Positions 1 to 64,000 of a DNA stretch of 64,000 bases are shown here, piece by piece. Position 1 is the stretch's first letter. The number at the start of each line of letters is the position of its first letter. The position numbers were made by a program, and so were the translations under genes. Location of the stretch: assembly GCA_002973635.1 (NCBI GenBank), contig CP027224.1, positions 3,606,501 to 3,670,500 on the forward strand, written 5' to 3'. The notes beneath the pieces are model-generated. The model was not told the DNA's origin. It saw only the letters and a program-made list of their open reading frames with translations, and made no database searches. The DNA is from Lysinibacillus sp. B2A1 (GTDB lineage Bacteria; Bacillota; Bacilli; Bacillales_A; Planococcaceae).

Positions 1-1959
1 AATAGGTAAAGTAAACGTAAATTCAGAACCCTTTCCTAATACTGAACGTGCTTGTAATGTGCCTCCATGTAGCTCAACTAAACGTTTACTTATACTAAGC
101 CCTAGCCCAAATCCACCTTCAATTATGGCCTTACTAAGAGTTCCTTGTTCATAAGGCTCAAATATACGCTGAATAGTTTCATTATCTATGCCTATCCCTG
201 TATCTGAAATCACAATTTCCACCATATTGTTTTTCACATGACCAGCTATTATAACATGACCTTCATTTGTATATTTCACTGCATTATGCAGTAGATTAAA
301 AACAATTTGAATGACTCTATTTTCATCAGCCATGACTTTTGGAAAATCTTTTGGAATTTGATTTATTAACTCTACTTGCTTACCTTCCCTCATAAAATAG
401 AGCATATCTAATACGCCAGAAACAATTGTATGAATGGAAAATGATCGCAGCTGCAGCTTTGTGGTATTTTCTTTTAAGCTCATTACATCTAGTAAATCGT
501 TTAACATAAGAGACATTCGTCGCCCAACCGAAAGAACGGTTTCTAAATCCTTGATGCTATTATCACTTAGAATCGTTTCTTCTCTTTCTAAAACAGCCTT
601 CGACATGTTTAAAATCCCATGTAGAGGATTTCGTAGTTCATGGGACGTATTAGCAAGAAATTCATCCTTCAATCTGTCAGCTTCTTGAAGCTTTACAGCG
701 AGTGCCTTTGTATCTGCATACACTTGAGCATAATCTTTAAACCATAGTATTGCCAAACAAGCCATCGTGATAATAAGGTCAAAAGGATAAAAGATAACTT
801 TTATGCCTGAGGTAAGCAGCAAGAAATCCCAAGCTATATTATTCACAAACGCAATAATTGCAAGAAGTAAAAAGATGCTACTTCTAATCTCTTTAATGGA
901 TTTACGTATCATTGTAAAGATTGTAATAATCATTGGAATCGCAAAAAGCAAAATATAAAAAAGCTGAATAGTAATTAAATAGCGAGTACTCAACATTATT
1001 GCAAGCATTGATGCTACTCCACACAGGATGTTGAACCAAAATAGAGGTTTTCTTAAATAATGTGGTAGCCATTGTTTAATACCTTGAAGCAATGAAAAGC
1101 CTATGCCGACCATAGAAAGATGAACTAGTTTAAATCCCCAGTCATAATTAATGGGAAACCAATAAGACACTAATTTATCATCACTACCTAATAGATAGTA
1201 CAACATAGTGCTAAATGTTAAGAGTGAAAAATAAAGTAATCGATTATCCTTGTTTCCTACAAAATATAAAATAATAGAATAAATAGCATGTATAAGGAAA
1301 ACTAAAGCCACCATTTGCTGCATCGTTACAGAAAATTGAGTCTCTCGATTTATTACTTCTTCTTTGCCCAATTTAATGGAGCGAATGATTCCTCCATTAC
1401 GAGAATCCTTATAATTAGCAACTTGCACAATAATTTCAATTTCACTATGTCCATTTACTTCAAAAGAAGCGGAATATGGAATGTTTTTGGCAATGGTTGT
1501 ATCCGCATTTTCACCAATTTTACCTGATTTCGATAGTTGTCTACCATTCACATATATTTCAGAAGAGCTCCGAACACTTGGCACCCTAATACTGTAGGTA
1601 CTATTATCTGATGGATTAACAAGAACTTTTAAGCGATAAGAACCGTAACCATATGGAGTTACTTTCCCCTCCTGTAAAGAAGAATCCCACCCCTCTGGAA
1701 CATGTATGTATGTAAGATTTTTTCCTGTTGCTTCATTTGATGGTTTTTCATTAACTAACCACGTATAAGGGTAGAACTCCCATTCCCCGTCCAATGTAAT
1801 AGAATGATTGTCGTTAAAATTCCATTCTCGTAAGTCTATTTGTCCTTTTACTGCATAGGGTTGATTTGTATTATTTAAAATGTCCAACCAGAAAATACGT
1901 AAGCCTGTTAGTAATAGTACAAATAAACTAACAATAAGAATAATTTTCTTCTTATTCAT
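1..1959 (-). CDS. 7TM sensor histidine kinase, 3' end beyond window
   Basis: Membrane sensor kinase read on the minus strand from an ATG at 1959; the C-terminus runs off the left edge, leaving about 653 codons. In order: an N-terminal membrane anchor, an extracellular galactose-binding-like sensory region (about residues 30-210), a block of about seven hydrophobic helices (about 215-400), then a HisKA box with the phosphoacceptor in FLANTSHELRNPLHG and HATPase motifs (DTGIGI, GFGLGLS). This is the 7TMR-DISM architecture of carbohydrate or small-ligand sensors. No partner response regulator is visible; a receiver domain could follow outside the window. The family call is strong, the ligand unknown. 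Confidence 0.85.
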   Translation of the reverse strand, partial: MNKKKIILIVSLFVLLLTGLRIFWLDILNNTNQPYAVKGQIDLREWNFNDNHSITLDGEWEFYPYTWLVNEKPSNEATGKNLTYIHVPEGWDSSLQEGKVTPYGYGSYRLKVLVNPSDNSTYSIRVPSVRSSSEIYVNGRQLSKSGKIGENADTTIAKNIPYSASFEVNGHSEIEIIVQVANYKDSRNGGIIRSIKLGKEEVINRETQFSVTMQQMVALVFLIHAIYSIILYFVGNKDNRLLYFSLLTFSTMLYYLLGSDDKLVSYWFPINYDWGFKLVHLSMVGIGFSLLQGIKQWLPHYLRKPLFWFNILCGVASMLAIMLSTRYLITIQLFYILLFAIPMIITIFTMIRKSIKEIRSSIFLLLAIIAFVNNIAWDFLLLTSGIKVIFYPFDLIITMACLAILWFKDYAQVYADTKALAVKLQEADRLKDEFLANTSHELRNPLHGILNMSKAVLEREETILSDNSIKDLETVLSVGRRMSLMLNDLLDVMSLKENTTKLQLRSFSIHTIVSGVLDMLYFMREGKQVELINQIPKDFPKVMADENRVIQIVFNLLHNAVKYTNEGHVIIAGHVKNNMVEIVISDTGIGIDNETIQRIFEPYEQGTLSKAIIEGGFGLGLSISKRLVELHGGTLQARSVLGKGSEFTFTLPI

Positions 1960-2137
1960 TTATATAAATGTCAAAAAGTCCTTGCACTTTCTTTTTTTAG
2001 CACAATTTCCTTAGGCCAATTGCACCTCCTTTGCACTATTATCCTATCATGCTCAGAGATACTTTTAAATCGAAATATTTATTGCTATATAAAAATAGAC
2101 TATATTTCTATAGTCCATAACTTAATGGTAAGGTTAC

Positions 2138-2389
2138 TTATTTAACTGCTTTTACATTATGTCGATATATAACAACACTACTTATTAATCCAAGTACACC
2201 GACTAACAGAATCCATGTGTTGTTGAAAAAAAGTCCATACATTAGCATTGCACTAGCAAAAATACCACTTGAAAAGGCACTGGACACCATAGATTTTTTT
2301 GTTGGTTTAGGGAATGGAGTAGAGGTCCCCAGATTTTTATTTCCCCATTTACAAGCCGCATCCATGATTGTATACATTTTGTCTAACAT
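2138..2389 (-). CDS. Small membrane protein, unknown
   Basis: An 83-residue protein with a polar N-terminal third and two hydrophobic segments in the C-terminal half, so probably a two-helix membrane protein. Two adjacent ATG codons lie behind an AAGGGG ribosome site; the second (2389) has the better spacing. It follows another two-helix protein (2414-2644) with a short gap and both lie downstream of a TetR gene on the same strand, so the three may be one transcript. I do not recognise the family. Confidence 0.55.
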   Translation of the reverse strand: MLDKMYTIMDAACKWGNKNLGTSTPFPKPTKKSMVSSAFSSGIFASAMLMYGLFFNNTWILLVGVLGLISSVVIYRHNVKAVK

Positions 2390-2413
2390 CATTTCCCCTT
2401 CTTTCCTCCAAAT

Positions 2414-2644
2414 TTAAAATACGATGTAAGCAAAAAAAGCATTAGATAGAGCACCCAAAAAAGCTAACATTGAAATTGATAAACACATCAATCCGACAAC
2501 CTTTTTCGTCTTCTGTTCTCTATTCTTTTTTGAAATTAATATTACCCCTGAAATCAGAAGCACGAGTGCTGCAATGATATTTATCACGATAAAGAAAGAT
2601 GCTGTTTCTTTAAGAAAGTCTATAATACTCCAAAATAAACTCAT
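2414..2644 (-). CDS. Small two-helix membrane protein, unknown
   Basis: A 76-residue protein with two clear transmembrane segments (about residues 17-37 and 50-75) separated by a basic loop rich in K and R, suggesting that the loop faces the cytoplasm. A GGGAGG ribosome site lies about 10 nt before the ATG. It sits between a TetR regulator gene upstream and another small membrane protein downstream, all on the minus strand. It could be the regulated target of that TetR protein, which is inference from position only. Confidence 0.6.
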   Translation of the reverse strand: MSLFWSIIDFLKETASFFIVINIIAALVLLISGVILISKKNREQKTKKVVGLMCLSISMLAFLGALSNAFFAYIVF

Positions 2645-2682
2645 CGTTCATATCCTCCCATTTTATATTTGAAATAAAGCAT

Positions 2683-3276
2683 CTACTCAAAGATACTTGC
2701 TACCAACTGCTTAGTCATAAATTGAAATGCAGCTAGATGATCGCAGTTTTTTGAAATTCCTTCTTTACTTGCAATACTGGAAAGAAGTACGGTGAATGTA
2801 GAGAAAGCTAACTTTTCAGAAACTCTTAATTTAAGATTAGCTTGTTTTATTGCAGCTCGAAAAAGATCAGAACTATCAAAAATTAATTTTTCCTTCATTT
2901 CCTCTGATAGTTTACTGTAAAATGATGTGAAATCAACCGTTTTTACATCATAAAGAAATGGTTTGCTTTCGTATTCATCGTAAAGTTGAATAATCGCTGT
3001 TTCAAAACCAGACTTTTCAGGGCATTGTTTAATTTGCTCCATAAACTTTCCATAAATAGTATCTTGAACGTCATACAAAACTTCAAAAAAAAGCTCTTCC
3101 TTACTTGAATAAAAATTATAAAAAGTACCCGTTGATATTTCTGCCTTTTTACATAATGCACCAATACTCGTTTCTTTATAACCTGCAGAAATCCAAAATG
3201 ACATACACTCATCTTTCAATTTACTTTTAATCTGAGTTTTATCTTCTTCTGAAAAAACCTTTTTGCCCCTTGCCAT
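2683..3276 (-). CDS. TetR/AcrR family transcriptional regulator
   Basis: A 197-residue dimeric DNA-binding repressor of the TetR type. The N-terminal helix-turn-helix is clear (about residues 20-60, including GALCKKAEISTGTFYNFYSSKEELF); the C-terminal two thirds are the helical ligand and dimer domain. An in-frame ATG exists 19 codons further upstream, but the ATG at 3276 starts the usual MARGKK-like N-terminus and has GGAGA at good spacing, so it is preferred. Two small membrane proteins follow on the same strand. The ligand is unknown. Confidence 0.85.
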   Translation of the reverse strand: MARGKKVFSEEDKTQIKSKLKDECMSFWISAGYKETSIGALCKKAEISTGTFYNFYSSKEELFFEVLYDVQDTIYGKFMEQIKQCPEKSGFETAIIQLYDEYESKPFLYDVKTVDFTSFYSKLSEEMKEKLIFDSSDLFRAAIKQANLKLRVSEKLAFSTFTVLLSSIASKEGISKNCDHLAAFQFMTKQLVASIFE

Positions 3277-3308
3277 AACTGAACATCTCCTTTTTATGAA
3301 TATTTTAT

Positions 3309-3320
3309 ATGAACATTCAT
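3309..3320. promoter_or_regulatory. Possible TetR operator (inverted repeat)
   Basis: ATGAA-CA-TTCAT is an inverted repeat with 5-bp arms about 33 bp upstream of the TetR start codon, in a region of further ATGAAT/ATTCAT half-sites. TetR repressors commonly bind such sites in their own promoters. This rests on position and symmetry alone. Confidence 0.3.
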
Positions 3321-3333
3321 TTAATATATTCAT

Positions 3334-3699
3334 ATAATATCATTAAAACTGATTATAAACAAGAGATTAAAAATATGTTATTTCAGAAAAGTGCTTGTAA
3401 TAACTCGACTATCCCCTTTTCTGCTAAAGTTTTAAAGATTTCTTATTTCACTAACGGTGCAGCATTCTTGTAACCATTGCAGCATCATCGTAAAAGAATT
3501 GACTTAATGGAATAGATAAATTTAGTAAAGTAAGGGGAATTGAAATAAAAAATCAAATATTATTCTGTGTGATATTTTTATCAAGTTGTTGATTGGAAAA
3601 AAATCCGTTTATAGTTGGAAATTTTCACATGGATTTAAGCATATGCATAAATAATGAAGGATTTTTAAACTGTTCTTTTTCTAAAAAGGGAGGGGAAAA
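3334..3699. other. Intergenic region, nothing further found
   Basis: AT-rich spacer between the divergent TetR gene and the DUF4429 gene. It must hold both promoters; apart from the repeat described at its left edge I see no conserved structure or ORF. Confidence 0.5.
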
Positions 3700-4161
3700 A
3701 TGACTCAAGCTTTTGAATTTAAATCAAATGGGAAGTTTATTGTAAAAGTAGATGATTATACAGTAAAAATTCAGCCTAAGGGGTTCTCAAATTTTATCAA
3801 TAAAGGGGGCTCGAAGGGGGTAAAATCCATCCCCATTAAATCCATAACCGCTATTCAATTTAAAGAACCTGGTTTTTCTACGGGATATATCCAATTTGCC
3901 TATTCTGGATCAAATGAAACAAAAGGCGGTACATCGGCAGCTATCAAAGATGAAAACTCTATAACCTTTTTTAAAAGAGAGTTGAAAAAGGCAAAAGAAT
4001 TAATAAAGCTAATTGAAATGAAACGACATGAGAGTTTATCTCCCTCCATCACCTCACAAAGTGCAGCAGATGAAATTTTAAAGCTGAAAAAGCTAATGGA
4101 TGCAGGTATTTTAACAAAAGATGAATTTGAAGCGAAGAAAAAACAATTATTAAATATTTAA
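3700..4161 (+). CDS. DUF4429/SHOCT domain protein
   Basis: A 153-residue soluble protein. Residues 1-110 resemble the DUF4429 (PH-like) module, with beta-strand-rich sequence and the turn GFSNFINKGG; residues about 125-152 are a SHOCT motif (LKKLMDAGILTKDEFEAKKKQ), a short helical hairpin found at the ends of many bacterial proteins. A GGGAGGGG ribosome site precedes the ATG. Phage and host proteins of this build are common in Bacillota; the function is unknown, though PH-like plus SHOCT proteins may act in membrane or oligomer targeting. Confidence 0.75.
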   Translation: MTQAFEFKSNGKFIVKVDDYTVKIQPKGFSNFINKGGSKGVKSIPIKSITAIQFKEPGFSTGYIQFAYSGSNETKGGTSAAIKDENSITFFKRELKKAKELIKLIEMKRHESLSPSITSQSAADEILKLKKLMDAGILTKDEFEAKKKQLLNI

Positions 4162-4371
4162 CCATACAGAAAAGCTGAATTTTATAAGGCACTTCACTAA
4201 ACAAATGTTACATTTCATCATAAAAGTAGTGTAATGCAAATATCATCCTTACTCATCAGGATTAGTTATTCCTTAAAATACTTTTGCCTTTCAGAATTTT
4301 TAGTTGGATAAATAACACGCTTCCTTTCTACTACAAGGCATATTATAGATGATAGAAAGGAGGAATTTCTC

Positions 4372-4515
4372 ATGGGGTATTCAGGAAATGTAGGTAGTTG
4401 GAACAATGGCTGCTGTGGTGGAGGCAATAGTGGCTCTGGCTATGGCTCAACATTCGTTCTAATTGTTGTTCTATTCATTCTTTTAATTATCGTTGGCGCT
4501 AGCTTCCTTTATTAA
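4372..4515 (+). CDS. YjcZ-type sporulation protein
   Basis: A 47-residue peptide with a glycine- and cysteine-rich N-terminus ([15 protein letters not shown]) followed by one hydrophobic helix ending in VGASFLY. This is the hallmark of the YjcZ family of small sporulation-associated membrane peptides. A perfect AAAGGAGG site lies 9 nt before the ATG. It is followed by an intrinsic terminator, so it is probably monocistronic and made during sporulation. Confidence 0.88.
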
Positions 4516-4549
4516 TCACATCAACATTTCCAACTATTAAATAAATATT

Positions 4550-4590
4550 AGGCTTTAGTTTTGTCTATATGGATAAGACTAGAGCCTTTA
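4550..4590 (+). terminator. Intrinsic terminator after yjcZ-like gene
   Basis: Imperfect inverted repeat AGGCTTTAGTTTTGTC / GATAAGACTAGAGCCTTT just downstream of the small sporulation gene, ending in a short T run. Confidence 0.6.
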
Positions 4591-4676
4591 TTCATGAAGT
4601 TATAAGATTTTCCATTGAAATCAGTGAATAATTAGCAATCCTATATGGCACATTACATATAGGAGGTGGAAGAATA

Positions 4677-4922
4677 ATGTCTAGAATTATTGGTGTTGAA
4701 CAATCATTATCAAACGTAGAGCAAGCTTTAAAGGCAAAGGGGTATGAAGTTATTCAACTGCGGAATGAAGAGGACGCTAAAAGATGCGATGCTTGCGTCA
4801 TCACAGGCCAAGACAAAGATGTTATGGGAATTAGTGATCCGATTATTGCAGGACCAGTTATTGATGCGAATGGTCTTTCTGCTGACGAAATTCTACAGCG
4901 TGTAGACAAATATTTTCATTAA
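4677..4922 (+). CDS. ykuS: UPF0180 family protein YkuS
   Basis: An 81-residue soluble protein that matches the YkuS/UPF0180 family in full: the [19 protein letters not shown] start, the [16 protein letters not shown] centre and the short helical tail. Length is normal for the family. The ribosome site AGGAGGTGG precedes the ATG. The function is unknown in Bacillus; the fold resembles small Rossmann-like or thioredoxin-like modules. It stands alone between spacers. Confidence 0.9.
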
Positions 4923-4976
4923 CAACAAATGGAGAGGTGCTGTCTTTAGTCTTTATGAACTATTGACTAGCACCAT

Positions 4977-5126
4977 CTACAATTTATATAAGTCGATTTC
5001 TTTTACAAATAATTTATAAAGAAATATACAAAAGAATGTTAGACCAACCAATAATAAAATTCCTCCCACAATGAGATAGGATAAAATGTATCCTTTTGTT
5101 ATAACAAGGAAACTCTCTGTATCCAT
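4977..5126 (-). CDS. Possible 49-residue membrane peptide
   Basis: An ATG-started ORF of 49 codons with one long hydrophobic segment (about residues 13-41) and a basic tail. A G-rich site (GGGGG) lies only about 4 nt before the ATG, so initiation is uncertain. It is on the same strand as, and just downstream of, a frameshifted small membrane gene (5146-5293), and the two could be parts of one set of small membrane genes. No family recognised. Confidence 0.35.
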   Translation of the reverse strand: MDTESFLVITKGYILSYLIVGGILLLVGLTFFCIFLYKLFVKEIDLYKL

Positions 5127-5145
5127 TGATCCCCCATTGCTGTTC

Positions 5146-5293
5146 TTAGATATTCATTTGCAGAGTCTTACCCATTTCAACACTATTTACTAATAGTATG
5201 GAACCAATGCAGATTAAAATAACTGTAAACAAGATTTTTTACATACTTTATTATTTCCTCTTGTTTCAAATGATATCCCTCCGTTTTACGCAT
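5146..5293 (-). pseudogene. Small membrane protein gene broken by a frameshift
   Basis: Reading from the ATG at 5293, about 20 codons of hydrophilic sequence (MRKTEGYHLKQEEIIKYVK) lead into an A6 run. One extra base there would continue into a hydrophobic helix (TVILICIGSILLVNSVE) ending at a stop at 5146. In the present sequence the frame is lost. The frames join naturally at the homopolymer, so this is either a recent single-base mutation or a sequencing error. The intact product would be about 48 residues with one transmembrane helix. Confidence 0.4.
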
Positions 5294-5410
5294 TAATTTA
5301 TAACATATTTCCAAATATCGATTCACAAAATATTCCAAAAATTATATATCTATAATTTCCTCCAACCAGTATTACTCGAATAAAAGCTTTAAAAAAGAAA
5401 TTCCTGCAAT

Positions 5411-5459
5411 ACACACAAAAAAACCTAGCTTCAAATGGAAACCAGGTCTTTTTGTGTGT
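5411..5459. terminator. Bidirectional intrinsic terminator
   Basis: Long inverted repeat: ACACACAAAAAAACCT and AGGTCTTTTTGTGTGT flank a loop, giving a stem with A-tract and T-tract that can act in both directions. It lies downstream of the minus-strand gene ending at 5567. An ORF drawn across it on the minus strand is an artefact. Confidence 0.7.
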
Positions 5460-5566
5460 TGTGTGTTTGTTTTTGATTACATGGCTAGTGTACCAAATCG
5501 TTCTAAACAAATTCTAAACAAGATTTAAGCCCATCATAAAGTTATTCACATGATTTCCGTTATTGT

Positions 5567-5776
5567 CTATTTTTCTTTACAAGTAAAATAATATTCACTT
5601 GTTAAATTATTATAAATTTTCAATATGACGCTGCCCCCCTTTTCATAGCATCGTGAGCTAGCCAAATCTATTTCTTTTGTATTAAAATAATGAGTTACAT
5701 TTATCAAAAAGGACATTCCTAATAAAAGAATCAGCAAAAGCCAAATGACTCCATTTAAATTTTTCTTGTTAATCAT
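5567..5776 (-). CDS. Small single-pass membrane protein, unknown
   Basis: A 69-residue protein: short basic N-terminus (MINKKNLNG), one hydrophobic helix (about residues 8-25) and an outside domain with two cysteines (SSRCYEKGG and FTCKEK) that could form a disulphide. The frame also opens at an ATG four codons upstream, but that ATG lies within the GGAGG ribosome site, which is correctly spaced for the inner ATG. It precedes a terminator. No family recognised. Confidence 0.6.
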   Translation of the reverse strand: MINKKNLNGVIWLLLILLLGMSFLINVTHYFNTKEIDLASSRCYEKGGSVILKIYNNLTSEYYFTCKEK

Positions 5777-5813
5777 TTCATCCTCCATGTTTCTTTTATT
5801 GTGAAGTAGTTTT

Positions 5814-6128
5814 TTACATTTCTTGAGGTGGTATAACCCCAGTAATTAGTAAGATAAAAAGGAATAAACCCACTAAAAGGAATATAAATGAAGCCCAGAA
5901 CATTGGGCCTACTTTCACAGTAAACCGCTCACTTTGCTGAATAAAACCCGTATGCCCGCTTACCTGAGCGTTAAAAAACCTAGACATGGCTCCCCCACTG
6001 CTTGAAAAGTAGTAAATGCCACCAGCAAATAAGATACCTGTAAAAAACATAACCTCAATTAATCGAACAGAGAAAAACGAGGCAATATAATATGTAATGA
6101 TTACCTCTACTATAAGTGTTATCATCAT
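5814..6128 (-). CDS. Membrane protein, possibly DUF3899-like
   Basis: A 104-residue protein with three hydrophobic segments: residues 3-20, 27-45 and 76-98. A hydrophilic stretch between the second and third carries SSSGGAMSRFFN. The arrangement of helix, glycine/serine turn and a phenylalanine-rich amphipathic piece is reminiscent of DUF3899 proteins, but this is a weak resemblance. The ribosome site is poor. It is followed 25 nt later by the next small membrane gene, so the two may be co-transcribed. Confidence 0.55.
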   Translation of the reverse strand: MMITLIVEVIITYYIASFFSVRLIEVMFFTGILFAGGIYYFSSSGGAMSRFFNAQVSGHTGFIQQSERFTVKVGPMFWASFIFLLVGLFLFILLITGVIPPQEM

Positions 6129-6253
6129 AATAATTACGCTTTTACCTTTTATATAAACTCCCCCTTTTTGAATGAGCTTCCTTATTCTACGAGCATATGT
6201 AAATAAAGTTTCATTTTTATAATTTTTTCCATAAATTATTACTATACAAACGC

Positions 6254-6295
6254 AAAAATTCCAGGCTCCACATCTATGTAGTACCTAGAATTTTT
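6254..6295 (-). terminator. Intrinsic terminator after tlpA-like gene
   Basis: AAAAATTCCAGG / CCTAGAATTTTT inverted repeat located just 3' of the thioredoxin-like gene on the minus strand, with T-rich flank. Confidence 0.65.
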
Positions 6296-6342
6296 ATGTT
6301 TGTTTAAACTATATGTATGTTTCTAACCATCTGATCTGTAAG

Positions 6343-6882
6343 TTAAATTTCTGAAATAAGGTTATTCAATTTCTGTTGATTGATTTGACCTTTGATTGTA
6401 TATTTTAAAACGCCTTCTGCATCAAAGATAAAAGTAGTTGGGTAATTTATGACTTCAAATGATTTTTGAAGTGCGCCATCTCCATCAAGAAAGATAGGAA
6501 AATTCAGTTTGTAATTCTCTATAAATTTTAATGCATTCTTATAACTATCATAAGCAGTTGCATTAATGGCTAATAGCTCCACATGATCTGATTTTTGGCT
6601 ATAAAACGCTTTTAAATCTGGTACTTCATCTTGACAGGGACCACACCAAGATGCCCAAAAATTAACAATTAAAACTTTACCTTTGTATTTTTTAAATGTT
6701 GTTGTCGTTTTATCAAAATTCATTAGTTTTGTATCATATGCAATTTGTTTTGAGCCATTTGCTAATTCGACCATTGAGGGATTTAGTTCTTCTTTGAAAA
6801 TTTCATCTTTTAAGGCAGCGCCAATTAAGAAAACTACTACTACTAGTGATATTACTAAACCTATAAGTTTTTTCCGTTTCAT
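6343..6882 (-). CDS. TlpA/ResA-type thiol-disulfide oxidoreductase
   Basis: A 179-residue membrane-anchored thioredoxin-fold protein facing the outside. Residues 6-22 form an uncleaved signal anchor; the thioredoxin domain follows with the active site WCGPC (C80 and C83) and the cis-proline region NYPTTF. Such proteins reduce or oxidise disulphides on exported proteins, for example in cytochrome c maturation or spore cortex formation (ResA, StoA). No cytochrome genes are nearby, so the client is unknown. AAGGAGAAG precedes the ATG. Confidence 0.88.
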   Translation of the reverse strand: MKRKKLIGLVISLVVVVFLIGAALKDEIFKEELNPSMVELANGSKQIAYDTKLMNFDKTTTTFKKYKGKVLIVNFWASWCGPCQDEVPDLKAFYSQKSDHVELLAINATAYDSYKNALKFIENYKLNFPIFLDGDGALQKSFEVINYPTTFIFDAEGVLKYTIKGQINQQKLNNLISEI

Positions 6883-7138
6883 TGTACTTCTCCTTCATTA
6901 ATTTGATTATACGCCAATTTTACAATACTTCCACTCCATATTACCTCATTTGGGTATAAAAGGTTAGATTATACATCATTAATTTATATATACTTCTTCT
7001 TTCATCATCTGTAAAATTAAAACGAAATCACTTACGCTAATTGCGAATTTTTTCGAGCTAGCTCGAAAAGCACCTCTTCAAAATCGGTGACATTTTCTGC
7101 GGGCTGAATCAAGATAAAATTTTACGAGGGTGAACAAG

Positions 7139-7692
7139 ATGGGAAGATATTTTAGTTTGTTTAAAAAGGCATGTAAAAGCCTCCATTTATGGACTTATAT
7201 CTCTAAAATGAGAGGAGGCAATTATACTTCCTCAAAATTTACTTTTATAGATTCTTTCATTAGTTGTGTTGGCGGTATGTTATGTATTTTCATCTTACTA
7301 TCATTAACTAACTTTATGAACGTACCTTGGCTTATGGCATCTTTTGGTGCAAGTATAGTCCTAGTTTTTGGAGTATGGTATGCTCCATTTTCACAGCCAA
7401 GAAATGTTATATTGGGCCATCTTCTTACGGCTTTAACAGGCTTGTCTTTTTTTTCATTATTTGGCTCAAATCCGTATGCGATAAGTCTTGGCGTTGGTTT
7501 AGGGATATTTTTAATGGCAATTACAGGATTCATACATCCACCAGCAGCATCAAATCCAGTAATTATTATGTTAGGGGCTATAGCTGGAGCTATTTGTTTA
7601 TGCCAGTGTTGATTGGAACACTGATAATCGTCTTTATAGGATTAATATTCAACAATTTAATTAAAACTAGAAAATATCCATTATTTTGGTGA
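7139..7692 (+). pseudogene. HPP family membrane protein, frameshifted
   Basis: Codes for an HPP-family integral membrane protein, named for a motif visible here as FIHPPAASNP. The N-terminal ~150 residues are intact with four or more hydrophobic helices. At a G4 run (7574-7577) the frame changes; adding one G would restore LGGYSWSYLF and continue to a stop at 7692, giving a protein of about 184 residues, typical for the family. The ATG at 7139 has AGGGTG upstream; a GTG at 7130 is also in frame. HPP proteins have been linked to nitrite transport in plants and cyanobacteria. A single-base loss or a sequencing error both fit. Confidence 0.75.
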
Positions 7693-7791
7693 AAAACAGT
7701 TTGCCATGCTGTCATTAAAAGAAAGAATCATAAAATTTTGTGTTTAACATTCATTCAAAAAATATATTGGTTCCCTATTCATTTATCTATC

Positions 7792-7847
7792 AACACAAAA
7801 TCCCACAGATAAGCAAATCGATCAGCTTTTCTGTGGGATTTTGTGTT
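7792..7847. terminator. Bidirectional terminator between convergent genes
   Basis: Perfect 17-bp inverted repeat (AACACAAAATCCCACAG and its complement) with a 22-nt loop, placed between the HPP gene on the plus strand and the SLH gene on the minus strand. Confidence 0.75.
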
Positions 7848-7911
7848 AGAAACAAATTAATATTCCTAAAGTTAGATAAAAAATTTATAGGTTATTCAAT
7901 ATTCACTTTGC

Positions 7912-10311
7912 TTATGTCGTAGGTAAAATAGTAAAGCGATAGCCCTCTGCTTCAATTGCTGTAATAACAACGTTTGGAGGGATATTTTCAAAACGAATAA
8001 TGATGCCACTTCCATCATCAGCTGTCGCTACAGTACCACTAAGAGCTTGCCCACTTTGTAATATAAATGTTAGCTTTGTACCCATAGTTAGCTGGGCACT
8101 ATCTGCAGTAGTTGTCAGTAGTAGACCCTCATTCGTCCATTGCATGTCTGTAATCGTAATATTTCGGACAATTGTTAGCTGGGCTGTGATTGCTGGAATA
8201 AACTGAACCATTGTCATTGTGCTTGGGTTTATACATTCAATGGCATCATGTAATGTGACCTTTACTTGATTGCCTTCAATTTGAACTTGTTCTTGCTGTA
8301 ATTCTACTTGCGTTCCTTCCAGAATTTCAGCTATTTTAGTGAATACTTGCCCTTCATGCGCTATAACAATTTGTTGATTTGCTAATTTTTGTTGTGCTTC
8401 TACGATTCCCTTCAAGCCATTTAGCGGTTTGATGTTTCCTGTTAAACCATTAAGTTTAGCAATCATTGGTTCAACTTGTTGTTGTAACAGTAATTGGCTA
8501 TTGACTAGCTTCTCCGCTTCCATCACTTGTGCCTGTAGCGCTACTACAATCATTTCGGGCATCCATTGCTTTTCTTTTGGAATATCTGGAACATCCTTAC
8601 CATCTGCTGAAAGTAGAAGCACTCCATTTTGTTTAAGTTGCTCAATCCATTGCAATTTCTCTTTTGCTAGACGAATACTTGTATGCAGTTCTTCTATATA
8701 TGTAGGTGCTTGCGAACTGCTGTTACCATACTCTACTGCCTCTCTGGTTGGTGCGATCAGTCGATTCACGATATCATTGATATTTCCATTTAAACGTACA
8801 TTTGAACGTGATAATATGCCATGTTCTCTTGGGTCAACAAACACAAATTGATCTACCGTAAAATCGCCTGTAAAAGAAATTAGTTTCGATTTTTGATTTT
8901 TCTTAAAACCCGAAAAACTTTCATCTTGACGTGGAGCTAAAGTAACTGCAATTTTAGTTAATTGCTCTTTCGTTATTTGACTACTTGGTAAATCATCACC
9001 TAGCATAACGCCCTTCTCTTTTGCTACCTTAATAAAGCTATCTGTCCAACCACCTATAAGGACATTCGAAAAAGCTGTTGTCGTTCCAAAAAATGTCGTT
9101 TCGCTTTCATCTATCGCCCTTACAAATAACATTGCGAAATCCTGTCTTGTTATTAAAGCTGTAGGTACAAAAGGATTACCGCTAGTTCCATCCAATACAC
9201 CTAAGCCTGATAGTTGTGCTAGTTTTCCTGCTACATCATCTTGTGGATTATATGGCAATACATACATGTTCAATGCAGAAGAACCTGCAGTGGATACTTC
9301 GAACACAGTATCTATCGTATTAGCAAGTTTAACCTTTGATAAGGAAGCCGTCACCGTTGACTGTTGCTCATATATAATGGTGAAATTTTCAGCCCTTAGC
9401 TTGCTCATTGCCAAATTTGTAGCTGCTTTTGGAGTAACGACGATATTTTGGGTAACAGTTATATTTTTTAGCTCCACAAAATCTGCATTAACGAATAAAT
9501 TTCCTGCAAACGTACCGTTTGCACCATCAAATACGACATTCTTTCCCTTAGCACCTGATGTATTTAATGCAATAGCCAAAATATCAACAATTTGACCATC
9601 GATGATCACTACCTGTATACGTCCCCCAGTTAAGGCTGGCGCATTTTGCTCATTTAGCAATGTTTGTAGGTTTTTCGCAACTGTCCATTCTCGTCCTGCT
9701 GCTGATAATTTCCCTTGTTGAATGGCTTCAATTGTTAATTTCGCCTCCATAATTTCAACCATATTCCGTTGCTCTGCCCGAATAATAAATGATGCCAACT
9801 GCCCCCTCGTCACAAATTTTTCACCACTAAATGTAGTTACTGTTGTACCAGTTGTAATATGGTTTGCAAATAATGTTTCTACTGCTTGTTGATTTTCTGT
9901 CGCTACATCAGTAAAGGTGTTTGTGATTGTATCAGAAGTAGGTAACTGTAAAGCCTTCGTAATCATCGTTGCCATTTGATAGCGTGTCACAGGTGTATTC
10001 ATCTTGAACGACTTCTCCAAAATTCCCTTTTGCTTTAAAGTAGCTATTATTTCCTGTTCACTACCCTTTAAACCAATTACCCCTGCCACCATTTTTGCTG
10101 CTTGGCTTTGTGTGACTACCTCATTTGGCTTAAATGTTCCATCAGGATAACCGTGAATAATCCCACGCTGTGAAAGCTCCATAATCGCCCCGTAATGACT
10201 ATGCCCTTCCTTCACATCTGAAAACTTTAAGGAATCTGCCTCAACTACTGACACTACCCCCATTGCAGCAATCGTAGTCACCATACCTGCCATAAATAAC
10301 TTATTCTTCAT
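7912..10311 (-). CDS. S-layer homology domain surface protein
   Basis: A 799-residue secreted protein held to the cell wall by SLH domains. Residues 1-24 are a signal peptide (cut near VVEA). Three SLH repeats occupy about 27-180, with the classic GIIHGYPDGTFKPN turn and ITTG-type motifs. A second SLH-like pair lies at about 360-480 (LGVLDGTSGNPFVP, ITKEQLTKIAV), which is unusual in the middle of a protein. The rest is beta-rich with a coiled region near 560-640. An in-frame ATG 11 codons upstream exists, but GGAGG is placed for 10311. It diverges from a two-component system 154 bp away, which may sense envelope stress and control it. Confidence 0.88.
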   Translation of the reverse strand: MKNKLFMAGMVTTIAAMGVVSVVEADSLKFSDVKEGHSHYGAIMELSQRGIIHGYPDGTFKPNEVVTQSQAAKMVAGVIGLKGSEQEIIATLKQKGILEKSFKMNTPVTRYQMATMITKALQLPTSDTITNTFTDVATENQQAVETLFANHITTGTTVTTFSGEKFVTRGQLASFIIRAEQRNMVEIMEAKLTIEAIQQGKLSAAGREWTVAKNLQTLLNEQNAPALTGGRIQVVIIDGQIVDILAIALNTSGAKGKNVVFDGANGTFAGNLFVNADFVELKNITVTQNIVVTPKAATNLAMSKLRAENFTIIYEQQSTVTASLSKVKLANTIDTVFEVSTAGSSALNMYVLPYNPQDDVAGKLAQLSGLGVLDGTSGNPFVPTALITRQDFAMLFVRAIDESETTFFGTTTAFSNVLIGGWTDSFIKVAKEKGVMLGDDLPSSQITKEQLTKIAVTLAPRQDESFSGFKKNQKSKLISFTGDFTVDQFVFVDPREHGILSRSNVRLNGNINDIVNRLIAPTREAVEYGNSSSQAPTYIEELHTSIRLAKEKLQWIEQLKQNGVLLLSADGKDVPDIPKEKQWMPEMIVVALQAQVMEAEKLVNSQLLLQQQVEPMIAKLNGLTGNIKPLNGLKGIVEAQQKLANQQIVIAHEGQVFTKIAEILEGTQVELQQEQVQIEGNQVKVTLHDAIECINPSTMTMVQFIPAITAQLTIVRNITITDMQWTNEGLLLTTTADSAQLTMGTKLTFILQSGQALSGTVATADDGSGIIIRFENIPPNVVITAIEAEGYRFTILPTT

Positions 10312-10464
10312 GCCATTATTCCTCCTTTCCTTTAATTCTATCAATCTATAAAAAGGGTTTTCTTAATGAAATCTTAATGGATTATAAAGTTCCTATTAGA
10401 CTCGATTTTTTTCTTCTATAATAGTAAGTAGTTTTAATACGATTTGAGAGGGGAATGATCAACG

Positions 10465-11145
10465 ATGAATCAAATTCTAATTGTTGATGATGAGAGCAGT
10501 ATTCGCCAATTAATCCGACTACATTTAGAAAATGCACAGCTAAAAGTGATAGAAGCTGAATCAGGTCAAGACGCCATTGGACAATTGCAGCAAAAGCCAT
10601 TTGACATGATTATCCTTGATTTAATGATGGCCAATGGTGATGGATTTGAGGTACTACACTATTTAAAAGAAAAATATTTACAGCCGCTTGTTATTGTGTT
10701 AAGTGCTAGAAGAGAAGTTGAAGATAAAATTACGGTACTTGGATTAGGCGCAGACGATTATGTGACAAAACCGTTTAGTCCGATTGAACTTGTTGCACGC
10801 GTACAGGCCCAATTAAGACGACATTCCATCAAACATCACTCCGAACGTATACGTTTAAACAAGTTAGTGCTTGAAATGGACAAGTCGATGCTACATTATG
10901 ATGGACAAAAACAAAGGTTGACGACAGTAGAATGTCAACTACTGCAATTATTCATGCGAAATGTTGACCGTGTGCTAACGAAAAGAGAAATCTATCAACA
11001 TATTTGGCAGCATGAACATTATGATGATAATAATTTAAGCGTTTTTATTAGTCGCCTTCGTAAAATACTTGAACAGATGACTGGTCAACATTCGATCCGT
11101 AGCATTCGTGGTGTTGGCTATCAATTTTCGGGTGATGGATTTTGA
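10465..11145 (+). CDS. OmpR/PhoB-type response regulator
   Basis: A 226-residue two-component regulator. The receiver domain (1-115) has the acidic pair DD at 8-9, the phosphoacceptor D52 in IILDLMM, S81-type switch residue and K in VTKPFSP. The winged-helix DNA-binding domain (125-226) ends in the family motif RSIRGVGYQF. GAGGGG precedes the ATG. The stop overlaps the TTG start of the kinase gene, so the two are translationally coupled. The divergent SLH gene is a plausible target, which is inference. Confidence 0.93.
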   Translation: MNQILIVDDESSIRQLIRLHLENAQLKVIEAESGQDAIGQLQQKPFDMIILDLMMANGDGFEVLHYLKEKYLQPLVIVLSARREVEDKITVLGLGADDYVTKPFSPIELVARVQAQLRRHSIKHHSERIRLNKLVLEMDKSMLHYDGQKQRLTTVECQLLQLFMRNVDRVLTKREIYQHIWQHEHYDDNNLSVFISRLRKILEQMTGQHSIRSIRGVGYQFSGDGF

Positions 11146-12557
11146 AAAATCTAACAAAACTTTGGCTTCTTATGATTATCAGTATCTTTGGCAGCATCAT
11201 TATTTTTATTACATTAAGTTTAGCAGTAGGAAGTATTTGGGATAAAGGCTACGATTTAAACAAATTAAATACACTAGCTGACGATATTATCGCATCAATT
11301 CGCCAAAAAGGGACAGGAAGGGAGCAGGAAATAAAACCGATTTTGGACTCCCTTCATACGGAACATACAGCGATTCACTTTGCATGGATTCAAGCAGATG
11401 GCACAAAAATTTATGATACTTCTGGCGATTTAGAGGATTATAATTTCTCGAAATTAGCAGATCGTTTTATAAATATGCCAAGTAATTTTTGGGCAGAAGA
11501 TGAAAATATCAGTTTGATTTATAGCATCACCCTAGATCAGCAAAGATACTATCTATTAATGAGCCTACCTAGCGAGGCAATGAAACAGGGGCAAATTTAT
11601 TTCTTTATACGCACTACAAAGGTACTTATGACACTTCTTCTTCCTTTACTTGCAGCTTTTATAGTTCCTTATTTACTTGCCATTTTGTTTTTTTCTTGGA
11701 TGAATCGACGCATTAGTAAGCTAAATAATGCCCTCGCCCAAGTCAATCTTCAAAGTAATAGTATTGTACTTGAGGATGAGACAAAAGATGAAATTGGGCA
11801 ACTGACACAGCATTACAATTCGATGGTACAACGGATTCAAAGCCAAGTTGTTGAAATTGAGCAATTTGAAAATAGACGAAAGCAATTATTGTCTAATCTT
11901 TCGCATGATTTACGCACACCATTAACGATGATTTTAGGCTATGCTGAAACGATTCGCAACGGATTATATAAGGGTGAACGAGAACTACAAGCCAGTGCTA
12001 AAATTATTTTGCAACGTTCTCGCTATATGGACCGCCTGCTCGATCAATTACTGGATATCACTAAACAAAATACCAATGCATTGACATTGCAACTGGCATC
12101 ACATAATTTATCTGAAATTTTACGGAAGATTATAGCCGATTATTTATTATTTATAGATGGCCAAGATTACGATGTAGATATTGATATTGCGGATGCTGAT
12201 ATTGTGATGTGGATAGATGCTGCATTGATTGAACGGGCTATACGTAACTTAATTGACAATGCCATTCGCTATGGGAAGGAGGGACGCTATCTTGGTGTAG
12301 TACTTGTAGAACATCAGAATGAAGTATGGATTACCATAAAAGATAAAGGACAAGGAATTGCACTAGAAGAACAGCAACGAGTCTTTGAACGATTCTATCG
12401 TAGCAATCAAGGAAGACATGGTGAAGGACTTGGAATTGGGCTATCGATTGTTCAAGAAATTGTGGCATTACATCAAGGTAATATACGATTATCAAGTACT
12501 CCCTATGTGGAAACGATTTTTCAAATACAGCTTTTTAAAAGAAACTGCTCGCCATAA
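11142..12557 (+). CDS. Two-component sensor histidine kinase
   Basis: A 471-residue membrane kinase starting at a TTG that overlaps the regulator's stop (TTGA). Two transmembrane segments (about 8-30 and 161-186) bound an extracytoplasmic sensor region of about 130 residues. A HAMP linker (187-240) is followed by the HisKA box with phosphoacceptor H255 in SHDLRTPLTMI, and the ATPase domain with NLIDNAIRYG, KDKGQGIA and GLGIGLSIV. It forms a pair with the OmpR-type regulator. The signal is unknown. Confidence 0.92.
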   Translation: MKNLTKLWLLMIISIFGSIIIFITLSLAVGSIWDKGYDLNKLNTLADDIIASIRQKGTGREQEIKPILDSLHTEHTAIHFAWIQADGTKIYDTSGDLEDYNFSKLADRFINMPSNFWAEDENISLIYSITLDQQRYYLLMSLPSEAMKQGQIYFFIRTTKVLMTLLLPLLAAFIVPYLLAILFFSWMNRRISKLNNALAQVNLQSNSIVLEDETKDEIGQLTQHYNSMVQRIQSQVVEIEQFENRRKQLLSNLSHDLRTPLTMILGYAETIRNGLYKGERELQASAKIILQRSRYMDRLLDQLLDITKQNTNALTLQLASHNLSEILRKIIADYLLFIDGQDYDVDIDIADADIVMWIDAALIERAIRNLIDNAIRYGKEGRYLGVVLVEHQNEVWITIKDKGQGIALEEQQRVFERFYRSNQGRHGEGLGIGLSIVQEIVALHQGNIRLSSTPYVETIFQIQLFKRNCSP

Positions 12558-12621
12558 GCATTGACGAGCAGGATTGCTGTGTAGGTTTTGTATGAACTAA
12601 ACTAGGGTAAAGCTTGCAAGT

Positions 12622-13038
12622 TTACTTAATTTCAGATACATTTTCTTGAAGTCTCATCAATAAATTAGAGAAATTTTCAGCATCCTCCTCACATAACCAA
12701 TCCAATGTGTTTAGCTTTAAAGATACTTCAGATACTAATTTTTTAATTTCTTTCCTAGAATCCTTAAGCTTATTGCTATCCATTGTTAATAGAGTCTCCA
12801 TCAATTGACCATCAAACAGACTTCCAGCTAAAGGATCCTCCTGTAAATAATTTATAGCCTTCTTAATGGCTAGCTCTACCAGCAGATGCTGCTGTAACAT
12901 TCTAATTACATCTAAAATAGTAATATCTTTAGGTTGTTTGTTATAAAGTTCAATGTACCAAAGCTCCAAGCTATACTCAGCATTTAAACAGGGAGCAGGT
13001 AAATTATAGATTACACCAATTGACTTGTTAATTGTCAT
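12622..13038 (-). CDS. CdiI-like immunity protein (orphan)
   Basis: A 138-residue soluble protein. The central part (KQPKDITILDVIRMLQQHLLV, then AINYLQEDPLAGSLFDGQL and METLLT) follows the pattern of the contact-dependent growth inhibition immunity family CdiI_3, where a helix precedes DPLAxGxxxxGxL. The ATG at 13038 sits right behind AGGAGG; an upstream ATG 12 codons away would give a charged extension and is rejected. No toxin gene lies next to it, so it is an orphan immunity gene, or a protein with another role. The family assignment is from pattern memory. Confidence 0.55.
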   Translation of the reverse strand: MTINKSIGVIYNLPAPCLNAEYSLELWYIELYNKQPKDITILDVIRMLQQHLLVELAIKKAINYLQEDPLAGSLFDGQLMETLLTMDSNKLKDSRKEIKKLVSEVSLKLNTLDWLCEEDAENFSNLLMRLQENVSEIK

Positions 13039-13074
13039 TTTTTCCTCCTGGTCTGCAATATAGTCTTCAAGCAT

Positions 13075-13395
13075 ATAAATACTTTGCTTATACTTATCCT
13101 ATCATTAACTCAGAGCAACTTCTTGGATAATAAGGATCAATTATGCCTCGGCATAATTGCATCTTGAATCGGCTTTGTGCTTAGGTCTGCGTGATGCAGG
13201 TCATAATACTGTGATACCTCCCCTATTTACTGGAACCGCTCCAAGAAATCCAAAAACTTCTCTCCATATCTTTACTTCAAACTGATTTTAGATGAAATTA
13301 GACCTATAAATGATTGACTTATAATTTATCCAATGCTATATTTACTAACGCAGTAATTTACTAAATTACTAAATATAAAAAAGGAGTTTTAATAA
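13075..13395. other. Intergenic region with palindrome, possible dispersed repeat
   Basis: Contains a perfect palindrome (CAATTATGCC-TC-GGCATAATTG, 13138-13159) followed by GC-richer sequence up to about 13240 that contrasts with its AT-rich surroundings. It looks like a small dispersed intergenic repeat, but only one copy is visible in this window. Confidence 0.35.
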
Positions 13396-13875
13396 ATGAA
13401 AATACCTACACATTTAAAACATAAACCTGTAATTGTTGCAGAAAACTATGCCAATATTGATGGACGTACTGCCTATCATACTGATGCACAGGGCCTTTCA
13501 CTTGGCTTAGCTCAATGGAATGATCGAGGGAAGGTTGATATTTCTGCCAAGGTGTGGCGTCATACAGGTGGCAAATGGTCTCGTCAATCGGAGGAACTTC
13601 CACTTCATCGTGTACTTGATCTCGCTATTTTAGTGTGCGAAGCCCAACTTTATTTTAAGGATGCATACCGCTATGAAAATTTATATGATGAAAACAACCC
13701 AGTACTAAAACGTGTTGGCTTACAGGGCGATGCCATGACAGTGGAAGTTTGCACAGAGAACGAACAAATTAATGAGGATATTCAGCTCTTTCAACAAGCA
13801 TTGAGTGATGGTGGTGAGCTTATTGGAGAACGTTTGCGCACATTATCACGTATTTTAAAGGATATGGGCTATTAA
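13396..13875 (+). CDS. DUF6530 family protein
   Basis: A 159-residue soluble protein matching DUF6530 from its first residues (MKIPTHLKHKPVIVAENY) through LSLGLAQWNDRG and SRQSEELPLHRVLDLAI. AAAAGGAG precedes the ATG. Function unknown. A MATE exporter gene starts 25 nt after its stop on the same strand, so the two are likely one operon, though nothing in the sequence explains the pairing. Confidence 0.75.
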   Translation: MKIPTHLKHKPVIVAENYANIDGRTAYHTDAQGLSLGLAQWNDRGKVDISAKVWRHTGGKWSRQSEELPLHRVLDLAILVCEAQLYFKDAYRYENLYDENNPVLKRVGLQGDAMTVEVCTENEQINEDIQLFQQALSDGGELIGERLRTLSRILKDMGY

Positions 13876-13900
13876 TGTCATGACTTAAGGAGATAACATA

Positions 13901-15277
13901 ATGAATGAACAACTAGTACAAGATGATAAAAAACTTCAAAAATCCTTTTTTAACTTCTTAATTCCTGTTATGTTAGCGAATGTCTTGCAATCATTAGGAC
14001 AGGTATTTGCGATGTTTATAGTTGGACGCAATTTAGGCGTCGATGCACTTGCAGCAATTTCTGCATTTTTTCCATTTTTCTTCTTTTTAATGGCATTTGC
14101 GATTGGCATTGGCTCAGGTAGCTCGATTTTAGTTGGGCAAACTTACGGAGCTGGCAATCATGAGAAAATGAAGGAGGTTGTTGGGGTAACCCTTGCCTTT
14201 ACGACAATATTATCAATTGCTGTTGCCATTTTCGGAGGCTTTTTCATTGAGTGGATTTTACGCTTTATGCAAACACCTGCCAATATTTTAGAGCCGAGTA
14301 TTAGCTATGCACAAATATTATTTTTCACACTTCCAATTATGTTTTGGTATTTTGTGTATACAACCTTTATGCGCGGGGTTGGCGATTCAAAAACACCCTT
14401 TTTATTTTTAGTAATCAGTGTAATTTTAAATATCGCCTTTCTTCCACCATTAGTATTTGGTTGGTTCGGACTGCCTGAGTTTGGTTTAAACGGTGCTGCC
14501 TATGCTTCTGTTTTATCCAATCTTGTAACGATGCTATTATTACTAGGATACCTGCACAAAACAAAGCATTTGTTGCGTTTAGACAAATCGATTTTAAAGC
14601 ATTTCAAATTAAAGAAAGATATTTTAACTTCCTTATTAAAATTAGCGATTCCATCAAGTATTAGCATGGTGGCAATCTCTGTTGCAGAAATTGCTGTTAT
14701 TGGCTTCGTTAATGTCTATGGCTCAGATGCTACTGCAGCCTATGGTGTGGTCAATCAAGTAGCGAGCTATGCACAAGTACCAGCAATGAGTATAGCGATT
14801 GCAACCTCTGTATTTGTTGCACAGGCTCTTGGAGCAAACTCTACAGAAATGATCAAAAAAATCCGTCTTTTAGGTGTGCGTATTAACTATATTTTAGGCG
14901 GCGCGATTATTTTAATTATGTATTTATTTGCGGAGCCTATCCTATCTTTATTTATAGATTCACATAGTACAGTGCTAATTGCTAAGGATTATTTATATAT
15001 CACATTCTGGAGCTATTTAATTTTTGGACATACACAAACAGTTTCAGCTACGATGAGGGCTACAGGAGTAGTTTTATGGCCAACTATATTCTTAGTTATA
15101 GCTATTTGGGCAGTTGAGGTGCCATTAGCGTTTATTTTATCACACCACACTTCATTCGAGCTAAATGGTGTTTGGGTAGCCTACCCTGTAACCTTCTGCG
15201 TGCATTTTGTGTTACAGTATGCATACTTCAAGCTAGGGTGGCAAAAACGAACTTTAAAAGCAATGCTAAGTGATTAA
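13901..15277 (+). CDS. MATE family efflux transporter
   Basis: A 458-residue integral membrane protein with about twelve hydrophobic helices in two related halves, typical of MATE drug/cation antiporters of the NorM/DinF type. Recognisable parts are LIPVMLANVLQSLGQ at helix 1, MRGVGDSKTP in the first half and TVSATMRATG in the second. It exports organic cations or drugs in exchange for Na+ or H+. AAGGAG precedes the ATG; the gene is 25 nt after the DUF6530 gene and is followed by a terminator. Confidence 0.92.
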   Translation: MNEQLVQDDKKLQKSFFNFLIPVMLANVLQSLGQVFAMFIVGRNLGVDALAAISAFFPFFFFLMAFAIGIGSGSSILVGQTYGAGNHEKMKEVVGVTLAFTTILSIAVAIFGGFFIEWILRFMQTPANILEPSISYAQILFFTLPIMFWYFVYTTFMRGVGDSKTPFLFLVISVILNIAFLPPLVFGWFGLPEFGLNGAAYASVLSNLVTMLLLLGYLHKTKHLLRLDKSILKHFKLKKDILTSLLKLAIPSSISMVAISVAEIAVIGFVNVYGSDATAAYGVVNQVASYAQVPAMSIAIATSVFVAQALGANSTEMIKKIRLLGVRINYILGGAIILIMYLFAEPILSLFIDSHSTVLIAKDYLYITFWSYLIFGHTQTVSATMRATGVVLWPTIFLVIAIWAVEVPLAFILSHHTSFELNGVWVAYPVTFCVHFVLQYAYFKLGWQKRTLKAMLSD

Positions 15278-15314
15278 ACAAAGATTTATCTTTTGCTTTA
15301 TCAAGGAACATAAA

Positions 15315-15345
15315 AAACCAGGGATCCAATATGAGTTCCTGGTTT
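15315..15345. terminator. Intrinsic terminator after MATE gene
   Basis: AAACCAGG / CCTGGTTT stem extended by A-T pairs, located between the plus-strand MATE gene and the minus-strand HTH gene, so it may serve both. Confidence 0.65.
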
Positions 15346-15400
15346 GATTTTATGAATTAAGTATATTTGTTATTAATTTTCACACCAAACATGACAAGGT

Positions 15401-15607
15401 TTACTCCTCCCAGAACAATTCATCTAGTGTTTTATTTAATGTTTTACATATGGCCAAACATAAATTTAAAGTTGGATTATATTTGCCTAATTCAATTAAA
15501 CCAATTGTTTGTCGAGTGGCCCCTACTTTTTCAGCCAACTCTCCCTGTGAAAGATCATGTTCTATTCGAGCCATTTTCAAACGTATGTTTTTCACACTTT
15601 TCACCAT
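15401..15607 (-). CDS. XRE-family HTH regulator
   Basis: A 68-residue stand-alone Cro/CI-type helix-turn-helix protein; the DNA-binding helices are QGELAEKVGATRQTIGLIELGK. Its ATG lies inside the last codons of the preceding DUF6773 gene (7-nt overlap), so translation is coupled. Small HTH proteins of this type typically act with a membrane partner encoded next to them and repress their own operon. Confidence 0.85.
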   Translation of the reverse strand: MVKSVKNIRLKMARIEHDLSQGELAEKVGATRQTIGLIELGKYNPTLNLCLAICKTLNKTLDELFWEE

Positions 15608-16122
15608 TTGCTATCTTTCTCTTCTAAAATATGCTCCACGACTTTATCACTTTTCTTTTTAGCAGCCACATACATCAACATTAAAAAACCTGCAAAAAAT
15701 AGTGCATACATGAACAATGAAATAAAGAATACAAGAAAGAAAAAATAAATAGCTTCTTGAGTGCTATCTGCATAGTTAAATGCACTGTTAATACCTAAAA
15801 TAATGGCAAAAAACATGCCTATAACAACACCAAGAATTATATATTTAGTACTTAATTTAATTTTATTCTTACTATCATGCAGCTCTACTTCATCAGTAAA
15901 AATGCCAAGAAAAGCAGATCTTATAAAATAATAAATAGATGTGATTAAAATAATGAGCCACTCTGTTGTTACATTTTGTAAGGACATTTCCATTGTCGTA
16001 AATTTATATAGGATGGATAGTATGCAGGCTATGATAACAATCACATAGATTTCTTTATATATCTGGTTTTGCAGGTTTTTCACACGTTCATCCAAATGTT
16101 TCGTGTTCCAAATCATATTCAT
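15601..16122 (-). CDS. DUF6773 membrane protein
   Basis: A 173-residue protein with four transmembrane segments (about 27-43, 57-73, 95-115, 128-155) and charged N- and C-termini. It matches the DUF6773 family, usually found, as here, directly upstream of an XRE-type HTH gene with overlapping ends. GGGAGG precedes the ATG. The pair may form a membrane-linked regulatory module; the function is unknown. Confidence 0.72.
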   Translation of the reverse strand: MNMIWNTKHLDERVKNLQNQIYKEIYVIVIIACILSILYKFTTMEMSLQNVTTEWLIILITSIYYFIRSAFLGIFTDEVELHDSKNKIKLSTKYIILGVVIGMFFAIILGINSAFNYADSTQEAIYFFFLVFFISLFMYALFFAGFLMLMYVAAKKKSDKVVEHILEEKDSKW

Positions 16123-16143
16123 TTCCCTCCTCTATCTAATAAT

Positions 16144-16484
16144 TCCATTATACATAATACCTGTCATTATGCAATATATATATTGCTTTAAGGTTATTAT
16201 AATTAACATTTATGTTTGTCATTATTTCAGTCATCTTCTGCCTCGATATTCCTGTAGCAAATTTTCATGAAACTAATAAACGTCGTCTGTTTTCTTACAC
16301 TTATTCTGCTTATATAAGCTTATTTCAATACGTATCTGCATTTCTACAATTAACGTTGTTATATCATAATTCCTTCATCTAAACATCAGGAGTATCCCTC
16401 TTCTCCAGTAGATAGTTTTAATGGATTACTTTGAAACTTAAAATTTGTAATACTTAAGTCTCAAATAAATAAAAAATGTTTTTC
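16144..16484. other. Intergenic region, nothing found
   Basis: AT-rich spacer upstream of the DUF6773 gene and downstream of the broken MerR gene. It must carry the DUF6773 promoter; no ORF, repeat or convincing hairpin is seen. Confidence 0.5.
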
Positions 16485-17248
16485 TTATTTTTGATAAAAC
16501 TCTTCTGCTTGTGGAAACTTCTCAATAAACAATTTATTTGCTTCTTGAAGCCTATTACAATACTCTCGATAGGAATTGCTTAAGATTTTTAAGTTTTTAA
16601 TAAAAATTTCATGGTATCCATTGCTTTGCTGAAATTCTACTAGCAATTGCTGCATTTTGTATACAGGTGTTGCTTTAAATTTTTCAGAATTACGGAATTT
16701 AATGTATGATTCTATACTATGTTGTTGAGTTTTAAAAAACGATTCATCCATTGTATTTTGCATAGAAGTGGACATCTTTTTTATATCATTTGGTTCGATC
16801 AAAAGAATAGCGCTTTCTAAATACTCTTCCAATTCGTTTGGAATATTGAGATGATCCAAAAAGTGGACAATTTCTGCTCTTTGATTGTAAAAGAATAGTC
16901 AAGGTATCTGGAAACATAGTCCTTCATTTCATTAATATTATAATTTTCAATTAAACGATCAAAGCAATTCTTTTGTTCGATAATTCTTTGCATCCTTATA
17001 TCCACCAAATATTTGTATTTAGACAATGCTGACGACTTATTGCTACTCACAATTATCTTTTTTATTTCTTGTACACCTAATCCCAATTTTCTAAGAACAG
17101 CTATTTCATTTAATAGAGATATATCTTCATTACTATAATTTCTATAGCCGTTTTTTTCAATTTTAGGATGAACAAGCCCTTGCTTTTCATAATAATCAAT
17201 AGCTTTCTTTGTCAGTGAACATTTTTTACTGACCTCATTAATGTACAT
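16485..17248 (-). pseudogene. MerR-family regulator, frameshifted
   Basis: The N-terminal part (from ATG 17248, with GAGGTG upstream) is a MerR winged helix: MYINEVSKKCSLTKKAIDYY and GYRNYSNEDISLLNEIAVL, followed by the dimer helix. At an A4 run (16889-16892; T4 on the coding strand) the frame shifts. One extra T would give SFYNQRAEIVHFLDHLN and join smoothly to the second ORF, which ends at 16485. The intact protein would be about 254 residues with a helical effector domain. Either the gene is recently inactivated or the indel is a sequencing error. Confidence 0.75.
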
Positions 17249-17308
17249 ATTTATCACCTCAACAAAATAATAAGCTAACCTCTAAGGGAATGGTCAATAT
17301 TCTGCGAC

Positions 17309-17971
17309 TTATTCAAATCGAACATTTTCTGAAATCTCCTCAATTTTACTCCAGTTGATAATTTGAATCATTTCATCTTTTCGTTGAAGAATTCCTTCAT
17401 CTGCCCACTGCTTTAATACCCGATTTATATGCCTTTTTGTTGTACCTATCAGCGAAGCCACCTCATCCAATGAATTTGTCATAATATATTCCTTAAAAAG
17501 TGAAGTCGATTCAATTGTACATAAATACGCAGCTAAACGTATGGAGACTGAAGAAAGAGCGTTCACTCTTGAGGAAATTGTGCATGTGCGAAGTTTATAT
17601 GCCAGCTCTTGTAAAAGCATTTGTGTAAATCCACTGTCATGTTTTAAATGTTGTTCATAGAGAGCATATGGAACAAATAGTAAATGGCATGTTTCTGCAG
17701 CTATACAATTTGACTGCACCGAGCAGTTTTGAAAGATTTCAACATCCCCCATAATGGCAGGCTTCTGACAGTATCTTAATAATAATTCTTTCCCCGTGAT
17801 TTCAGGGCTAGAAACATAATATTTCCCCTGTAATAAAAAATAGAGACCAGTGATTGCTTCTCCCACTTTTAAAATATAGTCATTTGATTCATACCTACGA
17901 ATTTCTATATTCTTTTTTAACTCCCCTTGAAAGGTATAACCATAAATTTGAGTAAAGGTTTCGAAATGCAT
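17309..17971 (-). CDS. Crp/Fnr-family regulator (YeiL-like)
   Basis: A 220-residue regulator with a cyclic-nucleotide-binding-like beta-barrel (about 20-130, with GLYFLLQGKYYV and PAIMGDVEIF) and a C-terminal winged helix (about 150-205, with LDEVASLIGTTKRHINRVL). The arrangement fits YeiL-type proteins of the Crp/Fnr superfamily. The frame is open for 92 more codons upstream, but that stretch overlaps the divergent HAD gene; GGAGG sits 7 nt before ATG 17971. It diverges from the HAD gene by 73 bp, so the two share a control region. Confidence 0.82.
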   Translation of the reverse strand: MHFETFTQIYGYTFQGELKKNIEIRRYESNDYILKVGEAITGLYFLLQGKYYVSSPEITGKELLLRYCQKPAIMGDVEIFQNCSVQSNCIAAETCHLLFVPYALYEQHLKHDSGFTQMLLQELAYKLRTCTISSRVNALSSVSIRLAAYLCTIESTSLFKEYIMTNSLDEVASLIGTTKRHINRVLKQWADEGILQRKDEMIQIINWSKIEEISENVRFE

Positions 17972-18044
17972 TGTGTTACCTCCGGGACATCTGTCCTTCA
18001 AAATAATTTTACTATACATTATACTCGAACTAGGAGCTGATAAT

Positions 18045-18809
18045 ATGAAATTTGTATTTGATATTGATGGAACGATTTGTTTCGATGGAAAAACAATTGA
18101 TGAGACTATTTGTGAAGTCTTCAATGAGTTGTTAAAAGCTAAGCATGAAATTGTCTTTGCCTCTGCAAGACCCATTCGTGATCTACTACCAGTCTTACCT
18201 GAGCAGTTTCGACAATTGCCCATGGTTGGCGGAAACGGAGCTTTCACGTTTGAATGTGGGAAAATTCAAGTTGAATATTTCAAAAGTGATATTTTACAAC
18301 AGCTTTTCGCTTGTATTCGCTCAAATCAATTAACTTATTTAGCTGATAGTGATTGGGATTATGCGTTTACAGGAGATACCAACCACCCAGTTTACATACA
18401 TATTGATAAAACAAGAGCTAAGAATCGCGATATTGCTGAATTGCAACAAATATGTAAGCTGATCCTGTTTCACCCAACACAAGAGGTGCTACAGGAGGTA
18501 TTAAAATTACCTGTTTCAGTTGTAGCATATAAAAATGAACATGCAATTGATATTAGTCCACTTGGTGTGAATAAAGTGAAGGGGCTTCATAAATTAAAGA
18601 TTGATGAATTTATTGCGTTTGGAAATGACAGTAATGATCAATGTTTATTTGAACATGCCATTCATAGTGTTTGCATTGGAAATCATGATGTCCAACGCTA
18701 TGCTACTGAAACGATTAATAGAGCAGAAATTCCTGCTACAATTAGAAAAATCATAAAAAATCTGGAGGAACGTAACGATGAGAATACCAATGAAATTAAA
18801 GCATGGTGA
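18045..18809 (+). CDS. Cof-type HAD hydrolase
   Basis: A 254-residue cytosolic phosphatase of the haloacid dehalogenase superfamily, Cof subfamily. Motif I is FDIDGT at residues 5-10, motif II is SAR, the catalytic lysine region is VNKVKGL and motif III-IV is FGNDSNDQ. Substrates are usually sugar phosphates or nucleotides. The ATG at 18045 has AGGAG upstream; the longer frame opening at 17973 is not supported. It overlaps the next gene by 32 nt, indicating coupled expression. Confidence 0.88.
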   Translation: MKFVFDIDGTICFDGKTIDETICEVFNELLKAKHEIVFASARPIRDLLPVLPEQFRQLPMVGGNGAFTFECGKIQVEYFKSDILQQLFACIRSNQLTYLADSDWDYAFTGDTNHPVYIHIDKTRAKNRDIAELQQICKLILFHPTQEVLQEVLKLPVSVVAYKNEHAIDISPLGVNKVKGLHKLKIDEFIAFGNDSNDQCLFEHAIHSVCIGNHDVQRYATETINRAEIPATIRKIIKNLEERNDENTNEIKAW

Positions 18810-19743
18810 TGAAATTCGAGTTATTGCACCTAGTCGCAGCATAAAAATAATATCTGAGGATGGTATCCAGTTAGCAAAGAAGCGTCTTGAACAATTAGGA
18901 TTAAAAGTGACCTTTGGAAAGCATGTTGAAGTCTGTGATCTACAAAGTTCTTCCTCAATTGAACAACGCATTGAGGATCTGCATGATGCTTTTTCAGATA
19001 AAAATGTAAAGGGAATTTTGACGGTAATTGGTGGTTTTAATAGTAATGAATTACTTCCATATATAGATTATGAATTACTAAAAGCAAATCCAAAAATACT
19101 ATGCGGTTTTAGTGATATTACGGCACTTGCAAATGCCATTACAGCGAAATGTAATTTTATCACATATTCAGGACCACACTTTTCAAGTTTTCAAATGACA
19201 GGGTTACAAGATTATCAAACGACCTTCTTTAAAAATTGTTTGATGAACGAAGAGTCATACTTATTACAGCCATCAGCAAAATGGAGCGATGATTTATGGT
19301 TTTTAGACCAAGAAAATCGTGTTTACGAAGAAACAAAATGGAAAATTTATTCAAAAGGAAGTACTACAGGAACGCTATTTGGCGGAAATCTATGTACACT
19401 TAATTTATTGCATGGAACAGAGTACATGCCTCATTTAAAAGATTGCATTTTATATGTGGAAGATGATGAATTAATAATACCTGAACTGTTCGCAAGAGAT
19501 TTAACCTCTTTATTGCAAGTTAGCGAAGGCATAAAAGGTTTATTAATTGGGCGTTTTCAAAAAGTGTCCAACATGACAGAAGAACAACTTCATTTTATTT
19601 TAGATAAGCACCCACAATTAAAAAACATTCCTGTTATATATGATTTGGATTTTGGTCATACACAGCCTATTATGACATTACCTATCGGGGGCACTATCAG
19701 TATCGATACACAAGATTTTAAATTAAAGCTAATTAGTTTTTAA
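18778..19743 (+). CDS. S66-family LD-carboxypeptidase (MccF-like)
   Basis: A 321-residue serine peptidase of family S66, which includes LD-carboxypeptidases that trim murein peptides and MccF enzymes that inactivate microcin C. The triad can be placed: S112 in GFSDITAL, E228 in YVEDDE, and H294 in DFGHTQP. The start at 18778, with GGAGG 9 nt before, lies inside the HAD gene. The MccF-like group gives self-immunity to peptidyl-nucleotide antibiotics; the sequence alone does not decide which role applies. Confidence 0.88.
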   Translation: MRIPMKLKHGDEIRVIAPSRSIKIISEDGIQLAKKRLEQLGLKVTFGKHVEVCDLQSSSSIEQRIEDLHDAFSDKNVKGILTVIGGFNSNELLPYIDYELLKANPKILCGFSDITALANAITAKCNFITYSGPHFSSFQMTGLQDYQTTFFKNCLMNEESYLLQPSAKWSDDLWFLDQENRVYEETKWKIYSKGSTTGTLFGGNLCTLNLLHGTEYMPHLKDCILYVEDDELIIPELFARDLTSLLQVSEGIKGLLIGRFQKVSNMTEEQLHFILDKHPQLKNIPVIYDLDFGHTQPIMTLPIGGTISIDTQDFKLKLISF

Positions 19744-19756
19744 TCAAGGAAAAGCA

Positions 19757-19792
19757 GTGACCTCCTATCCAATAAAATTTATAGGAGGTCAC
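19757..19792 (+). terminator. Intrinsic terminator after S66 peptidase gene
   Basis: Perfect 12-bp stem GTGACCTCCTAT / ATAGGAGGTCAC with a 12-nt AT-rich loop, 14 nt after the stop codon. Confidence 0.7.
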
Positions 19793-19803
19793 AGCATTTA
19801 AGG

Positions 19804-19970
19804 TTAATTGTTTTGAAATTTTTGAGCATTATCTTTATCTAACCTTCCGAAGCCTTCACCTTCATTATTACTAATAATTGTTTCAGAAAAAATAGAATGA
19901 AGTGGAAGGGATCTATGTCCTCTTTTCTATATTGTCTTAGGTATAAGCGTTCGCTTTTTAAAATAATCAT
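19804..19970 (-). pseudogene. GNAT acetyltransferase remnant
   Basis: From an ATG at 19970 the first 20 codons read MIILKSERLYLRQYRKEDI, the typical start of a RimJ/RimL-type N-acetyltransferase. The frame then breaks; a shifted frame continues with coding-like sequence (HSIFSETIISNNEGEGFGRL) to a stop at 19804. The catalytic acetyl-CoA-binding half is absent. This is a truncated relic. Confidence 0.45.
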
Positions 19971-20233
19971 AATAGCACCACTCTCCTAATCTTTTTATAA
20001 TATTGAACTATCAATTTGGAAGAACATCACATCCTTTACCTAATTATAGAACAGGTACTCACATTTTAATGTACGATTTGCGATTGTTTATTTTTCTATT
20101 TGATTGCTTTTCACTTGAAATTTAATACTACATTCCTATATCTTTGAAAAGAAATCATAGAATAAAAGATGTGACTAAGAAATAAATGAATACAAATCTG
20201 CAATTATTAAATTATTTAAGGGAGAAACATTAC

Positions 20234-20992
20234 ATGGCTATTTCAGTACAACATATTCGACATGCTACTTCAATTATTGGAATAAACGGAAAACGTATAC
20301 TGGTTGATCCCATGCTAAGTGAAGTTGGCGAGCTTTCGCCTGTTCCTTTTACTAGGAATTATCGTAGAAATCCGTTAACCTCACTAACTGTTTCATTTCA
20401 CATTTTTGAAAATGTGGACGCTATACTTCTAACTCATCGCCATTTTGATCATTGGGATAAAAAATCTATAGCTATCTTAGATAAAAATATCCCTATAATT
20501 TGCAGCCCTAGAGACAAACCCTCTGTTCAAAAAGCTGGATTCACGAAAATAATCTCAATAAATGATTTTTATGAATGGGAAGGAATTAAAATAAGAAGAA
20601 TTGAGGGTCCACATGCACCTGGCCTTACTGGTAAGATACTTGGGGTAGTCTCGGGTTTTTATCTGAATACTTTGGCGGAGGGTTCCATTTATATCGTAGG
20701 TGATTGTATTTATACACCAGATATTGAAAAGACTTTTCAAGACTACTCGCCCGATATCGCTCTATTGAATGCGTCAGAGGCTGAAATGATATGGGGAACT
20801 GTTATTACAATGACACGTGAAGATATCGCACGTATTGCTTATGTATCTCCCAAAACTAAGCTGCTTGCAGTACATTTAGAAACTATTAACCACTGCAAAT
20901 TGACTCGAAAACAACTTTCAGTATTCCTTAAAGATCACAATCTGTGCGATTCTGTATTAATTCCTCAAGACGGTGAAATTATTTCCTTTTAA
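20234..20992 (+). CDS. MBL-fold metallo-hydrolase
   Basis: A 252-residue beta-lactamase-fold hydrolase. The metal-binding motif THRHFDHWD (an HxHxDH variant with both histidines and the DH pair), followed by a distal histidine in HAPGL, GDC (aspartate ligand) and a late VHLETINH, fit the UlaG/YtkL-like subgroup. It probably hydrolyses a phosphodiester or lactone-like bond with two metal ions. I prefer the ATG at 20234, which has AAGGGAG upstream, over 20186, where no ribosome site is seen. It stands alone at the left edge of the accessory region. Confidence 0.8.
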   Translation: MAISVQHIRHATSIIGINGKRILVDPMLSEVGELSPVPFTRNYRRNPLTSLTVSFHIFENVDAILLTHRHFDHWDKKSIAILDKNIPIICSPRDKPSVQKAGFTKIISINDFYEWEGIKIRRIEGPHAPGLTGKILGVVSGFYLNTLAEGSIYIVGDCIYTPDIEKTFQDYSPDIALLNASEAEMIWGTVITMTREDIARIAYVSPKTKLLAVHLETINHCKLTRKQLSVFLKDHNLCDSVLIPQDGEIISF

Positions 20993-21036
20993 TCGTCTCT
21001 AATTATTCGTATCATAGAGATTAAGATGGAGAAAAA

Positions 21037-21372
21037 ATGATAAAAATATATACATTAGAAAATTTACATGGAAAAAGTGATGTTTTTGAATTTATGCAAG
21101 GCGACTTTAAACATGAACACTGGCATGAATCTTCTATTTTTCTAACAGAGGAAGCCTTTGCTTTTTTACTTATACCTGTAGCAGAAGTTTTACCCAATTT
21201 TAATTACTATGGTCCAAATTCCGTTACTTCTGAGCAATGGAGTCAAGTCACTTTAAAGTGTTCTTTTTTTCATGCAGTAGATCTCAACGTCATCCGATTT
21301 TTTAATAAAATAGATAAATGGGTACAAAAAAATTTTGAGGAACACACATGTTTCTCAATTTGTGGTCCATAG
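21037..21372 (+). CDS. Hypothetical protein, 111 residues
   Basis: A soluble protein with a histidine-rich motif near the start (FKHEHWHES) and several conserved-looking aromatic positions. It begins 45 nt after the MBL gene, with a weak GGAGAAAA site. I do not recognise the family. It is the first of several small soluble orphan genes; its size and acidic/aromatic composition are compatible with an immunity protein, but nothing proves it. Confidence 0.5.
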   Translation: MIKIYTLENLHGKSDVFEFMQGDFKHEHWHESSIFLTEEAFAFLLIPVAEVLPNFNYYGPNSVTSEQWSQVTLKCSFFHAVDLNVIRFFNKIDKWVQKNFEEHTCFSICGP

Positions 21373-21412
21373 AATTTAGATGTTGGTCCCTTTTTCGTTA
21401 TAAACAACAATT

Positions 21413-21434
21413 AAGACCATCGCGGCGTGGTCTT
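21413..21434 (+). terminator. Intrinsic terminator
   Basis: AAGACCA / TGGTCTT stem with an 8-nt GC-rich loop, 40 nt after the 111-residue gene. A similar AAGACCAC/GTGGTCTT hairpin recurs at 36798. Confidence 0.65.
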
Positions 21435-21529
21435 TATATAATTTAACACTATGAAAATTTTTGAAGCTCCTAATAAATATCTGACATACTCTGCCTATTT
21501 AAAATTTTACGTTCCAGCTATACTAATTT

Positions 21530-21675
21530 TCAATTCGTAAATTTTATTTTGGTGGCTTTTTCAATAGACCTAAGCACTTCATCATTTCCAAGTAAAGAAA
21601 TAGTCTCTATGTTCATCAATTGGTCTATCAAGGTTCTATTTCTATGATCCTTTTTAATAGGTATATCTAAATAAT
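21530..21675 (-). pseudogene. Fragment of an unidentified gene
   Basis: About 47 coding-like codons on the minus strand (including KKDHRNRTLIDQLMNIETIS and LLGNDEVLRSIEKATKIKF) end at a stop at 21530 but have no plausible start; a stop lies just upstream. It looks like the tail of a lost gene directly downstream of the 147-residue ORF. Confidence 0.3.
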
Positions 21676-21681
21676 TCTAAG

Positions 21682-22125
21682 CTATTCGAAAATAACACCG
21701 AAACTAACATTTTTAAAATTCAAATATGCCCTGCAAATATCAGAAATATAATAGGGTTCAAGTTCTTCGATTTTTCTCCTAGTAATAAATAATCCAACTC
21801 CAGATACATCGTTACAATTATTTTCAAATACTCGGATTTCCGAATCTGTATCATCATTTGCAACGATGATTTCTACTTTTTGATTAATTGATTGAACTAC
21901 TTTTTCATGAAGTTTAATCAACTTATCAATTTCTTTAAAAATATTATCCTTTTGAAATTCTATGCCAATCACATCAAAATCAGTTTCATAATATTTACGA
22001 TCATCATATTTATAGTGAAACACTTCAATTTCTTCAGTATATTGTTTCACAAATAAGTTATAAATTACTTCAATATCCTGTTTGTTTAATTTTTGTTCAG
22101 ATAGATAGGTATTAACTAATCTCAC
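21682..22125 (-). CDS. Hypothetical protein, 147 residues
   Basis: A soluble, charged protein with no signal or membrane segment. GAAGGAG lies upstream of the ATG, at rather long spacing. It has a helical first half and a C-terminal half with SGVGLFITRRKIEELEP. No family recognised. Its place among orphan, immunity-like genes suggests accessory DNA rather than a housekeeping role. Confidence 0.55.
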   Translation of the reverse strand: MRLVNTYLSEQKLNKQDIEVIYNLFVKQYTEEIEVFHYKYDDRKYYETDFDVIGIEFQKDNIFKEIDKLIKLHEKVVQSINQKVEIIVANDDTDSEIRVFENNCNDVSGVGLFITRRKIEELEPYYISDICRAYLNFKNVSFGVIFE

Positions 22126-22520
22126 ACTCTAACAACTCCTTCCTCTTTTGAACTGAATCGTTTAATTAATGATGCAATTTTTTCATCTTGTTAAATTTGG
22201 AACTCCAGTATGAATATAAATTACGAAAAAAATAATCATAGCCCTATCATGACTTGACTATGCTATCAAAATAATTCTTGTAATCATTTTAGTGCCTCGC
22301 AAATGCCTTCTCTGATGATTTTTTATTATAAATTACCACCTTATTGCTTTTGATCATTTTTTTATACTCTTCTGTAACCTTTGGATTATAATGAGTTAAG
22401 AATATAGTCTTTATTGCGGATTAAAAATATAAGCTAATCGTCTATTTTTTATTATAAAATAATGTGATACATTTATATCCATGAAAAGGAAATATTATCT
22501 TAAGAAGAGGTAGATAGTCG
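22126..22520. other. Intergenic region, nothing found
   Basis: AT-rich, about 395 bp between divergent genes. No ORF of substance or strong repeat; it must hold promoters for both flanking genes. Confidence 0.45.
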
Positions 22521-22943
22521 TTGGTTACTGTAGAAAAAAGCACTGCATTATTCAATAAAAAATATAATATCGAAGAGATTAAAAATGCTTATGAATATGC
22601 TTTTAACAAGATTAAACTAGATTTGTCTGAAAGGAAAAATACTATGAATATCACGATTGAAGATGTCCATACAAAAGACGCTATAACTGCTGTTAGAAAA
22701 ACAATTGAATTAATAGGGAAAATTAAATCTATTGATCATCGATATATAAATGAAATATATGGTTATGAAACTGCCTTCAATGGAGTAAATGGGCGAATAA
22801 TTGTAAAGGGTGGATTTTCTTCTGGTTATCAAGGTGAAGGTCCCCAGGGGCTAAAAAAGATCCTTACAGAACTTGGTGTTAATGAGTCAAAAATTGAAGA
22901 GAACGTAAATAGTGTTCAAAAGAAATTTACATTGTTTATATAA
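22521..22943 (+). CDS. Hypothetical protein, 140 residues
   Basis: Starts at a TTG with AGAGG about 9 nt upstream. The protein is soluble and lysine-rich, with a helical N-terminal half (EEIKNAYEYAFNKIKLD) and a glycine-rich centre (GGFSSGYQGEGPQGLKKI) that resembles a nucleotide or substrate loop. No family recognised. It is flanked by spacers containing mobile-element relics. Confidence 0.5.
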   Translation: MVTVEKSTALFNKKYNIEEIKNAYEYAFNKIKLDLSERKNTMNITIEDVHTKDAITAVRKTIELIGKIKSIDHRYINEIYGYETAFNGVNGRIIVKGGFSSGYQGEGPQGLKKILTELGVNESKIEENVNSVQKKFTLFI

Positions 22944-23356
22944 AAGCTGAAAGCAAAACTAGACTATAGCAGTAATTTTACTATTTTATTTCAAGATTAT
23001 TAAGATAGTCAAATACATATTCACAACAATCGTATTGCTTAAAGTCACACATACATATATCGCCAGTGACCTACCTCCATCTATTTTTTGTTGTATGTGA
23101 CATTGGGTTCAGCCCCAAGAACGGCCACTAATAATATCAATTTAAATACATAGTCTTCTATCTTAAATTATTTGACGGACTCCTTTTAAATATTCTCTTA
23201 CACCTCCCTATATCTTCCTAAAAAACACCCCAAAAGATAGACTTTTAACTCTAACTTTTGGGATGTTGCGCAGAATACCGAACTCATTTGAGCAACCGCC
23301 TAGTGAAACAGTGTCTATATTTTTGATGTCACTTAGAGACAGATAAGTAATAAACT
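22944..23356. repeat. Spacer with relic of an IS3-like end
   Basis: The stretch 23270-23334 (ACCGAACTCATTT, then GCCTAGTGAAA, GTGTCTA, and GTCACTT) repeats, in degenerate form, the sequence at about 37440-37516, and its outer part resembles the CCCCCAAAAGTTAGACAC end of IS3/IS150-group elements read in reverse. No transposase remains. The rest of the spacer shows nothing. Confidence 0.4.
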
Positions 23357-23563
23357 TCAGTTCTTACTTAATTTTAAAATAGCTAAATCATAGATTTTAA
23401 ATAAAAATTTTATTGTAGCGAATCCAGCTAAATTTAAAATAATAATATATGTGGAAATATAAATTATACCTTTAAAATCACTAACCACAGGCTGGTTGAC
23501 AAACGCTATAGCAATTACAAAAGCCAAAATAAAAATAAAAAAATTATTATCTAATAACTTCAT
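23357..23563 (-). CDS. Small two-helix membrane protein
   Basis: A 68-residue protein with two hydrophobic helices (residues 7-23 and 31-52) and a short charged tail. A strong AAGGAGGG ribosome site precedes the ATG. No family recognised; not linked to a neighbour by spacing. Confidence 0.6.
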   Translation of the reverse strand: MKLLDNNFFIFILAFVIAIAFVNQPVVSDFKGIIYISTYIIILNLAGFATIKFLFKIYDLAILKLSKN

Positions 23564-23885
23564 TAGTTAAACCCTCCTTAGCTGTTTAGATTTTAGAGCT
23601 ATTAATACTTTGCGATAGTATTAACCTTTAGTTCATAAACTAGATTTCGAAACATTCACATAACCATCTCATTGTTTAAATAGCTATAGCAAATATTTTC
23701 ATAGTTCACTTATATCCTATCATTACCACAACTTACAATTCAATGGTAATTAAAAACCGTAATAACTTTACACAAATATTCAGTATTAAAAATTAAAATA
23801 AAGGGGCTTCATTTCCCATTATTAACAGGATTTTCACTGATGGTTAAAGCGCATGTTCAAAATAATCAATATCAAGATGGCTTTT

Positions 23886-24707
23886 TTAAATATCTTCAGA
23901 TAATCGTCTGGCTTCATCAGTAAGTCCCATATTAATCATTGCCTTCACTACTATCTCATGTAGCTCTAGATGGTCATGCAATACATAATTAAGCTGAATA
24001 TCCCTAAATAACGCAAGTCGTGAGGCAACTGGTGCAGAATAAAGGTATTTCTTCAATAGCTCCAAATTGGGTTCTGTGTGCGGTTGAATCTGGAATAGTG
24101 TTTGCTTTTCACCTGGAAGAAGTGGAGTTGTAATGCCCAATCCATCCTGCGTTTGAATACTTACTTTACTTTGCCTATCCAATTCAATGCTTTTAACATA
24201 TAGATATGGGTTGTCAATAATAGGTAACAGTAGTTTCTCTAAAAATAACTTTGTAACTTTCTCTTTAACTAATTTATCATTTTCAGAAAGTTGATATAGA
24301 GCTTCTTCAGCCCATCGTTTTTTAACTGCAAAATAATTCTCTTCACTTTCAAACTGGTTGTAAAACAACTCACTATCAGTCATATTTACTCTTAAAAATT
24401 CACGTAGATTGTTAGCAACTATACGAGTTGGACGTTCAAAATCCATAGGACAAATGCAAACAATTGGTGCCAACTCAAGATCAGTTACAGAACTATAATC
24501 CGAGAGGAATCCAAAATGAATACCGTCTACGCCAATATTTCCAAATACGACTACATCACTAGGTGTATTAAAATATCTAAAGTTCTCAAGAGAAAGATAA
24601 AAATGAAGTCCAAGATAAACTTGTTCAGGGTCAGCTAGAACATTTTGAAAGTTAATTATTTTTTGAAGTGTAGGTGGTATATTATATTTGCCGAAATTTT
24701 TATTCAT
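23886..24707 (-). CDS. SMI1/KNR4-like (SUKH) protein
   Basis: A 273-residue soluble protein. The first ~120 residues carry the SUKH-type signature: a helical start (IPPTLQKIINF), then NTPSDVVVFGNIGVDGIHFGF and LAPIVCICPMD, where a small-molecule-like pocket is formed. The remainder is helical. SUKH proteins are major immunity proteins in polymorphic toxin systems. The frame extends 57 codons upstream, but AAGGGG sits before the ATG at 24707 and the family homology begins there. No toxin gene is adjacent. Confidence 0.6.
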   Translation of the reverse strand: MNKNFGKYNIPPTLQKIINFQNVLADPEQVYLGLHFYLSLENFRYFNTPSDVVVFGNIGVDGIHFGFLSDYSSVTDLELAPIVCICPMDFERPTRIVANNLREFLRVNMTDSELFYNQFESEENYFAVKKRWAEEALYQLSENDKLVKEKVTKLFLEKLLLPIIDNPYLYVKSIELDRQSKVSIQTQDGLGITTPLLPGEKQTLFQIQPHTEPNLELLKKYLYSAPVASRLALFRDIQLNYVLHDHLELHEIVVKAMINMGLTDEARRLSEDI

Positions 24708-24846
24708 TGAGTTAGCCCCTTGTGTTTTCCATAATATTACCATAACAACTTTTACAAAATCATCCTTTATTGCGTTAAACCACACCTTAAGCACAAGAAG
24801 TGACTGCTCTAATTGAATAATCGCACTCTTTAATGAAACAACCCAC

Positions 24847-25170
24847 TCAATATTTGATATAATTAAATCTTTTTTCATTTGAATTTACGAATACAATTAC
24901 CTCTTTTTTGTTTATATCTATTCCTTGAATTACAAAATAAACAGGTGTTCTATCTTTTGCTTCTGCAAAGGGTATATTGTCAAATTCCTTCTCGCTTAAG
25001 TGTCTTAATTCAACACTATTGATTGTAGATATTTTAAAATTATTTTTAGCTATTTCCTCAGCTTCATCTGATGTCACACTAGGTCCTAGCAAATCTTCAT
25101 CTTTCTCATTACAACTGATTAAAATAAGTATCGGTACTATTATTGACAACAACATGACGATGCTCCTCAT
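24847..25170 (-). CDS. Small lipoprotein, unknown
   Basis: A 107-residue exported protein with a lipoprotein signal (LILISC, lipidation at C20) and a mature part that reads SDEAEEIAKNNF, a helix start seen in PepSY-like and other small extracytoplasmic domains. It should sit on the outer face of the membrane. It is on the same strand as the DUF4367-like exported protein about 150 bp upstream. Confidence 0.6.
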   Translation of the reverse strand: MRSIVMLLSIIVPILILISCNEKDEDLLGPSVTSDEAEEIAKNNFKISTINSVELRHLSEKEFDNIPFAEAKDRTPVYFVIQGIDINKKEVIVFVNSNEKRFNYIKY

Positions 25171-25317
25171 TTTCTACCTCGTTTCGAATTGATTTCTTTT
25201 AACTAAACTGTTCGTTTAATAATATCTTATATCAGTTTCATTTGGATAACTATTTCCATTAGCTATTTTCAACGTCTATGCTCACTCTATTACATATTTG
25301 GTCGGTTTTTTTATCAG

Positions 25318-25908
25318 TTATGTCGGTTGACTTTTATCAATTAAGTTCCACCATATGCTTCCTTTATTTGGATAATCAATAGAATTTGCTATCTCAATAA
25401 GTTCTTCAGATGTTACTTTATCAGAAACATCTTGATCAATACTAAACACATACTGCCAATTATCTCTTTCAACGACTAACATATTAAAACCAAATTTCGA
25501 ATTGTCTGTATATACTGCATTACTTCCATCTTTCAACTTAAATACATCTGTAATATATTTTTCAAAGGGGATTTTATGCTGAATAGGACGAACATCAATT
25601 TTAAAATGATTTTGAGGGAGTCGGTCATTTATCATTGTTATTTCAAATGCACCATTCATGTCGCCATCTAACTTATTAAATCTTCCAAAATAATGAGTAA
25701 AACTTATTGGCGGTACTCTAAGTGGCAGCTTAAGTTCTTTTTTGTAATGTTGTTCAAAATCTTTTAACGCAGACGCTACAGTTTTATATCCTATTTTAGG
25801 AAGAAATTCTTCAAGAGGTTGTGGGGAATCACTTGTTTTTGCAACTACTGTTTCATGAATGGATATAAAAATTAATAACAATAATAAAAAAAATATGTTT
25901 TTATTCAA
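25318..25908 (-). CDS. Exported DUF4367-like protein
   Basis: A secreted or membrane-anchored protein of about 196 residues. I prefer a TTG start at 25908 behind AGGGGTGA; it gives a clean signal sequence (NKNIFFLLLLLIFISIHETVVA). The C-terminal ~100 residues (VFKLKDGSNAVYTDN, WQYVFSIDQDVSDKVTSEEL, EIANSI) resemble DUF4367, a domain on the outside of anti-sigma-type and other envelope proteins. Role unknown. Confidence 0.6.
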   Translation of the reverse strand: MNKNIFFLLLLLIFISIHETVVAKTSDSPQPLEEFLPKIGYKTVASALKDFEQHYKKELKLPLRVPPISFTHYFGRFNKLDGDMNGAFEITMINDRLPQNHFKIDVRPIQHKIPFEKYITDVFKLKDGSNAVYTDNSKFGFNMLVVERDNWQYVFSIDQDVSDKVTSEELIEIANSIDYPNKGSIWWNLIDKSQPT

Positions 25909-25978
25909 ATTTATCACCCCTAAATCATTTAGGTTTATTTTCTCCAATTGAATTGAAATTATGCTTTTACCAGTATTT

Positions 25979-26104
25979 ATGCAAAGTCAACCACCCACAA
26001 GTGTTAACAACCCTAAAATGACAGCACTAATAATAGTTTTTGAAATCCACCAAACAGTTTTATCCACGGTGGAAGATGAAATTTTAATTACTATTCGAGA
26101 TTAA
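25979..26104 (+). CDS. Possible 41-residue peptide
   Basis: ATG-started ORF with coding-like sequence (MTALIIVFEIHQTVLSTVEDE) ending shortly before a strong plus-strand terminator. No good ribosome site is seen, so it may be the remnant of a longer gene. Confidence 0.25.
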   Translation: MQSQPPTSVNNPKMTALIIVFEIHQTVLSTVEDEILITIRD

Positions 26105-26128
26105 TGTACAGAAGGGTTTAGTCAATGA

Positions 26129-26184
26129 AAAACCCGAAATATTTACAAAACTCTAATTTAGGGTTTCTAAATAGTTCGGGTTTT
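26129..26184 (+). terminator. Strong intrinsic terminator
   Basis: AAAACCCGAA / TTCGGGTTTT stem extended inwards by TATTTA / TAAATA, followed by CTTTT. It follows a short plus-strand ORF remnant and can also end minus-strand transcription. Confidence 0.75.
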
Positions 26185-26306
26185 CTTTTATATTGCTTTG
26201 TTAATTTAAGAAATTAGTTACGATCCAGCCTCTATTGTTCATTCAATTATTAGTAAATTAAACAACCGCTTCCTGCATAAGTGGTGGAATGCGGTCTTAC
26301 CTTAAT

Positions 26307-26510
26307 TTACTTACCCTGTCTTTGTTGAATCATAATATACAAGCGAAGCAAACAATCTGTGGGCACTGTACCATTCTGTAGATCATTCAAATGCGATTCC
26401 TGAATAACGCCGTCTTTAACCGCCTGTGCAATACCGTAAGAAAGGCCCTCTTGGTTGAGGTCGAAGTCATTGCAGTTAAACGGACATTTTATGAGCCAAC
26501 ACAATGGCAT
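26307..26510 (-). CDS. Small ORF overlapping upstream gene
   Basis: A 67-codon frame that starts inside the 3' end of the 381-residue gene. The C-terminal part (DFDLNQEGLSYGIAQAVKDG, QNGTVPTDCLLRLYIM) looks coding, while the first ~12 residues only echo the overlapping gene. No ribosome site is clear. It may be a coupled small protein, or the true C-terminus of the upstream gene displaced by a frameshift. Confidence 0.4.
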   Translation of the reverse strand: MPLCWLIKCPFNCNDFDLNQEGLSYGIAQAVKDGVIQESHLNDLQNGTVPTDCLLRLYIMIQQRQGK

Positions 26511-27621
26511 TAACCGATGATACGGTATCCTTGGCTACCAGCTGTTCATCCAGCTTCAAATGAAGTTGTAAGGTGGAGTCTTGTGGATTTTTAGTAGAAA
26601 TCATGAGCTCAACCTCATGAGATGAAAGCACCTTCGCTTGCATGATTTGTAGCCATGGGATAAGATCCGGTAATGATTTATCCTTTGAAAAGCCGGCTTC
26701 CATGCCATCCACTCCAATAGGTGAATACCCATTGAAATACTCAATCCTAAGCTCAGCATAAGAGGGGATCCTGTTCCTCTTCAAGGTTGTGGCCGCCTCC
26801 AGCTGATGGCAGGCGTTTTTTTTAGAACCGCTAATCATATTCCACAAAACGATAAACAGTGAGGGACTGAGGAAGCCGAGCACCGCCAACCAACCACTCG
26901 AGGTATTGACATAGACAATAAGAAAGAGGGCTGCGGACAGAATCGCAAGCAACCATATGTATAGCTCCTGCCGCCATTTGGGCTGGCGCTTCCCATATGC
27001 TGGAGGAATGGACTGTGCTGGTTGAATTTCCAGAGCTTGCTCCGGTTGAGCTTCCGTACTTTCCCTCCATGGTAAATGCTCCCCATACAGCATATAGCAG
27101 TTATTGGCTGCTCCCTGCCAGACCTTCTCCTGCGAGGGATCTGGCGACTGCCAGAGGGTAACGTATTCTTGAATGTCTTTCAGATAGAGAACGGGATCGC
27201 CCGTAAACAAGAAATATTGAGAAAGCTCCAGATGAATAACAGCAGCAGAATACCGCTGTACATGGGTCTCTAAGGTTTCTAGCCACTCATGCACAGGAGC
27301 GGCAAGTGATGGGAAATGGGCCAGTGTGCCGGGTAAGCTCAAGCGCAACTGCTCTGTAGCATCCGCCCATGGAATCTGCCATTGGAATGCCTCTGAAAAG
27401 CATTCCCACTCTGGTAGATCCTCCACATCTGGTTGGTCCATATGGGGTTGAATCTTGCTCCATGCTTGCATAATCTGTCCGCTATAGCGTTGGAACTGCT
27501 CTTGGCTGACCAGACAAAACCATACTGGAGCGAGAAAATTATTTGTCTCAAAAGCTGTATTCTCATAATAGACCGAATCTGTATCGGCATTTGTAACGCT
27601 CAGAAATGTCCGGTTTCCCAT
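26476..27621 (-). CDS. Membrane protein, unusually GC-rich gene
   Basis: A 381-residue protein. Residues 1-200 are soluble and tryptophan-rich (FLAPVWFCLVSQEQFQRYSG, DLPEWECF); two hydrophobic helices follow at about 222-239 and 243-262, then a soluble C-terminal domain. GGAAAGGATC precedes the ATG. The base composition (near 50% GC) stands far above the surrounding AT-rich DNA, so the gene was probably acquired from a different host. No family recognised; the domain arrangement recalls immunity or accessory proteins of secretion systems, but this is a guess. Confidence 0.6.
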   Translation of the reverse strand: MGNRTFLSVTNADTDSVYYENTAFETNNFLAPVWFCLVSQEQFQRYSGQIMQAWSKIQPHMDQPDVEDLPEWECFSEAFQWQIPWADATEQLRLSLPGTLAHFPSLAAPVHEWLETLETHVQRYSAAVIHLELSQYFLFTGDPVLYLKDIQEYVTLWQSPDPSQEKVWQGAANNCYMLYGEHLPWRESTEAQPEQALEIQPAQSIPPAYGKRQPKWRQELYIWLLAILSAALFLIVYVNTSSGWLAVLGFLSPSLFIVLWNMISGSKKNACHQLEAATTLKRNRIPSYAELRIEYFNGYSPIGVDGMEAGFSKDKSLPDLIPWLQIMQAKVLSSHEVELMISTKNPQDSTLQLHLKLDEQLVAKDTVSSVNAIVLAHKMSV

Positions 27622-28024
27622 ATAAGATCCTTTCCTCCTTCCTTTGTTTCACATACCATTATGGAATCAAAAAGCGATTTTAACAGTCCATGGTTTTTTG
27701 TTGGAAATTAAGTTTCAGACTTTAGATGTTGATCCGATGCGGTATTTTGAATTACAAATTGGTAGCCTTCGTAATTTTAATCACTGAACCCTTGTCCAAC
27801 AAAAGTAAAAATTGAATAAACAATATAACTCAATACTAACCACCGACCCACCCTTATAAAATTAATAATCTATAAAACTAATTTACTGATTATAGGAAAA
27901 ATAATAAAATATGTATAATAATGTGCATTATTAATTTTCCAATTTCAATACACGTATATCTATCTGATTATTTGATTGCTCATCTAAGTGTGGTCTAATA
28001 ATTTCATTTTATTAAGTCTGGCAT
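27622..28024. other. Intergenic region with a coding-like scrap
   Basis: Mostly AT-rich spacer. A short plus-strand frame around 27700-27768 (FQTLDVDPMRYFELQIGSL) looks coding but has no start; probably a gene relic. Confidence 0.35.
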
Positions 28025-28264
28025 TTATTCTTCTACTGTATAAACTTTAGCAACGGTATTATCTTCATTAAAAACAAAAATCCTATCACAATGATTAAAT
28101 CTCCAAACTTCTTTCTCAGGATAAGGTATAGCGAACACGTCTATAGTATCACCCATATTGATAATATCTTCCCATTCTTTATCTGTATAAACACGAAGTT
28201 GAACATCATTCGGCGCTTGCACAGTAGATAAGATCTTTCCACATTTACATTTCATTCTAGCCAA
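28025..28264 (-). CDS. Small CxC zinc-ribbon-like protein
   Basis: A 79-residue soluble protein beginning at a TTG nine nt after GGAGG. The start MKCKCGKIL and a later FNHCDRIFVF suggest a metal site, though only one cysteine remains in the second half. A similar hypothetical family occurs in Bacillus next to other small orphan genes. It may belong to the immunity-type gene set of this region. Confidence 0.55.
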   Translation of the reverse strand: MARMKCKCGKILSTVQAPNDVQLRVYTDKEWEDIINMGDTIDVFAIPYPEKEVWRFNHCDRIFVFNEDNTVAKVYTVEE

Positions 28265-28414
28265 ATTTAGTTTCCTCCAAATTTGTTACTTTTTCTATTT
28301 ATATTTCTACTTTCTCAGAAAGTTGCTTATCAGAGTATGTTCCTTTAGCATTTTGTTTAAATGCATCTTGAGCCCTCCCTATTTCAGTACTCACGGAGTG
28401 TTGGATTAAAAAAA

Positions 28415-29041
28415 TTATACTTTCTTGAAAATGCTATCAAAGTAATCACGCCAATAATCAACTAGCCAATTATTATATGTATGATACAAGGGTAGCAACT
28501 TCTCAGCATCCTTAGAATGTATTAAGCAACCTCTATCATCATACATATGAAATATTATGTGCTTATCAGTACTAATAAAGTACACAGATTGTCCAATAGA
28601 AGGTTCTCTCCCTTGTTCATAATTCCCTATACCTTCAAGTATTTGCTGGTAGGGAATAGACTCTAATTGTGCGTATAAAAATTTCACTTTGTACTCACTC
28701 TTTACTTTTATTGTTTGAGCTGTTACCTCATCATACTCCTCATCTATATTTAATAAATTTTTCTCTTCTATATTTTGGTTACTTAATAAGTCATACAGGC
28801 GTTCTGGAGAGGTATTTCCAAACATAACATCCCCTGTTACTTCCCAATCCTTTATATAAACATAAATTAAATCATCTGGCTTGAACACTTCTTCAAACAA
28901 TGTGGTAACTCTTGTAACAACTTGATGTATTCTATCTTCAGTTCCGTTTTCATATGGCTCACCTAGTTCGAACCTTAGATGCAATTCACTTGTTAGATTA
29001 GGAAAATTGCTCTCTACGTACTTCAATATTTTTTCCTTCAT
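28415..29041 (-). CDS. DUF3885 protein
   Basis: A 208-residue soluble protein that fits DUF3885: LHLRFELGEPYENG near the start, the repeated aromatic region FEEVFKPDDLIYVY, and the C-terminal YDDRGCLIHSKDAEKLLPLY followed by NNWLVDYWRDYF. AAGGGAG lies before the ATG at 29041; a 24-codon extension upstream is rejected. DUF3885 genes are often found beside toxin or immunity genes; no toxin is visible here. Confidence 0.68.
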   Translation of the reverse strand: MKEKILKYVESNFPNLTSELHLRFELGEPYENGTEDRIHQVVTRVTTLFEEVFKPDDLIYVYIKDWEVTGDVMFGNTSPERLYDLLSNQNIEEKNLLNIDEEYDEVTAQTIKVKSEYKVKFLYAQLESIPYQQILEGIGNYEQGREPSIGQSVYFISTDKHIIFHMYDDRGCLIHSKDAEKLLPLYHTYNNWLVDYWRDYFDSIFKKV

Positions 29042-29135
29042 TGGAGTTACTCCCTTATATAAATTCTGTAAAATCTCCTGCCTGTCTGTAAATTCGAGAT
29101 CTCCAGTCTTCAACTAGACTGCTCTGCTAGTTTAA

Positions 29136-29252
29136 TAATACTTCATATTACTTTCATTTGGGTAAGTATTGCCATTTCCCATTCCCCCATCATCTAACAA
29201 TGGTCCACCATACACTATTGTGTGGAGGGCTATTAAGCTCTTTTTGATATCT
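29136..29252 (-). repeat. Degenerate copy of the 'NWLEW-tail' repeat
   Basis: Minus-strand reading gives HTIVYGGPLLDD and a following stop, matching in order the tail IVHDEPSLDNWLEW seen at 38590 and the related copies at 37334 and 40167. The flanking TAGTTTAATAATAC is also shared with the 37.3-kb copy. It is too decayed to code. Confidence 0.35.
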
Positions 29253-29502
29253 CTAGCAAAATTCAATCCTTCTGATTATTGTCAGCGCTAGTTTCATGTC
29301 AAACTATTATTAATACCTAACATTGCCTCTATAGCTCATAACTAAGAAAATAATACAAACTTACCTTTTTTAAATTCTTATTTAGGGGTCACTATCCTCC
29401 GTGTGGCCCTTTTAATATTTTTCCTTTTTCAATATCACACTCAACCTCTCAGACATAATAAAAAGCCATCACTCATTGTAAGCATGACTTCTTCTTAAGC
29501 CT
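29253..29502. other. Intergenic region
   Basis: AT-rich spacer of 250 bp between the tail repeat and the GNAT gene. Nothing else is recognised. Confidence 0.4.
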
Positions 29503-30060
29503 CTAATATTCACTTTTCAATATTGAAAAGATGACAAGATCAACATACTTCCCTTTTTCAAATTCATGTTGTCTCAAAACACCTTCTTGACTAAAATTTA
29601 ATTTTTCCAACACTCTTATAGATGAAGTATTTTCTGGTTCTATTTTTGCCTCGATTTTATTTATCCCCATCGACGTAAAGGCAAAATGGATTATGTTACT
29701 TAAAGCCTCTTTCATAATACCCTTCCCCCAATATTCAGGGTTCAAATCATACCCAATTTCTATGCGGTTATGTTCTTTTTCATAATTTAAATAACCACAT
29801 GTTCCAATCACTTTTTTGGTCTTAGCTTCTTCGATTACCCATCTTAAGCCAATCTGTTCTTTGAAAATTTTCTCATACCAATTTATTTCATCTATTGCAT
29901 CTTCAACTGAATCAAATAGTTTTAATGGAAGGTACTTAACCACTTTTTCATTAGAATAAAGCGCAAATATATCTTTGCAATCATCAATTATTCCTTTTCG
30001 TAAGATCAAGCGTTCTGTTTCAAATTTAGGAAAATCTTTAAATTCGAACTCTATATTCAT
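29503..30060 (-). CDS. GNAT N-acetyltransferase (RimJ/RimL type)
   Basis: A 185-residue acetyltransferase. It opens with FPKFETERLILRKG, and the acetyl-CoA site is the region ending in GYDLNPEYWGKGIMKEAL; the tail LEKLNFSQEGVLRQHEFEKG is typical for RimJ/RimL enzymes that acetylate protein N-termini or small amines. The ATG at 30060 has GGGGAG upstream. It diverges from the polyamine gene, with about 150 bp between its start and that gene's promoter. An amine acetylase beside polyamine synthesis is suggestive, but the substrate is unknown. Confidence 0.85.
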   Translation of the reverse strand: MNIEFEFKDFPKFETERLILRKGIIDDCKDIFALYSNEKVVKYLPLKLFDSVEDAIDEINWYEKIFKEQIGLRWVIEEAKTKKVIGTCGYLNYEKEHNRIEIGYDLNPEYWGKGIMKEALSNIIHFAFTSMGINKIEAKIEPENTSSIRVLEKLNFSQEGVLRQHEFEKGKYVDLVIFSILKSEY

Positions 30061-30214
30061 AATAAACTCCCCTTTGCAATTCAAAAATGAAATTCCAAGC
30101 CTTCATGCATAATAAAAAGCTATACCTTGTTAGATGTGATTTAGTAATGTTGACGTCTCAGCAATCATCTATTTTAATTTTTAATGCCTGTTTCTCCATC
30201 TGTCAATATACAAC

Positions 30215-30243
30215 TTGCCAAATTACTATATCTATTTTATAGT
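30215..30243 (+). promoter_or_regulatory. Sigma-A promoter for the bpsA-speD fusion
   Basis: TTGCCA (30215-30220), a 17-bp spacer, and TATAGT (30238-30243) form a good vegetative promoter. Transcription would start near 30250, giving a leader of about 245 nt before the ATG at 30495. Confidence 0.65.
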
Positions 30244-30323
30244 AATAATACTATTTTATTAAAGGGTGAACTTTTTGTTAAATGTAGAATTCTAATCTAA
30301 ATCAACGTTATAGCTTATTTTTG

Positions 30324-30398
30324 ATGAACAAACCACCTTTAAACGGGTGTTATTTGTTATGCAAAAAAGCAAGATTAGAATTAGTTAGCTTTGTATAA
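30324..30398 (+). CDS. Possible 24-codon leader peptide
   Basis: An ATG-started frame (MNKPPLNGCYLLCKKARLEL, then VSFV) lies wholly inside the leader, crossing the inner hairpin and the P1/antiterminator strand. It contains a PP pair, a motif that slows ribosomes. No Shine-Dalgarno sequence is visible, so translation is doubtful. If translated, it would offer an attenuation mechanism in place of a riboswitch. Confidence 0.25.
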   Translation: MNKPPLNGCYLLCKKARLELVSFV

Positions 30399-30404
30399 AC
30401 ATTT

Positions 30405-30432
30405 AGCGCGACTAATTTTAGTCGCGCTTTTT
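30405..30432 (+). terminator. Leader terminator (attenuator)
   Basis: Perfect 11-bp stem AGCGCGACTAA / TTAGTCGCGCT with a 2-nt apparent loop (opening to a usual tetraloop or larger when folded), followed by TTTTCT. No plus-strand gene lies upstream for more than 7 kb, so this hairpin can only serve the leader of the gene that starts 63 nt later. Confidence 0.85.
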
Positions 30433-30494
30433 CTATTCGTTGATTTAGACAATTTTAATTTCTTTCCAGTTAAAATTGAGAGGACGAATCTACA

Positions 30495-32000
30495 ATGCAA
30501 AAACAATTACAACAAATTACAACTAATATGCGGCTTGAAGAACATTATCATACATTAGAAAAGGCATTACTTGCTTTATATTTCCATAAAAATTGTACAA
30601 CTAAATCTTTAGCTTATATGACAGACTTACCAATACCTATCGTTTCAGCAATGAAGAGTGAATTTGCTAAGCAAGGCTGGGGTAAACATAGTTTAACGAA
30701 AAAGGGACAGCTTGCTATCTCACAGTATTTTCAACTCTCAGGTGCTGATACTGAACTTTACCTTCAATTAACGACAGATTATGTATTTCATACTGAATGG
30801 ATTGCACAAAATATTAGTGAGTTAAGCACGATTTATGATGCGAGACCCACAGCGGACGTAGCGCTAGATCAAGCCAAATGTACAGTAGAGACAGCCTTAA
30901 AACGTGCATTGCTCGCACTAAACTATACGATGCTACTTAATAAGCGCATTTTATGTTTAGGAGATGATGATTTCATCAGTATTGCATTAGCATTTTTACT
31001 TAAAAAAATCGCTCCACATTCTACAACTAAAATTATTGTATTAGATATTGATAGACGAGTTTTAAGTACGATTAGCAAAATAGCTAAAGATTATGAACTT
31101 CCGATTAAAACAGATTATTATAACGTTCAGGAGCCTTTGCCTAAAACATACGCCCATCAGTTTGATTGCGTATACACAGACACACCGTATACCTTGATTG
31201 GCGCACAGCTCTTTTTATCACGCGCAATTAATGCACTAAAGCCTGAAGCAATGCGACATGTGTTTTTTTCCTACGCCAAACGCAGCTATCAAAAGCAGTG
31301 GGAGCTACAGCAAAGCTTACATGCTATGGGCTTTGTGATTAATAATATTCATTACGACATAAACAACTATGAAGGTGCACAGATTTTAGGCGCTACAAGT
31401 CAGTTATTCGTATTACAAACAACAGACCAAATGATTTCCTATATTCCTAATCAGCGTAAATTTATGCGACCAATTTACACAGGAGAAGTTGAGCGGAAAT
31501 CTGTTGTTTATCAGTGTAATCATTGTAAGAACTCACTTACAGTCGGAGCTGGCAATGAATACATTACGATTACTCAGCTCCATTCCAGTGGTTGTCCAAG
31601 CTGCAAAAATAAAAAGTTTTCACAAATAAAGAGAATAGTACAAAAAACACAGTCCCAGCATGCATTAGGTCATCATATTTTATTAGAGTTGCATGATTGT
31701 GACGTTGCATTACTTAATGACGTGCAAAAAATTAAAACAATTATGTGTCAAGCTGCCCACAAAGCAAAGGCAACAATTGTAACCGAACATTTCCATCACT
31801 TTTCACCTTATGGAGTTAGTGGTGTAGTCATTATTCAAGAATCGCATTTGACAATTCATACATGGCCAGAATTTGGTTACGCGGCAATAGATGTTTTCAC
31901 TTGTAACAGTAAATTAGCTTTACAAGAGGCTGTACAATATATTACTGAGCAATTTAATGCAGGAAATGTCACACAGCATTACGTACATCGAGGTAAATAA
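30495..32000 (+). CDS. BpsA-like aminopropyltransferase fused to SpeD
   Basis: A 501-residue cytosolic fusion for polyamine synthesis. Residues 1-85 look like a winged helix; 110-320 are a BpsA-like branched-chain polyamine synthase with the GDDD motif (156-159), VLDIDRR (182-188) and YTDTPYT (227-233, in place of the usual TDPP). A ribbon with C341, C344, C367 and C370 links to a full SpeD (about 388-501). SpeD active residues have the canonical spacing: ES cleavage at E449/S450 (pyruvoyl source), H455 and C470. SpeD makes decarboxylated AdoMet, the aminopropyl donor used by BpsA to branch spermidine, so donor and transfer steps are in one chain. GAGAGG precedes the ATG. The gene is controlled by the structured leader and is monocistronic. 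Confidence 0.88.
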
Positions 32001-32100
32001 AAAAATCGGTAAAAAAATCCTTAAAATGCAAAAGAAAAAACAAGTTGTTTAATATGTTACCCATGTCAAGGACACAATAAAAAAGAGATTAAGCACCTAG

Positions 32101-32133
32101 AAGATGATTCCTATATTGAATAGGGATCATCTT
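32101..32133 (+). terminator. Intrinsic terminator after fusion gene
   Basis: 14-bp stem AAGATGATTCCTAT / ATAGGGATCATCTT (one G-U pair) with a 5-nt loop, 100 nt after the stop codon. The T tract is weak. Confidence 0.65.
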
Positions 32134-32194
32134 TGATGTTGGTCGCTTGAAGTCGCCTCTTTTCTATTGAAACAAACTTTAAGAACGCCCATCA

Positions 32195-32219
32195 TGAAGT
32201 GACCCGTAAAAGTTAGACA
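32195..32219 (+). repeat. IS3-like terminal relic
   Basis: TGAAGTGACCCGTAAAAGTT continuing to AGACA matches, with two changes, the inverse of 37492-37516. Such ends are typical for IS3-family (IS150 group) elements. No transposase is attached; it marks the left edge of the decayed element region. Confidence 0.4.
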
Positions 32220-32243
32220 TAGTTTGTTCATTATAATCATAAA

Positions 32244-32537
32244 TCACATTTTACTGTTGCTATATTTTTTTATTACAGTTGCTAAAATTGCAATAAAAAA
32301 AACAATGACACTATTTATTAGCAAATAATAGGCAAGATTCAACCCATAGAATACTGCAAAGGCATCACGAATAATAAATAGTGCTAGCATAACTCCTATT
32401 CCACCAAATACACCTGCTAATATAAATATTGTGAAAGAAGCAATATATAAACTTTTCTTTTTTTTGAAGTATATAAATCCAATAATATTTGCAAAAATGA
32501 TAAAAAAGACCATTAATATTAAGAAAAAACTATTCAT
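32244..32537 (-). CDS. Three-helix membrane protein, unknown
   Basis: A 97-residue protein that is almost entirely hydrophobic: three or four helices (about 4-22, 31-55, 68-90) with a basic KKKK turn after the first. AAGAGGGAG precedes the ATG. No family recognised. It lies in the mobile-element region. Confidence 0.55.
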   Translation of the reverse strand: MNSFFLILMVFFIIFANIIGFIYFKKKKSLYIASFTIFILAGVFGGIGVMLALFIIRDAFAVFYGLNLAYYLLINSVIVFFIAILATVIKKYSNSKM

Positions 32538-32652
32538 TTAACTCCCTCTTTTCCATTCAATCTTTATCCATTCCTTTTACTAAAGCACCTCGATAAATAG
32601 CAAAAGGAAGTATAGAACAGCTATCATAAACGAAAATAAAGCAACCACTTTA

Positions 32653-32904
32653 TTACATATGTGCGACACCAAAAAGGATCCCCGTTGCTATAAAACCAAC
32701 AATTAGTAGACTATATAAGCTTAACAAGATTGTTTTCATTCTTCCTTTTTCACTAAATATCGCTAATAAAATGGAGACTCCTACACCAGCTATTAAAAAG
32801 TTTGTTCCTACCATACCAGAAACTTTTCCTACCATAAAAAATTTCATACTAAGAATAGTCACTATAAAAATAATAATAGATACAAGTCCTAAATTTGTTC
32901 TCAT
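32653..32904 (-). CDS. Small membrane protein, unknown
   Basis: An 83-residue protein with three hydrophobic helices (about 7-26, 33-48, 58-80). Of three in-frame ATGs I prefer 32904, because GGGGG is 9 nt upstream; the first ATG, 23 codons earlier, has no site. No family recognised. Confidence 0.5.
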   Translation of the reverse strand: MRTNLGLVSIIIFIVTILSMKFFMVGKVSGMVGTNFLIAGVGVSILLAIFSEKGRMKTILLSLYSLLIVGFIATGILFGVAHM

Positions 32905-33002
32905 TTTCATTATCCCCCATCCAAATACTACTCGCTTAGTCACTATATATTCCTTGTTCCACGGGACATACAAATAATTGGAGAAAGTTTTTTATCAGAA
33001 TT

Positions 33003-33185
33003 TTACACCCCTCTATGTGTAACGAAATGTAAAGTAATGGGTTTCATGATCATCTTACTCACCTTGGAACTGTTCTTTTTCTTTTTGCATTTCTTCAATC
33101 TCAAAGTCTCAGCATTATCTGCCTTGATAATTGATTTATTGAGCCTTTCTTCCTTAAGTTCATCTGCTGTTTTATCATCAGTCAT
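33003..33185 (-). pseudogene. Phage gene scrap overlapping terL
   Basis: The first ~26 codons ([20 protein letters not shown]) are coding-like and acidic; a shifted frame then continues with EIEEMQKEKEQFQGE to a stop. The ATG overlaps the end of the terminase relic (ATGA). The position matches the portal gene in SPP1/PBSX-type phages, of which this could be a collapsed remnant; the assignment is weak. Confidence 0.35.
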
Positions 33186-33965
33186 ACCTCGTTATTACCT
33201 GGTCGTGTGGCTTTGTTTCGAATTGTGGTAGAACAAGAATACCGTTCACACCGAAACCTCCTTTACGTGCAATTCTGTGTAATTCAGGGTCATATAAAGT
33301 CATCTCTTCAAGCTGCTCGATATAGCTCGCTGGCAAAAACAAATGATCATCTGCTGTTGAGTGAGGATAATACGTGTTGTTAACAATGATTACTCGTTGT
33401 TTGTACAATTTCTTATTTCTCATCATCTAAGACAAAATATCCTTCCAATTGATTTTTGAAGAAATGTTTGTAAACCCAATTCTCTTTCGAAACCAGATTT
33501 GTAGAAAGAATGATAAACAGGTCTAATGTTGGATGCCTTAAACAGCCAAGCAACTCTTTAAACCCCGCATATTTGATCTCGCTACACTCCTCCAACCAAA
33601 TCAGCGAAATATTGTTAATGGACTATAGCTTTTCAGGTTTATCCATGCCTCGGAATACAATCTTCGAGCCATTTGGGAACCTTACTGTCATTGGTGATGA
33701 ACTTGTCTTTATCTTTCCAGATAAACCGAGGTCCTCAATGATTTCTGTAAACAAAGAAAACATACTGTCTCTATTCGTATCGTAAACTTCACGAACGACT
33801 AGAGCTGTACGGTTTTCTCAAGTAATTTTTATAGTATTTTAAGTGCCACATGATAGGATCTCGAAGAACCATACCCACCGACTAATAGTTGAGTTTTACA
33901 ACGCCCATTTCGAAAAGGAAATCTTCGAAATGTAGGTTTACTTCTTTTTCTAATGTTGTCGTCAT
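33178..33965 (-). pseudogene. Phage terminase large subunit, decayed
   Basis: Pieces in different frames rebuild the N-terminal two thirds of a PBSX/SPP1-type terminase ATPase: a start MTTTLEKEVN, then GGYGSSRSYHVALK (Walker A region), [43 protein letters not shown] (Walker B, with the EE pair), [17 protein letters not shown] and [13 protein letters not shown]. An in-frame TAG follows KPEKL and several frameshifts are present, so this is true decay and not a single error. The nuclease domain is missing. Confidence 0.8.
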
Positions 33966-34014
33966 TTACTCAACCCCTTTCATAGATTTAGTAGTGTTCA
34001 GTTGTTAATTGTTG

Positions 34015-34204
34015 GAAATATAAGCAAACATTTTAGTAACATTACCTTTCAATTGATCATCCCATTTATCTTGGTTCTTCCACTTACGTATCTGTGAATC
34101 TGATAACTCTAACTGTTCGGTAATATCCTTTAAAAGCATTTGCCCTTTGCTTTCGAGCCACATTGAAACGCTTCATCATATATCGGATTTCTTGGTTTAA
34201 CCAT
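34015..34204 (-). pseudogene. Phage terminase small subunit, decayed
   Basis: From ATG 34204 the frame reads MVKPRNPIYDEAFQ, then needs a shift to give WLESKGQMLLKDITEQLELS and QIRKWKNQDKWDDQLKGNV, the DNA-binding helix-turn-helix of phBC6A51-type small terminases, before a stop at 34015. It lies just upstream of the terL relic in the normal phage order. Confidence 0.75.
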
Positions 34205-34316
34205 ATCTCATACACCACCAACTCCATCATTTGTTTGTTTTGTAATCACCCCCGTGCTAGTTGCTAAAAAAATAAAAAGCACTGTTTAAAAGTGCTTTAA
34301 ATACTAGTTGTATTGC

Positions 34317-34709
34317 CTATATTTGTTCGGCTATATCTTTTGCAAACTGATGTGAAATTTCCGTATCCATTTCTCTTAAAGCATAAGCTAAATTAATTAT
34401 AAGTTCTGGCCGTTGTTCAAAATTGATCAATTGCATCAAAATAACTAACCCTATCAGTAATTCATGATAATTAACCTGATTACTTTTATAAACAACGGTA
34501 TATTCATCCCTATCTAAATAATCTCCGATTACAATTCTGTGCCTACAAGGATGATTTTCATTCTCTTTTTCTAAAAATAAAAAGGCTACTTTTAATAAGT
34601 CTTCAATACTATAATTTACATACTTATTTTTTAAGATATTCACAATTTCTTCTCCGCCTTGTTCCATAAAAATATCTTCCCAAATCAATATTAATTTTCT
34701 ATTATTCAA
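34317..34709 (-). CDS. Hypothetical protein, about 130 residues
   Basis: A soluble acidic protein (helical, with LLKVAFLFLEKENENHPCRH and a leucine-rich LIGLVILMQLINFEQRP). The frame opens at 34763, but GGGAGGTG stands 8 nt before a TTG at 34709, which I take as the start. No family recognised; it lies between phage relics and a toxin-antitoxin pair. Confidence 0.5.
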   Translation of the reverse strand: MNNRKLILIWEDIFMEQGGEEIVNILKNKYVNYSIEDLLKVAFLFLEKENENHPCRHRIVIGDYLDRDEYTVVYKSNQVNYHELLIGLVILMQLINFEQRPELIINLAYALREMDTEISHQFAKDIAEQI

Positions 34710-34842
34710 AGTTACTTCACCTCCCACTTTACGATAATCCAAAAATAGGGAAATGTGTAACAACTTTTTGCTCCAAAAAACCCCAAATACAACACGATCT
34801 TCGCATACGGGGCTCTGTATTGGTTTGGATACAGTTTCATAA

Positions 34843-34872
34843 TAAAAATCACGCTCAAAAGAACGTGACTTT
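34843..34872 (-). terminator. Intrinsic terminator after hicB
   Basis: On the minus strand, GTCACGTTC / GAGCGTGAT stem with a TTTT loop, followed by TTTTTATT; it directly follows the hicB stop codon. Confidence 0.75.
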
Positions 34873-34876
34873 AAAC

Positions 34877-35218
34877 TTATTTCGATAGCTTATAAACAAC
34901 ATATTGATTCAATGATACACCCTCTTCTTCAGCTTCTTGAGCCATCTGCTTATGCAAGGTCTTAGGTACACGCACATTAAATTTCCCACTGTATTCATGG
35001 TCAACAGGCTCAGATATTGGATCACCATACTCTAGCTTTGTCTCAATAGTCATTTGTAAGACCTTCTCTAAGTCTTTATAAGCTTCCTCAATTGTTGATG
35101 CAGGTGTATGACAGCCATCTAACTCTTTAACATTAGCCCAATACCCATTCTCTGTTTTACGCACTTGAAATATATACGGTAACGACAAATAATAATGTAA
35201 GTCTTTTTGATTTTTCAT
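34877..35218 (-). CDS. hicB: HicB antitoxin
   Basis: A 113-residue antitoxin. The N-terminal HicB fold is clear (YLSLPYIFQVRKTENGYWANVKELDGCHTPASTIEEA is the degraded RNase-H-like module), and the C-terminus is a ribbon-helix-helix DNA-binding domain (FNVRVPKTLHKQMAQEAEEE). It neutralises HicA and represses the operon. It follows hicA by 40 nt and is followed by a terminator. Normal length. Confidence 0.88.
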   Translation of the reverse strand: MKNQKDLHYYLSLPYIFQVRKTENGYWANVKELDGCHTPASTIEEAYKDLEKVLQMTIETKLEYGDPISEPVDHEYSGKFNVRVPKTLHKQMAQEAEEEGVSLNQYVVYKLSK

Positions 35219-35258
35219 GTGTTATGGCTTAGGATAGAAGGGAAAACAGAAGGGGAAG

Positions 35259-35480
35259 TTATTCGCCTATTCTGTTTAGTGCATCCTTCACAACTTGAAA
35301 ATCTACTGGATATTCAAGCTTGAAGGTTGTTACAAGTCCTTGTTCATTTTGGAAATGGTAATGAGAGCCTCTAATACTAATCTCCTTATATCCATTGTGT
35401 TCAAGGTTTTTTATTTCCTTGAAGGTTATTCCCTTTAATTGGTTTTTCATCTCTATAATGATTTTTTCTATCTTTGCCAT
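35259..35480 (-). CDS. hicA: HicA-like toxin (mRNA interferase)
   Basis: A 73-residue protein with the dsRBD-like HicA signature: GYKEISIRGSHYHFQN holds the catalytic histidine in the GSHYHF motif. The N-terminus (residues 1-25) is longer than in many HicA proteins, and the usual GSHH is altered. It precedes hicB on the same strand, the standard toxin-first order. AGGTGAAAC precedes the ATG. It would cleave mRNA in cells that lose the antitoxin. Confidence 0.8.
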   Translation of the reverse strand: MAKIEKIIIEMKNQLKGITFKEIKNLEHNGYKEISIRGSHYHFQNEQGLVTTFKLEYPVDFQVVKDALNRIGE

Positions 35481-35580
35481 GTTTCACCTCCCACAATATC
35501 ACTACAATATGCAGGACTAAATTACAAGCTTTTATGGATATATTTATATGGTTATTTTCATAATAATAAGCCACACCTAG

Positions 35581-35802
35581 TTAGGCATGACCTTCATTTC
35601 TCTTAATGACCTGTTTAGTCTTCCAATGTACTATAAAGCTTATAATCGATACTACGATAGCTACTACATATAATGTTAATGTTAAATAATGTACTTGTTC
35701 AATTCCTTTATTTAGGACAAGCTTTATAAAAAAATAAGTTGATACTAACATAGATATTACTGTAACCATATTAGAATATTTTGCTTTTTTTTTCACACTC
35801 AT
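35581..35802 (-). CDS. Small membrane protein, tandem paralogue A
   Basis: A 73-residue protein with two hydrophobic helices and a basic tail (HWKTKQVIKRNEGHA). It is clearly related to the next gene upstream (35881-36102): both have a KLVLNKGIEQVHYL / RLVLREGITQVGYL linker, a LYVVAI / LYVFAV helix and a W-(K/R)-T-(K/N)-Q tail. AAGGTGGTG precedes the ATG. Function unknown. Confidence 0.6.
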   Translation of the reverse strand: MSVKKKAKYSNMVTVISMLVSTYFFIKLVLNKGIEQVHYLTLTLYVVAIVVSIISFIVHWKTKQVIKRNEGHA

Positions 35803-35880
35803 TTATTTCACCACCTTCAACATCAATCATAATGCGTATGGAATGATAGTTACTATTAGAAATATGCAAGATAATGTAGG

Positions 35881-36102
35881 CTAGACATGACTTTGACTAC
35901 TCTTGATTATTTGGTTAGTTCTCCATTGATAGAACCAGCCGAAGATTGTAATACCAACAGCAAATACATATAAACCTGTTGACAAATAACCAACTTGAGT
36001 GATTCCTTCTCTTAAAACAAGTCTTATATAGGAAAAGGTCATCAATACAATTAATGCTACACTAATAATATTGTTTATTTTCAATTTCTTTTCTATATCC
36101 AA
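35881..36102 (-). CDS. Small membrane protein, tandem paralogue B
   Basis: A 73-residue protein when started at the TTG at 36102, which has GGGAGGTG 6 nt upstream; this start gives exactly the length of its paralogue at 35581-35802. A longer frame from 36174 is less likely. Two transmembrane helices. The two genes are a tandem duplication within the integrated element. Confidence 0.6.
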   Translation of the reverse strand: MDIEKKLKINNIISVALIVLMTFSYIRLVLREGITQVGYLSTGLYVFAVGITIFGWFYQWRTNQIIKSSQSHV

Positions 36103-36407
36103 TAACCACACCTCCCATCTACCTATATCATAGGATAAATGGAATGTATTGTCATTATAAAGAGAGACAACCAATGTCTGTAAGGAGAACCTTTAATTGT
36201 CTAACCTAGGGATAGTCTCTCCGAAAACTATCACAATATCAATTTACTACGTTTTAGCTAAGTTTTACTATAGCTGACAATTTCGATATAGATGTTTGAA
36301 ATATGCAACTTTTGTTATAACCAATGCAGCATTAGAATAAGCAATGTTTTCAGTTGCACTAGCGATGGAAACCCGTTACCCAATAAATCTACTATGTAAA
36401 CTTTAAA

Positions 36408-36491
36408 ATTATTCAAGAACAACTTGGACATGTTAACATTTAAGAAACGATTAATACCTATAGCCACTTAACTATGAGAAAAAGCGACTGA
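36408..36491 (+). pseudogene. Tyrosine integrase C-terminal stub (copy 1)
   Basis: About 27 codons encode IQEQLGHVNI, a stop (TAA), then ETINTYSHLTM. This is the end of a phage-type tyrosine recombinase, including the catalytic tyrosine in the NTYSHL motif. It lies about 70 bp from a copy of the deoD 3' end, as expected for an integrase next to its attachment site. The rest of the gene is gone. Confidence 0.7.
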
Positions 36492-36501
36492 CCAAAAAAG
36501 C

Positions 36502-36527
36502 GACCATTTATAAAAAATGGTCACTTT
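36502..36527 (+). terminator. Terminator after integrase stub
   Basis: GACCATTT / AAATGGTC stem with short A-rich loop and a CTTTTT tail; the same hairpin, in similar sequence, follows the second integrase stub at about 43087. Confidence 0.6.
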
Positions 36528-36561
36528 TTGGTCACTTGCCTTATTTTTGGTATTTAATCTA

Positions 36562-36632
36562 TGCTGAAAACTCTGTTATATCAACTACTCTTGAATAGCA
36601 GCCTCTAAAGCAACAACCATCGTGTCATTGAA
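36562..36632. repeat. Attachment site copy 1 (deoD 3' end)
   Basis: 71 bp that match 43144-43214 with 5 mismatches, including an exact 26-bp core (36574-36599). Read on the minus strand it still encodes the last 16 codons of DeoD ([15 protein letters not shown] and stop). Integrating elements that carry the 3' end of their target gene regenerate it on insertion; this copy is the junction left by an older or second insertion. Confidence 0.75.
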
Positions 36633-36934
36633 GTATCCGTGTTATCACGATAAAACATGACTGGTCAAAAGCTTGATATAACAGTATTTTATTGTCTACA
36701 AATTTTCATTAATCCTCAAGAATAATCATAAATATTCTTTAAAAATCATGATTTGGTCGGTTTTTAGTCGGTTAAGTCGGTTGATTTTTCATCAATTAAG
36801 ACCACCCATCGCAGGAGTGGTCTTTTATGGTTTATTCAACTAAAGCCTTCGTTTGCCATCCATGTAACCCAAAATCAACACTACACCACAGAATATGTAA
36901 GATTTTTACGTTCTTTCATTGAAGTTTACAACAC
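36633..36934. other. Intergenic region with terminator
   Basis: Mostly AT-rich. It includes a relic of sequence also found at 25298-25345 (GGTCGGTTTTT, GTCGGTTGA, TCAATTAAG) and the terminator AAGACCAC / GTGGTCTT at 36798-36824. Confidence 0.5.
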
Positions 36935-37246
36935 TTATTTCTTTATGTACGGATGTCTGAAAAACAAAAATAACGGTAATGCCAATGATAAACCAACTGT
37001 AAACAAAGTTAATAGACATATCCACTTTTCTTTAATGTTATACTTTCTTGACTCATTAAACATAAAGATTATAAAAACAAAGCATGAAATAAAAAAGTCA
37101 ACAGCGAAGAAGGTTGATATCGAGTTTGTAAATAATAAATCTATTAATAACCCTAAATCAAATCCGTTTTCGTTCAAGAATTTCACCAAAAAATAATACG
37201 GAAATACTGTACCAATAATCGCAAGTAACAGGTATACTTTTCTCAT
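36935..37246 (-). CDS. DUF2834 membrane protein
   Basis: A 103-residue integral membrane protein with three helices (about 4-22, 44-65, 77-97). The order of motifs, PYYFLVKFLNENGFDL, ISTFFAVDFFISCFVF and VGLSLALPLFLFFR, follows the DUF2834 family found widely in bacteria. GAGAGGGGA precedes the ATG. Function unknown; here it is cargo of the element integrated at deoD. Confidence 0.72.
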   Translation of the reverse strand: MRKVYLLLAIIGTVFPYYFLVKFLNENGFDLGLLIDLLFTNSISTFFAVDFFISCFVFIIFMFNESRKYNIKEKWICLLTLFTVGLSLALPLFLFFRHPYIKK

Positions 37247-37333
37247 TTAAAATAAATTCCCCTCTCAATGATTTTCACAAATATTATACTTCTTAATTAA
37301 ACTCTTTTAGTTTAATAATACCTCATATAAAAT

Positions 37334-37516
37334 TTATATGGGTAGCTTTTTCCATTCCAACCAATTATTTAACGATGGTTCACTGTACACAATTGATTGT
37401 GGAAGGCTATCACGATCATTAAGCCAAAATTAAAAACGAGTCTGGTGCAATACCGAACTCATTTTACCCAAGCTGCCTAATGAAATAACCGTGTCTAACT
37501 TTTGGGGGTCACTTCA
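37334..37516 (-). repeat. NWLEW-tail repeat cut by an IS3-like relic
   Basis: Minus-strand codons 37432-37334 read NDRDSLPQSIVYSEPSLNNW LEW and end at a stop, the same tail as at 38590 and 40167. Immediately upstream the frame is replaced by an IS3-like end (37440-37516, with GTGTCTAACTTTTGGGGGTC). The order suggests that an insertion sequence jumped into the tail gene and then decayed. Confidence 0.45.
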
Positions 37517-37585
37517 ATCACGGAGTGGTCTTTTATAGTTTATTCAGCTAAAGCATTCCGTTAGTTCAATAAGGATTATTAATCT

Positions 37586-38449
37586 TTATCCAAAAACTTG
37601 GGCAGCAATCGCAAATAATTCATGGTTCCTAAATGGCATATTCATTGAATTCTTTATCATTATTGGTGGTTCACTAGTTTTTGCAAATCCGCACTTCTCC
37701 AAGAATGACATTAACTCATTATTACCAGAGGGCATGTCAATTCTTAAATTCCCTGGATGTTTAGATGCTAACTCTTTTATTAGTAATGCTGCTGTTTCAA
37801 AATTTGGAGCTACAATAGGTCCTAATATTAAATTTAAAGGTCCTAATATGGATAATCCAAAACCAATAATCTTACCCGTTTGATTTCTTACAACTAAACA
37901 TTGTTTTGATTGATTTATTCGATTTAGAAGGAATTTGCTTCTTTTATCACCAAAGGCAGCCGAATCTAATTCTATTATTTTATTAAAATCATTTGAATTA
38001 TATCTTTCTATAGTTACTTCTTTATTAACAATTAACTTATTAGGAATATAACTTTCACATAAAAGCTTATGTACATAGTCTACAGTTTTAAAACCTAAGT
38101 TTTCATACAAGGTTTTTCCTTCTTCAGTCGAGATTAGCATAATTGAAGTCTCTTTAGAGACACTATCTATACATTTCTGAGTGACCTTTTTTCCTAAGCC
38201 TAAACCTCTATAATCTTTATTAACAATGACCATGCCAATTGATGCTAAATCAGTATCATAAGGTATTATTGCTGCGCTAGAAACAATTTTCCCCTCAGCA
38301 TTTTTATGTCCATATATTTTACCTGATGTAATAACAGTATTAATTTCCTGTTCATCATAATCCCAGCCAACTGATGCAGAAAGGTCTCTTAACCCTAATA
38401 TGTCATTTTTATCAAATTGCTCTAATTCAACTCTATTGTCTGTATGCAT
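37586..38449 (-). CDS. Double GNAT-domain acetyltransferase
   Basis: A 287-residue protein with an N-terminal GNAT domain (about 1-130; acetyl-CoA site VNKDYRGLGLGKKVTQ) and a second GNAT-like domain (about 140-287; AAFGDKRSKFLLNRI, IIGFGLSILGPLNLILGPIV) of the Acetyltransf_18 type. Proteins of this build include YitI-like enzymes of unknown substrate. GGGGGAG precedes the ATG. It is intact cargo within the deoD-integrated element and may serve detoxification. Confidence 0.82.
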   Translation of the reverse strand: MHTDNRVELEQFDKNDILGLRDLSASVGWDYDEQEINTVITSGKIYGHKNAEGKIVSSAAIIPYDTDLASIGMVIVNKDYRGLGLGKKVTQKCIDSVSKETSIMLISTEEGKTLYENLGFKTVDYVHKLLCESYIPNKLIVNKEVTIERYNSNDFNKIIELDSAAFGDKRSKFLLNRINQSKQCLVVRNQTGKIIGFGLSILGPLNLILGPIVAPNFETAALLIKELASKHPGNLRIDMPSGNNELMSFLEKCGFAKTSEPPIMIKNSMNMPFRNHELFAIAAQVFG

Positions 38450-38589
38450 TAGCTCTCCCCCTTGTTTTAACTCTAACTCATATTATACTTTAAAAGTTTC
38501 TATTATTTAAATAACCTGCTTCTAACTAACCTACCTTCATTAGTTTAAAAACACATTACACTAAACTTCTTTTGGTTAATTTATTCCAT

Positions 38590-38913
38590 TTACCATTCCA
38601 GCCAATTATCTAACGATGGTTCATCATGCACTATTGTTTGTGGAAGGTTATCTCTTTCCTCTCTCCAATTATAAAGGTACTGGCTGTTTACTGTGTGCTT
38701 TATCCTCCACAGATGATGAATTTTAGCTCTTTTGAATTTATATGAAGTCGCTTCTTGTAATCCTTCACGTCCACCTAATATTTCATTCTCCAGCTATAAA
38801 AAAGTTTGATTATTTAATGAAAACCTTGCACACAAATCACTGATAATATAGTGTCATTCTTCGAATATTGAAGGATGTAGTTTTAACTCAAGTGGATGTT
38901 TACTTTGCCCCAT
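38590..38913 (-). pseudogene. IS3-type orfA relic joined to NWLEW tail
   Basis: From ATG 38913 (AAGGGGAG upstream) the frame reads MGQSKHPLELKLHPSIFEE, two stops interrupt, and it continues with HYIISDLCARFSLNNQTF and GGREGLQEATSYKFKRAKIHH. The first part resembles the helix-turn-helix of IS3-family OrfA. The tail RDNLPQTIVHDEPSLDNW LEW ends the frame and recurs at 37334 and 40167. No function remains. Confidence 0.5.
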
Positions 38914-38932
38914 AAAAATACTCCCCTTAGAT

Positions 38933-38959
38933 AAACAGATTTTATTTTTTAATCTGTTT
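38933..38959. repeat. Perfect hairpin AAACAGATT/AATCTGTTT
   Basis: 9-bp inverted repeat with a 9-nt T-rich loop, just upstream of the orfA-like relic; could be a terminator or the subterminal part of the old insertion sequence. Confidence 0.4.
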
Positions 38960-39275
38960 ACCTAATAGGGAGCATATCAAATTGAGCACCTGGGCTTTGT
39001 ATTATTTACCTTGTCCTCCATTAAAATGTCCTTTACAGAGGGTACACTTTACTTAGAGCGAATGCTTTCAAAGGTCATAATTACACTAACCTGTTACCAT
39101 TTCTATTATTACAATTTAACATAAATACAAAAGATTAAGACCCCCCGAGTGGTCTATTTGATTTTAATCAGATAAGCACAAGACATCGATAAACATCCTA
39201 TTCGCATGTCAACAAACCATAAAAAATAGCCCCTTTATCAAATAAATAAGAGGGCTTTATATAATTCTTAATCTA
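38960..39275. other. Intergenic region, nothing further found
   Basis: Spacer with an imperfect AAGACC / GGTCT hairpin at about 39139-39156 but no coding potential. Confidence 0.4.
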
Positions 39276-40037
39276 TCACTTATCTCCAACTGGCTTTAGT
39301 GAATTCATTGGAAGATAAACAGCATTATCGAGTCTTCCTTCTAATTCATCGGTTACATATATATAACCATTAATTTCATGATCATACCTTGAAAAAACAG
39401 TACTTCCCTTTTTCATAATTCTTTCAGTTTTAGATTCTTTTAATGGAACGCCCTTCCCCTCTTCATCTCTTGTTAGTTCATAACGTACACCTCTTTCTCT
39501 CGATATTGTCTCAGCGATTTTAAGGTCTGTACCAGGATACGTATAATTCTGTTGGGAACTACCATCACCGCTATCGCCAAAAGTTATTAATTGTTCACTT
39601 TTTGTATCCGAGAAAGAAATATCCCATTGACCGCTACGGAGGTAAAATCCGTAACTTCCCATACCATAATTACCATCACGATTAATAATAATATATGTTG
39701 GATTGTTATAGAAAGATGAACGAATTTCTATTGGTACTTCTTTGAAAACTACCAAATCCGTTGCTTGTACCCGATATTGCCCCATTTGATAGAATGTTTT
39801 TCCATCATACTTCTCAATATCATACGTTCTAAAAAAGTTATTTCGCTTAACCACTAACGAATCAAACGTACCATCCGAATTTTTCTTGTACACCTTGATG
39901 TCTTTTTTAAAGGTCATTTTTCCTGTTTGCCCTTTTACAACTTCTGCCCCATCATACATCACTTTCGCTTCTGATTTTGTTGGATTTACTACTGCAAATA
40001 CGAATGCTGCTAGTAACACAATAAATAATTTTTTCAT
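39276..40037 (-). CDS. Secreted protein, unknown
   Basis: A 253-residue exported protein. It starts at ATG 40037 directly behind AGGAGG (an upstream ATG in frame is rejected). The signal peptide is MKKLFIVLLAAFVFAVVNP with cleavage after SEA. The mature protein is beta-rich with repeated Y/F-x-x patterns (VYKKNSDGTFDSLVV, YQMGQYRVQATDLVVF) that recall SH3-like wall-binding domains. Cargo of the integrated element; no family is certain. Confidence 0.65.
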   Translation of the reverse strand: MKKLFIVLLAAFVFAVVNPTKSEAKVMYDGAEVVKGQTGKMTFKKDIKVYKKNSDGTFDSLVVKRNNFFRTYDIEKYDGKTFYQMGQYRVQATDLVVFKEVPIEIRSSFYNNPTYIIINRDGNYGMGSYGFYLRSGQWDISFSDTKSEQLITFGDSGDGSSQQNYTYPGTDLKIAETISRERGVRYELTRDEEGKGVPLKESKTERIMKKGSTVFSRYDHEINGYIYVTDELEGRLDNAVYLPMNSLKPVGDK

Positions 40038-40166
40038 TATTCTCCTCCTACTCAGTTTTAAAAACATAATTTCTTAATATTATATACCAGTAACTTAATA
40101 TTCTATCAACGGATGTTAAAATCCCTACAAAAGTATAGTGTTTTTCCATAACATTATTTCTCCCAT

Positions 40167-40360
40167 CTACCATTCTACCCAGTTCTCTAAATTATATGGT
40201 CTACTACCTATTGATTGTGAAAGGTTATCTCTTTCCTTTAACCAGTTATAGAAAGGTACTGGTGTTCTTTATATGGTGTTTCTTCTATATAAGATGATTT
40301 ACTATTCTTTATTTTAGAACGTTCTACAGCCTTACTATACGCCCCTACAAATACGGCTCT
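40167..40360 (-). repeat. NWLEW-tail gene relic (third copy)
   Basis: In two frames the minus strand encodes RAVFVGAYSKAVERSKIKNS and then, after a shift, VPFYNWLKERDNLSQSIGSR and YNLENWVEW before a stop at 40167. It is the best-preserved copy of the tail family and suggests the ancestral motif was PVPFYNWLKERDNLPQS. Function unknown. Confidence 0.45.
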
Positions 40361-40428
40361 TTTGATATTTCAAGCAAATTTCAATATTATTAATGTTGGA
40401 GATAAAAAACATAAAAGAGGATAATTAA

Positions 40429-40560
40429 ATGAACAGATTAGAACAAACAACCCAAGAATTACTGGAAGCTGGTTATACAATCGAGGAAATTAAAGCAGCC
40501 TTTGAGGAAGTCATTGAACAAGCTAAACAGTCCAATACAGTACGTGGAACAGATAACTAA
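40429..40560 (+). CDS. Small helical protein, 43 residues
   Basis: An ATG-started ORF behind AAAGAGG, absent of membrane segments: MNRLEQTTQELLEAGYTIEE and IKAAFEEVIEQAKQ form one or two amphipathic helices with a short polar tail. Codon use is coding-like. It lies 109 bp upstream of the secreted Ig-like protein gene on the same strand. Family unknown. Confidence 0.55.
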   Translation: MNRLEQTTQELLEAGYTIEEIKAAFEEVIEQAKQSNTVRGTDN

Positions 40561-40669
40561 CAATGTTGTCTGTTTTTTATTATGGTAAATAAGTATAGGT
40601 ATGGTTAAAGTTGTTATTATAGGTTATTTAAAGTAATGACCTTCAACAATTTTAAAGGAGGCTACATAA

Positions 40670-41719
40670 ATGATTAAATTTTTTAAAAGAGGTTTTATTT
40701 TTCTAGCATTAACGTTATTAGTACTAGTTAGTATTAGTGTTGAAAATGCATCTGCAGCAGATATCGTTGATTATGAAGAAGGCGTGACAAATTTAAATAA
40801 TACTCCTGAAAATAGTGCGAAAATTGGAGATCTGTTACTTAAACCTGAAAAAGGATGGAAAAGATATGATGATAGCAACCCCCATATAAATTATATTGGA
40901 TGGTGGAGTATAGCTTCTGTCTATGGTGATTACAATAAAACTCAAAGCTATACTACTTACGGAACTCAAGCTGCTAAAGATTCTTACTATAGCTTTAACT
41001 TTAGAGGAACGAAATTTAGAATTATCTCTCCACAATGGGCGACTTCTTCATCACAAATAGAAGTTACAATAGATGGGGATATCGTTGAAACTTATTCTGC
41101 TTATAGCACTAAACAACAAAGACTAACTTTAATCTATGAAAAACTTGGTCTAGAAGATAAAATACATGAAGTAACTATTAAAAGTAAAAGTACTGGTCAT
41201 ATAGTAGCAGACGCTATTGATATAGATGAAGGCGGATATATTGTAAAAAATCCTTCAATAGAATCTATTACATTAGACAGAAACACATTAGAGCTAATAG
41301 AAAACAGCCAAGATAAATTAACAGCTACAGTTTCTCCAGATACAGCAAAAATAATTTGGACAAGTAGTAATGAATCAATCGCTACTGTTGATCAGAACGG
41401 GAATGTAACTGCTATTCGTGAAGGTCAAGCAATTATTACAGCAACAATAGAAAACACAGATATTTCAGCAACAAGCACGGTTATTGTTAAGAAACCAAAT
41501 AATGACTTCTCCAGTGCTATTCTAAGCATTACTTTGGTGAATGGTATAACAAAAGAATATGATGTAACGAATGCAGTTTTAAACAATTACTTAAATTGGT
41601 TTGATAGTGCACAAGGTACTTCTACTTTCAAATTCTCAAAAACAATTTCACCTTATAAAAAGGTAACTGAATATGTCGTACACGATAAGATTGCTTCTTT
41701 TGAAGTAAGAGAATACTAA
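40670..41719 (+). CDS. Secreted protein with BIG2 domain
   Basis: A 349-residue exported protein. Signal peptide 1-29 (cleavage after ASA); residues about 30-190 resemble a galactose-binding-like beta sandwich (YYSFNFRGTKFRIISPQW, IEVTIDGDIVETYSAY); 193-275 are a BIG2 immunoglobulin-like domain (ITLDRNTLELIENSQDKLTA, NESIATVDQNGNVTAI); the C-terminal ~70 residues form a further small domain. No wall anchor is seen. AAAGGAGG precedes the ATG and a strong terminator follows. Likely a surface-acting adhesion or carbohydrate-binding protein. Confidence 0.82.
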   Translation: MIKFFKRGFIFLALTLLVLVSISVENASAADIVDYEEGVTNLNNTPENSAKIGDLLLKPEKGWKRYDDSNPHINYIGWWSIASVYGDYNKTQSYTTYGTQAAKDSYYSFNFRGTKFRIISPQWATSSSQIEVTIDGDIVETYSAYSTKQQRLTLIYEKLGLEDKIHEVTIKSKSTGHIVADAIDIDEGGYIVKNPSIESITLDRNTLELIENSQDKLTATVSPDTAKIIWTSSNESIATVDQNGNVTAIREGQAIITATIENTDISATSTVIVKKPNNDFSSAILSITLVNGITKEYDVTNAVLNNYLNWFDSAQGTSTFKFSKTISPYKKVTEYVVHDKIASFEVREY

Positions 41720-41725
41720 ACCATA

Positions 41726-41765
41726 AAAAGCCCTGGTTCAAAAATAATATTGAGTACCAGGGCTT
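41726..41765. terminator. Bidirectional terminator
   Basis: AAAGCCCTGG / CCAGGGCTTT stem with 20-nt loop between convergent genes. Confidence 0.8.
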
Positions 41766-41783
41766 TGGCTTTGTTGTTTTAAT

Positions 41784-42122
41784 CTATTTGTCTAAAGAAT
41801 ATTTTTCAATTGCCTCTTCTGCTGTAGTAGAAGGATTTTCAAATATTATATATCGACTGTATACCTCTTTTAAATTTAAAGACTCACTTAAATCGTCAAC
41901 TAATTCAAAAACATCTAGTATCTTAACTAATTCTACTTTGTTGATTCCACCATCAGCATTTACATATGTCTCTGGCTCAAAATGTTTCTTTACGATGCTA
42001 CAAACTTCTTCTGAGCTTCCTCCTTTAACTAAGAAAATCCTCTCTTCAAATATCTTAGCAGGATTTATTGTAGATGTCGCTGTCGATTCAAATAACAATT
42101 TAACTGAGAATAGATTATACAA
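41784..42122 (-). CDS. DUF4288 protein, candidate immunity
   Basis: A 112-residue soluble protein. A TTG at 42122 with AGAGGTGG upstream gives the start LYNLFSVKLLFES, which is where DUF4288 homology begins; the longer frame to 42191 overlaps the neighbouring gene. Other family motifs are FEERIFLVKGGSSEE and LVKILDVFELVDDLSES, then EVYSRYI. DUF4288 proteins often follow toxin genes and are thought to be immunity proteins. The gene follows a toxin-like ORF by 56 bp on the same strand, in the toxin-then-immunity order. Confidence 0.7.
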   Translation of the reverse strand: MYNLFSVKLLFESTATSTINPAKIFEERIFLVKGGSSEEVCSIVKKHFEPETYVNADGGINKVELVKILDVFELVDDLSESLNLKEVYSRYIIFENPSTTAEEAIEKYSLDK

Positions 42123-42178
42123 AAAACCACCTCTTTTATATAATATATTATCTTTATGAGAAATACAGGATTTATTTT

Positions 42179-42640
42179 TTAAAACGGCCATCTGTCAGTA
42201 GTTTTTTTTGCCTTCTTAGCAGCAGCATTACCAGATTTTGCATCTTTTTCAATTTCATTAAGAGTTTTATCTAGATATTCGGTAGGAAATTCTCTTCGAA
42301 TTGTACCTTTTCTATTATTAGAAATATATTGATCTGCAGTCTCAGCAGTCAAGTATGAATTCACAGAATCGTATAACCATGAGCCTGCCAAATATAGACC
42401 TCCAGCAATTATAAAACCTCCCGTTAATACAGCTGCTGCCTGTCCAATTCCAGGAACAAAGTAAATTGTACCAGCAAATGCAGGTTGAACAGTTAAAGAG
42501 TCTAAATCACTTGTTTCAAATGAATCTTGTAATTGTGGCGCATAGTCAGGGTATGAAAATTCTTGAGACAACAAATCATCTTCAATATTTATGTAGCTTG
42601 ATTCATCTTTTGAAGTAATTTGAATTTTTTTGAGTTAAAG
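42179..42640 (-). pseudogene. Toxin-like gene, 5' truncated and frameshifted
   Basis: The 131-codon frame from TTG 42574 continues upstream in frame to about 42626, where an A7 run breaks it; beyond the run the reading VVSKFTLTQ continues in another frame. The protein has a hydrophobic, glycine-rich segment (FVPGIGQAAAVLTGGFIIAG) like those before the toxin tip in LXG and related toxins, then a charged C-terminus (REFPTEYLDKTLNEIEKDAK, SGNAAAKKAKK) of a type common at toxin ends. The usual secretion domain is missing. With the DUF4288 gene it looks like a toxin/immunity cassette. Confidence 0.5.
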
Positions 42641-43004
42641 TAAATTTACTTACCACTAAAGTTAAATTAACCCTATTATTACTAATGTTGTAAATTCAAT
42701 GATAAATCTACGCCATTTTTTGGCGGGCATTCTACACTTTTTTGGCGTTATCTATCATTTCATTTCGTACAACGCCACATCACGCCAAGGGTACCGCCAT
42801 TTTTTGACACCATTATAATTACTTCTTATAACGTAAGTATTATTATTGATGAACTTTTCACTAAAACACTTGAAATTTTTATTTAATTATGTTCTTATAC
42901 TTAAATAATTTCCTTCACTAAACTGTCACATTTAGTATTATTATTTCAGTAATAAATGACCAGCTTGGCTAAAAAATAGCTTTGCTGGTCCTCTTTTTCC
43001 CCTA
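42641..43004. other. Intergenic region with terminator
   Basis: Contains the GC-richer stretch 42718-42805 with repeated CGCCA(T/C)TTTTTGGCG-like inverted motifs, and the terminator GACCAGC / GCTGGTC with CTCTTTTT at 42958-42998. No ORF of substance. Confidence 0.5.
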
Positions 43005-43097
43005 CATGTTAACATTCAAGAAACGATTAATACCTATAGTCACTTAACTAAGAAAGATAAAGAAAAAGCAACCGACTACTTTAATTCCATTTTATAA
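43005..43097 (+). pseudogene. Tyrosine integrase C-terminal stub (copy 2)
   Basis: About 30 codons read HVNIQETINTYSHLTKKDKE and KATDYFNSIL before a stop. This is the C-terminus of a phage-type integrase with its catalytic tyrosine in NTYSHL. It is related to, but not identical with, the stub at 36408 and lies 47 bp from the deoD attachment site. The N-terminal 90% of the gene is missing, so the element is no longer mobile on its own. Confidence 0.75.
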
Positions 43098-43143
43098 AAA
43101 ATGGTCGGTTTTTGGTCGGTTGCTCTATTTGGTATTTTATATT

Positions 43144-43214
43144 TGCTGAAAACGTTGTTATATCAACTACTCTTGAATAGCTGCCTCTAACGCAACAACC
43201 ATCATGTCATTGAA
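43144..43214. repeat. Attachment site copy 2 (deoD 3' end)
   Basis: Matches 36562-36632 at 66 of 71 positions. It overlaps the last 16 codons of the intact deoD gene and its stop at 43167. The exact 26-bp core is 43156-43181. Crossover within the core keeps deoD intact. Confidence 0.78.
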
Positions 43215-43874
43215 TGTTGTTTGGCGTTCTTCTGAAGTCGTTACCTCACCTGTTAGGATATGGTCGCTTACTGTTAGAACAGAAAGAGCTTTACGGCCGA
43301 ATTTTGCTGCTAATGTGTAAAGAGCTGCAGATTCCATTTCAACTGCTAGTACGCCGTATTGGGCTAATTTTTCGTTTTGATGCTCATCAGAATAGAACAA
43401 ATCTGCTGTGAAGATATTTCCTACTTGGAGGTTTAGTCCAGCCTCTTTACCTGCATTATAGGCTTTTAATAGTAGGTCAAAGTCTGCGATTGGTGCAAAG
43501 TCGATAGCACCGCCCCAAATAATTTGGTTCATACGTGTATCAGATGTTGCAGCTTGCGCTAAAATGACATCACGTACTTTTACATCTTTTTGAATTGCAC
43601 CACAAGTACCTACGCGGATTAATTTTTGAACATCATATTCTTGCATTAATTCTGTTGCATAGATGGAAATAGATGGCACACCCATACCAGTTCCTTGTAC
43701 AGAAATACGTTTGCCTTTATACGTTCCTGTATAACCAAACATATTGCGTACTTCGTTATAGCAAGTTACATCCTCTAAAAACGTCTCTGCGATGTATTTT
43801 GCACGAAGTGGATCTCCTGGAAGTAAAATTGTGTCAGCGATTTCGCCTTTTTTTGCATTAATATGAACACTCAT
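43167..43874 (-). CDS. deoD: DeoD-type purine-nucleoside phosphorylase
   Basis: A 235-residue cytosolic enzyme that splits purine (deoxy)nucleosides with phosphate, for salvage. Hallmarks: [35 protein letters not shown] start (phosphate-binding GDPLRA), [22 protein letters not shown], and the substrate loop VEMESAALY plus the catalytic SDH. Full length. GAGGG precedes the ATG. Its 3' end is the insertion target of the integrated elements on its left; the reading frame is preserved. Confidence 0.95.
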
Positions 43875-43985
43875 ACTGCAATCCCTCTTTTCTGTCAGTT
43901 ATCACTTTAAATAATACTGTGTTTCTTCTATTTTATCAATGCTAGACGTCTAGCAACTTAAAATAAATTCATTTCCTTCCTTGTG

Positions 43986-44204
43986 TCACCCTTGCTCGAC
44001 ATATAATGCCCACAATTCATCGAATGCTTCAGTAGTAAGGTTGTCAGTCGCAAACGATTCAATATACGTTGAAAGCTCTTCAAAATCTGTGCCTTGCTTT
44101 GGAAAATTATGCTCATGAAACATCTCCTCTGCAAATCGTACCTTCTGATCAGACCAATCACCACCGCGGAAAGTTAATACATATAAATAAAAGCTCTTTT
44201 TCAT
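43986..44204 (-). CDS. yozE: YozE family protein (UPF0346)
   Basis: A 72-residue soluble protein with the complete UPF0346/YozE sequence: [35 protein letters not shown] and the C-terminal [10 protein letters not shown]. The fold is SAM-like helical. GGGGA precedes the ATG. Function unknown. It lies upstream of deoD on the same strand with a 110-bp gap. Confidence 0.9.
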
Positions 44205-44465
44205 CTAGAAATTCCCCTTTTTATACTTATCTGCCTTCCGCTAGTTTATCAAAAAATCACATTCCCGTCATAAAAATAACAATTAAGTATTTTTTCCTAC
44301 TAAAGTTTATTCAACTATTTTTTCACACCTTTTTCGACTTGTGTAGTAGAAATTTAATAGGTGTTTTTATCTGAAAAATGAAAATTTTGCGAAATAACAA
44401 TAGAAAAATCTAGAAAAATAAGATAAAATTGAAATCGACTATTTGAAAATAGGAAGGTGATGGCG

Positions 44466-46307
44466 ATGAAAAACTCACAAAAATTCAGTAACTCTTCGAA
44501 AAAACGCCCGTCTCTCTTTAAAACAAGCTTTTCCGCTAAAGAGAAAGCAATTGATTTAGAGGATAGTAGGCATAATCTCCCTCCTATTAAGGAAAAACGA
44601 CAACGTTTTTATCATTTAATACGGGGTAAAGTGCTTATTATATTTACTCTTCTAATTCTTATTAACGGCATAATGGGTATATTGTCTTATGTCGATATAC
44701 GGAATCTTCAGCGACAGATGGATGATTTTACTGAGAAAAATGTCCAAGAACAATTAACGGTTAATCAGCTTGCCTATGAAATTGCAAGACTCACAAATTT
44801 AGAACAAACATATTTAATTACTGGTAATGGCACTTATTCTACCTCATACCACATGAAAATAGACTCGATTAATAAAAAAATCAGCGAACTACAAAAACAG
44901 TTTTCAGATCGAGAGCTTGAGCTTGGACATATGCAGGCAATTGGTCAGTATTATAAAAATTACCTCGATTACTCTGAAAAAGTTATGACAATGCGTGATG
45001 ATTTTGGGCTCGAACAGGCTCGAAAATTGATGATGGGTGCAGTTGGAGAAACAATGAAAACGCATATTGATAAAAATATCGAATCCATCAATACAGTGAT
45101 GGATGAAGCAAATAAATCCAAATTAAATAAGCTGAACCAGCAAGTCAATATCTCTATTGTTTCTTTCTTTATCATTTCAGTAGTTGGCTTTATTGCCATC
45201 ATTATATTTGGTTATATGTTATTTAAATCATTAAAAAATAATACACAAGCAATTAACAATTCTATTTTGGATATTGCGCATGCTGGCGGCGATCTGACAA
45301 GGCGCGTTAAAGTACGGAATCATGATGAATTTTCAACGATTGCCACTTGCACCAACACTTTAATAGAGTCCATTTCAAATCTCATAAAACGTGTAAGTGA
45401 CCTAGCTGATCATGTTTCTAGCAGCAGTCAGGAATTAATGTCATTAGCGGATGAAAATGCTCGTACTATTCAGGATATTGCAGATGCTACAGCTGACATT
45501 GCAAGCGATAGTGACAATACAATTTCCAGCATAAACAGCGCCCAGCAAAAAATGAGTGATCTTGAGCATTCTATGCACCATTTAAATGAACAGGCCAATG
45601 CCGTTCAACGTGCATCCTTTGCTATGCAGAAAGCAGCTGATGATGGCAGTCGCTCAGTTGAACAATCTTCGCTAGTGATGCAGGCAATTGAAGAAACAAT
45701 GGCCACGACGACAACTACAGTGGAAGCACTTGGACAAAAATCAGCCGATATAACATCAATCATTGGTACGATTACCGCTATATCCGAACAGACTAATTTA
45801 CTAGCACTAAATGCCGCAATTGAAGCTGCACGCGCTGGTGAGCATGGACGAGGCTTTGCGGTTGTAGCTGATGAAGTTCGCAAGTTAGCCGAGCAATCTC
45901 AAAGCGCTGCGAAGGAAGTTACAGCAATCGTAACGTCCATTCAGGATGAAGTATCCTCTATTATTACACATAACTATGAGGGGGTAACTTCGGTTATTCG
46001 CGGAGTAGAAGTGACAAATGAAACAAATCAATCATTAGCCAATATTTTATCGCATACACAGGAAACTACCTCCATTATTACAGCAATGGTAGAAAAAATT
46101 TCATTAACCCTTGAGTATAGTAATGCCGTAGCAAGTGATTTTGTCCATGTTAACGCCTTTGCTGAACAATCCGCTGCGAATACAGTCACTTCCGCAGCAG
46201 CAGCAACACAAGGCTCCGCTTCCATGCAAGAAATCAATGCTGCTGCAGTAGAACTAGCCCAACAAGCAGATAATCTACGTAGTTTAGTGAGTGAATTTAA
46301 GGTTTAA
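44466..46307 (+). CDS. Methyl-accepting chemotaxis protein
   Basis: A 613-residue membrane receptor. Residues about 50-70 and 235-260 are transmembrane; between them is a helical-bundle sensor of the CHASE3/4HB type ([20 protein letters not shown]). A HAMP domain follows, then the long coiled-coil signalling domain whose tip motif [20 protein letters not shown] contacts CheA and CheW. I prefer ATG 44466, 8 nt after GGAAGG; a GTG and an ATG just upstream are also in frame. Stand-alone gene with a terminator. The attractant is unknown. Confidence 0.93.
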
Positions 46308-46354
46308 TTACCCGAACTAACGAGGCCATAGTTTTGACTGACACGACGGACAAA

Positions 46355-46390
46355 AAAACTCCCAGCACAAAATTTCATGCTAGGAGTTTT
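46355..46390. terminator. Bidirectional terminator
   Basis: AAAACTCCCAGCA / TGCTAGGAGTTTT stem with 10-nt loop between the convergent chemotaxis and msrB genes. Confidence 0.8.
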
Positions 46391-46395
46391 CTTTA

Positions 46396-47351
<956 letters not shown>

Positions 47352-47363
47352 CCATGTCACTCC

Positions 47364-47945
47364 TTATTCACCTGGAACAATAATTTCCAATAAGATTTTA
47401 TCTTTCGGTAAATTTAACTCTTTTGCTCGAATACGAGAACCAGAAGCTATATTAATACGTGATAAATCAATATAAATTTCTGCCTTATTTGGATTCACCG
47501 TAATCCAAGAAGGAAATTCCACCGAGTCACGCATAATTTTCATAGTCGTCTCAGGTGGAATATTTAACAGTCCTACATTCATACCTGTTTGCTTTAGAAT
47601 GATGTTTCCTTTGTCATCAACAATCGGATCAAAATTCATAGTGATTGGTATTTCTGTATAAAAAACCGTCAGCTTACTTCTTAGCTGAATATCATCACCA
47701 ATCGTAAAATCCAATGGCAGAGGCGATCCTTTTGCCGCATCCTTTAAATATTTCTTTGATATCGATTCTAACTCCTTCGTTGTTGTTTGAACAACGAGGA
47801 CATTCCCTTTTACTTCACTTTCACCTTCTGAACTCTTTGCTACAATTACTCCGTCTACAGGTTTTGTTGCTAAATACACAACGAGGAGGATTGCAAACAG
47901 CACTGTGCCTGCTAAGGCGAAAAATGCGATCTTCCATTTATTCAT
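47364..47945 (-). CDS. ypmS: YpmS family protein
   Basis: A 193-residue protein with an N-terminal transmembrane anchor (about 7-27) and an outside domain rich in beta strands (LPLDFTIGDDIQLRSKLTVF, LLNIPPETTMKIMRD, SWITVNPNKAEIYIDLSRI). It matches YpmS (DUF2140) of Bacillus, of unknown envelope function. It starts 4 nt after the GDSL-lipase gene's stop, so it is in the same operon. Confidence 0.88.
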   Translation of the reverse strand: MNKWKIAFFALAGTVLFAILLVVYLATKPVDGVIVAKSSEGESEVKGNVLVVQTTTKELESISKKYLKDAAKGSPLPLDFTIGDDIQLRSKLTVFYTEIPITMNFDPIVDDKGNIILKQTGMNVGLLNIPPETTMKIMRDSVEFPSWITVNPNKAEIYIDLSRINIASGSRIRAKELNLPKDKILLEIIVPGE

Positions 47946-47949
47946 TTTG

Positions 47950-48882
47950 TCACTCCTCGAAGCCTATTTCCTTGTTAATTTTTTCTTCCATTTTACACTG
48001 CTCCATTGCTGCTAGAATTCGTTCCGTCATTTTCTCATAGCCTTTTGCATTTGGGTGAAAGAAATCGGTATGATATACGAGCTCTTTGTTTGAATCAAAT
48101 AAATCCTCTACAGAGATATAGCAAGCATTCGTATCTTCACTTGCGATGTCTTTAATGACATTATTCCACTCCGTGATGATTGTATCAAATTCATTGGCCT
48201 CATTTGTCACGATAGAGAACGGATTATAAAAACCAATCAGCAATAAGGGTACCGTTGGGTTTTTCGCACGAATGCCAGCAATAATTTTACTATAACGTTC
48301 CTTATACGCCAGCAACTCTTTATCAAAAGCATCTCTTTTCAAGTTAAACAAATCCTGCCTAACTACCTTCATGACATCATTTCCGCCCATAGTTAATGAA
48401 ATAAGCTGTGCATTTTGCAACTCTTCATCATAATGCCCTTTTTTCACTAATTTTAATAGCTGATCACTGCGTCTTCCTCTTTTTCCTCGATTGTCAACCT
48501 CTATATCAGAAACAGAGGGCCAAGCTAGCAATGAATCTGTTAATCTACCTACAAAACCGTCTTGACTATACTCATCACCGACACCATCTGTTAATGAATC
48601 ACCCAGTGCCAAGTAATGTAGTTGTTTTGCGTTTTCATCATCAATTTTCCGTAAATCCTCTGGTGATGGCTCAAAAAAATGCTCAAAAATTTGCGTCAAC
48701 ATATTCTTAGAGGTTTTCTCCTCATCTTCTGTTTGTTGCTCATCCTGTTTCATATCTTGCTCCGTCCCTGCTTGCTCACCTTCAGGCTCTGCTTGCGGAT
48801 TCGGTTCATCTATTGATATAGCACAACCACTTAGTACTAAGACGGTCAAACATGACAAAATAAATATTCGCCAAATGTCCAT
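47950..48882 (-). CDS. SGNH/GDSL hydrolase lipoprotein (YpmR-like)
   Basis: A 310-residue lipoprotein esterase. A signal peptide ends in the lipobox LSGC; an acidic linker rich in E/Q/D (about 28-60) follows, then the GDSL hydrolase fold with ALGDSLTDGVG (catalytic serine), the GGND block and a late DxxH (FFHPN). ATG 48882 has AAGGTGG upstream. Located outside the membrane; substrate unknown, perhaps lipids or wall acetyl groups. First gene of the ypmR-ypmS-msrA-msrB run, as in Bacillus subtilis. Confidence 0.88.
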   Translation of the reverse strand: MDIWRIFILSCLTVLVLSGCAISIDEPNPQAEPEGEQAGTEQDMKQDEQQTEDEEKTSKNMLTQIFEHFFEPSPEDLRKIDDENAKQLHYLALGDSLTDGVGDEYSQDGFVGRLTDSLLAWPSVSDIEVDNRGKRGRRSDQLLKLVKKGHYDEELQNAQLISLTMGGNDVMKVVRQDLFNLKRDAFDKELLAYKERYSKIIAGIRAKNPTVPLLLIGFYNPFSIVTNEANEFDTIITEWNNVIKDIASEDTNACYISVEDLFDSNKELVYHTDFFHPNAKGYEKMTERILAAMEQCKMEEKINKEIGFEE

Positions 48883-49058
48883 TTGACCACCTTCCATCAT
48901 TTGCTGTTTCTTCTATTATAGAATAGTTCATACCGCAATGAAAAGTGACGATACCTAGCTAATCCATAAAAAATAAGTGTTTTTACTGTAATGTCTACTT
49001 TTTCCAGCACTATGAAAATAAAAAGCCACTACAATACTTATGTAGCAGCTCACATCTA

Positions 49059-49901
49059 TTATTCTGCAAAATAAATAAAACCGATGGCTCCTGGACCAGT
49101 ATGTGTAGAGATAATCGGTGATGTAAAGGCAATTTCTACGTCGTTAAAGCCTGTTCCTTCAATTAACGCTTTTAATGGTTCACCCATCGTACTTAGTCCA
49201 TCAGCATGAGAGATTCCTACTGCCTTTACGGTTTTGCCAGTAGTATCCGCTTGAAATTGTTTAAATAAGTAATTTACAACCTGTTTATGACTTCTTACTT
49301 TAGAAACAGGGTTGTATACCCCGCCCTCTAAATTTGCAATTACTTTGATATTGAGTAAAGATCCAATAAAGCCTGTTCCTTTACCAATTCGCCCGCCCTT
49401 AATTAAGTTTTCTAGCGTGTCGACAATAACATATAAATAGGTATTTTCACGCACTTTTTCTAGACGTGCCACGATTTCTTCGACAGTTGCACCCGCATCA
49501 CGCATTTTAATTGCCTCACGTAATTGAATGGCTAGTCCAATTGCAATAAAGCGTGAATCAATCACAGTGACATCTGCGTCTGTCATTTGTGCTGCCTGAC
49601 GAGCTGATTCAACTGTCCCACTCATACCGCCAGTCATATGAATGGAAATGATTTGATCTCCATTTTGTCCTAGCTCATCATACAATTCTTTAAACTTCCC
49701 TGGTGCAGGCTGGGAGCTTTTTGGTAGATTTTTAGCATTTTTCATTAAACCTAAAAAAGACTGTGGTTCTAAATCAACACCATCTATATATGTTTGCCCA
49801 TCAATTTGAATCGTTAAAGGCACGATATGTATACCATGCTGTGCTACTTCTTCCTTTGTTAAATCACAAGTTGAGTCCGTTACAATATGAATTCGTCCCA
49901 C
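49059..49901 (-). CDS. DegV family fatty-acid-binding protein
   Basis: A 280-residue cytosolic protein with the DegV fold: IHIVTDSTCDLTKEE start, VPLTIQIDGQTYIDG, and the lipid-contacting SSQPAPGKF, ISIHMTGGMSGT and the serine in TSPIISTHTGPGAIG. DegV proteins (FakB) bind fatty acids, handing them to a kinase for phospholipid synthesis. I take the GTG at 49901, which has AAGGATG upstream; the frame opening at 49970 is too far. Single gene. Confidence 0.9.
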   Translation of the reverse strand: MGRIHIVTDSTCDLTKEEVAQHGIHIVPLTIQIDGQTYIDGVDLEPQSFLGLMKNAKNLPKSSQPAPGKFKELYDELGQNGDQIISIHMTGGMSGTVESARQAAQMTDADVTVIDSRFIAIGLAIQLREAIKMRDAGATVEEIVARLEKVRENTYLYVIVDTLENLIKGGRIGKGTGFIGSLLNIKVIANLEGGVYNPVSKVRSHKQVVNYLFKQFQADTTGKTVKAVGISHADGLSTMGEPLKALIEGTGFNDVEIAFTSPIISTHTGPGAIGFIYFAE

Positions 49902-50175
49902 TTCGACACATCCTTTTACTTCATTAAAATTTATTATATAGACTAATGAAACATTATGTAAACATGACATTTGTCATTAGGTATCATACGAGGGTATTTA
50001 TTTTGAAAACGCTACCTTTGCTACTATAGCGCTTTGTCGAGTACTTGTCTAACAATGTCCTTCATGGATTTAGACATTTATATGACACTTTTGATACTGA
50101 AAATATGACAAATGTAAATAGTAGGATGAAAATTATTGGGGTATAGTAAAAATATGAACGAAAGGAGTGTTTATA

Positions 50176-50811
50176 ATGATGGATTCATTTGACTATAAAA
50201 CATGGAGAGAAGAATTGTGGAATGCCATTACACATGGTATTGGATTTATCGCGAGTATTCCAGCACTAATTGTTCTAATTTTAGCTGCTGTACAAACAGG
50301 TGGAGCGCTTCAAATTACAACATTTAGTATTTTTGGTGCCTCTGTCATCATTTTATTTTTAATGTCAACACTGCTTCATAGTATGCCTGAAAAATACAAG
50401 TACTTTTTCTCTATACTTGATCATTCTTCTATTTATATTTTAATTGCAGGAACCTATACACCTTTTCTTTTAATTGCGATTGGCGGAACTTTGGGCGTGA
50501 CTTTATTATGTATTATTTGGTCCCTTGCCCTATTAGGCGTTATGTTTAAATGCTTCTTTATTAATCGCTTTGAAATACTTTCTTTAATCTTTTATATCGG
50601 TATGGGCTGGTTGATTATTTTTGCAATAAAGCCCATCTACCTATACTTAGGATTTAATGGCTTTGCTTTACTGTTAGCAGGTGGGCTTTTTTATACAATT
50701 GGTGCCATTTTTTACGCTTGGCGGTCACTTCCCTACAATCATACAATCTGGCATCTATTTGTATTAGCTGGCTGTGGATCAATGTATGCTTGTGTTTATT
50801 TTTACTTATAA
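50176..50811 (+). CDS. Hemolysin III family membrane protein (YplQ-like)
   Basis: A 211-residue protein of the PAQR/hemolysin III family with seven helices. Zinc-ligand histidines and their surrounds are seen in ELWNAITHGIGFI, STLLHSMPEKYKYFFSILDHSSIY and the C-terminal YNHTIWHLFVLAG. AGGAG precedes the ATG at 50176. In Bacillus subtilis yplQ lies near dfrA, as here. May influence membrane homeostasis; haemolysis is not established. Confidence 0.9.
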   Translation: MMDSFDYKTWREELWNAITHGIGFIASIPALIVLILAAVQTGGALQITTFSIFGASVIILFLMSTLLHSMPEKYKYFFSILDHSSIYILIAGTYTPFLLIAIGGTLGVTLLCIIWSLALLGVMFKCFFINRFEILSLIFYIGMGWLIIFAIKPIYLYLGFNGFALLLAGGLFYTIGAIFYAWRSLPYNHTIWHLFVLAGCGSMYACVYFYL

Positions 50812-50823
50812 ATATTCAACATG

Positions 50824-50857
50824 AAAATCGCCCTTTTTTGATAAAGGAGCGATTTTT
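50824..50857. terminator. Intrinsic terminator after hemolysin III gene
   Basis: AAAATCGC / GCGATTTT stem extended by CCTT / AAGG, followed by a T tract. Confidence 0.8.
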
Positions 50858-50973
50858 CACGTTAATGTGTATTAGATTGTCCAAATTTGTTCATCTTTTT
50901 ATATCGGAGCACCATCCGTATGATACTATAAATCATTGTAATTCAATAGCATCATTCTGTCCTTTTTCCAATA

Positions 50974-51360
50974 TTATACATTCGTGATGTATTTTGAGAT
51001 TTGCTGTTCTTTTTCCTTTTGACCAGCTACACCAGTTTTAAGAAGTTTCTGATGGTTCTGTGTATCTTCAACTGATTTTAACAATTGATTTGCTAATTTT
51101 TGCGTAATCATATCTTTTATATCGCCAGAAGACACTTCTTTTTCTTCCTTCTTTGATAATTTCACTTCTCTAATAATTATTTTTTCTCCATTTTCTTTCG
51201 TTACTATATGGCGTATATAACCATTTTCTTTTTTTATTTCATATGTTGCTTTCTTTTTATTGTTTCTAAGAAATAAATCATCCGATAAACGATTAAAACC
51301 GTCTTTTTTTAATACACTAAAATAATTACTACTCCCTAATTGAACATTCAGTGCACCCAT
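50974..51360 (-). CDS. Hypothetical protein, 128 residues
   Basis: A soluble, lysine-rich protein. The start MGALNVQLGSSNYFSVLKKD is followed by a beta-strand region (YEIKKENGYIRHIVTKENGE), then a helical, charged tail (KEEKEVSSGDIKDMITQKLA). No membrane or signal segment. The ribosome site GGGGA is adequate. No family recognised; flagellar-accessory or phage-like small proteins can look similar. Confidence 0.5.
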   Translation of the reverse strand: MGALNVQLGSSNYFSVLKKDGFNRLSDDLFLRNNKKKATYEIKKENGYIRHIVTKENGEKIIIREVKLSKKEEKEVSSGDIKDMITQKLANQLLKSVEDTQNHQKLLKTGVAGQKEKEQQISKYITNV

Positions 51361-51591
51361 CCCCTAACTTTACAACCAATATTTATATACTTTCTATCGT
51401 CATAATAATTTTTATTTAAATATTCCTTTCTTTTTTCTCAAAGCTTAGGTTTATTCTCAAGATTCCTGAGCCTTTCTGATAGTGATTTTTTGTAGCTCAA
51501 TCTTGTTCAATGCGTTTACTCGTTATTGCCCAAATATCTAATGCTATTCATTAGGAATACTTTTACAGTGATTTACCTATTCAGCCCATCT

Positions 51592-52071
51592 CTATTTTTT
51601 GCGTTCAAAAATCTGATATTCGAATGTATAACCTTTTGGTGCCGTTTCTGGCTTTTCTGAAGATATTTGTACAAAATCCTGTTCATATTTCGGGAAATAG
51701 GTATCCCCATTAAAAGAATGATTAATTTGTGTAATATACAAACGGTCAGCGATAGCCATCGACAGGCGGAAAATTTGCTCACCTCCTATGATCATAATTT
51801 CAGGAACATCTCCAGCAAGGAGGAGGGCATCCTCTAAACTTGTCGTTGTTTCAATCCCTTCTGCATGATAGCTTTCGTCACGAGAAATCACGATATTTCG
51901 ACGACCAGGTAAAGGTCTGCCAATCGATTCAAATGTTTTACGTCCCATAATCATAGGTTTGCCCATCGTTTTGTTTTTAAAATATTGTAAATCTCCTGGT
52001 AAATGCCATGGCATACCATTTTCATAACCAATCACATAATTAGTATCATGTGCCACAATTAAAGAAATCAT
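51592..52071 (-). CDS. dfrA: Dihydrofolate reductase
   Basis: A 159-residue cytosolic enzyme that reduces dihydrofolate with NADPH, and the target of trimethoprim. The start MISLIVAHDTNYVIG, the substrate aspartate D27 in MPWHLPGDLQYF, MGRKTFESIGRPLPGR and IIGGEQIF are all present. The ATG at 52071 lies 7 nt after GGAGG; a 25-codon extension upstream is rejected. thyA, its common partner, is not next to it; an esterase gene diverges instead. Confidence 0.95.
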   Translation of the reverse strand: MISLIVAHDTNYVIGYENGMPWHLPGDLQYFKNKTMGKPMIMGRKTFESIGRPLPGRRNIVISRDESYHAEGIETTTSLEDALLLAGDVPEIMIIGGEQIFRLSMAIADRLYITQINHSFNGDTYFPKYEQDFVQISSEKPETAPKGYTFEYQIFERKK

Positions 52072-52235
52072 ATTGTCCCTCCAAATACTTTCATTCATCT
52101 TATTATAAACAAATTTTACTGTGACAATTAGTATATTTCTGCTCATTCATCAAATAATCTTCTTTTTCGGTATTAAATCCTAGTAAAATTATATGAATAG
52201 TTTATAATAGAGTCATCGAATATAAAAAAGGATGG

Positions 52236-53159
52236 ATGATGATGACAAAACTAACAAATGAGGCTATTCACTACATTGAAGCAAATGACTCTTCTATTCC
52301 GTATTATAATTTAACACCTGCAGAGGCTCGTGCTATTCGAACAGTGCCAAAATGGGAGTCAGCACATGCTCCTCAGCTTGCTTCTATTACGGATAGAAAA
52401 ATAACTGTACGAGATGGAGCTAAAATAAATGTTCGTATTTATAAACCTACTTTTGACAAATTACTCCCTGTCATTGTTTATTATCATGGGGGTGGTTGGG
52501 TTTTTGGTAATTTAGAATCTTCTGATGCGGGATGCAAGCTATTGGCAGAAAAGGCTCAAGCAATTGTTGTATCAGTTGATTATCGTCTAGCGCCAGAATA
52601 CCCATTCCCTATTCCGCTTCACGATGCCTATGATAGCTTAGTATGGATTTACGAAAACATCCTGCAATTTGGTGGGGATGCAGCAAGAATAAACGTAGCT
52701 GGTGACAGTGCAGGTGGAAACTTAGCAACGGTGGTTACCTATCTAGCTGCTACATTAAATGGACCAGCCATTCAAGCACAGGCACTTATCTACCCTGTCG
52801 TGAATGTAGATTTTACAACAGCATCCTACAGTACTTATGGAGAACATTATGGTTTAGACAAACAAGGGATGCAATGGTTTGCAGGACTTTACACAGATGG
52901 GCAAAACTTTAAAGATCCACTTGTTTCGCCGCTTCAGATTGAGGATGTAAGTGTTTTGCCAAAAACAATTATTATTGCTGCAGAAGCAGATGTTCTCTAT
53001 GATGAAGGTCTTGCTTATGCACAAAAACTTGTCGATGCAGGTGTAACCGTTGAGCATATCAACATGACTGGATTAATCCATAGCTATTTCAGCAAAATGA
53101 ACTTTTTTGAAGAGGCGACAATACAAACAGCTGAAAAAATTGCTAGTTTCATGAAATAA
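52236..53159 (+). CDS. Alpha/beta hydrolase, HSL-type esterase
   Basis: A 307-residue cytosolic esterase of the hormone-sensitive lipase group. The oxyanion motif HGGGW, nucleophile in GDSAGGN, the acid in EADVLYDEG and the histidine in GLIHSYF form the full catalytic set. It hydrolyses short acyl esters. Three ATG codons in a row at 52236-52244 lie behind AAAAGGA; the exact start is uncertain by two codons. The rRNA methyltransferase follows 62 nt later. Confidence 0.9.
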   Translation: MMMTKLTNEAIHYIEANDSSIPYYNLTPAEARAIRTVPKWESAHAPQLASITDRKITVRDGAKINVRIYKPTFDKLLPVIVYYHGGGWVFGNLESSDAGCKLLAEKAQAIVVSVDYRLAPEYPFPIPLHDAYDSLVWIYENILQFGGDAARINVAGDSAGGNLATVVTYLAATLNGPAIQAQALIYPVVNVDFTTASYSTYGEHYGLDKQGMQWFAGLYTDGQNFKDPLVSPLQIEDVSVLPKTIIIAAEADVLYDEGLAYAQKLVDAGVTVEHINMTGLIHSYFSKMNFFEEATIQTAEKIASFMK

Positions 53160-53221
53160 GTTTGTCTATCACCATAAAAGAGTGCGATAATAGAGCAAAA
53201 TGCTTTTTAAAGGATGACAAT

Positions 53222-54418
53222 ATGACACAAACGATTACTTTACAAATAAAAAATCCCTTTGCTGATCAATTAAAAAAAGGCTATCCTCTTATTTCAAAGG
53301 ATGCTGTTGACGCAGGTCAACTTCCTAAAAAAGAAGGTTCCCTATTAAGACTGCTGGATAGCCATCAACGTTTTCTTGGCATAGGCTATTATGGCATACA
53401 AAATAAAGGCATTGGTTGGGTGCTAACAACTGATGCTAACGAAAAAATAGACAAAGCTTTTTTTATTAAAAAATTTACAAAGGCACTTGCAAATCGTCAG
53501 GCCTTCTTCGATGATCTTAATACAACAGCTTTTCGTATTTTTAATGGTGAAGGCGATGGCATAGGTGGTATCACCATTGACTATTTTGATTCTTACTATC
53601 TAGTGAGCTGGTATAGTGCGGGTATCTATTTATGGAAGGATATGATATACGAAGCACTTGCTGAGACGGTAAGTTACTCAGCTATTTATGAGAAAAAGCG
53701 ATTTGATCTTAAAGGGCAATATATGGAACAGGACGATTTTGTTATGGGAACGTCTGGTGAATTTCCAATCATTGTTTTGGAAAACGGCATGAGCTATGCT
53801 GTTCATTTAAATGATGGAGCAATGACAGGTATTTTCCTCGATCAACGAGATGTAAGGCTTGCAATTCGTGAACGTTACGCAGATCATAGGAACATGCTCA
53901 ATACATTCTCCTATACTGGAGCATTTTCGGTTGCGGCAGCACTCGGAGGAGCAATCAAAACGACAAGTGTGGATGTAGCAAAACGCAGTCTAGCCAAAAC
54001 AATTGAACAATTTAGTGTCAATGAAATTGATTATGAAACACAGGATATTAAAGTCATGGATGTCTTTAACTATTTTAAATATGCACAGCGCCATCAATTA
54101 AAATATGACCTTATTGTTTTAGACCCTCCTAGCTTTGCACGGACGAAGGAAAGAACGTTTTCTACAGCGAAAGACTATCCAAAATTGCTAATTGATACGA
54201 TAGCCATCACTGAGAAAAATGGTATCATCGTTGCTTCAACTAATAACGCAAGCTTTGGTATGAAAAAGTTTAAAAGCTTTATTGATCAGGCCTTTAAGGA
54301 AACTCGTACACGCTATAAAATTGTTGAAGAATACAGCTTGCCGAAGGATTTCCGTGTACCACGTGAGTATCCCGAATTTAATTACTTAAAGGTTGTTTTT
54401 ATTAAAAAAATGGACTAA
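53222..54418 (+). CDS. Class I SAM-dependent rRNA methyltransferase (RlmI type)
   Basis: A 398-residue RNA cytosine methyltransferase with an N-terminal PUA-like RNA-binding domain (about 1-75), a linking domain, and a Rossmann-fold domain with the SAM-binding FSYTGAFSVAAALGGA and catalytic DPPSFAR motif. The RlmI group makes m5C in 23S rRNA, but a more exact target cannot be read from the sequence. ATG 53222 has AAAGGATG upstream; 20 more codons upstream are open but lack a site. Confidence 0.88.
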   Translation: MTQTITLQIKNPFADQLKKGYPLISKDAVDAGQLPKKEGSLLRLLDSHQRFLGIGYYGIQNKGIGWVLTTDANEKIDKAFFIKKFTKALANRQAFFDDLNTTAFRIFNGEGDGIGGITIDYFDSYYLVSWYSAGIYLWKDMIYEALAETVSYSAIYEKKRFDLKGQYMEQDDFVMGTSGEFPIIVLENGMSYAVHLNDGAMTGIFLDQRDVRLAIRERYADHRNMLNTFSYTGAFSVAAALGGAIKTTSVDVAKRSLAKTIEQFSVNEIDYETQDIKVMDVFNYFKYAQRHQLKYDLIVLDPPSFARTKERTFSTAKDYPKLLIDTIAITEKNGIIVASTNNASFGMKKFKSFIDQAFKETRTRYKIVEEYSLPKDFRVPREYPEFNYLKVVFIKKMD

Positions 54419-54505
54419 ATTTAATTGAGACAGAGTCACTTAAACGATTCTGTCTTTTTGTAAGGATAAAATTCTAATTTATTATAGGTAATTGGAGATG
54501 ATTGA

Positions 54506-55048
54506 ATGGAGTATATTCGTGAAAAATTAATGATTACTACCGAAAGGCTAGTCCTTCGATTATTTCAAGCATCAGACGCAGAAACGGTAGCAAAGCTTTG
54601 TAATAACTATAATATTTATAAAAGTACAATGTACCTGCCTTATCCATATAGTTTAGATGATGCGTTGTCATGGATTGAACGCCATTATGATCATTTTATG
54701 GAAGATATTTCGTACGAATTTGCAGTAACAGATAAAGAAACTGGTGAATTATATGGAGCAATTGCATTATCGAATAACAAACGTTTTAATCAAGGAGAAA
54801 TTGCCTATTGGATTGGTGAGCAATACTGGGGAAAAGGCTATGCAACAGAGGCAGCGCAGTCGATCGTCCAATTTGCTTTTGAAGTAAAGAAACTGCATAA
54901 AGTGTTTGCTCGATTTTTTTCATCGAATCCTGCATCAGGAAAAGTAATGGAGAAAATCGGTATGACACAAGAAGGAATATTAAAGGATCATATTCTAAAA
55001 GACGGTAAGTATAAGGATTTAGTGTTTTTTGGAATTATAAATCAATAA
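54506..55048 (+). CDS. GNAT N-acetyltransferase (RimJ/RimL type)
   Basis: A 180-residue acetyltransferase starting behind GGAGATG. MITTERLVLRLFQASDAE opens the fold; the acetyl-CoA-binding loop is WIGEQYWGKGYATEAAQSIV, and the tail MEKIGMTQEGILKDHILKDG is typical for RimJ/RimL. It probably modifies protein N-termini or a small amine. Separated from the methyltransferase by 87 bp and followed by a terminator. Confidence 0.9.
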   Translation: MEYIREKLMITTERLVLRLFQASDAETVAKLCNNYNIYKSTMYLPYPYSLDDALSWIERHYDHFMEDISYEFAVTDKETGELYGAIALSNNKRFNQGEIAYWIGEQYWGKGYATEAAQSIVQFAFEVKKLHKVFARFFSSNPASGKVMEKIGMTQEGILKDHILKDGKYKDLVFFGIINQ

Positions 55049-55078
55049 TTTTGCAATCTAGTTTCTCTATTTTAAAAA

Positions 55079-55114
55079 GGTGGCCTAAGGAGCATTTTAC
55101 CTTCTTAAGCCACC
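55079..55114. terminator. Bidirectional terminator
   Basis: GGTGGC / GCCACC stem extended by TAAG / CTTA, between the convergent GNAT and S9 peptidase genes. Confidence 0.7.
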
Positions 55115-55128
55115 ATCCTCAATGATTT

Positions 55129-57111
55129 TTATAAATATTCCACAAACCAATCTCGAATGTATTCTAATCTTTTAATTCTTAACGTTGGTTTTCCGCTCCT
55201 TGAAAGTTCATGGTTAGATTCTGGGAAGCGAACAAATTTTGCTTCTTTTTTACGATGCTTTAAGGCGATAAACAATTGCTCTGCCTGTTCAATCGGGCAG
55301 CGATAGTCTTTTTCACTGTGTAAAATTAACAGTGGCGTTTGAATATTGTCCACATATTTCAACGGTGAATGATGCCATTGCTTTTCAATATCGTCTAGTC
55401 CTGCTTGGATTTGCCAGTCTGTAAAGTAATAGCCAATATCACTTACTCCGTAAAAGCTAATCCAATTAGAGATGGAGCGTTGTGTAACGGCCGCTTTAAA
55501 ACGGTTCGTATGACCAACAATCCAGTTTGTCATAAAGCCCCCATAGCTTCCGCCTGTAACACCGAGTCGATTTTGATCAATGTAATCATAATGCTCCAAT
55601 GCGTAATCAACAGCGGTCATTAAATCATTATAATCATTACCTCCATAATCACCTCGGACTGCATCAACAAATTTTTGACCGTAGCCATGGCTTCCGCGAG
55701 GATTCGTATACAGTACTGCAAAACCTTGTGCAGCAAGAATTTGGAATTCGTTAAAATAGGTGTTGGCATACATTGCGTGCGGACCGCCATGGATTTCAAG
55801 AATAAGTGGATATTTTTCCCCTTCCTCATATCCGATTGGCTTCATTATCCAGCCGTTTACCTTCCAGCCATCTGCCCCTTCATATTCAATGGCTTCTGGA
55901 ATAGATAATTTTCTCGACTTTAAAAACTCTTCATTAACTTTAGTGAGCTGTTCCTTTTCACCAGTTTTTAAATTGACGGAAAATAGATCACCAGGATTTG
56001 TTGTCGTGCTGATGGCAACTACTGCTTTATCACGTTGAGAATCAAGTGAAAAACCATAGACATACTGATCGTCATGAATTGCTGGATATATTTCACCAGC
56101 AGTATTTCCAAAATAAATGGCTGTATTTCCGTGATCTGTTACTTGGAAGTAAAAGCTATGACTATCCTCCATCCATTGGACACGTGGAGCCACGACACCT
56201 TGTAGAAAATCTCCGACTACACAATCACCAATAGGGGCGTCAAAATCACTCGTTACACTGGTTAAATTAGTTTGTTCTAAATCATACATCCATAGCTTTG
56301 CTTGTGTTGCGTTTTCAAATTCTCTCTCACTTCCAAGAAAAGCAATGTATCGACTGTTTGGGGACCATGAAGTTAGGTAGAACATCCCCCTTCCTTCTGT
56401 TAGCTGGCACGTTTGTTTTGTTTCTATCTCCAATAAATAAATATCATTATTGAAAGAAAAATCTACATCCTCTGTTAAATCAGCCAGATAAGCCAGATAT
56501 TTTCCATTTGGTGACCATGTATCCAAATGGAAATGATGGCTTCCTGTCGTCACTTGTTCCAGCTCCCCTGTTTCAAGATGGACAATGGCAATATGAGTAT
56601 ATTGATCCATATCGATAAAACCAGCAGCATCTGATTTATACTTCATGTTGTCTACTTCAAGTGGTTTAAGTTCTTTTTCCTCTTTCTTATCATCTTCTGC
56701 TTTATCAAAGATGTCTTCATTTTTACCAAGCTTTACGGAGAAGGCAATTTTTTTACCACATGGAGACCATGCAGGTGATGTCGCACCGTTTTTACAATGT
56801 GTAATTTGTTTGGCCTCTCCACCTGCTTTAGCAAGCACAAAAATTTGTGGCATACCAGTTCTCGTTGAGACAAACGCAATTTTACTGCCATCAGTAGACC
56901 ATACAGGTGAATTCGTTTTATCATCACCGAATGTCCATTGTTGAGGATTTTTTTCATTCAAATTTATATAAAATAAATTAGATACATAGTCTTTCTTCTT
57001 TTCATCAATATAAGTTTCTACATAAACAACTTCTGTTCCGTCTGGTGATAATTGTGGATCTGATACTGATTTTAATCGATATAAATCTTCTGGTTGAATC
57101 CCATGTTTCAC
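55129..57111 (-). CDS. S9 family prolyl oligopeptidase-like peptidase
   Basis: A 660-residue serine peptidase with an N-terminal beta-propeller (WD40-like PD40 repeats such as SPNGKYLAYLAD, SPNSRYIAFLG) and a C-terminal alpha/beta-hydrolase domain with catalytic S522 in GGSYGGF, D602 in SEKDYRCP and H634 in ESNHEL. No signal peptide, so cytosolic. It cleaves short peptides, acyl-aminoacyl or dipeptidyl type, as in YuxL of Bacillus. Single gene. Confidence 0.92.
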   Translation of the reverse strand: MKHGIQPEDLYRLKSVSDPQLSPDGTEVVYVETYIDEKKKDYVSNLFYINLNEKNPQQWTFGDDKTNSPVWSTDGSKIAFVSTRTGMPQIFVLAKAGGEAKQITHCKNGATSPAWSPCGKKIAFSVKLGKNEDIFDKAEDDKKEEKELKPLEVDNMKYKSDAAGFIDMDQYTHIAIVHLETGELEQVTTGSHHFHLDTWSPNGKYLAYLADLTEDVDFSFNNDIYLLEIETKQTCQLTEGRGMFYLTSWSPNSRYIAFLGSEREFENATQAKLWMYDLEQTNLTSVTSDFDAPIGDCVVGDFLQGVVAPRVQWMEDSHSFYFQVTDHGNTAIYFGNTAGEIYPAIHDDQYVYGFSLDSQRDKAVVAISTTTNPGDLFSVNLKTGEKEQLTKVNEEFLKSRKLSIPEAIEYEGADGWKVNGWIMKPIGYEEGEKYPLILEIHGGPHAMYANTYFNEFQILAAQGFAVLYTNPRGSHGYGQKFVDAVRGDYGGNDYNDLMTAVDYALEHYDYIDQNRLGVTGGSYGGFMTNWIVGHTNRFKAAVTQRSISNWISFYGVSDIGYYFTDWQIQAGLDDIEKQWHHSPLKYVDNIQTPLLILHSEKDYRCPIEQAEQLFIALKHRKKEAKFVRFPESNHELSRSGKPTLRIKRLEYIRDWFVEYL

Positions 57112-57288
57112 TGTTATTCGCTCCTTCTTGTTGAAATTCTTACATAGTACTTTATTTCGATGCCCTAAGTATTTTCCCTGCTTAAAAGAGAAATATTTTT
57201 AAGCCCAATAATCTTTTATATGTGAAGAAGTATTATACGATAACTAGGTTAGTAACAAAGGAACGGGATATATAACGCTAACTAGTTT

Positions 57289-57960
57289 TCAGAATTCCCG
57301 TGCAATGTCCCAATAGGCAGCCGTCTTTGTTCTACGATAAAATTTATAAAAAGGTTCATTTGATCGAGCATGTTCCTTGTAGAGCAGAATAATTGCATGG
57401 AGATAGTTTTCAATATGGTTAACTGGGATTCGTTTAGCAAACAATGTCCCCGCTTGAGCATTTGCCCCCATAGGCACAGCTCCCAAATAAACATCAAAGC
57501 TATCCTTTTGATAAACTAGACCAATATCATCATAGACAGCATTATAGCAAGCCGATGCACAGCCATTGACATTTAAACGTAATCTTGCAGGAACTGATAT
57601 CCCTTCTATTGAAGAATATAATTGCTCTGTTATAGGGGCTGCCTCCATTTTATCGCCATCACAGAAGTCACATGCCTTCATTGCAACAATTGGACCTTGT
57701 TTAGCCAAATACAGGCCAGCTTTTTGCAGCTTGTTAAGTGCTTTATCTAGATCAACAGTAGGAATTGATAGTAATATACTGTAGGATGCAGAATATTTAA
57801 TAGCACCCGTGTCTCCAACGACCTCCGCAATTATTTGAAATTGTGTAGGAGTAAAGTGCTTATTAATAATTCCAGGACTTACTGCAAGACGAGTAAACTC
57901 TCCCTGCTGATTTAGCTTTTCAAAGGTTTTCTCTGGTATGTTCATATTAAATGCATTCAT
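57289..57960 (-). CDS. Nitrite/sulfite reductase-like protein in B12 operon
   Basis: A 223-residue protein related to siroheme Fe4S4 reductases: a ferredoxin-like half (about 1-85) followed by a cluster region with C97 and C100 (CDFC) and C134 and C138 (NGCASACYN). The second pair has the classical CxxxC spacing; the first is CxxC in place of the usual Cx5C. It is much shorter than nitrite or sulfite reductases and belongs to the small NiR-like or precorrin-3B-synthase-like group. It follows the cobalamin-riboswitch-controlled binding protein by 50 nt, so it is probably made when B12 is low, suggesting a corrinoid-linked role. Confidence 0.7.
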   Translation of the reverse strand: MNAFNMNIPEKTFEKLNQQGEFTRLAVSPGIINKHFTPTQFQIIAEVVGDTGAIKYSASYSILLSIPTVDLDKALNKLQKAGLYLAKQGPIVAMKACDFCDGDKMEAAPITEQLYSSIEGISVPARLRLNVNGCASACYNAVYDDIGLVYQKDSFDVYLGAVPMGANAQAGTLFAKRIPVNHIENYLHAIILLYKEHARSNEPFYKFYRRTKTAAYWDIAREF

Positions 57961-58010
57961 GTATGATGTCTCCTTATGAAAAAGGAGCCAGCAAAATGCT
58001 AGCTCAACTA

Positions 58011-59006
58011 TTAAAAGTTATCTGGATAAAAGCCTTTTGCCAAAATTTGAATCGCTTCTGCGGCACGTACTCCTTCAGATGCTGCTGATAGTGGTAAAAT
58101 AACAAAACGTTCATTTTTCACAGCTACTGTTTCTTTTAATGCTGGGTCATTCTTTAAGAAATTAATTTTTTCCTCAGCAGATGTCTCTCCATAATCAATG
58201 ACAACGATCATCTCTGGATTACGCGCAACTGCCTCTTCCTTTGAAACAGTTGTCCACCCAGATTCTACATCACCAAAAACGTTTTTACCTCCAGCAATCG
58301 TTACCAATTCATTCATAAAGTTTTGCGCTGCTGTAAAAACATCCTTATCACCGCTATCAAAAACTAAAACTGGCAGCCCCTCTCCATCCTGTGGCAATTT
58401 GGCACGAACATCCTCTACATCTTTTGTCATTTGGTCGATTAAAGCTTCACCACGATCTTCAACACGGAATATTTTTGCGATATTACGAATATCTGTGAAA
58501 ATATCCTCTAAAGTTGGCTTCGTCATATTGGAAGCTGTATGTAAATATGAGTGAATTCCTAATGCCTCAAGCTCTTCAGGAGTGCCAACACCTTTTTCAC
58601 CAAAGGCACTTTTCCATCCTCCATATAAAAAGTCTGCCTCTACATCAATCACCTGCTCCTTTGTAGGATACTGGTCAGCTAATACAGGTACTTTGTCATA
58701 AGCAACTTGTAAAGGCTCATAAATTTTATCATCTAAATAGGCTGTACCAACCATTGAATCTTCTAAGCCTAAAGCTAGCATAATTTCTGTCACATGTTGG
58801 TTTAAGCTAATCGCTTTTTTGGGAGCTTCTTTATAAATCTGTGTTGTCCCATTATTGTCAATCGTTACTTCTGACGTTGCCTCTTGGGATGGTTCAACCT
58901 TTTCACCCTGTGTCGCTGATTCATTATCTTCCTTCGCACTGCATGCACCTAAAATAGCCATCAATGCCAGTGCAAAGACAAGCCACATGCTATTCCATTT
59001 CTTCAT
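58011..59006 (-). CDS. BtuF-like ABC transporter binding lipoprotein
   Basis: A 331-residue periplasmic-binding-type lipoprotein: signal peptide with lipobox LGAC (C22), an acidic linker, then two Rossmann-like lobes joined by a helix (AISLNQHVTEIMLALGLEDS; EEAVARNPEMIVVIDYGET; AEAIQILAKGFYPDNF). The fold is that of helical-backbone metal receptors for cobalamin, heme or iron complexes. A cobalamin riboswitch in its leader points to cobalamin or cobinamide. No permease or ATPase genes lie beside it. Confidence 0.88.
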   Translation of the reverse strand: MKKWNSMWLVFALALMAILGACSAKEDNESATQGEKVEPSQEATSEVTIDNNGTTQIYKEAPKKAISLNQHVTEIMLALGLEDSMVGTAYLDDKIYEPLQVAYDKVPVLADQYPTKEQVIDVEADFLYGGWKSAFGEKGVGTPEELEALGIHSYLHTASNMTKPTLEDIFTDIRNIAKIFRVEDRGEALIDQMTKDVEDVRAKLPQDGEGLPVLVFDSGDKDVFTAAQNFMNELVTIAGGKNVFGDVESGWTTVSKEEAVARNPEMIVVIDYGETSAEEKINFLKNDPALKETVAVKNERFVILPLSAASEGVRAAEAIQILAKGFYPDNF

Positions 59007-59102
59007 GTCTTTTTCTCCTTTGATGTTAAATCTATAGCAAGAAAGCCGCAGACTTCTTAACTACCATGTATTATGTACTGTGTAACAAATTGAAAAAGGG
59101 CA

Positions 59103-59130
59103 TAAAAAAATCCCCTTGTTTCCAAGAGGT
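59103..59130 (-). terminator. Riboswitch expression-platform terminator
   Basis: On the minus strand, CCTCTTG / CAAGGGG stem with a GAAA loop followed by a T7 tract, between the cobalamin aptamer and the binding-protein gene. Confidence 0.8.
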
Positions 59131-59193
59131 TCGCATAGTGAAAAAACGGCTTTTGACCTGAATCACTATCCCCATCCTCGTGGTTGAAGTAAA

Positions 59194-59366
59194 GATTAAT
59201 ATTGGCAGGTATCCTGGCTTAGGTTCATCATCTATACGCCTTCCCATAGTATGACTATAGTGGCATATTGTATAGACTCCCCATTTACAGTTGCGGGACA
59301 GCATCGGATTCTCACCGATTTCCCTTTTAAGCAAATGACAAAGGCCATTTGCACCAATATAAAGAT
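59194..59366 (-). promoter_or_regulatory. Cobalamin riboswitch 1
   Basis: On the minus strand the conserved parts occur in order: P1 strand, GGTGAGAATCC-type junction, CTGTCCCGCAACTGTAA, and the B12 box AGCCAGGATACCTGCC, closed by TATTGG / CCAATA. The downstream terminator shows transcriptional control. B12 binding would stop expression of the binding protein and the reductase-like gene. Confidence 0.95.
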
Positions 59367-59612
59367 TTATTGTTATAAATATTATTGATAGACTAGCAAA
59401 AGTAATTTCTGTTCGCAATCTCACAAAAAAATCCATTTACTTATTATCTTTATTATTATAGCACTATTCTTACAAAATCGAGAACTATTTTACATTAATT
59501 ATTTTTCATAATCATTTGATTTGGAGTACTATTATGACATATTCGTATTTCTTGAATTCAACAAAATTCTGTTACAATGAAGTAGACGGATTTATAGAAA
59601 CGAGGATTATTT

Positions 59613-61553
59613 ATGCACAAAACTATTGGAGTCCTTGCTCATGTGGATGCAGGAAAAACAACATTCTCAGAGCAATTATTATTTCATACAAAAAGTATTC
59701 AGGCTCGTGGGCGAGTGGATCATCAAGATACTTTTCTGGATAATCATGAGCTGGAGCGTCAACGTGGCATCACTATTTTTGCAGAGCAAGGCCGATTGAC
59801 AATTGGCAACGATACATATACATTAATCGACACACCTGGACACGTCGACTTCTCTCCTGAAATGGAGCGTGCGATCCGTGTTATGGATTATGCCATCATT
59901 GTGATTAGCGCAGTTGAGGGGCTACAGGGGCATACTGAAACAGTCTGGCACTTATTACGTCAGTATCACATTCCAACCTTCTTTTTTATCAATAAAATTG
60001 ATCGTGAAGGTGCAGCGGTGGATCATGTTATGGCACAGCTTCAAAAAGATTACTCTGAGGATGTACTACTAGTAAATGAAATGTTCCATTCGGATTATAT
60101 GCCTTCTAATATAATGGAATGGCTAGCTGAACGTGATGACAATCTTTTGGATGCTTTTCTTAATGAAACATTAGATAACACTCACTGTCTTGCCCACCTC
60201 CAAGCGTTGATTAAACAGGAGAAAGCCTTTTTATGCTTTACTGGCTCTGCATTAAAAGATATGGGGATACAGGAATTCCTAGCACAGCTCCCACTGCTTA
60301 CTGAAACACATTTCGATGCTGCAGCACCATTTCAAGGTGAAGTCTTTAAAATTCGACATGATGGCCATCAACGCTTAACTTTTATCAAAGCATTACAGGG
60401 AACCTTACATATTCGAGATGAATTTTCATTTGGAGACGTAACAGAAAAAGTGACGGAGATACGATTGTATAACGGACATCGTTTTGAAGCCGTACAAGAA
60501 GTTACAGCTGGTGAAATTTTTGCTGTAAAAGGGCTTAGTTTAGCAAATATTGGTGCAATCCTTGGAAGCTCCAGTAACCCACAGCCCTATGAGTTAGTGC
60601 CAACCCTGCAGGCCAAAGTACAATACGAGGGTGAACAGCATATAAAGGAAGTCTTAAAAATCTTTCGTATACTTGAAGCGGAAGAGCCGTCATTACGTGT
60701 GATTTGGCATGAAAAATTTCAAGAGATTCAAGTACATATTATGGGTGTTATCCAGCTTGAGGTACTTATCGATGTGCTAAACAAGCGTTTTTCATTAGCC
60801 ATTTCATTCGGGGAGCCACAGATATTATACATGGAAACAATTGCATCAACTGTTACAGGATATGGTCATTTCGAGCCTTTAAAGCACTATGCGGAAGTAC
60901 ATTTATTAATGGAGCCAAGTGCACGCGGTACTGGTATTACATTTGTCAATGCATGTCATACGGACGATTTATCCGTTGGGCATCAACGACTGATTGAAAA
61001 GCATTTATTTGAGCGAGAACATCATGGATTACTAACAGGCTTTCCCGTGACTGATATTCGCTTTACGCTTGTAACGGGTCGTGCTCATATTAAGCATACC
61101 GAGGGCGGCGATTTTCGCGAGGCCACATTCCGGGCATTGAGGCAAGGGCTTGAGCAAGCGGAGAATGTCCTTTTAGAGCCGTATTACCGCTTTAAGTTAA
61201 AAGCATCTACCGATTTTATCGGCCGCATGATGACTGATATTCAGCAAGCATTCGGTACATTTGACCCGCCAATTATTTCCGAAGATGATGTCGTGATTAC
61301 GGGCCGTGCCCCTGTCGCGACATTTATGAGCTATAGTACAACCTTTGCGGCCTACACTAATGGTAAGGGTGTCCTTTCTCTGCAATTTGATGGCTATGAT
61401 GTGTGTCATAATACGGAAGAAATTATTATGCAAGTCGGCTATGATAAGAATGCCGATCCTGAATATACATCTGCCAGTATTTTTTGTGCAAAGGGGAAAG
61501 GCTATTCCGTTCCATGGCATGAGGCACAAGCAGCAATGCATTGTATAAAATAA
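59613..61553 (+). CDS. Tet(M)-like ribosomal protection GTPase
   Basis: A 646-residue translation GTPase close to Tet(M)/Tet(O)/OtrA. GTPase motifs: AHVDAGKT (9-16), RGITI (51-55, effector), DTPGH (73-77) and NKID (127-130); EF-G-like domains II-V follow, with C-terminal SIFCAKGKGYSVPWHE. Such proteins release tetracycline from the ribosome. It differs enough that resistance cannot be assumed; many Bacillota carry chromosomal relatives of uncertain role. GAGGA precedes the ATG. No mobile-element signs are adjacent. Confidence 0.85.
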   Translation: MHKTIGVLAHVDAGKTTFSEQLLFHTKSIQARGRVDHQDTFLDNHELERQRGITIFAEQGRLTIGNDTYTLIDTPGHVDFSPEMERAIRVMDYAIIVISAVEGLQGHTETVWHLLRQYHIPTFFFINKIDREGAAVDHVMAQLQKDYSEDVLLVNEMFHSDYMPSNIMEWLAERDDNLLDAFLNETLDNTHCLAHLQALIKQEKAFLCFTGSALKDMGIQEFLAQLPLLTETHFDAAAPFQGEVFKIRHDGHQRLTFIKALQGTLHIRDEFSFGDVTEKVTEIRLYNGHRFEAVQEVTAGEIFAVKGLSLANIGAILGSSSNPQPYELVPTLQAKVQYEGEQHIKEVLKIFRILEAEEPSLRVIWHEKFQEIQVHIMGVIQLEVLIDVLNKRFSLAISFGEPQILYMETIASTVTGYGHFEPLKHYAEVHLLMEPSARGTGITFVNACHTDDLSVGHQRLIEKHLFEREHHGLLTGFPVTDIRFTLVTGRAHIKHTEGGDFREATFRALRQGLEQAENVLLEPYYRFKLKASTDFIGRMMTDIQQAFGTFDPPIISEDDVVITGRAPVATFMSYSTTFAAYTNGKGVLSLQFDGYDVCHNTEEIIMQVGYDKNADPEYTSASIFCAKGKGYSVPWHEAQAAMHCIK

Positions 61554-61652
61554 TTCAGAAAATAGAAACAGGGCATGGGAAATTGCTTCCATGTCCTGTT
61601 TCTGTACTGCAGGTTCTATTAATTCTGGTATTGAGAGGATATTGATTAATCT

Positions 61653-62010
61653 GAGCGGATTTCTTCTTGACCAGAGCAGTTTTTTGACTTGCCTGAGCGG
61701 GTTTCCCTTGTATCCGAGCAATTTTTGGGATGGCCGGAGCGGGTTTCTCCTTTACCCGAGCAATCTTGGAGATGACCGGAGCGGGTTTCTCCTGTACCTG
61801 AGCAATTTTTTGGATGACCAGAGCGAGTTTCACCTGTACCCGAGCAATTTTTGGGATGACCGGAGCGAGTTTCACCTGTATCCGAGCAATTTTTTGGATG
61901 ACCGGAGCGGGTTTCCCATGTAACTGAGCTATTCTTGAGCTGACATGAGCAGTTTTATCTTGAACCCGAGTTGTTCTTGGATTAAGTAGAGCAATTTTCA
62001 CTGACCTGAG
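61653..62010. repeat. Tandem repeat of exact 21-bp period
   Basis: The word GAGC (once GAGT) recurs at 61653 and then every 21 bp for 17 units up to 61989. Units alternate between a type near GAGCGGGTTTCTCCTGTACC and a type near GAGCAATTTTTTGGATGACC, so the higher-order period is 42 bp. Because 21 is a multiple of 3, frames stay open on both strands; the resulting 161-codon minus frame and 110-codon plus frame are artefacts. Confidence 0.85.
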
Positions 62011-62023
62011 CTGCTGCTTTTTT

Positions 62024-62785
62024 CTATAATGCTCGTACATTTTGCCTTGTGTCTTTGAAAAGACGATAAGAAGGTTCTACAACAGCATAGCTATGTGAAT
62101 TAGAAAAGTCTGTTAACACTTTGCCTGGTCTACTTTTCAAAAGTTGTAAATTATCAATTAATTGCAGCAATAGCTCATGACCATTGCCGCGCGGATGCCA
62201 GTTTAAATGATAATCATTTAGTTCCTTTACGGCTAGTAAAAAATGCTTATATTCGCGTTCTACAAAACTAATAAGTTTGCTATCCTGTGTAAATCGTGAT
62301 AAATCTTCCAAATAAGTTTCATAAAAGCGCATCACAATCGAGCACAATAAATCATTGACACGAGCAGCACTTAATACAGGCTTAGGCTCTACAAAAAGTC
62401 GTTCTAGATTTGGTTTGGCACGGGTTGAATCGATGCGTGTAATTAAATGATAAAGTTCGCCATCAACCTCATACACAATTGGATTTGTTGGCATATACAT
62501 CATAAAGCTATTTGTTTTTGTTTTCAGGTTCTCTGTTATCTCTGCCCTTGCGAAAAGATGTCCATTAAATTCCTCATTTTGAATCCAAATAATGTCCTTG
62601 TTATATAAAATTTGATCAAATAGTCGCTGATTACTAATAAGGCTGGTTGCAAGTATTTGATCAACAAGTGATTCCACAGCCATTCTTGTTTTTGCTTGCT
62701 TGGCAACTTCAGTGCGTGGCTGCTTACAAATTTTCATATCCTCAAAGTGCGTTTCCTGTGCTGACCATACATGAATATTCGTCAT
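62024..62785 (-). CDS. Hypothetical protein, 253 residues
   Basis: A soluble protein with a helical N-terminus, a beta-rich centre (NSFMMYMPTNPIVYEVDGELY) and a helical C-terminal half (SFVEREYKHFLLAVKELNDYH; LLLQLIDNLQLLKSR). The ribosome site GAGGATG is acceptable. Its 3' end abuts the 21-bp repeat array. No family recognised; conserved tryptophan and histidine positions suggest a real, folded protein. Confidence 0.65.
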   Translation of the reverse strand: MTNIHVWSAQETHFEDMKICKQPRTEVAKQAKTRMAVESLVDQILATSLISNQRLFDQILYNKDIIWIQNEEFNGHLFARAEITENLKTKTNSFMMYMPTNPIVYEVDGELYHLITRIDSTRAKPNLERLFVEPKPVLSAARVNDLLCSIVMRFYETYLEDLSRFTQDSKLISFVEREYKHFLLAVKELNDYHLNWHPRGNGHELLLQLIDNLQLLKSRPGKVLTDFSNSHSYAVVEPSYRLFKDTRQNVRAL

Positions 62786-62830
62786 AAGTGCATCCTCTTT
62801 TCGTACATATTTTCAAAACGGAAGTCATCA

Positions 62831-62865
62831 GTAAAAAAAGGATTTCCTTCATTTAGAGGAAACCC
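62831..62865 (-). terminator. Intrinsic terminator after 43-codon ORF
   Basis: On the minus strand, GGGTTTCC / GGAAATCC stem with a 10-nt loop and a T7 tract, 7 nt after the small ORF's stop. It ends the riboswitch transcript before the next gene. Confidence 0.88.
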
Positions 62866-62871
62866 TTCGAT

Positions 62872-63003
62872 TTATTGTTTTCGTTCATCACAAAAAGTCA
62901 AACAATACCCAAACCTAAATGTATGGAAATTTATCCACATACCTTTATTTAATTTGGGCGTTTGACGTACTGTGACAAACAGAGCATTCTGTTTTGTCAA
63001 CAT
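62872..63003 (-). CDS. 43-residue protein under cobalamin riboswitch
   Basis: An ORF with a very strong ribosome site (AGGAGGTGGC) directly downstream of a cobalamin riboswitch and directly upstream of a strong terminator, so it is the only coding content of that transcript. The peptide is basic and aromatic (MLTKQNALFVTVRQTPKLNK, GMWINFHTFRFGYCLTFC) with two cysteines four apart (CLTFC) and no clear membrane helix. I do not recognise it. It could be a B12-responsive small protein, or the stump of a longer gene whose remainder was deleted; the clean stop and terminator favour the former. Confidence 0.6.
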   Translation of the reverse strand: MLTKQNALFVTVRQTPKLNKGMWINFHTFRFGYCLTFCDERKQ

Positions 63004-63040
63004 GCCACCTCCTATTCCTCGTAGGGTTATGGTGTGTACT

Positions 63041-63207
63041 CATAATAGGCAGGTATCCTGACTCATGATCATCGCTACTTTTCCCCTTCCCGTCGTTAAA
63101 CAGTGGTATTTGAAAAGTCGCTCACATTTACAGTTGCGGGACAGTGTCGGATTTGCACCGACTTCCCTTTTCAGTAAATTGCACGCAATTTACACCTATT
63201 ATTACAC
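63041..63207 (-). promoter_or_regulatory. Cobalamin riboswitch 2
   Basis: Minus-strand core elements: GGTGCAAATCC, CTGTCCCGCAACTGTAA and the B12 box GTCAGGATACCTGCC, closed by AATAATAGG / CCTATTATG. No terminator lies between it and the ORF. A CACC at the aptamer's 3' side can pair with GGTG in the ribosome site, so control may be translational. Confidence 0.93.
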
Positions 63208-64000
63208 GCTATTCAGTTGTTAAGGAATCGTGTTTACTTCACATTCCTTATAGCTTACTAGTATTAATTGTAAAGTAGTATTTTTCCAAAGTCAATTACC
63301 ACAATATATAGTATATTCCTAAAAAAATACTTTCTTCATTAAATAATTGGAAAAATGATTGTTACGATTATTGTTTGAAATTGTATGACATATATTTTCA
63401 ACAAGCCACTTTATCCTATTAACTGCTTTTCAGTTGGTTCCGTATCATGATTTTGAAGCCCCTCATAAATATTTGCATGTTTTACAAAAGAACTTTCATT
63501 TCATCCCTCCATTTTGCATTTGCATGGATATAATAATAAGCTCAAAATAGAGATACATTAAATACCTTTTAGCTTTTCATAATATTGAATATCTATAACT
63601 TACAAGCCATCAATAATCAAACACCCCACCATTTTCAGGTCTTGTCGAATGGGTAGCACATCATTCTTTATTGAGCTCATACAAAATACATGTACCTGAA
63701 TATCTTTGATGATTCTTTAATTCAAATAGCTATAGGTATTGATATAAACTTCCTTGCTATTCTTCAATTCATACATGTACCCAGCAAGCCTTTGACCCTT
63801 CTCATGGTAATCTGTCCATTTCGCACCCCTTCTTCTTTTGCATAACAAAAAAGCCTCGCATAAGTGCGGGCTTTTATAATCTTGAAAGTGTCACAGGCAA
63901 TGGGCCATTTAATTCAACGTTGTACAAATGTTGTAAACTCCATAAGTTATATTTATAGTAGAATCTAAAAATTCACTTTTTCTACCTTTCTTCTATTACA
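63208..64000. other. Intergenic region with terminator and gene scrap
   Basis: AT-rich spacer that contains the riboswitch-2 promoter. Minus-strand codons at about 63717-63835 (AKWTDYHEKGQRLAGYMYEL, VYINTYSYLN and stop) look coding but have no start. A strong terminator AAAGCC(T)CGCA / TGCGGGCTTT with T tail lies at 63847-63876, consistent with transcription entering from the right. Nothing else is recognised. Confidence 0.45.

Follow-up and report, generated by a model that had tools for sequence, protein, structure and literature searches.

In mammals, the SAM decarboxylase gene AMD1 is preceded by an upstream ORF encoding a hexapeptide; this eukaryotic control acts on translation only and is specific for the peptide sequence. 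In bacteria, the leader of vmlR, which encodes an ABC-F antibiotic resistance factor of Bacillus subtilis, is composed, according to the accessible part of PMC9226507, of 1- a uORF (MIN) lying in the anti-antiterminator, 2- a pause hairpin, 3- the NusG TTNTTT motif, 4- a terminator and 5- a hairpin that sequesters the Shine-Dalgarno (SD) sequence. The SD and the start codon of this uORF are required and its peptide may vary, as stated in the same part of that paper. The leader ORF of Salmonella speF (orf34) likewise precedes a polyamine gene and acts on both termination and translation, and speF expression rises with the substrate ornithine under control of this ORF (PMC6386406, sections available). 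Terminator control of polyamine genes is also exerted in genera neighbouring our host by the spermidine riboswitch, a SAM-I variant (PMC10853860, sections available). Other decarboxylase-aminopropyltransferase fusions are treated in PMC11107197, in whose accessible part the word BpsA is absent, and PMC2965389 makes no mention of speD, mutS, polyamine or the two genera checked. No published account of a bpsA or bpsA-speD leader was found in a search outside which most subscription journals and preprints lay.

The window analyzed here, a stretch of 64,000 nucleotides from Lysinibacillus sp. B2A1, carries at 30495–32000 (+) a gene in which a branched-chain polyamine synthase is fused to an AdoMet decarboxylase (bpsA-speD), as assigned by Pfam (BpsA_C, E 1.7e-41; AdoMet_dc, E 1.3e-40) and NCBIfam (TIGR03330). 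Spermidine is the BpsA substrate and branched polyamines have been tied to heat in thermophiles (PMC12979288, accessible part). A whole-genome protein search at E 0.001 detected no SpeE homologue in the host genome and no SpeD besides the fusion.

All leader elements lie on the same (+) strand. The sigma-A-like promoter TTGCCA-17-TATAGT (30215–30243) is weak as a motif match by itself, since 7 promoter-like sites occur in 901 bases against 5.0 expected; its −35 and −10 boxes are recognisable in the aligned homologues despite 25% divergence. Downstream lies the SD AAAGGGTGA (30261–30269; duplex with the 16S 3′ end of −8.7 kcal/mol) of a mini-ORF, TTG TTA AAT GTA GAA TTC TAA (30275–30295), encoding MLNVEF*. 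The end and stop codon of the mini-ORF are overlapped by the 5′ strand of helix P1 (30288–30298), the anti-antiterminator, which pairs exactly over 11 bp with a 3′ strand (30372–30382) that is also used by the antiterminator. Within P1 are found P1b (30313–30323 with 30362–30370) and the hairpin P2 (CACC...GGTG, 30327–30358), a candidate pause hairpin that holds TTATTT (30350–30355), a candidate TTNTTT pause motif. The 5′ strand of the antiterminator (30364–30386) has its core at 30373–30386, which pairs 30410–30423 with 3 G-U, and the helix is longer than first described, 30364–30370 pairing 30426–30432 with the U-tract included. The intrinsic terminator and its U-tract occupy 30405–30432 (stem 30405–30428), of which 30410–30432 doubles as the antiterminator 3′ strand; the terminator is present in 17/17 aligned leaders, with one mismatch in L038 and L040. 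An earlier note on this DNA had listed the promoter, the 11-bp P1, its inner hairpin, a 14-position antiterminator with 3 G-U and the terminator, and each was recovered exactly where it had been placed; absent from that reading were the mini-ORF at the P1 5′ strand and a pairing of the 5′ strand past the terminator, which we call H1.

In fact, the P1 5′ strand is also complementary to the stretch between the terminator and the start codon. H1 comprises H1a, a long-range helix of 30296–30313 with 30433–30449, past the terminator (15/17 positions of this 3′ strand are invariant), and H1b, where 30283–30292, within the mini-ORF, pairs 30486–30494, directly before the ATG. In addition, a hairpin CAATTTTAA/TTAAAATTG (30450–30478) adjoins the gene’s own SD (30478–30483); among the relatives, its closing C-G became U-A in L045 and one internal mismatch is seen in L049 and L050.

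The likeness to vmlR lies in the parts of the plan, and the downstream genes differ. An SD-led uORF in the anti-antiterminator, a candidate pause hairpin with TTNTTT, the antiterminator/terminator pair, a hairpin at the gene’s SD and a variable peptide all have their counterparts in what is available of PMC9226507, where, however, the pause hairpin sits at the antiterminator apex, TTNTTT lying here within P1. Also unlike vmlR, the 5′ strand folds back toward the start codon and the mini-ORF has 3–12 codons. The product of vmlR is an antibiotic resistance factor, and an antibiotic response of the present leader is not known. The speF leader differs by its 34 codons, Rho-dependent termination, arginine codons and phylum (PMC6386406, sections available), and the spermidine riboswitch by its SAM-I fold, the present leader being without a match to RF00162.

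The leader represents a real, conserved attenuator family, and we consider that it probably works as a vmlR-type attenuator under ribosome control. Sequence and comparison show that the pairings exclude one another and that the mini-ORF is present and conserved; what we infer is that the polymerase pauses, that a stalled ribosome is the signal, and what the inducer is. In a leader free of ribosomes, P1 would form, followed by the terminator, and transcription would stop. The polymerase probably pauses at P2/TTATTT, which would leave time for a ribosome to load on the mini-ORF. If held near the mini-ORF stop, this ribosome would cover the P1 5′ strand, allowing the P1 3′ strand to pair with the terminator, and read-through would follow. 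In the read-through transcript, a free 5′ strand would fold back past the terminator to the start codon (H1); since it is onto the start region that this strand folds, occupation of the leader by a ribosome would release the gene’s start as well. Slowed or blocked translation is the most likely signal because a MutS2-like gene shares the leader family (see below), and spermidine is our second choice.

Several observations bear on the mini-ORF. Its SD is the strongest among the start codons within the leader (the gene’s own SD reaches −9.4 kcal/mol), and the −8.7 kcal/mol duplex falls within the best 3% when set against 3000 17-mers drawn at random from the window. From SD to TTG (30259–30277), 19/19 positions are invariant in 15 loci, making this the most conserved block, compared with 13/96 invariant four-fold sites (16 loci). 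An in-frame-stopped mini-ORF occurs in 18/18 fusion leaders, encoding MLNVEF* or MLIVEF* in 14, MSIVAF* in 1 and MLL* in 3, the stop of the last three lying 6 nt upstream of the stop position of the other leaders. The length ranges from 3 to 12 codons across the leader family, and from 3 to 6 before the SAM decarboxylase fusion, and the peptide sequence is not conserved. A short leader ORF with its SD is found inside the anti-antiterminator, by sequence and comparison only. When a ribosome was modelled at the mini-ORF stop, termination was predicted to switch to antitermination in 11/17 leaders (free, 1/17; ribosome at the start codon, 4/17). In this model P1 was removed and the accessibility of the start codon rose from 0.14 to 0.57–0.75, and that of the gene’s own SD fell from 0.69 to 0.35–0.47.

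The pairings themselves were compared with shuffled sequences. The fold of 30250–30440 beats 200/200 dinucleotide shuffles (z −4.0), and the antiterminator was equalled by 0/1000 (z −5.9). P1 alone is unremarkable by duplex energy (98/1000 shuffles as good), and its support thus rests on comparison. For H1a, 0/1000 shuffles were as good (z −5.9), its segments having been picked after the alignment fold had revealed them; H1b alone is weaker (49/1000). Over the whole H1 segments, the real partner was equalled by 13/1000 shuffles, the control 30100–30178 by 5/1000 and the other control by 173/1000; as the first control rivals the real partner, the evidence lies in the compact H1a and not in overall complementarity. 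RNAalifold on 17 leaders pairs the 5′ strand with the P1 3′ strand and also with bases between the terminator and the ATG. With either helix forced, P1 is favoured over the antiterminator by 0.7–10.3 kcal/mol at the U-tract in 17/17 leaders, and at full length H1 plus antiterminator is favoured over forced P1, again in 17/17; the free full-length minimum is the H1 plus antiterminator fold in 11/17 and lies below it in 6/17. Mean probabilities in the free ensemble are 0.96 for H1a and 0.62 for the antiterminator. H1 is compatible with a standing terminator (−66.4 vs −67.9 kcal/mol), and by this modelling it would not require the antiterminator.

Anti-antiterminator, antiterminator and terminator are predicted to be mutually exclusive in the window leader and 16 relatives, and the three-state attenuator logic that the earlier note had read before a polyamine gene is thereby upheld, the exclusive pairings being conserved across the fusion leaders. 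The named pairs are intact in 97.8% of cells among these leaders, against 37–51% when slid. The covariation that the same note had proposed to look for came out divided: within the fusion leaders only 3 pairs show changes on both sides, little covariation being seen because the sequences are too alike, whereas P1 does compensate between groups, four pairs (−5 to −2 from the stop) having changed on both sides between fusion and other leaders. The alignment folds included 17 of the 18 fusion leaders (L007 was left out, and is included in the divergence and mini-ORF sets).

The leader is under strong constraint, its pairwise divergence being 8.4% vs 27.5% at the gene’s four-fold sites (16 loci; the gene-rate counts exclude L049 and L050, whose genes are broken). 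By part, in the same 16 loci, divergence reaches 58% far upstream, 25% in the promoter and 45% in the P2 loop, and just 4.3% in the 62 bases from terminator to ATG. In L049 and L050, the fusion gene is broken and the leader is kept. The 18 distinct fusion leaders come from several Bacillaceae/Planococcaceae genera. Within the genus, 12/32 genomes match the fusion protein, 9 with the fusion (2 broken) and 3 with a SpeD match only, and the family search added 2 fusion-bearing genomes. Thirteen named-strain contigs carry the fusion, six of them being genomes already counted; they belong to Lysinibacillus, Neobacillus, Siminovitchia, Cytobacillus, Bacillus, Sporosarcina and Ornithinibacillus. Inspected by eye in ten loci, neighbour genes are all different except in L042 and L044, which are alike; as the neighbours differ, the leader seems to move with its gene.

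Leaders of the same plan were found before standalone bpsA and before MutS2-family genes in two other families, f22 and f11, for which Brevibacillus-like is our guess. The combined set holds 53 distinct leaders: 18 of the fusion, 24 of bpsA, 10 of mutS2 (both of these labels were taken from short downstream protein patterns) and that of L125. In many of the f22/f11 leaders, the mini-ORF has seven codons and reads M [S/L] [V/A/T] x V L N, and P1 spans its last codons and stop. Among 34 seven-codon leaders, the start is ATG in 30, TTG in 3 and GTG in 1, and the stop is TAA in 28, TAG in 5 and lost in one; the search pattern itself demanded a start, GTN CTT AAC and a stop-like codon. All 30 loci drawn from the covariance search (L175–L204) fit this pattern. 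In L135, which lost its stop (the ORF then has 12 codons), the P1 partner strand is also changed and has one extra base; in L137, GTG for GTT is synonymous for the peptide and leaves a mismatch in P1. The stem at the P1b position in 21 bpsA leaders shows changes on both sides in 6/8 pairs (for 5 of these, in three or more sequences), with 0 to 5/21 sequences broken per pair. Antiterminators of bpsA/mutS2 leaders gave z < −2 in only 13/32, and of the other 19 at least 8 scored low because the script picked a second hairpin. In L139 and other bpsA leaders, inspection by eye shows a second terminator-like hairpin that follows the attenuator and precedes bpsA; the SD region of the mini-ORF also seems, by eye, complementary to bases directly upstream of the bpsA SD.

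A covariance model built on the 21 bpsA leaders only (R2) recovers the leader of the window with 28.1 bits (E 7e-5; E-values of the models built here are rough), and in 7/7 other fusion loci given to it the leader is the best match of its source. As one P1 strand mirrors the other, R2 also picks up its own leaders on their reverse strand, at 21–29 bits. The fusion leaders score 21–33 bits on the correct strand and the best other match in their sources reaches 16 bits, for which reasons the link is retained, with care. R2 matches 25/39 genomes of family f22, with strong matches at bpsA leaders (109–164 bits, one at 51.7) and in a second set at 63–80 bits, one further match at 33.6 bits and others at 22–29 bits that are mostly reverse-strand echoes. 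It found no leader before bpsA in 11 loci of other families (including L084 and L091), nor in L136 and L134/L149. By pattern, the GTTCTTAA/TTAAGAAC pair is missing in 10/10 loci, among which L135 and L137 carry variant leaders. BpsA_C is above cut-off in 41/398 genomes of the class. In another class, L125 holds a 40%-identical pair of BpsA and SpeD, whose leader has an SD, a mini-ORF that encodes MNVGLLI*, a P1 of 14 exact bp spanning the stop and, by eye, terminator-like hairpins; R2 gives it only E 0.13. When 38 relatives of G969 were searched, no further relative was returned at E 1e-40.

The second R2 set precedes a gene matching NCBIfam mutS2 above cut-off (2/2 proteins, N-terminal parts); two full ORFs of this set carry MutS_V, and Smr is absent from them in a search extended to E 0.1. 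In the L160, L162 and L165 genomes, the leader precedes this MutS2-like gene upstream of bpsA or a bpsA fragment (L195, L196 and L194), and in L206 leader, MutS2-like gene and bpsA stand in a row, the genes 4 bases apart. We know of no polyamine role for this MutS2-like gene, whose relative MutS2 is a ribosome-rescue ATPase. B. subtilis MutS2 splits stalled ribosomes, according to the accessible part of PMC10897456.

The main rival is a metabolite riboswitch for SAM, dcSAM, spermidine or a branched polyamine, whose aptamer would be formed by P1, P1b, P2 and the joining strands, the mini-ORF being incidental or a second layer. Indeed, P1 and a P2-like hairpin recur in distant groups, P1b changes on both sides, 43/53 leaders precede polyamine genes by label and a spermidine riboswitch is known in neighbouring genera (PMC10853860, sections available). 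Moreover, an AAY...AUA element follows the P1 5′ strand in 52/52 leaders, by a loose pattern lacking a chance control; unexplained beyond the fusion group, it could be part of an aptamer. TTNTTT stands on the P2 3′ side in 47/52 leaders against 7.4 expected from mononucleotide shuffles, and as a candidate pause motif it offers an aptamer-free explanation of the recurrent UUAUUUG, exact in 34/52. Against a riboswitch, 80 of the 85 invariant positions at 30250–30386 in the window’s group are paired in one of the two predicted folds; only 5/85 are unpaired in both, compared with 24/137 of all positions. Start and stop codons of the mini-ORF are swapped among relatives, and the MutS2-like gene shares the leader. 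The earlier note had seen no S-box, T-box, cobalamin, PreQ1 or ykkC core sequence, and Rfam 15 agreed, with no family reaching its gathering threshold in this leader; an E-value scan extended to E 5 produced 8 matches, each scoring far too low for gathering, and RF00162 has none in 30200–30520 up to E 5. In the leaders of 14 related loci there was likewise no gathering match, the sole match being a cobalamin riboswitch elsewhere in L050, and in 12 further loci searched up to E 0.5 one below-gathering match lay away from the L125 leader. A known class was ruled out by these scans. We find a metabolite riboswitch rather unlikely; a polyamine riboswitch is less likely than the ribosome-mediated attenuator. 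The note’s choice of ligand (SAM, dcSAM or a polyamine) is left unsupported, the mini-ORF block being the most conserved one and the leader family also preceding a MutS2-like gene. Elsewhere, the host genome has 7 SAM riboswitches, one preceding an ORF that by eye resembles SAM synthetase, and the window has two cobalamin riboswitches (59187–59373, −, 127.5 bits; 63031–63214, −, 123.6 bits).

Perhaps the signal read by the ribosome-mediated attenuator is a polyamine, under which initiation or termination at the mini-ORF would become slower, making the leader a bacterial counterpart of the AMD1 upstream ORF. An upstream ORF of 3–6 codons does stand before a SAM decarboxylase fusion, and imported spermidine is conceivable as the inducer, as neither SpeE nor another SpeD was detected in the host genome at E 0.001. 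Yet the peptide is not conserved and the MutS2-like gene is without a known polyamine link; we regard this version as distinctly doubtful. In its favour is the ornithine-induced leader-ORF control of speF (PMC6386406, sections available). Put more broadly, a new regulon of Bacilli in which the mini-ORF attenuator senses polyamine, or polyamine-dependent translation, on the ribosome and induces both branched-polyamine synthesis and a MutS2 relative lacking Smr, much like the mammalian SAM-decarboxylase uORF, is a doubtful proposal.

A protein or small RNA masking the 5′ strand would act at the one site on which both folds depend; the cassette surroundings differ in 8/10 loci, two sharing theirs, so that several families would need to possess the same regulator, and we judge it very improbable. 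A+T-rich helices and the branched polyamine-heat link in thermophiles (PMC12979288, accessible part) could be invoked for a leader that acts as an RNA thermometer or as a constitutive structural element; this reading is scarcely credible, as it needs neither an exclusive terminator/antiterminator nor a conserved mini-ORF.

With the vmlR-type attenuator as the preferred reading, an apparent orphan riboswitch becomes a leader family that can be tested by changes to the mini-ORF SD and start codon. Its prediction is that branched-polyamine synthesis and the MutS2 relative form one response to troubled translation, and if so, bpsA in mesophiles would have a role other than heat. By its design, one 5′ strand would control termination and, via long-range pairing, perhaps the start codon as well.

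Finally, the spread of the leader was followed at the DNA level in searches that scored only 2–3 candidates per genome. At order level (261 genomes), fusion leaders were recovered 11 times, along with 5 short matches and two partial copies; at class level (398 genomes), the matches were the window’s own leader and 4 short ones. Carriage by plasmids or phages was rejected, there being no DNA match to the leader and no plasmid record with at least 80% of the fusion protein. A leader 17-mer gave 9 matches in viral contigs, roughly chance by our guess (the collection size is not stated), and covariance model R1 reached at most 19.1 bits in these contigs. Weak R1 matches at recurrent sites of the genus (E 0.05–1) were judged chance, the four inspected lying at coding-gene edges. 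The two partial copies, in L062 (1491–1627) and L068 (1496–1620), are without the fusion gene and have a similar upstream gene beside them; in L068, the TTG is gone and a GNAT-like ORF (by eye) lies downstream.
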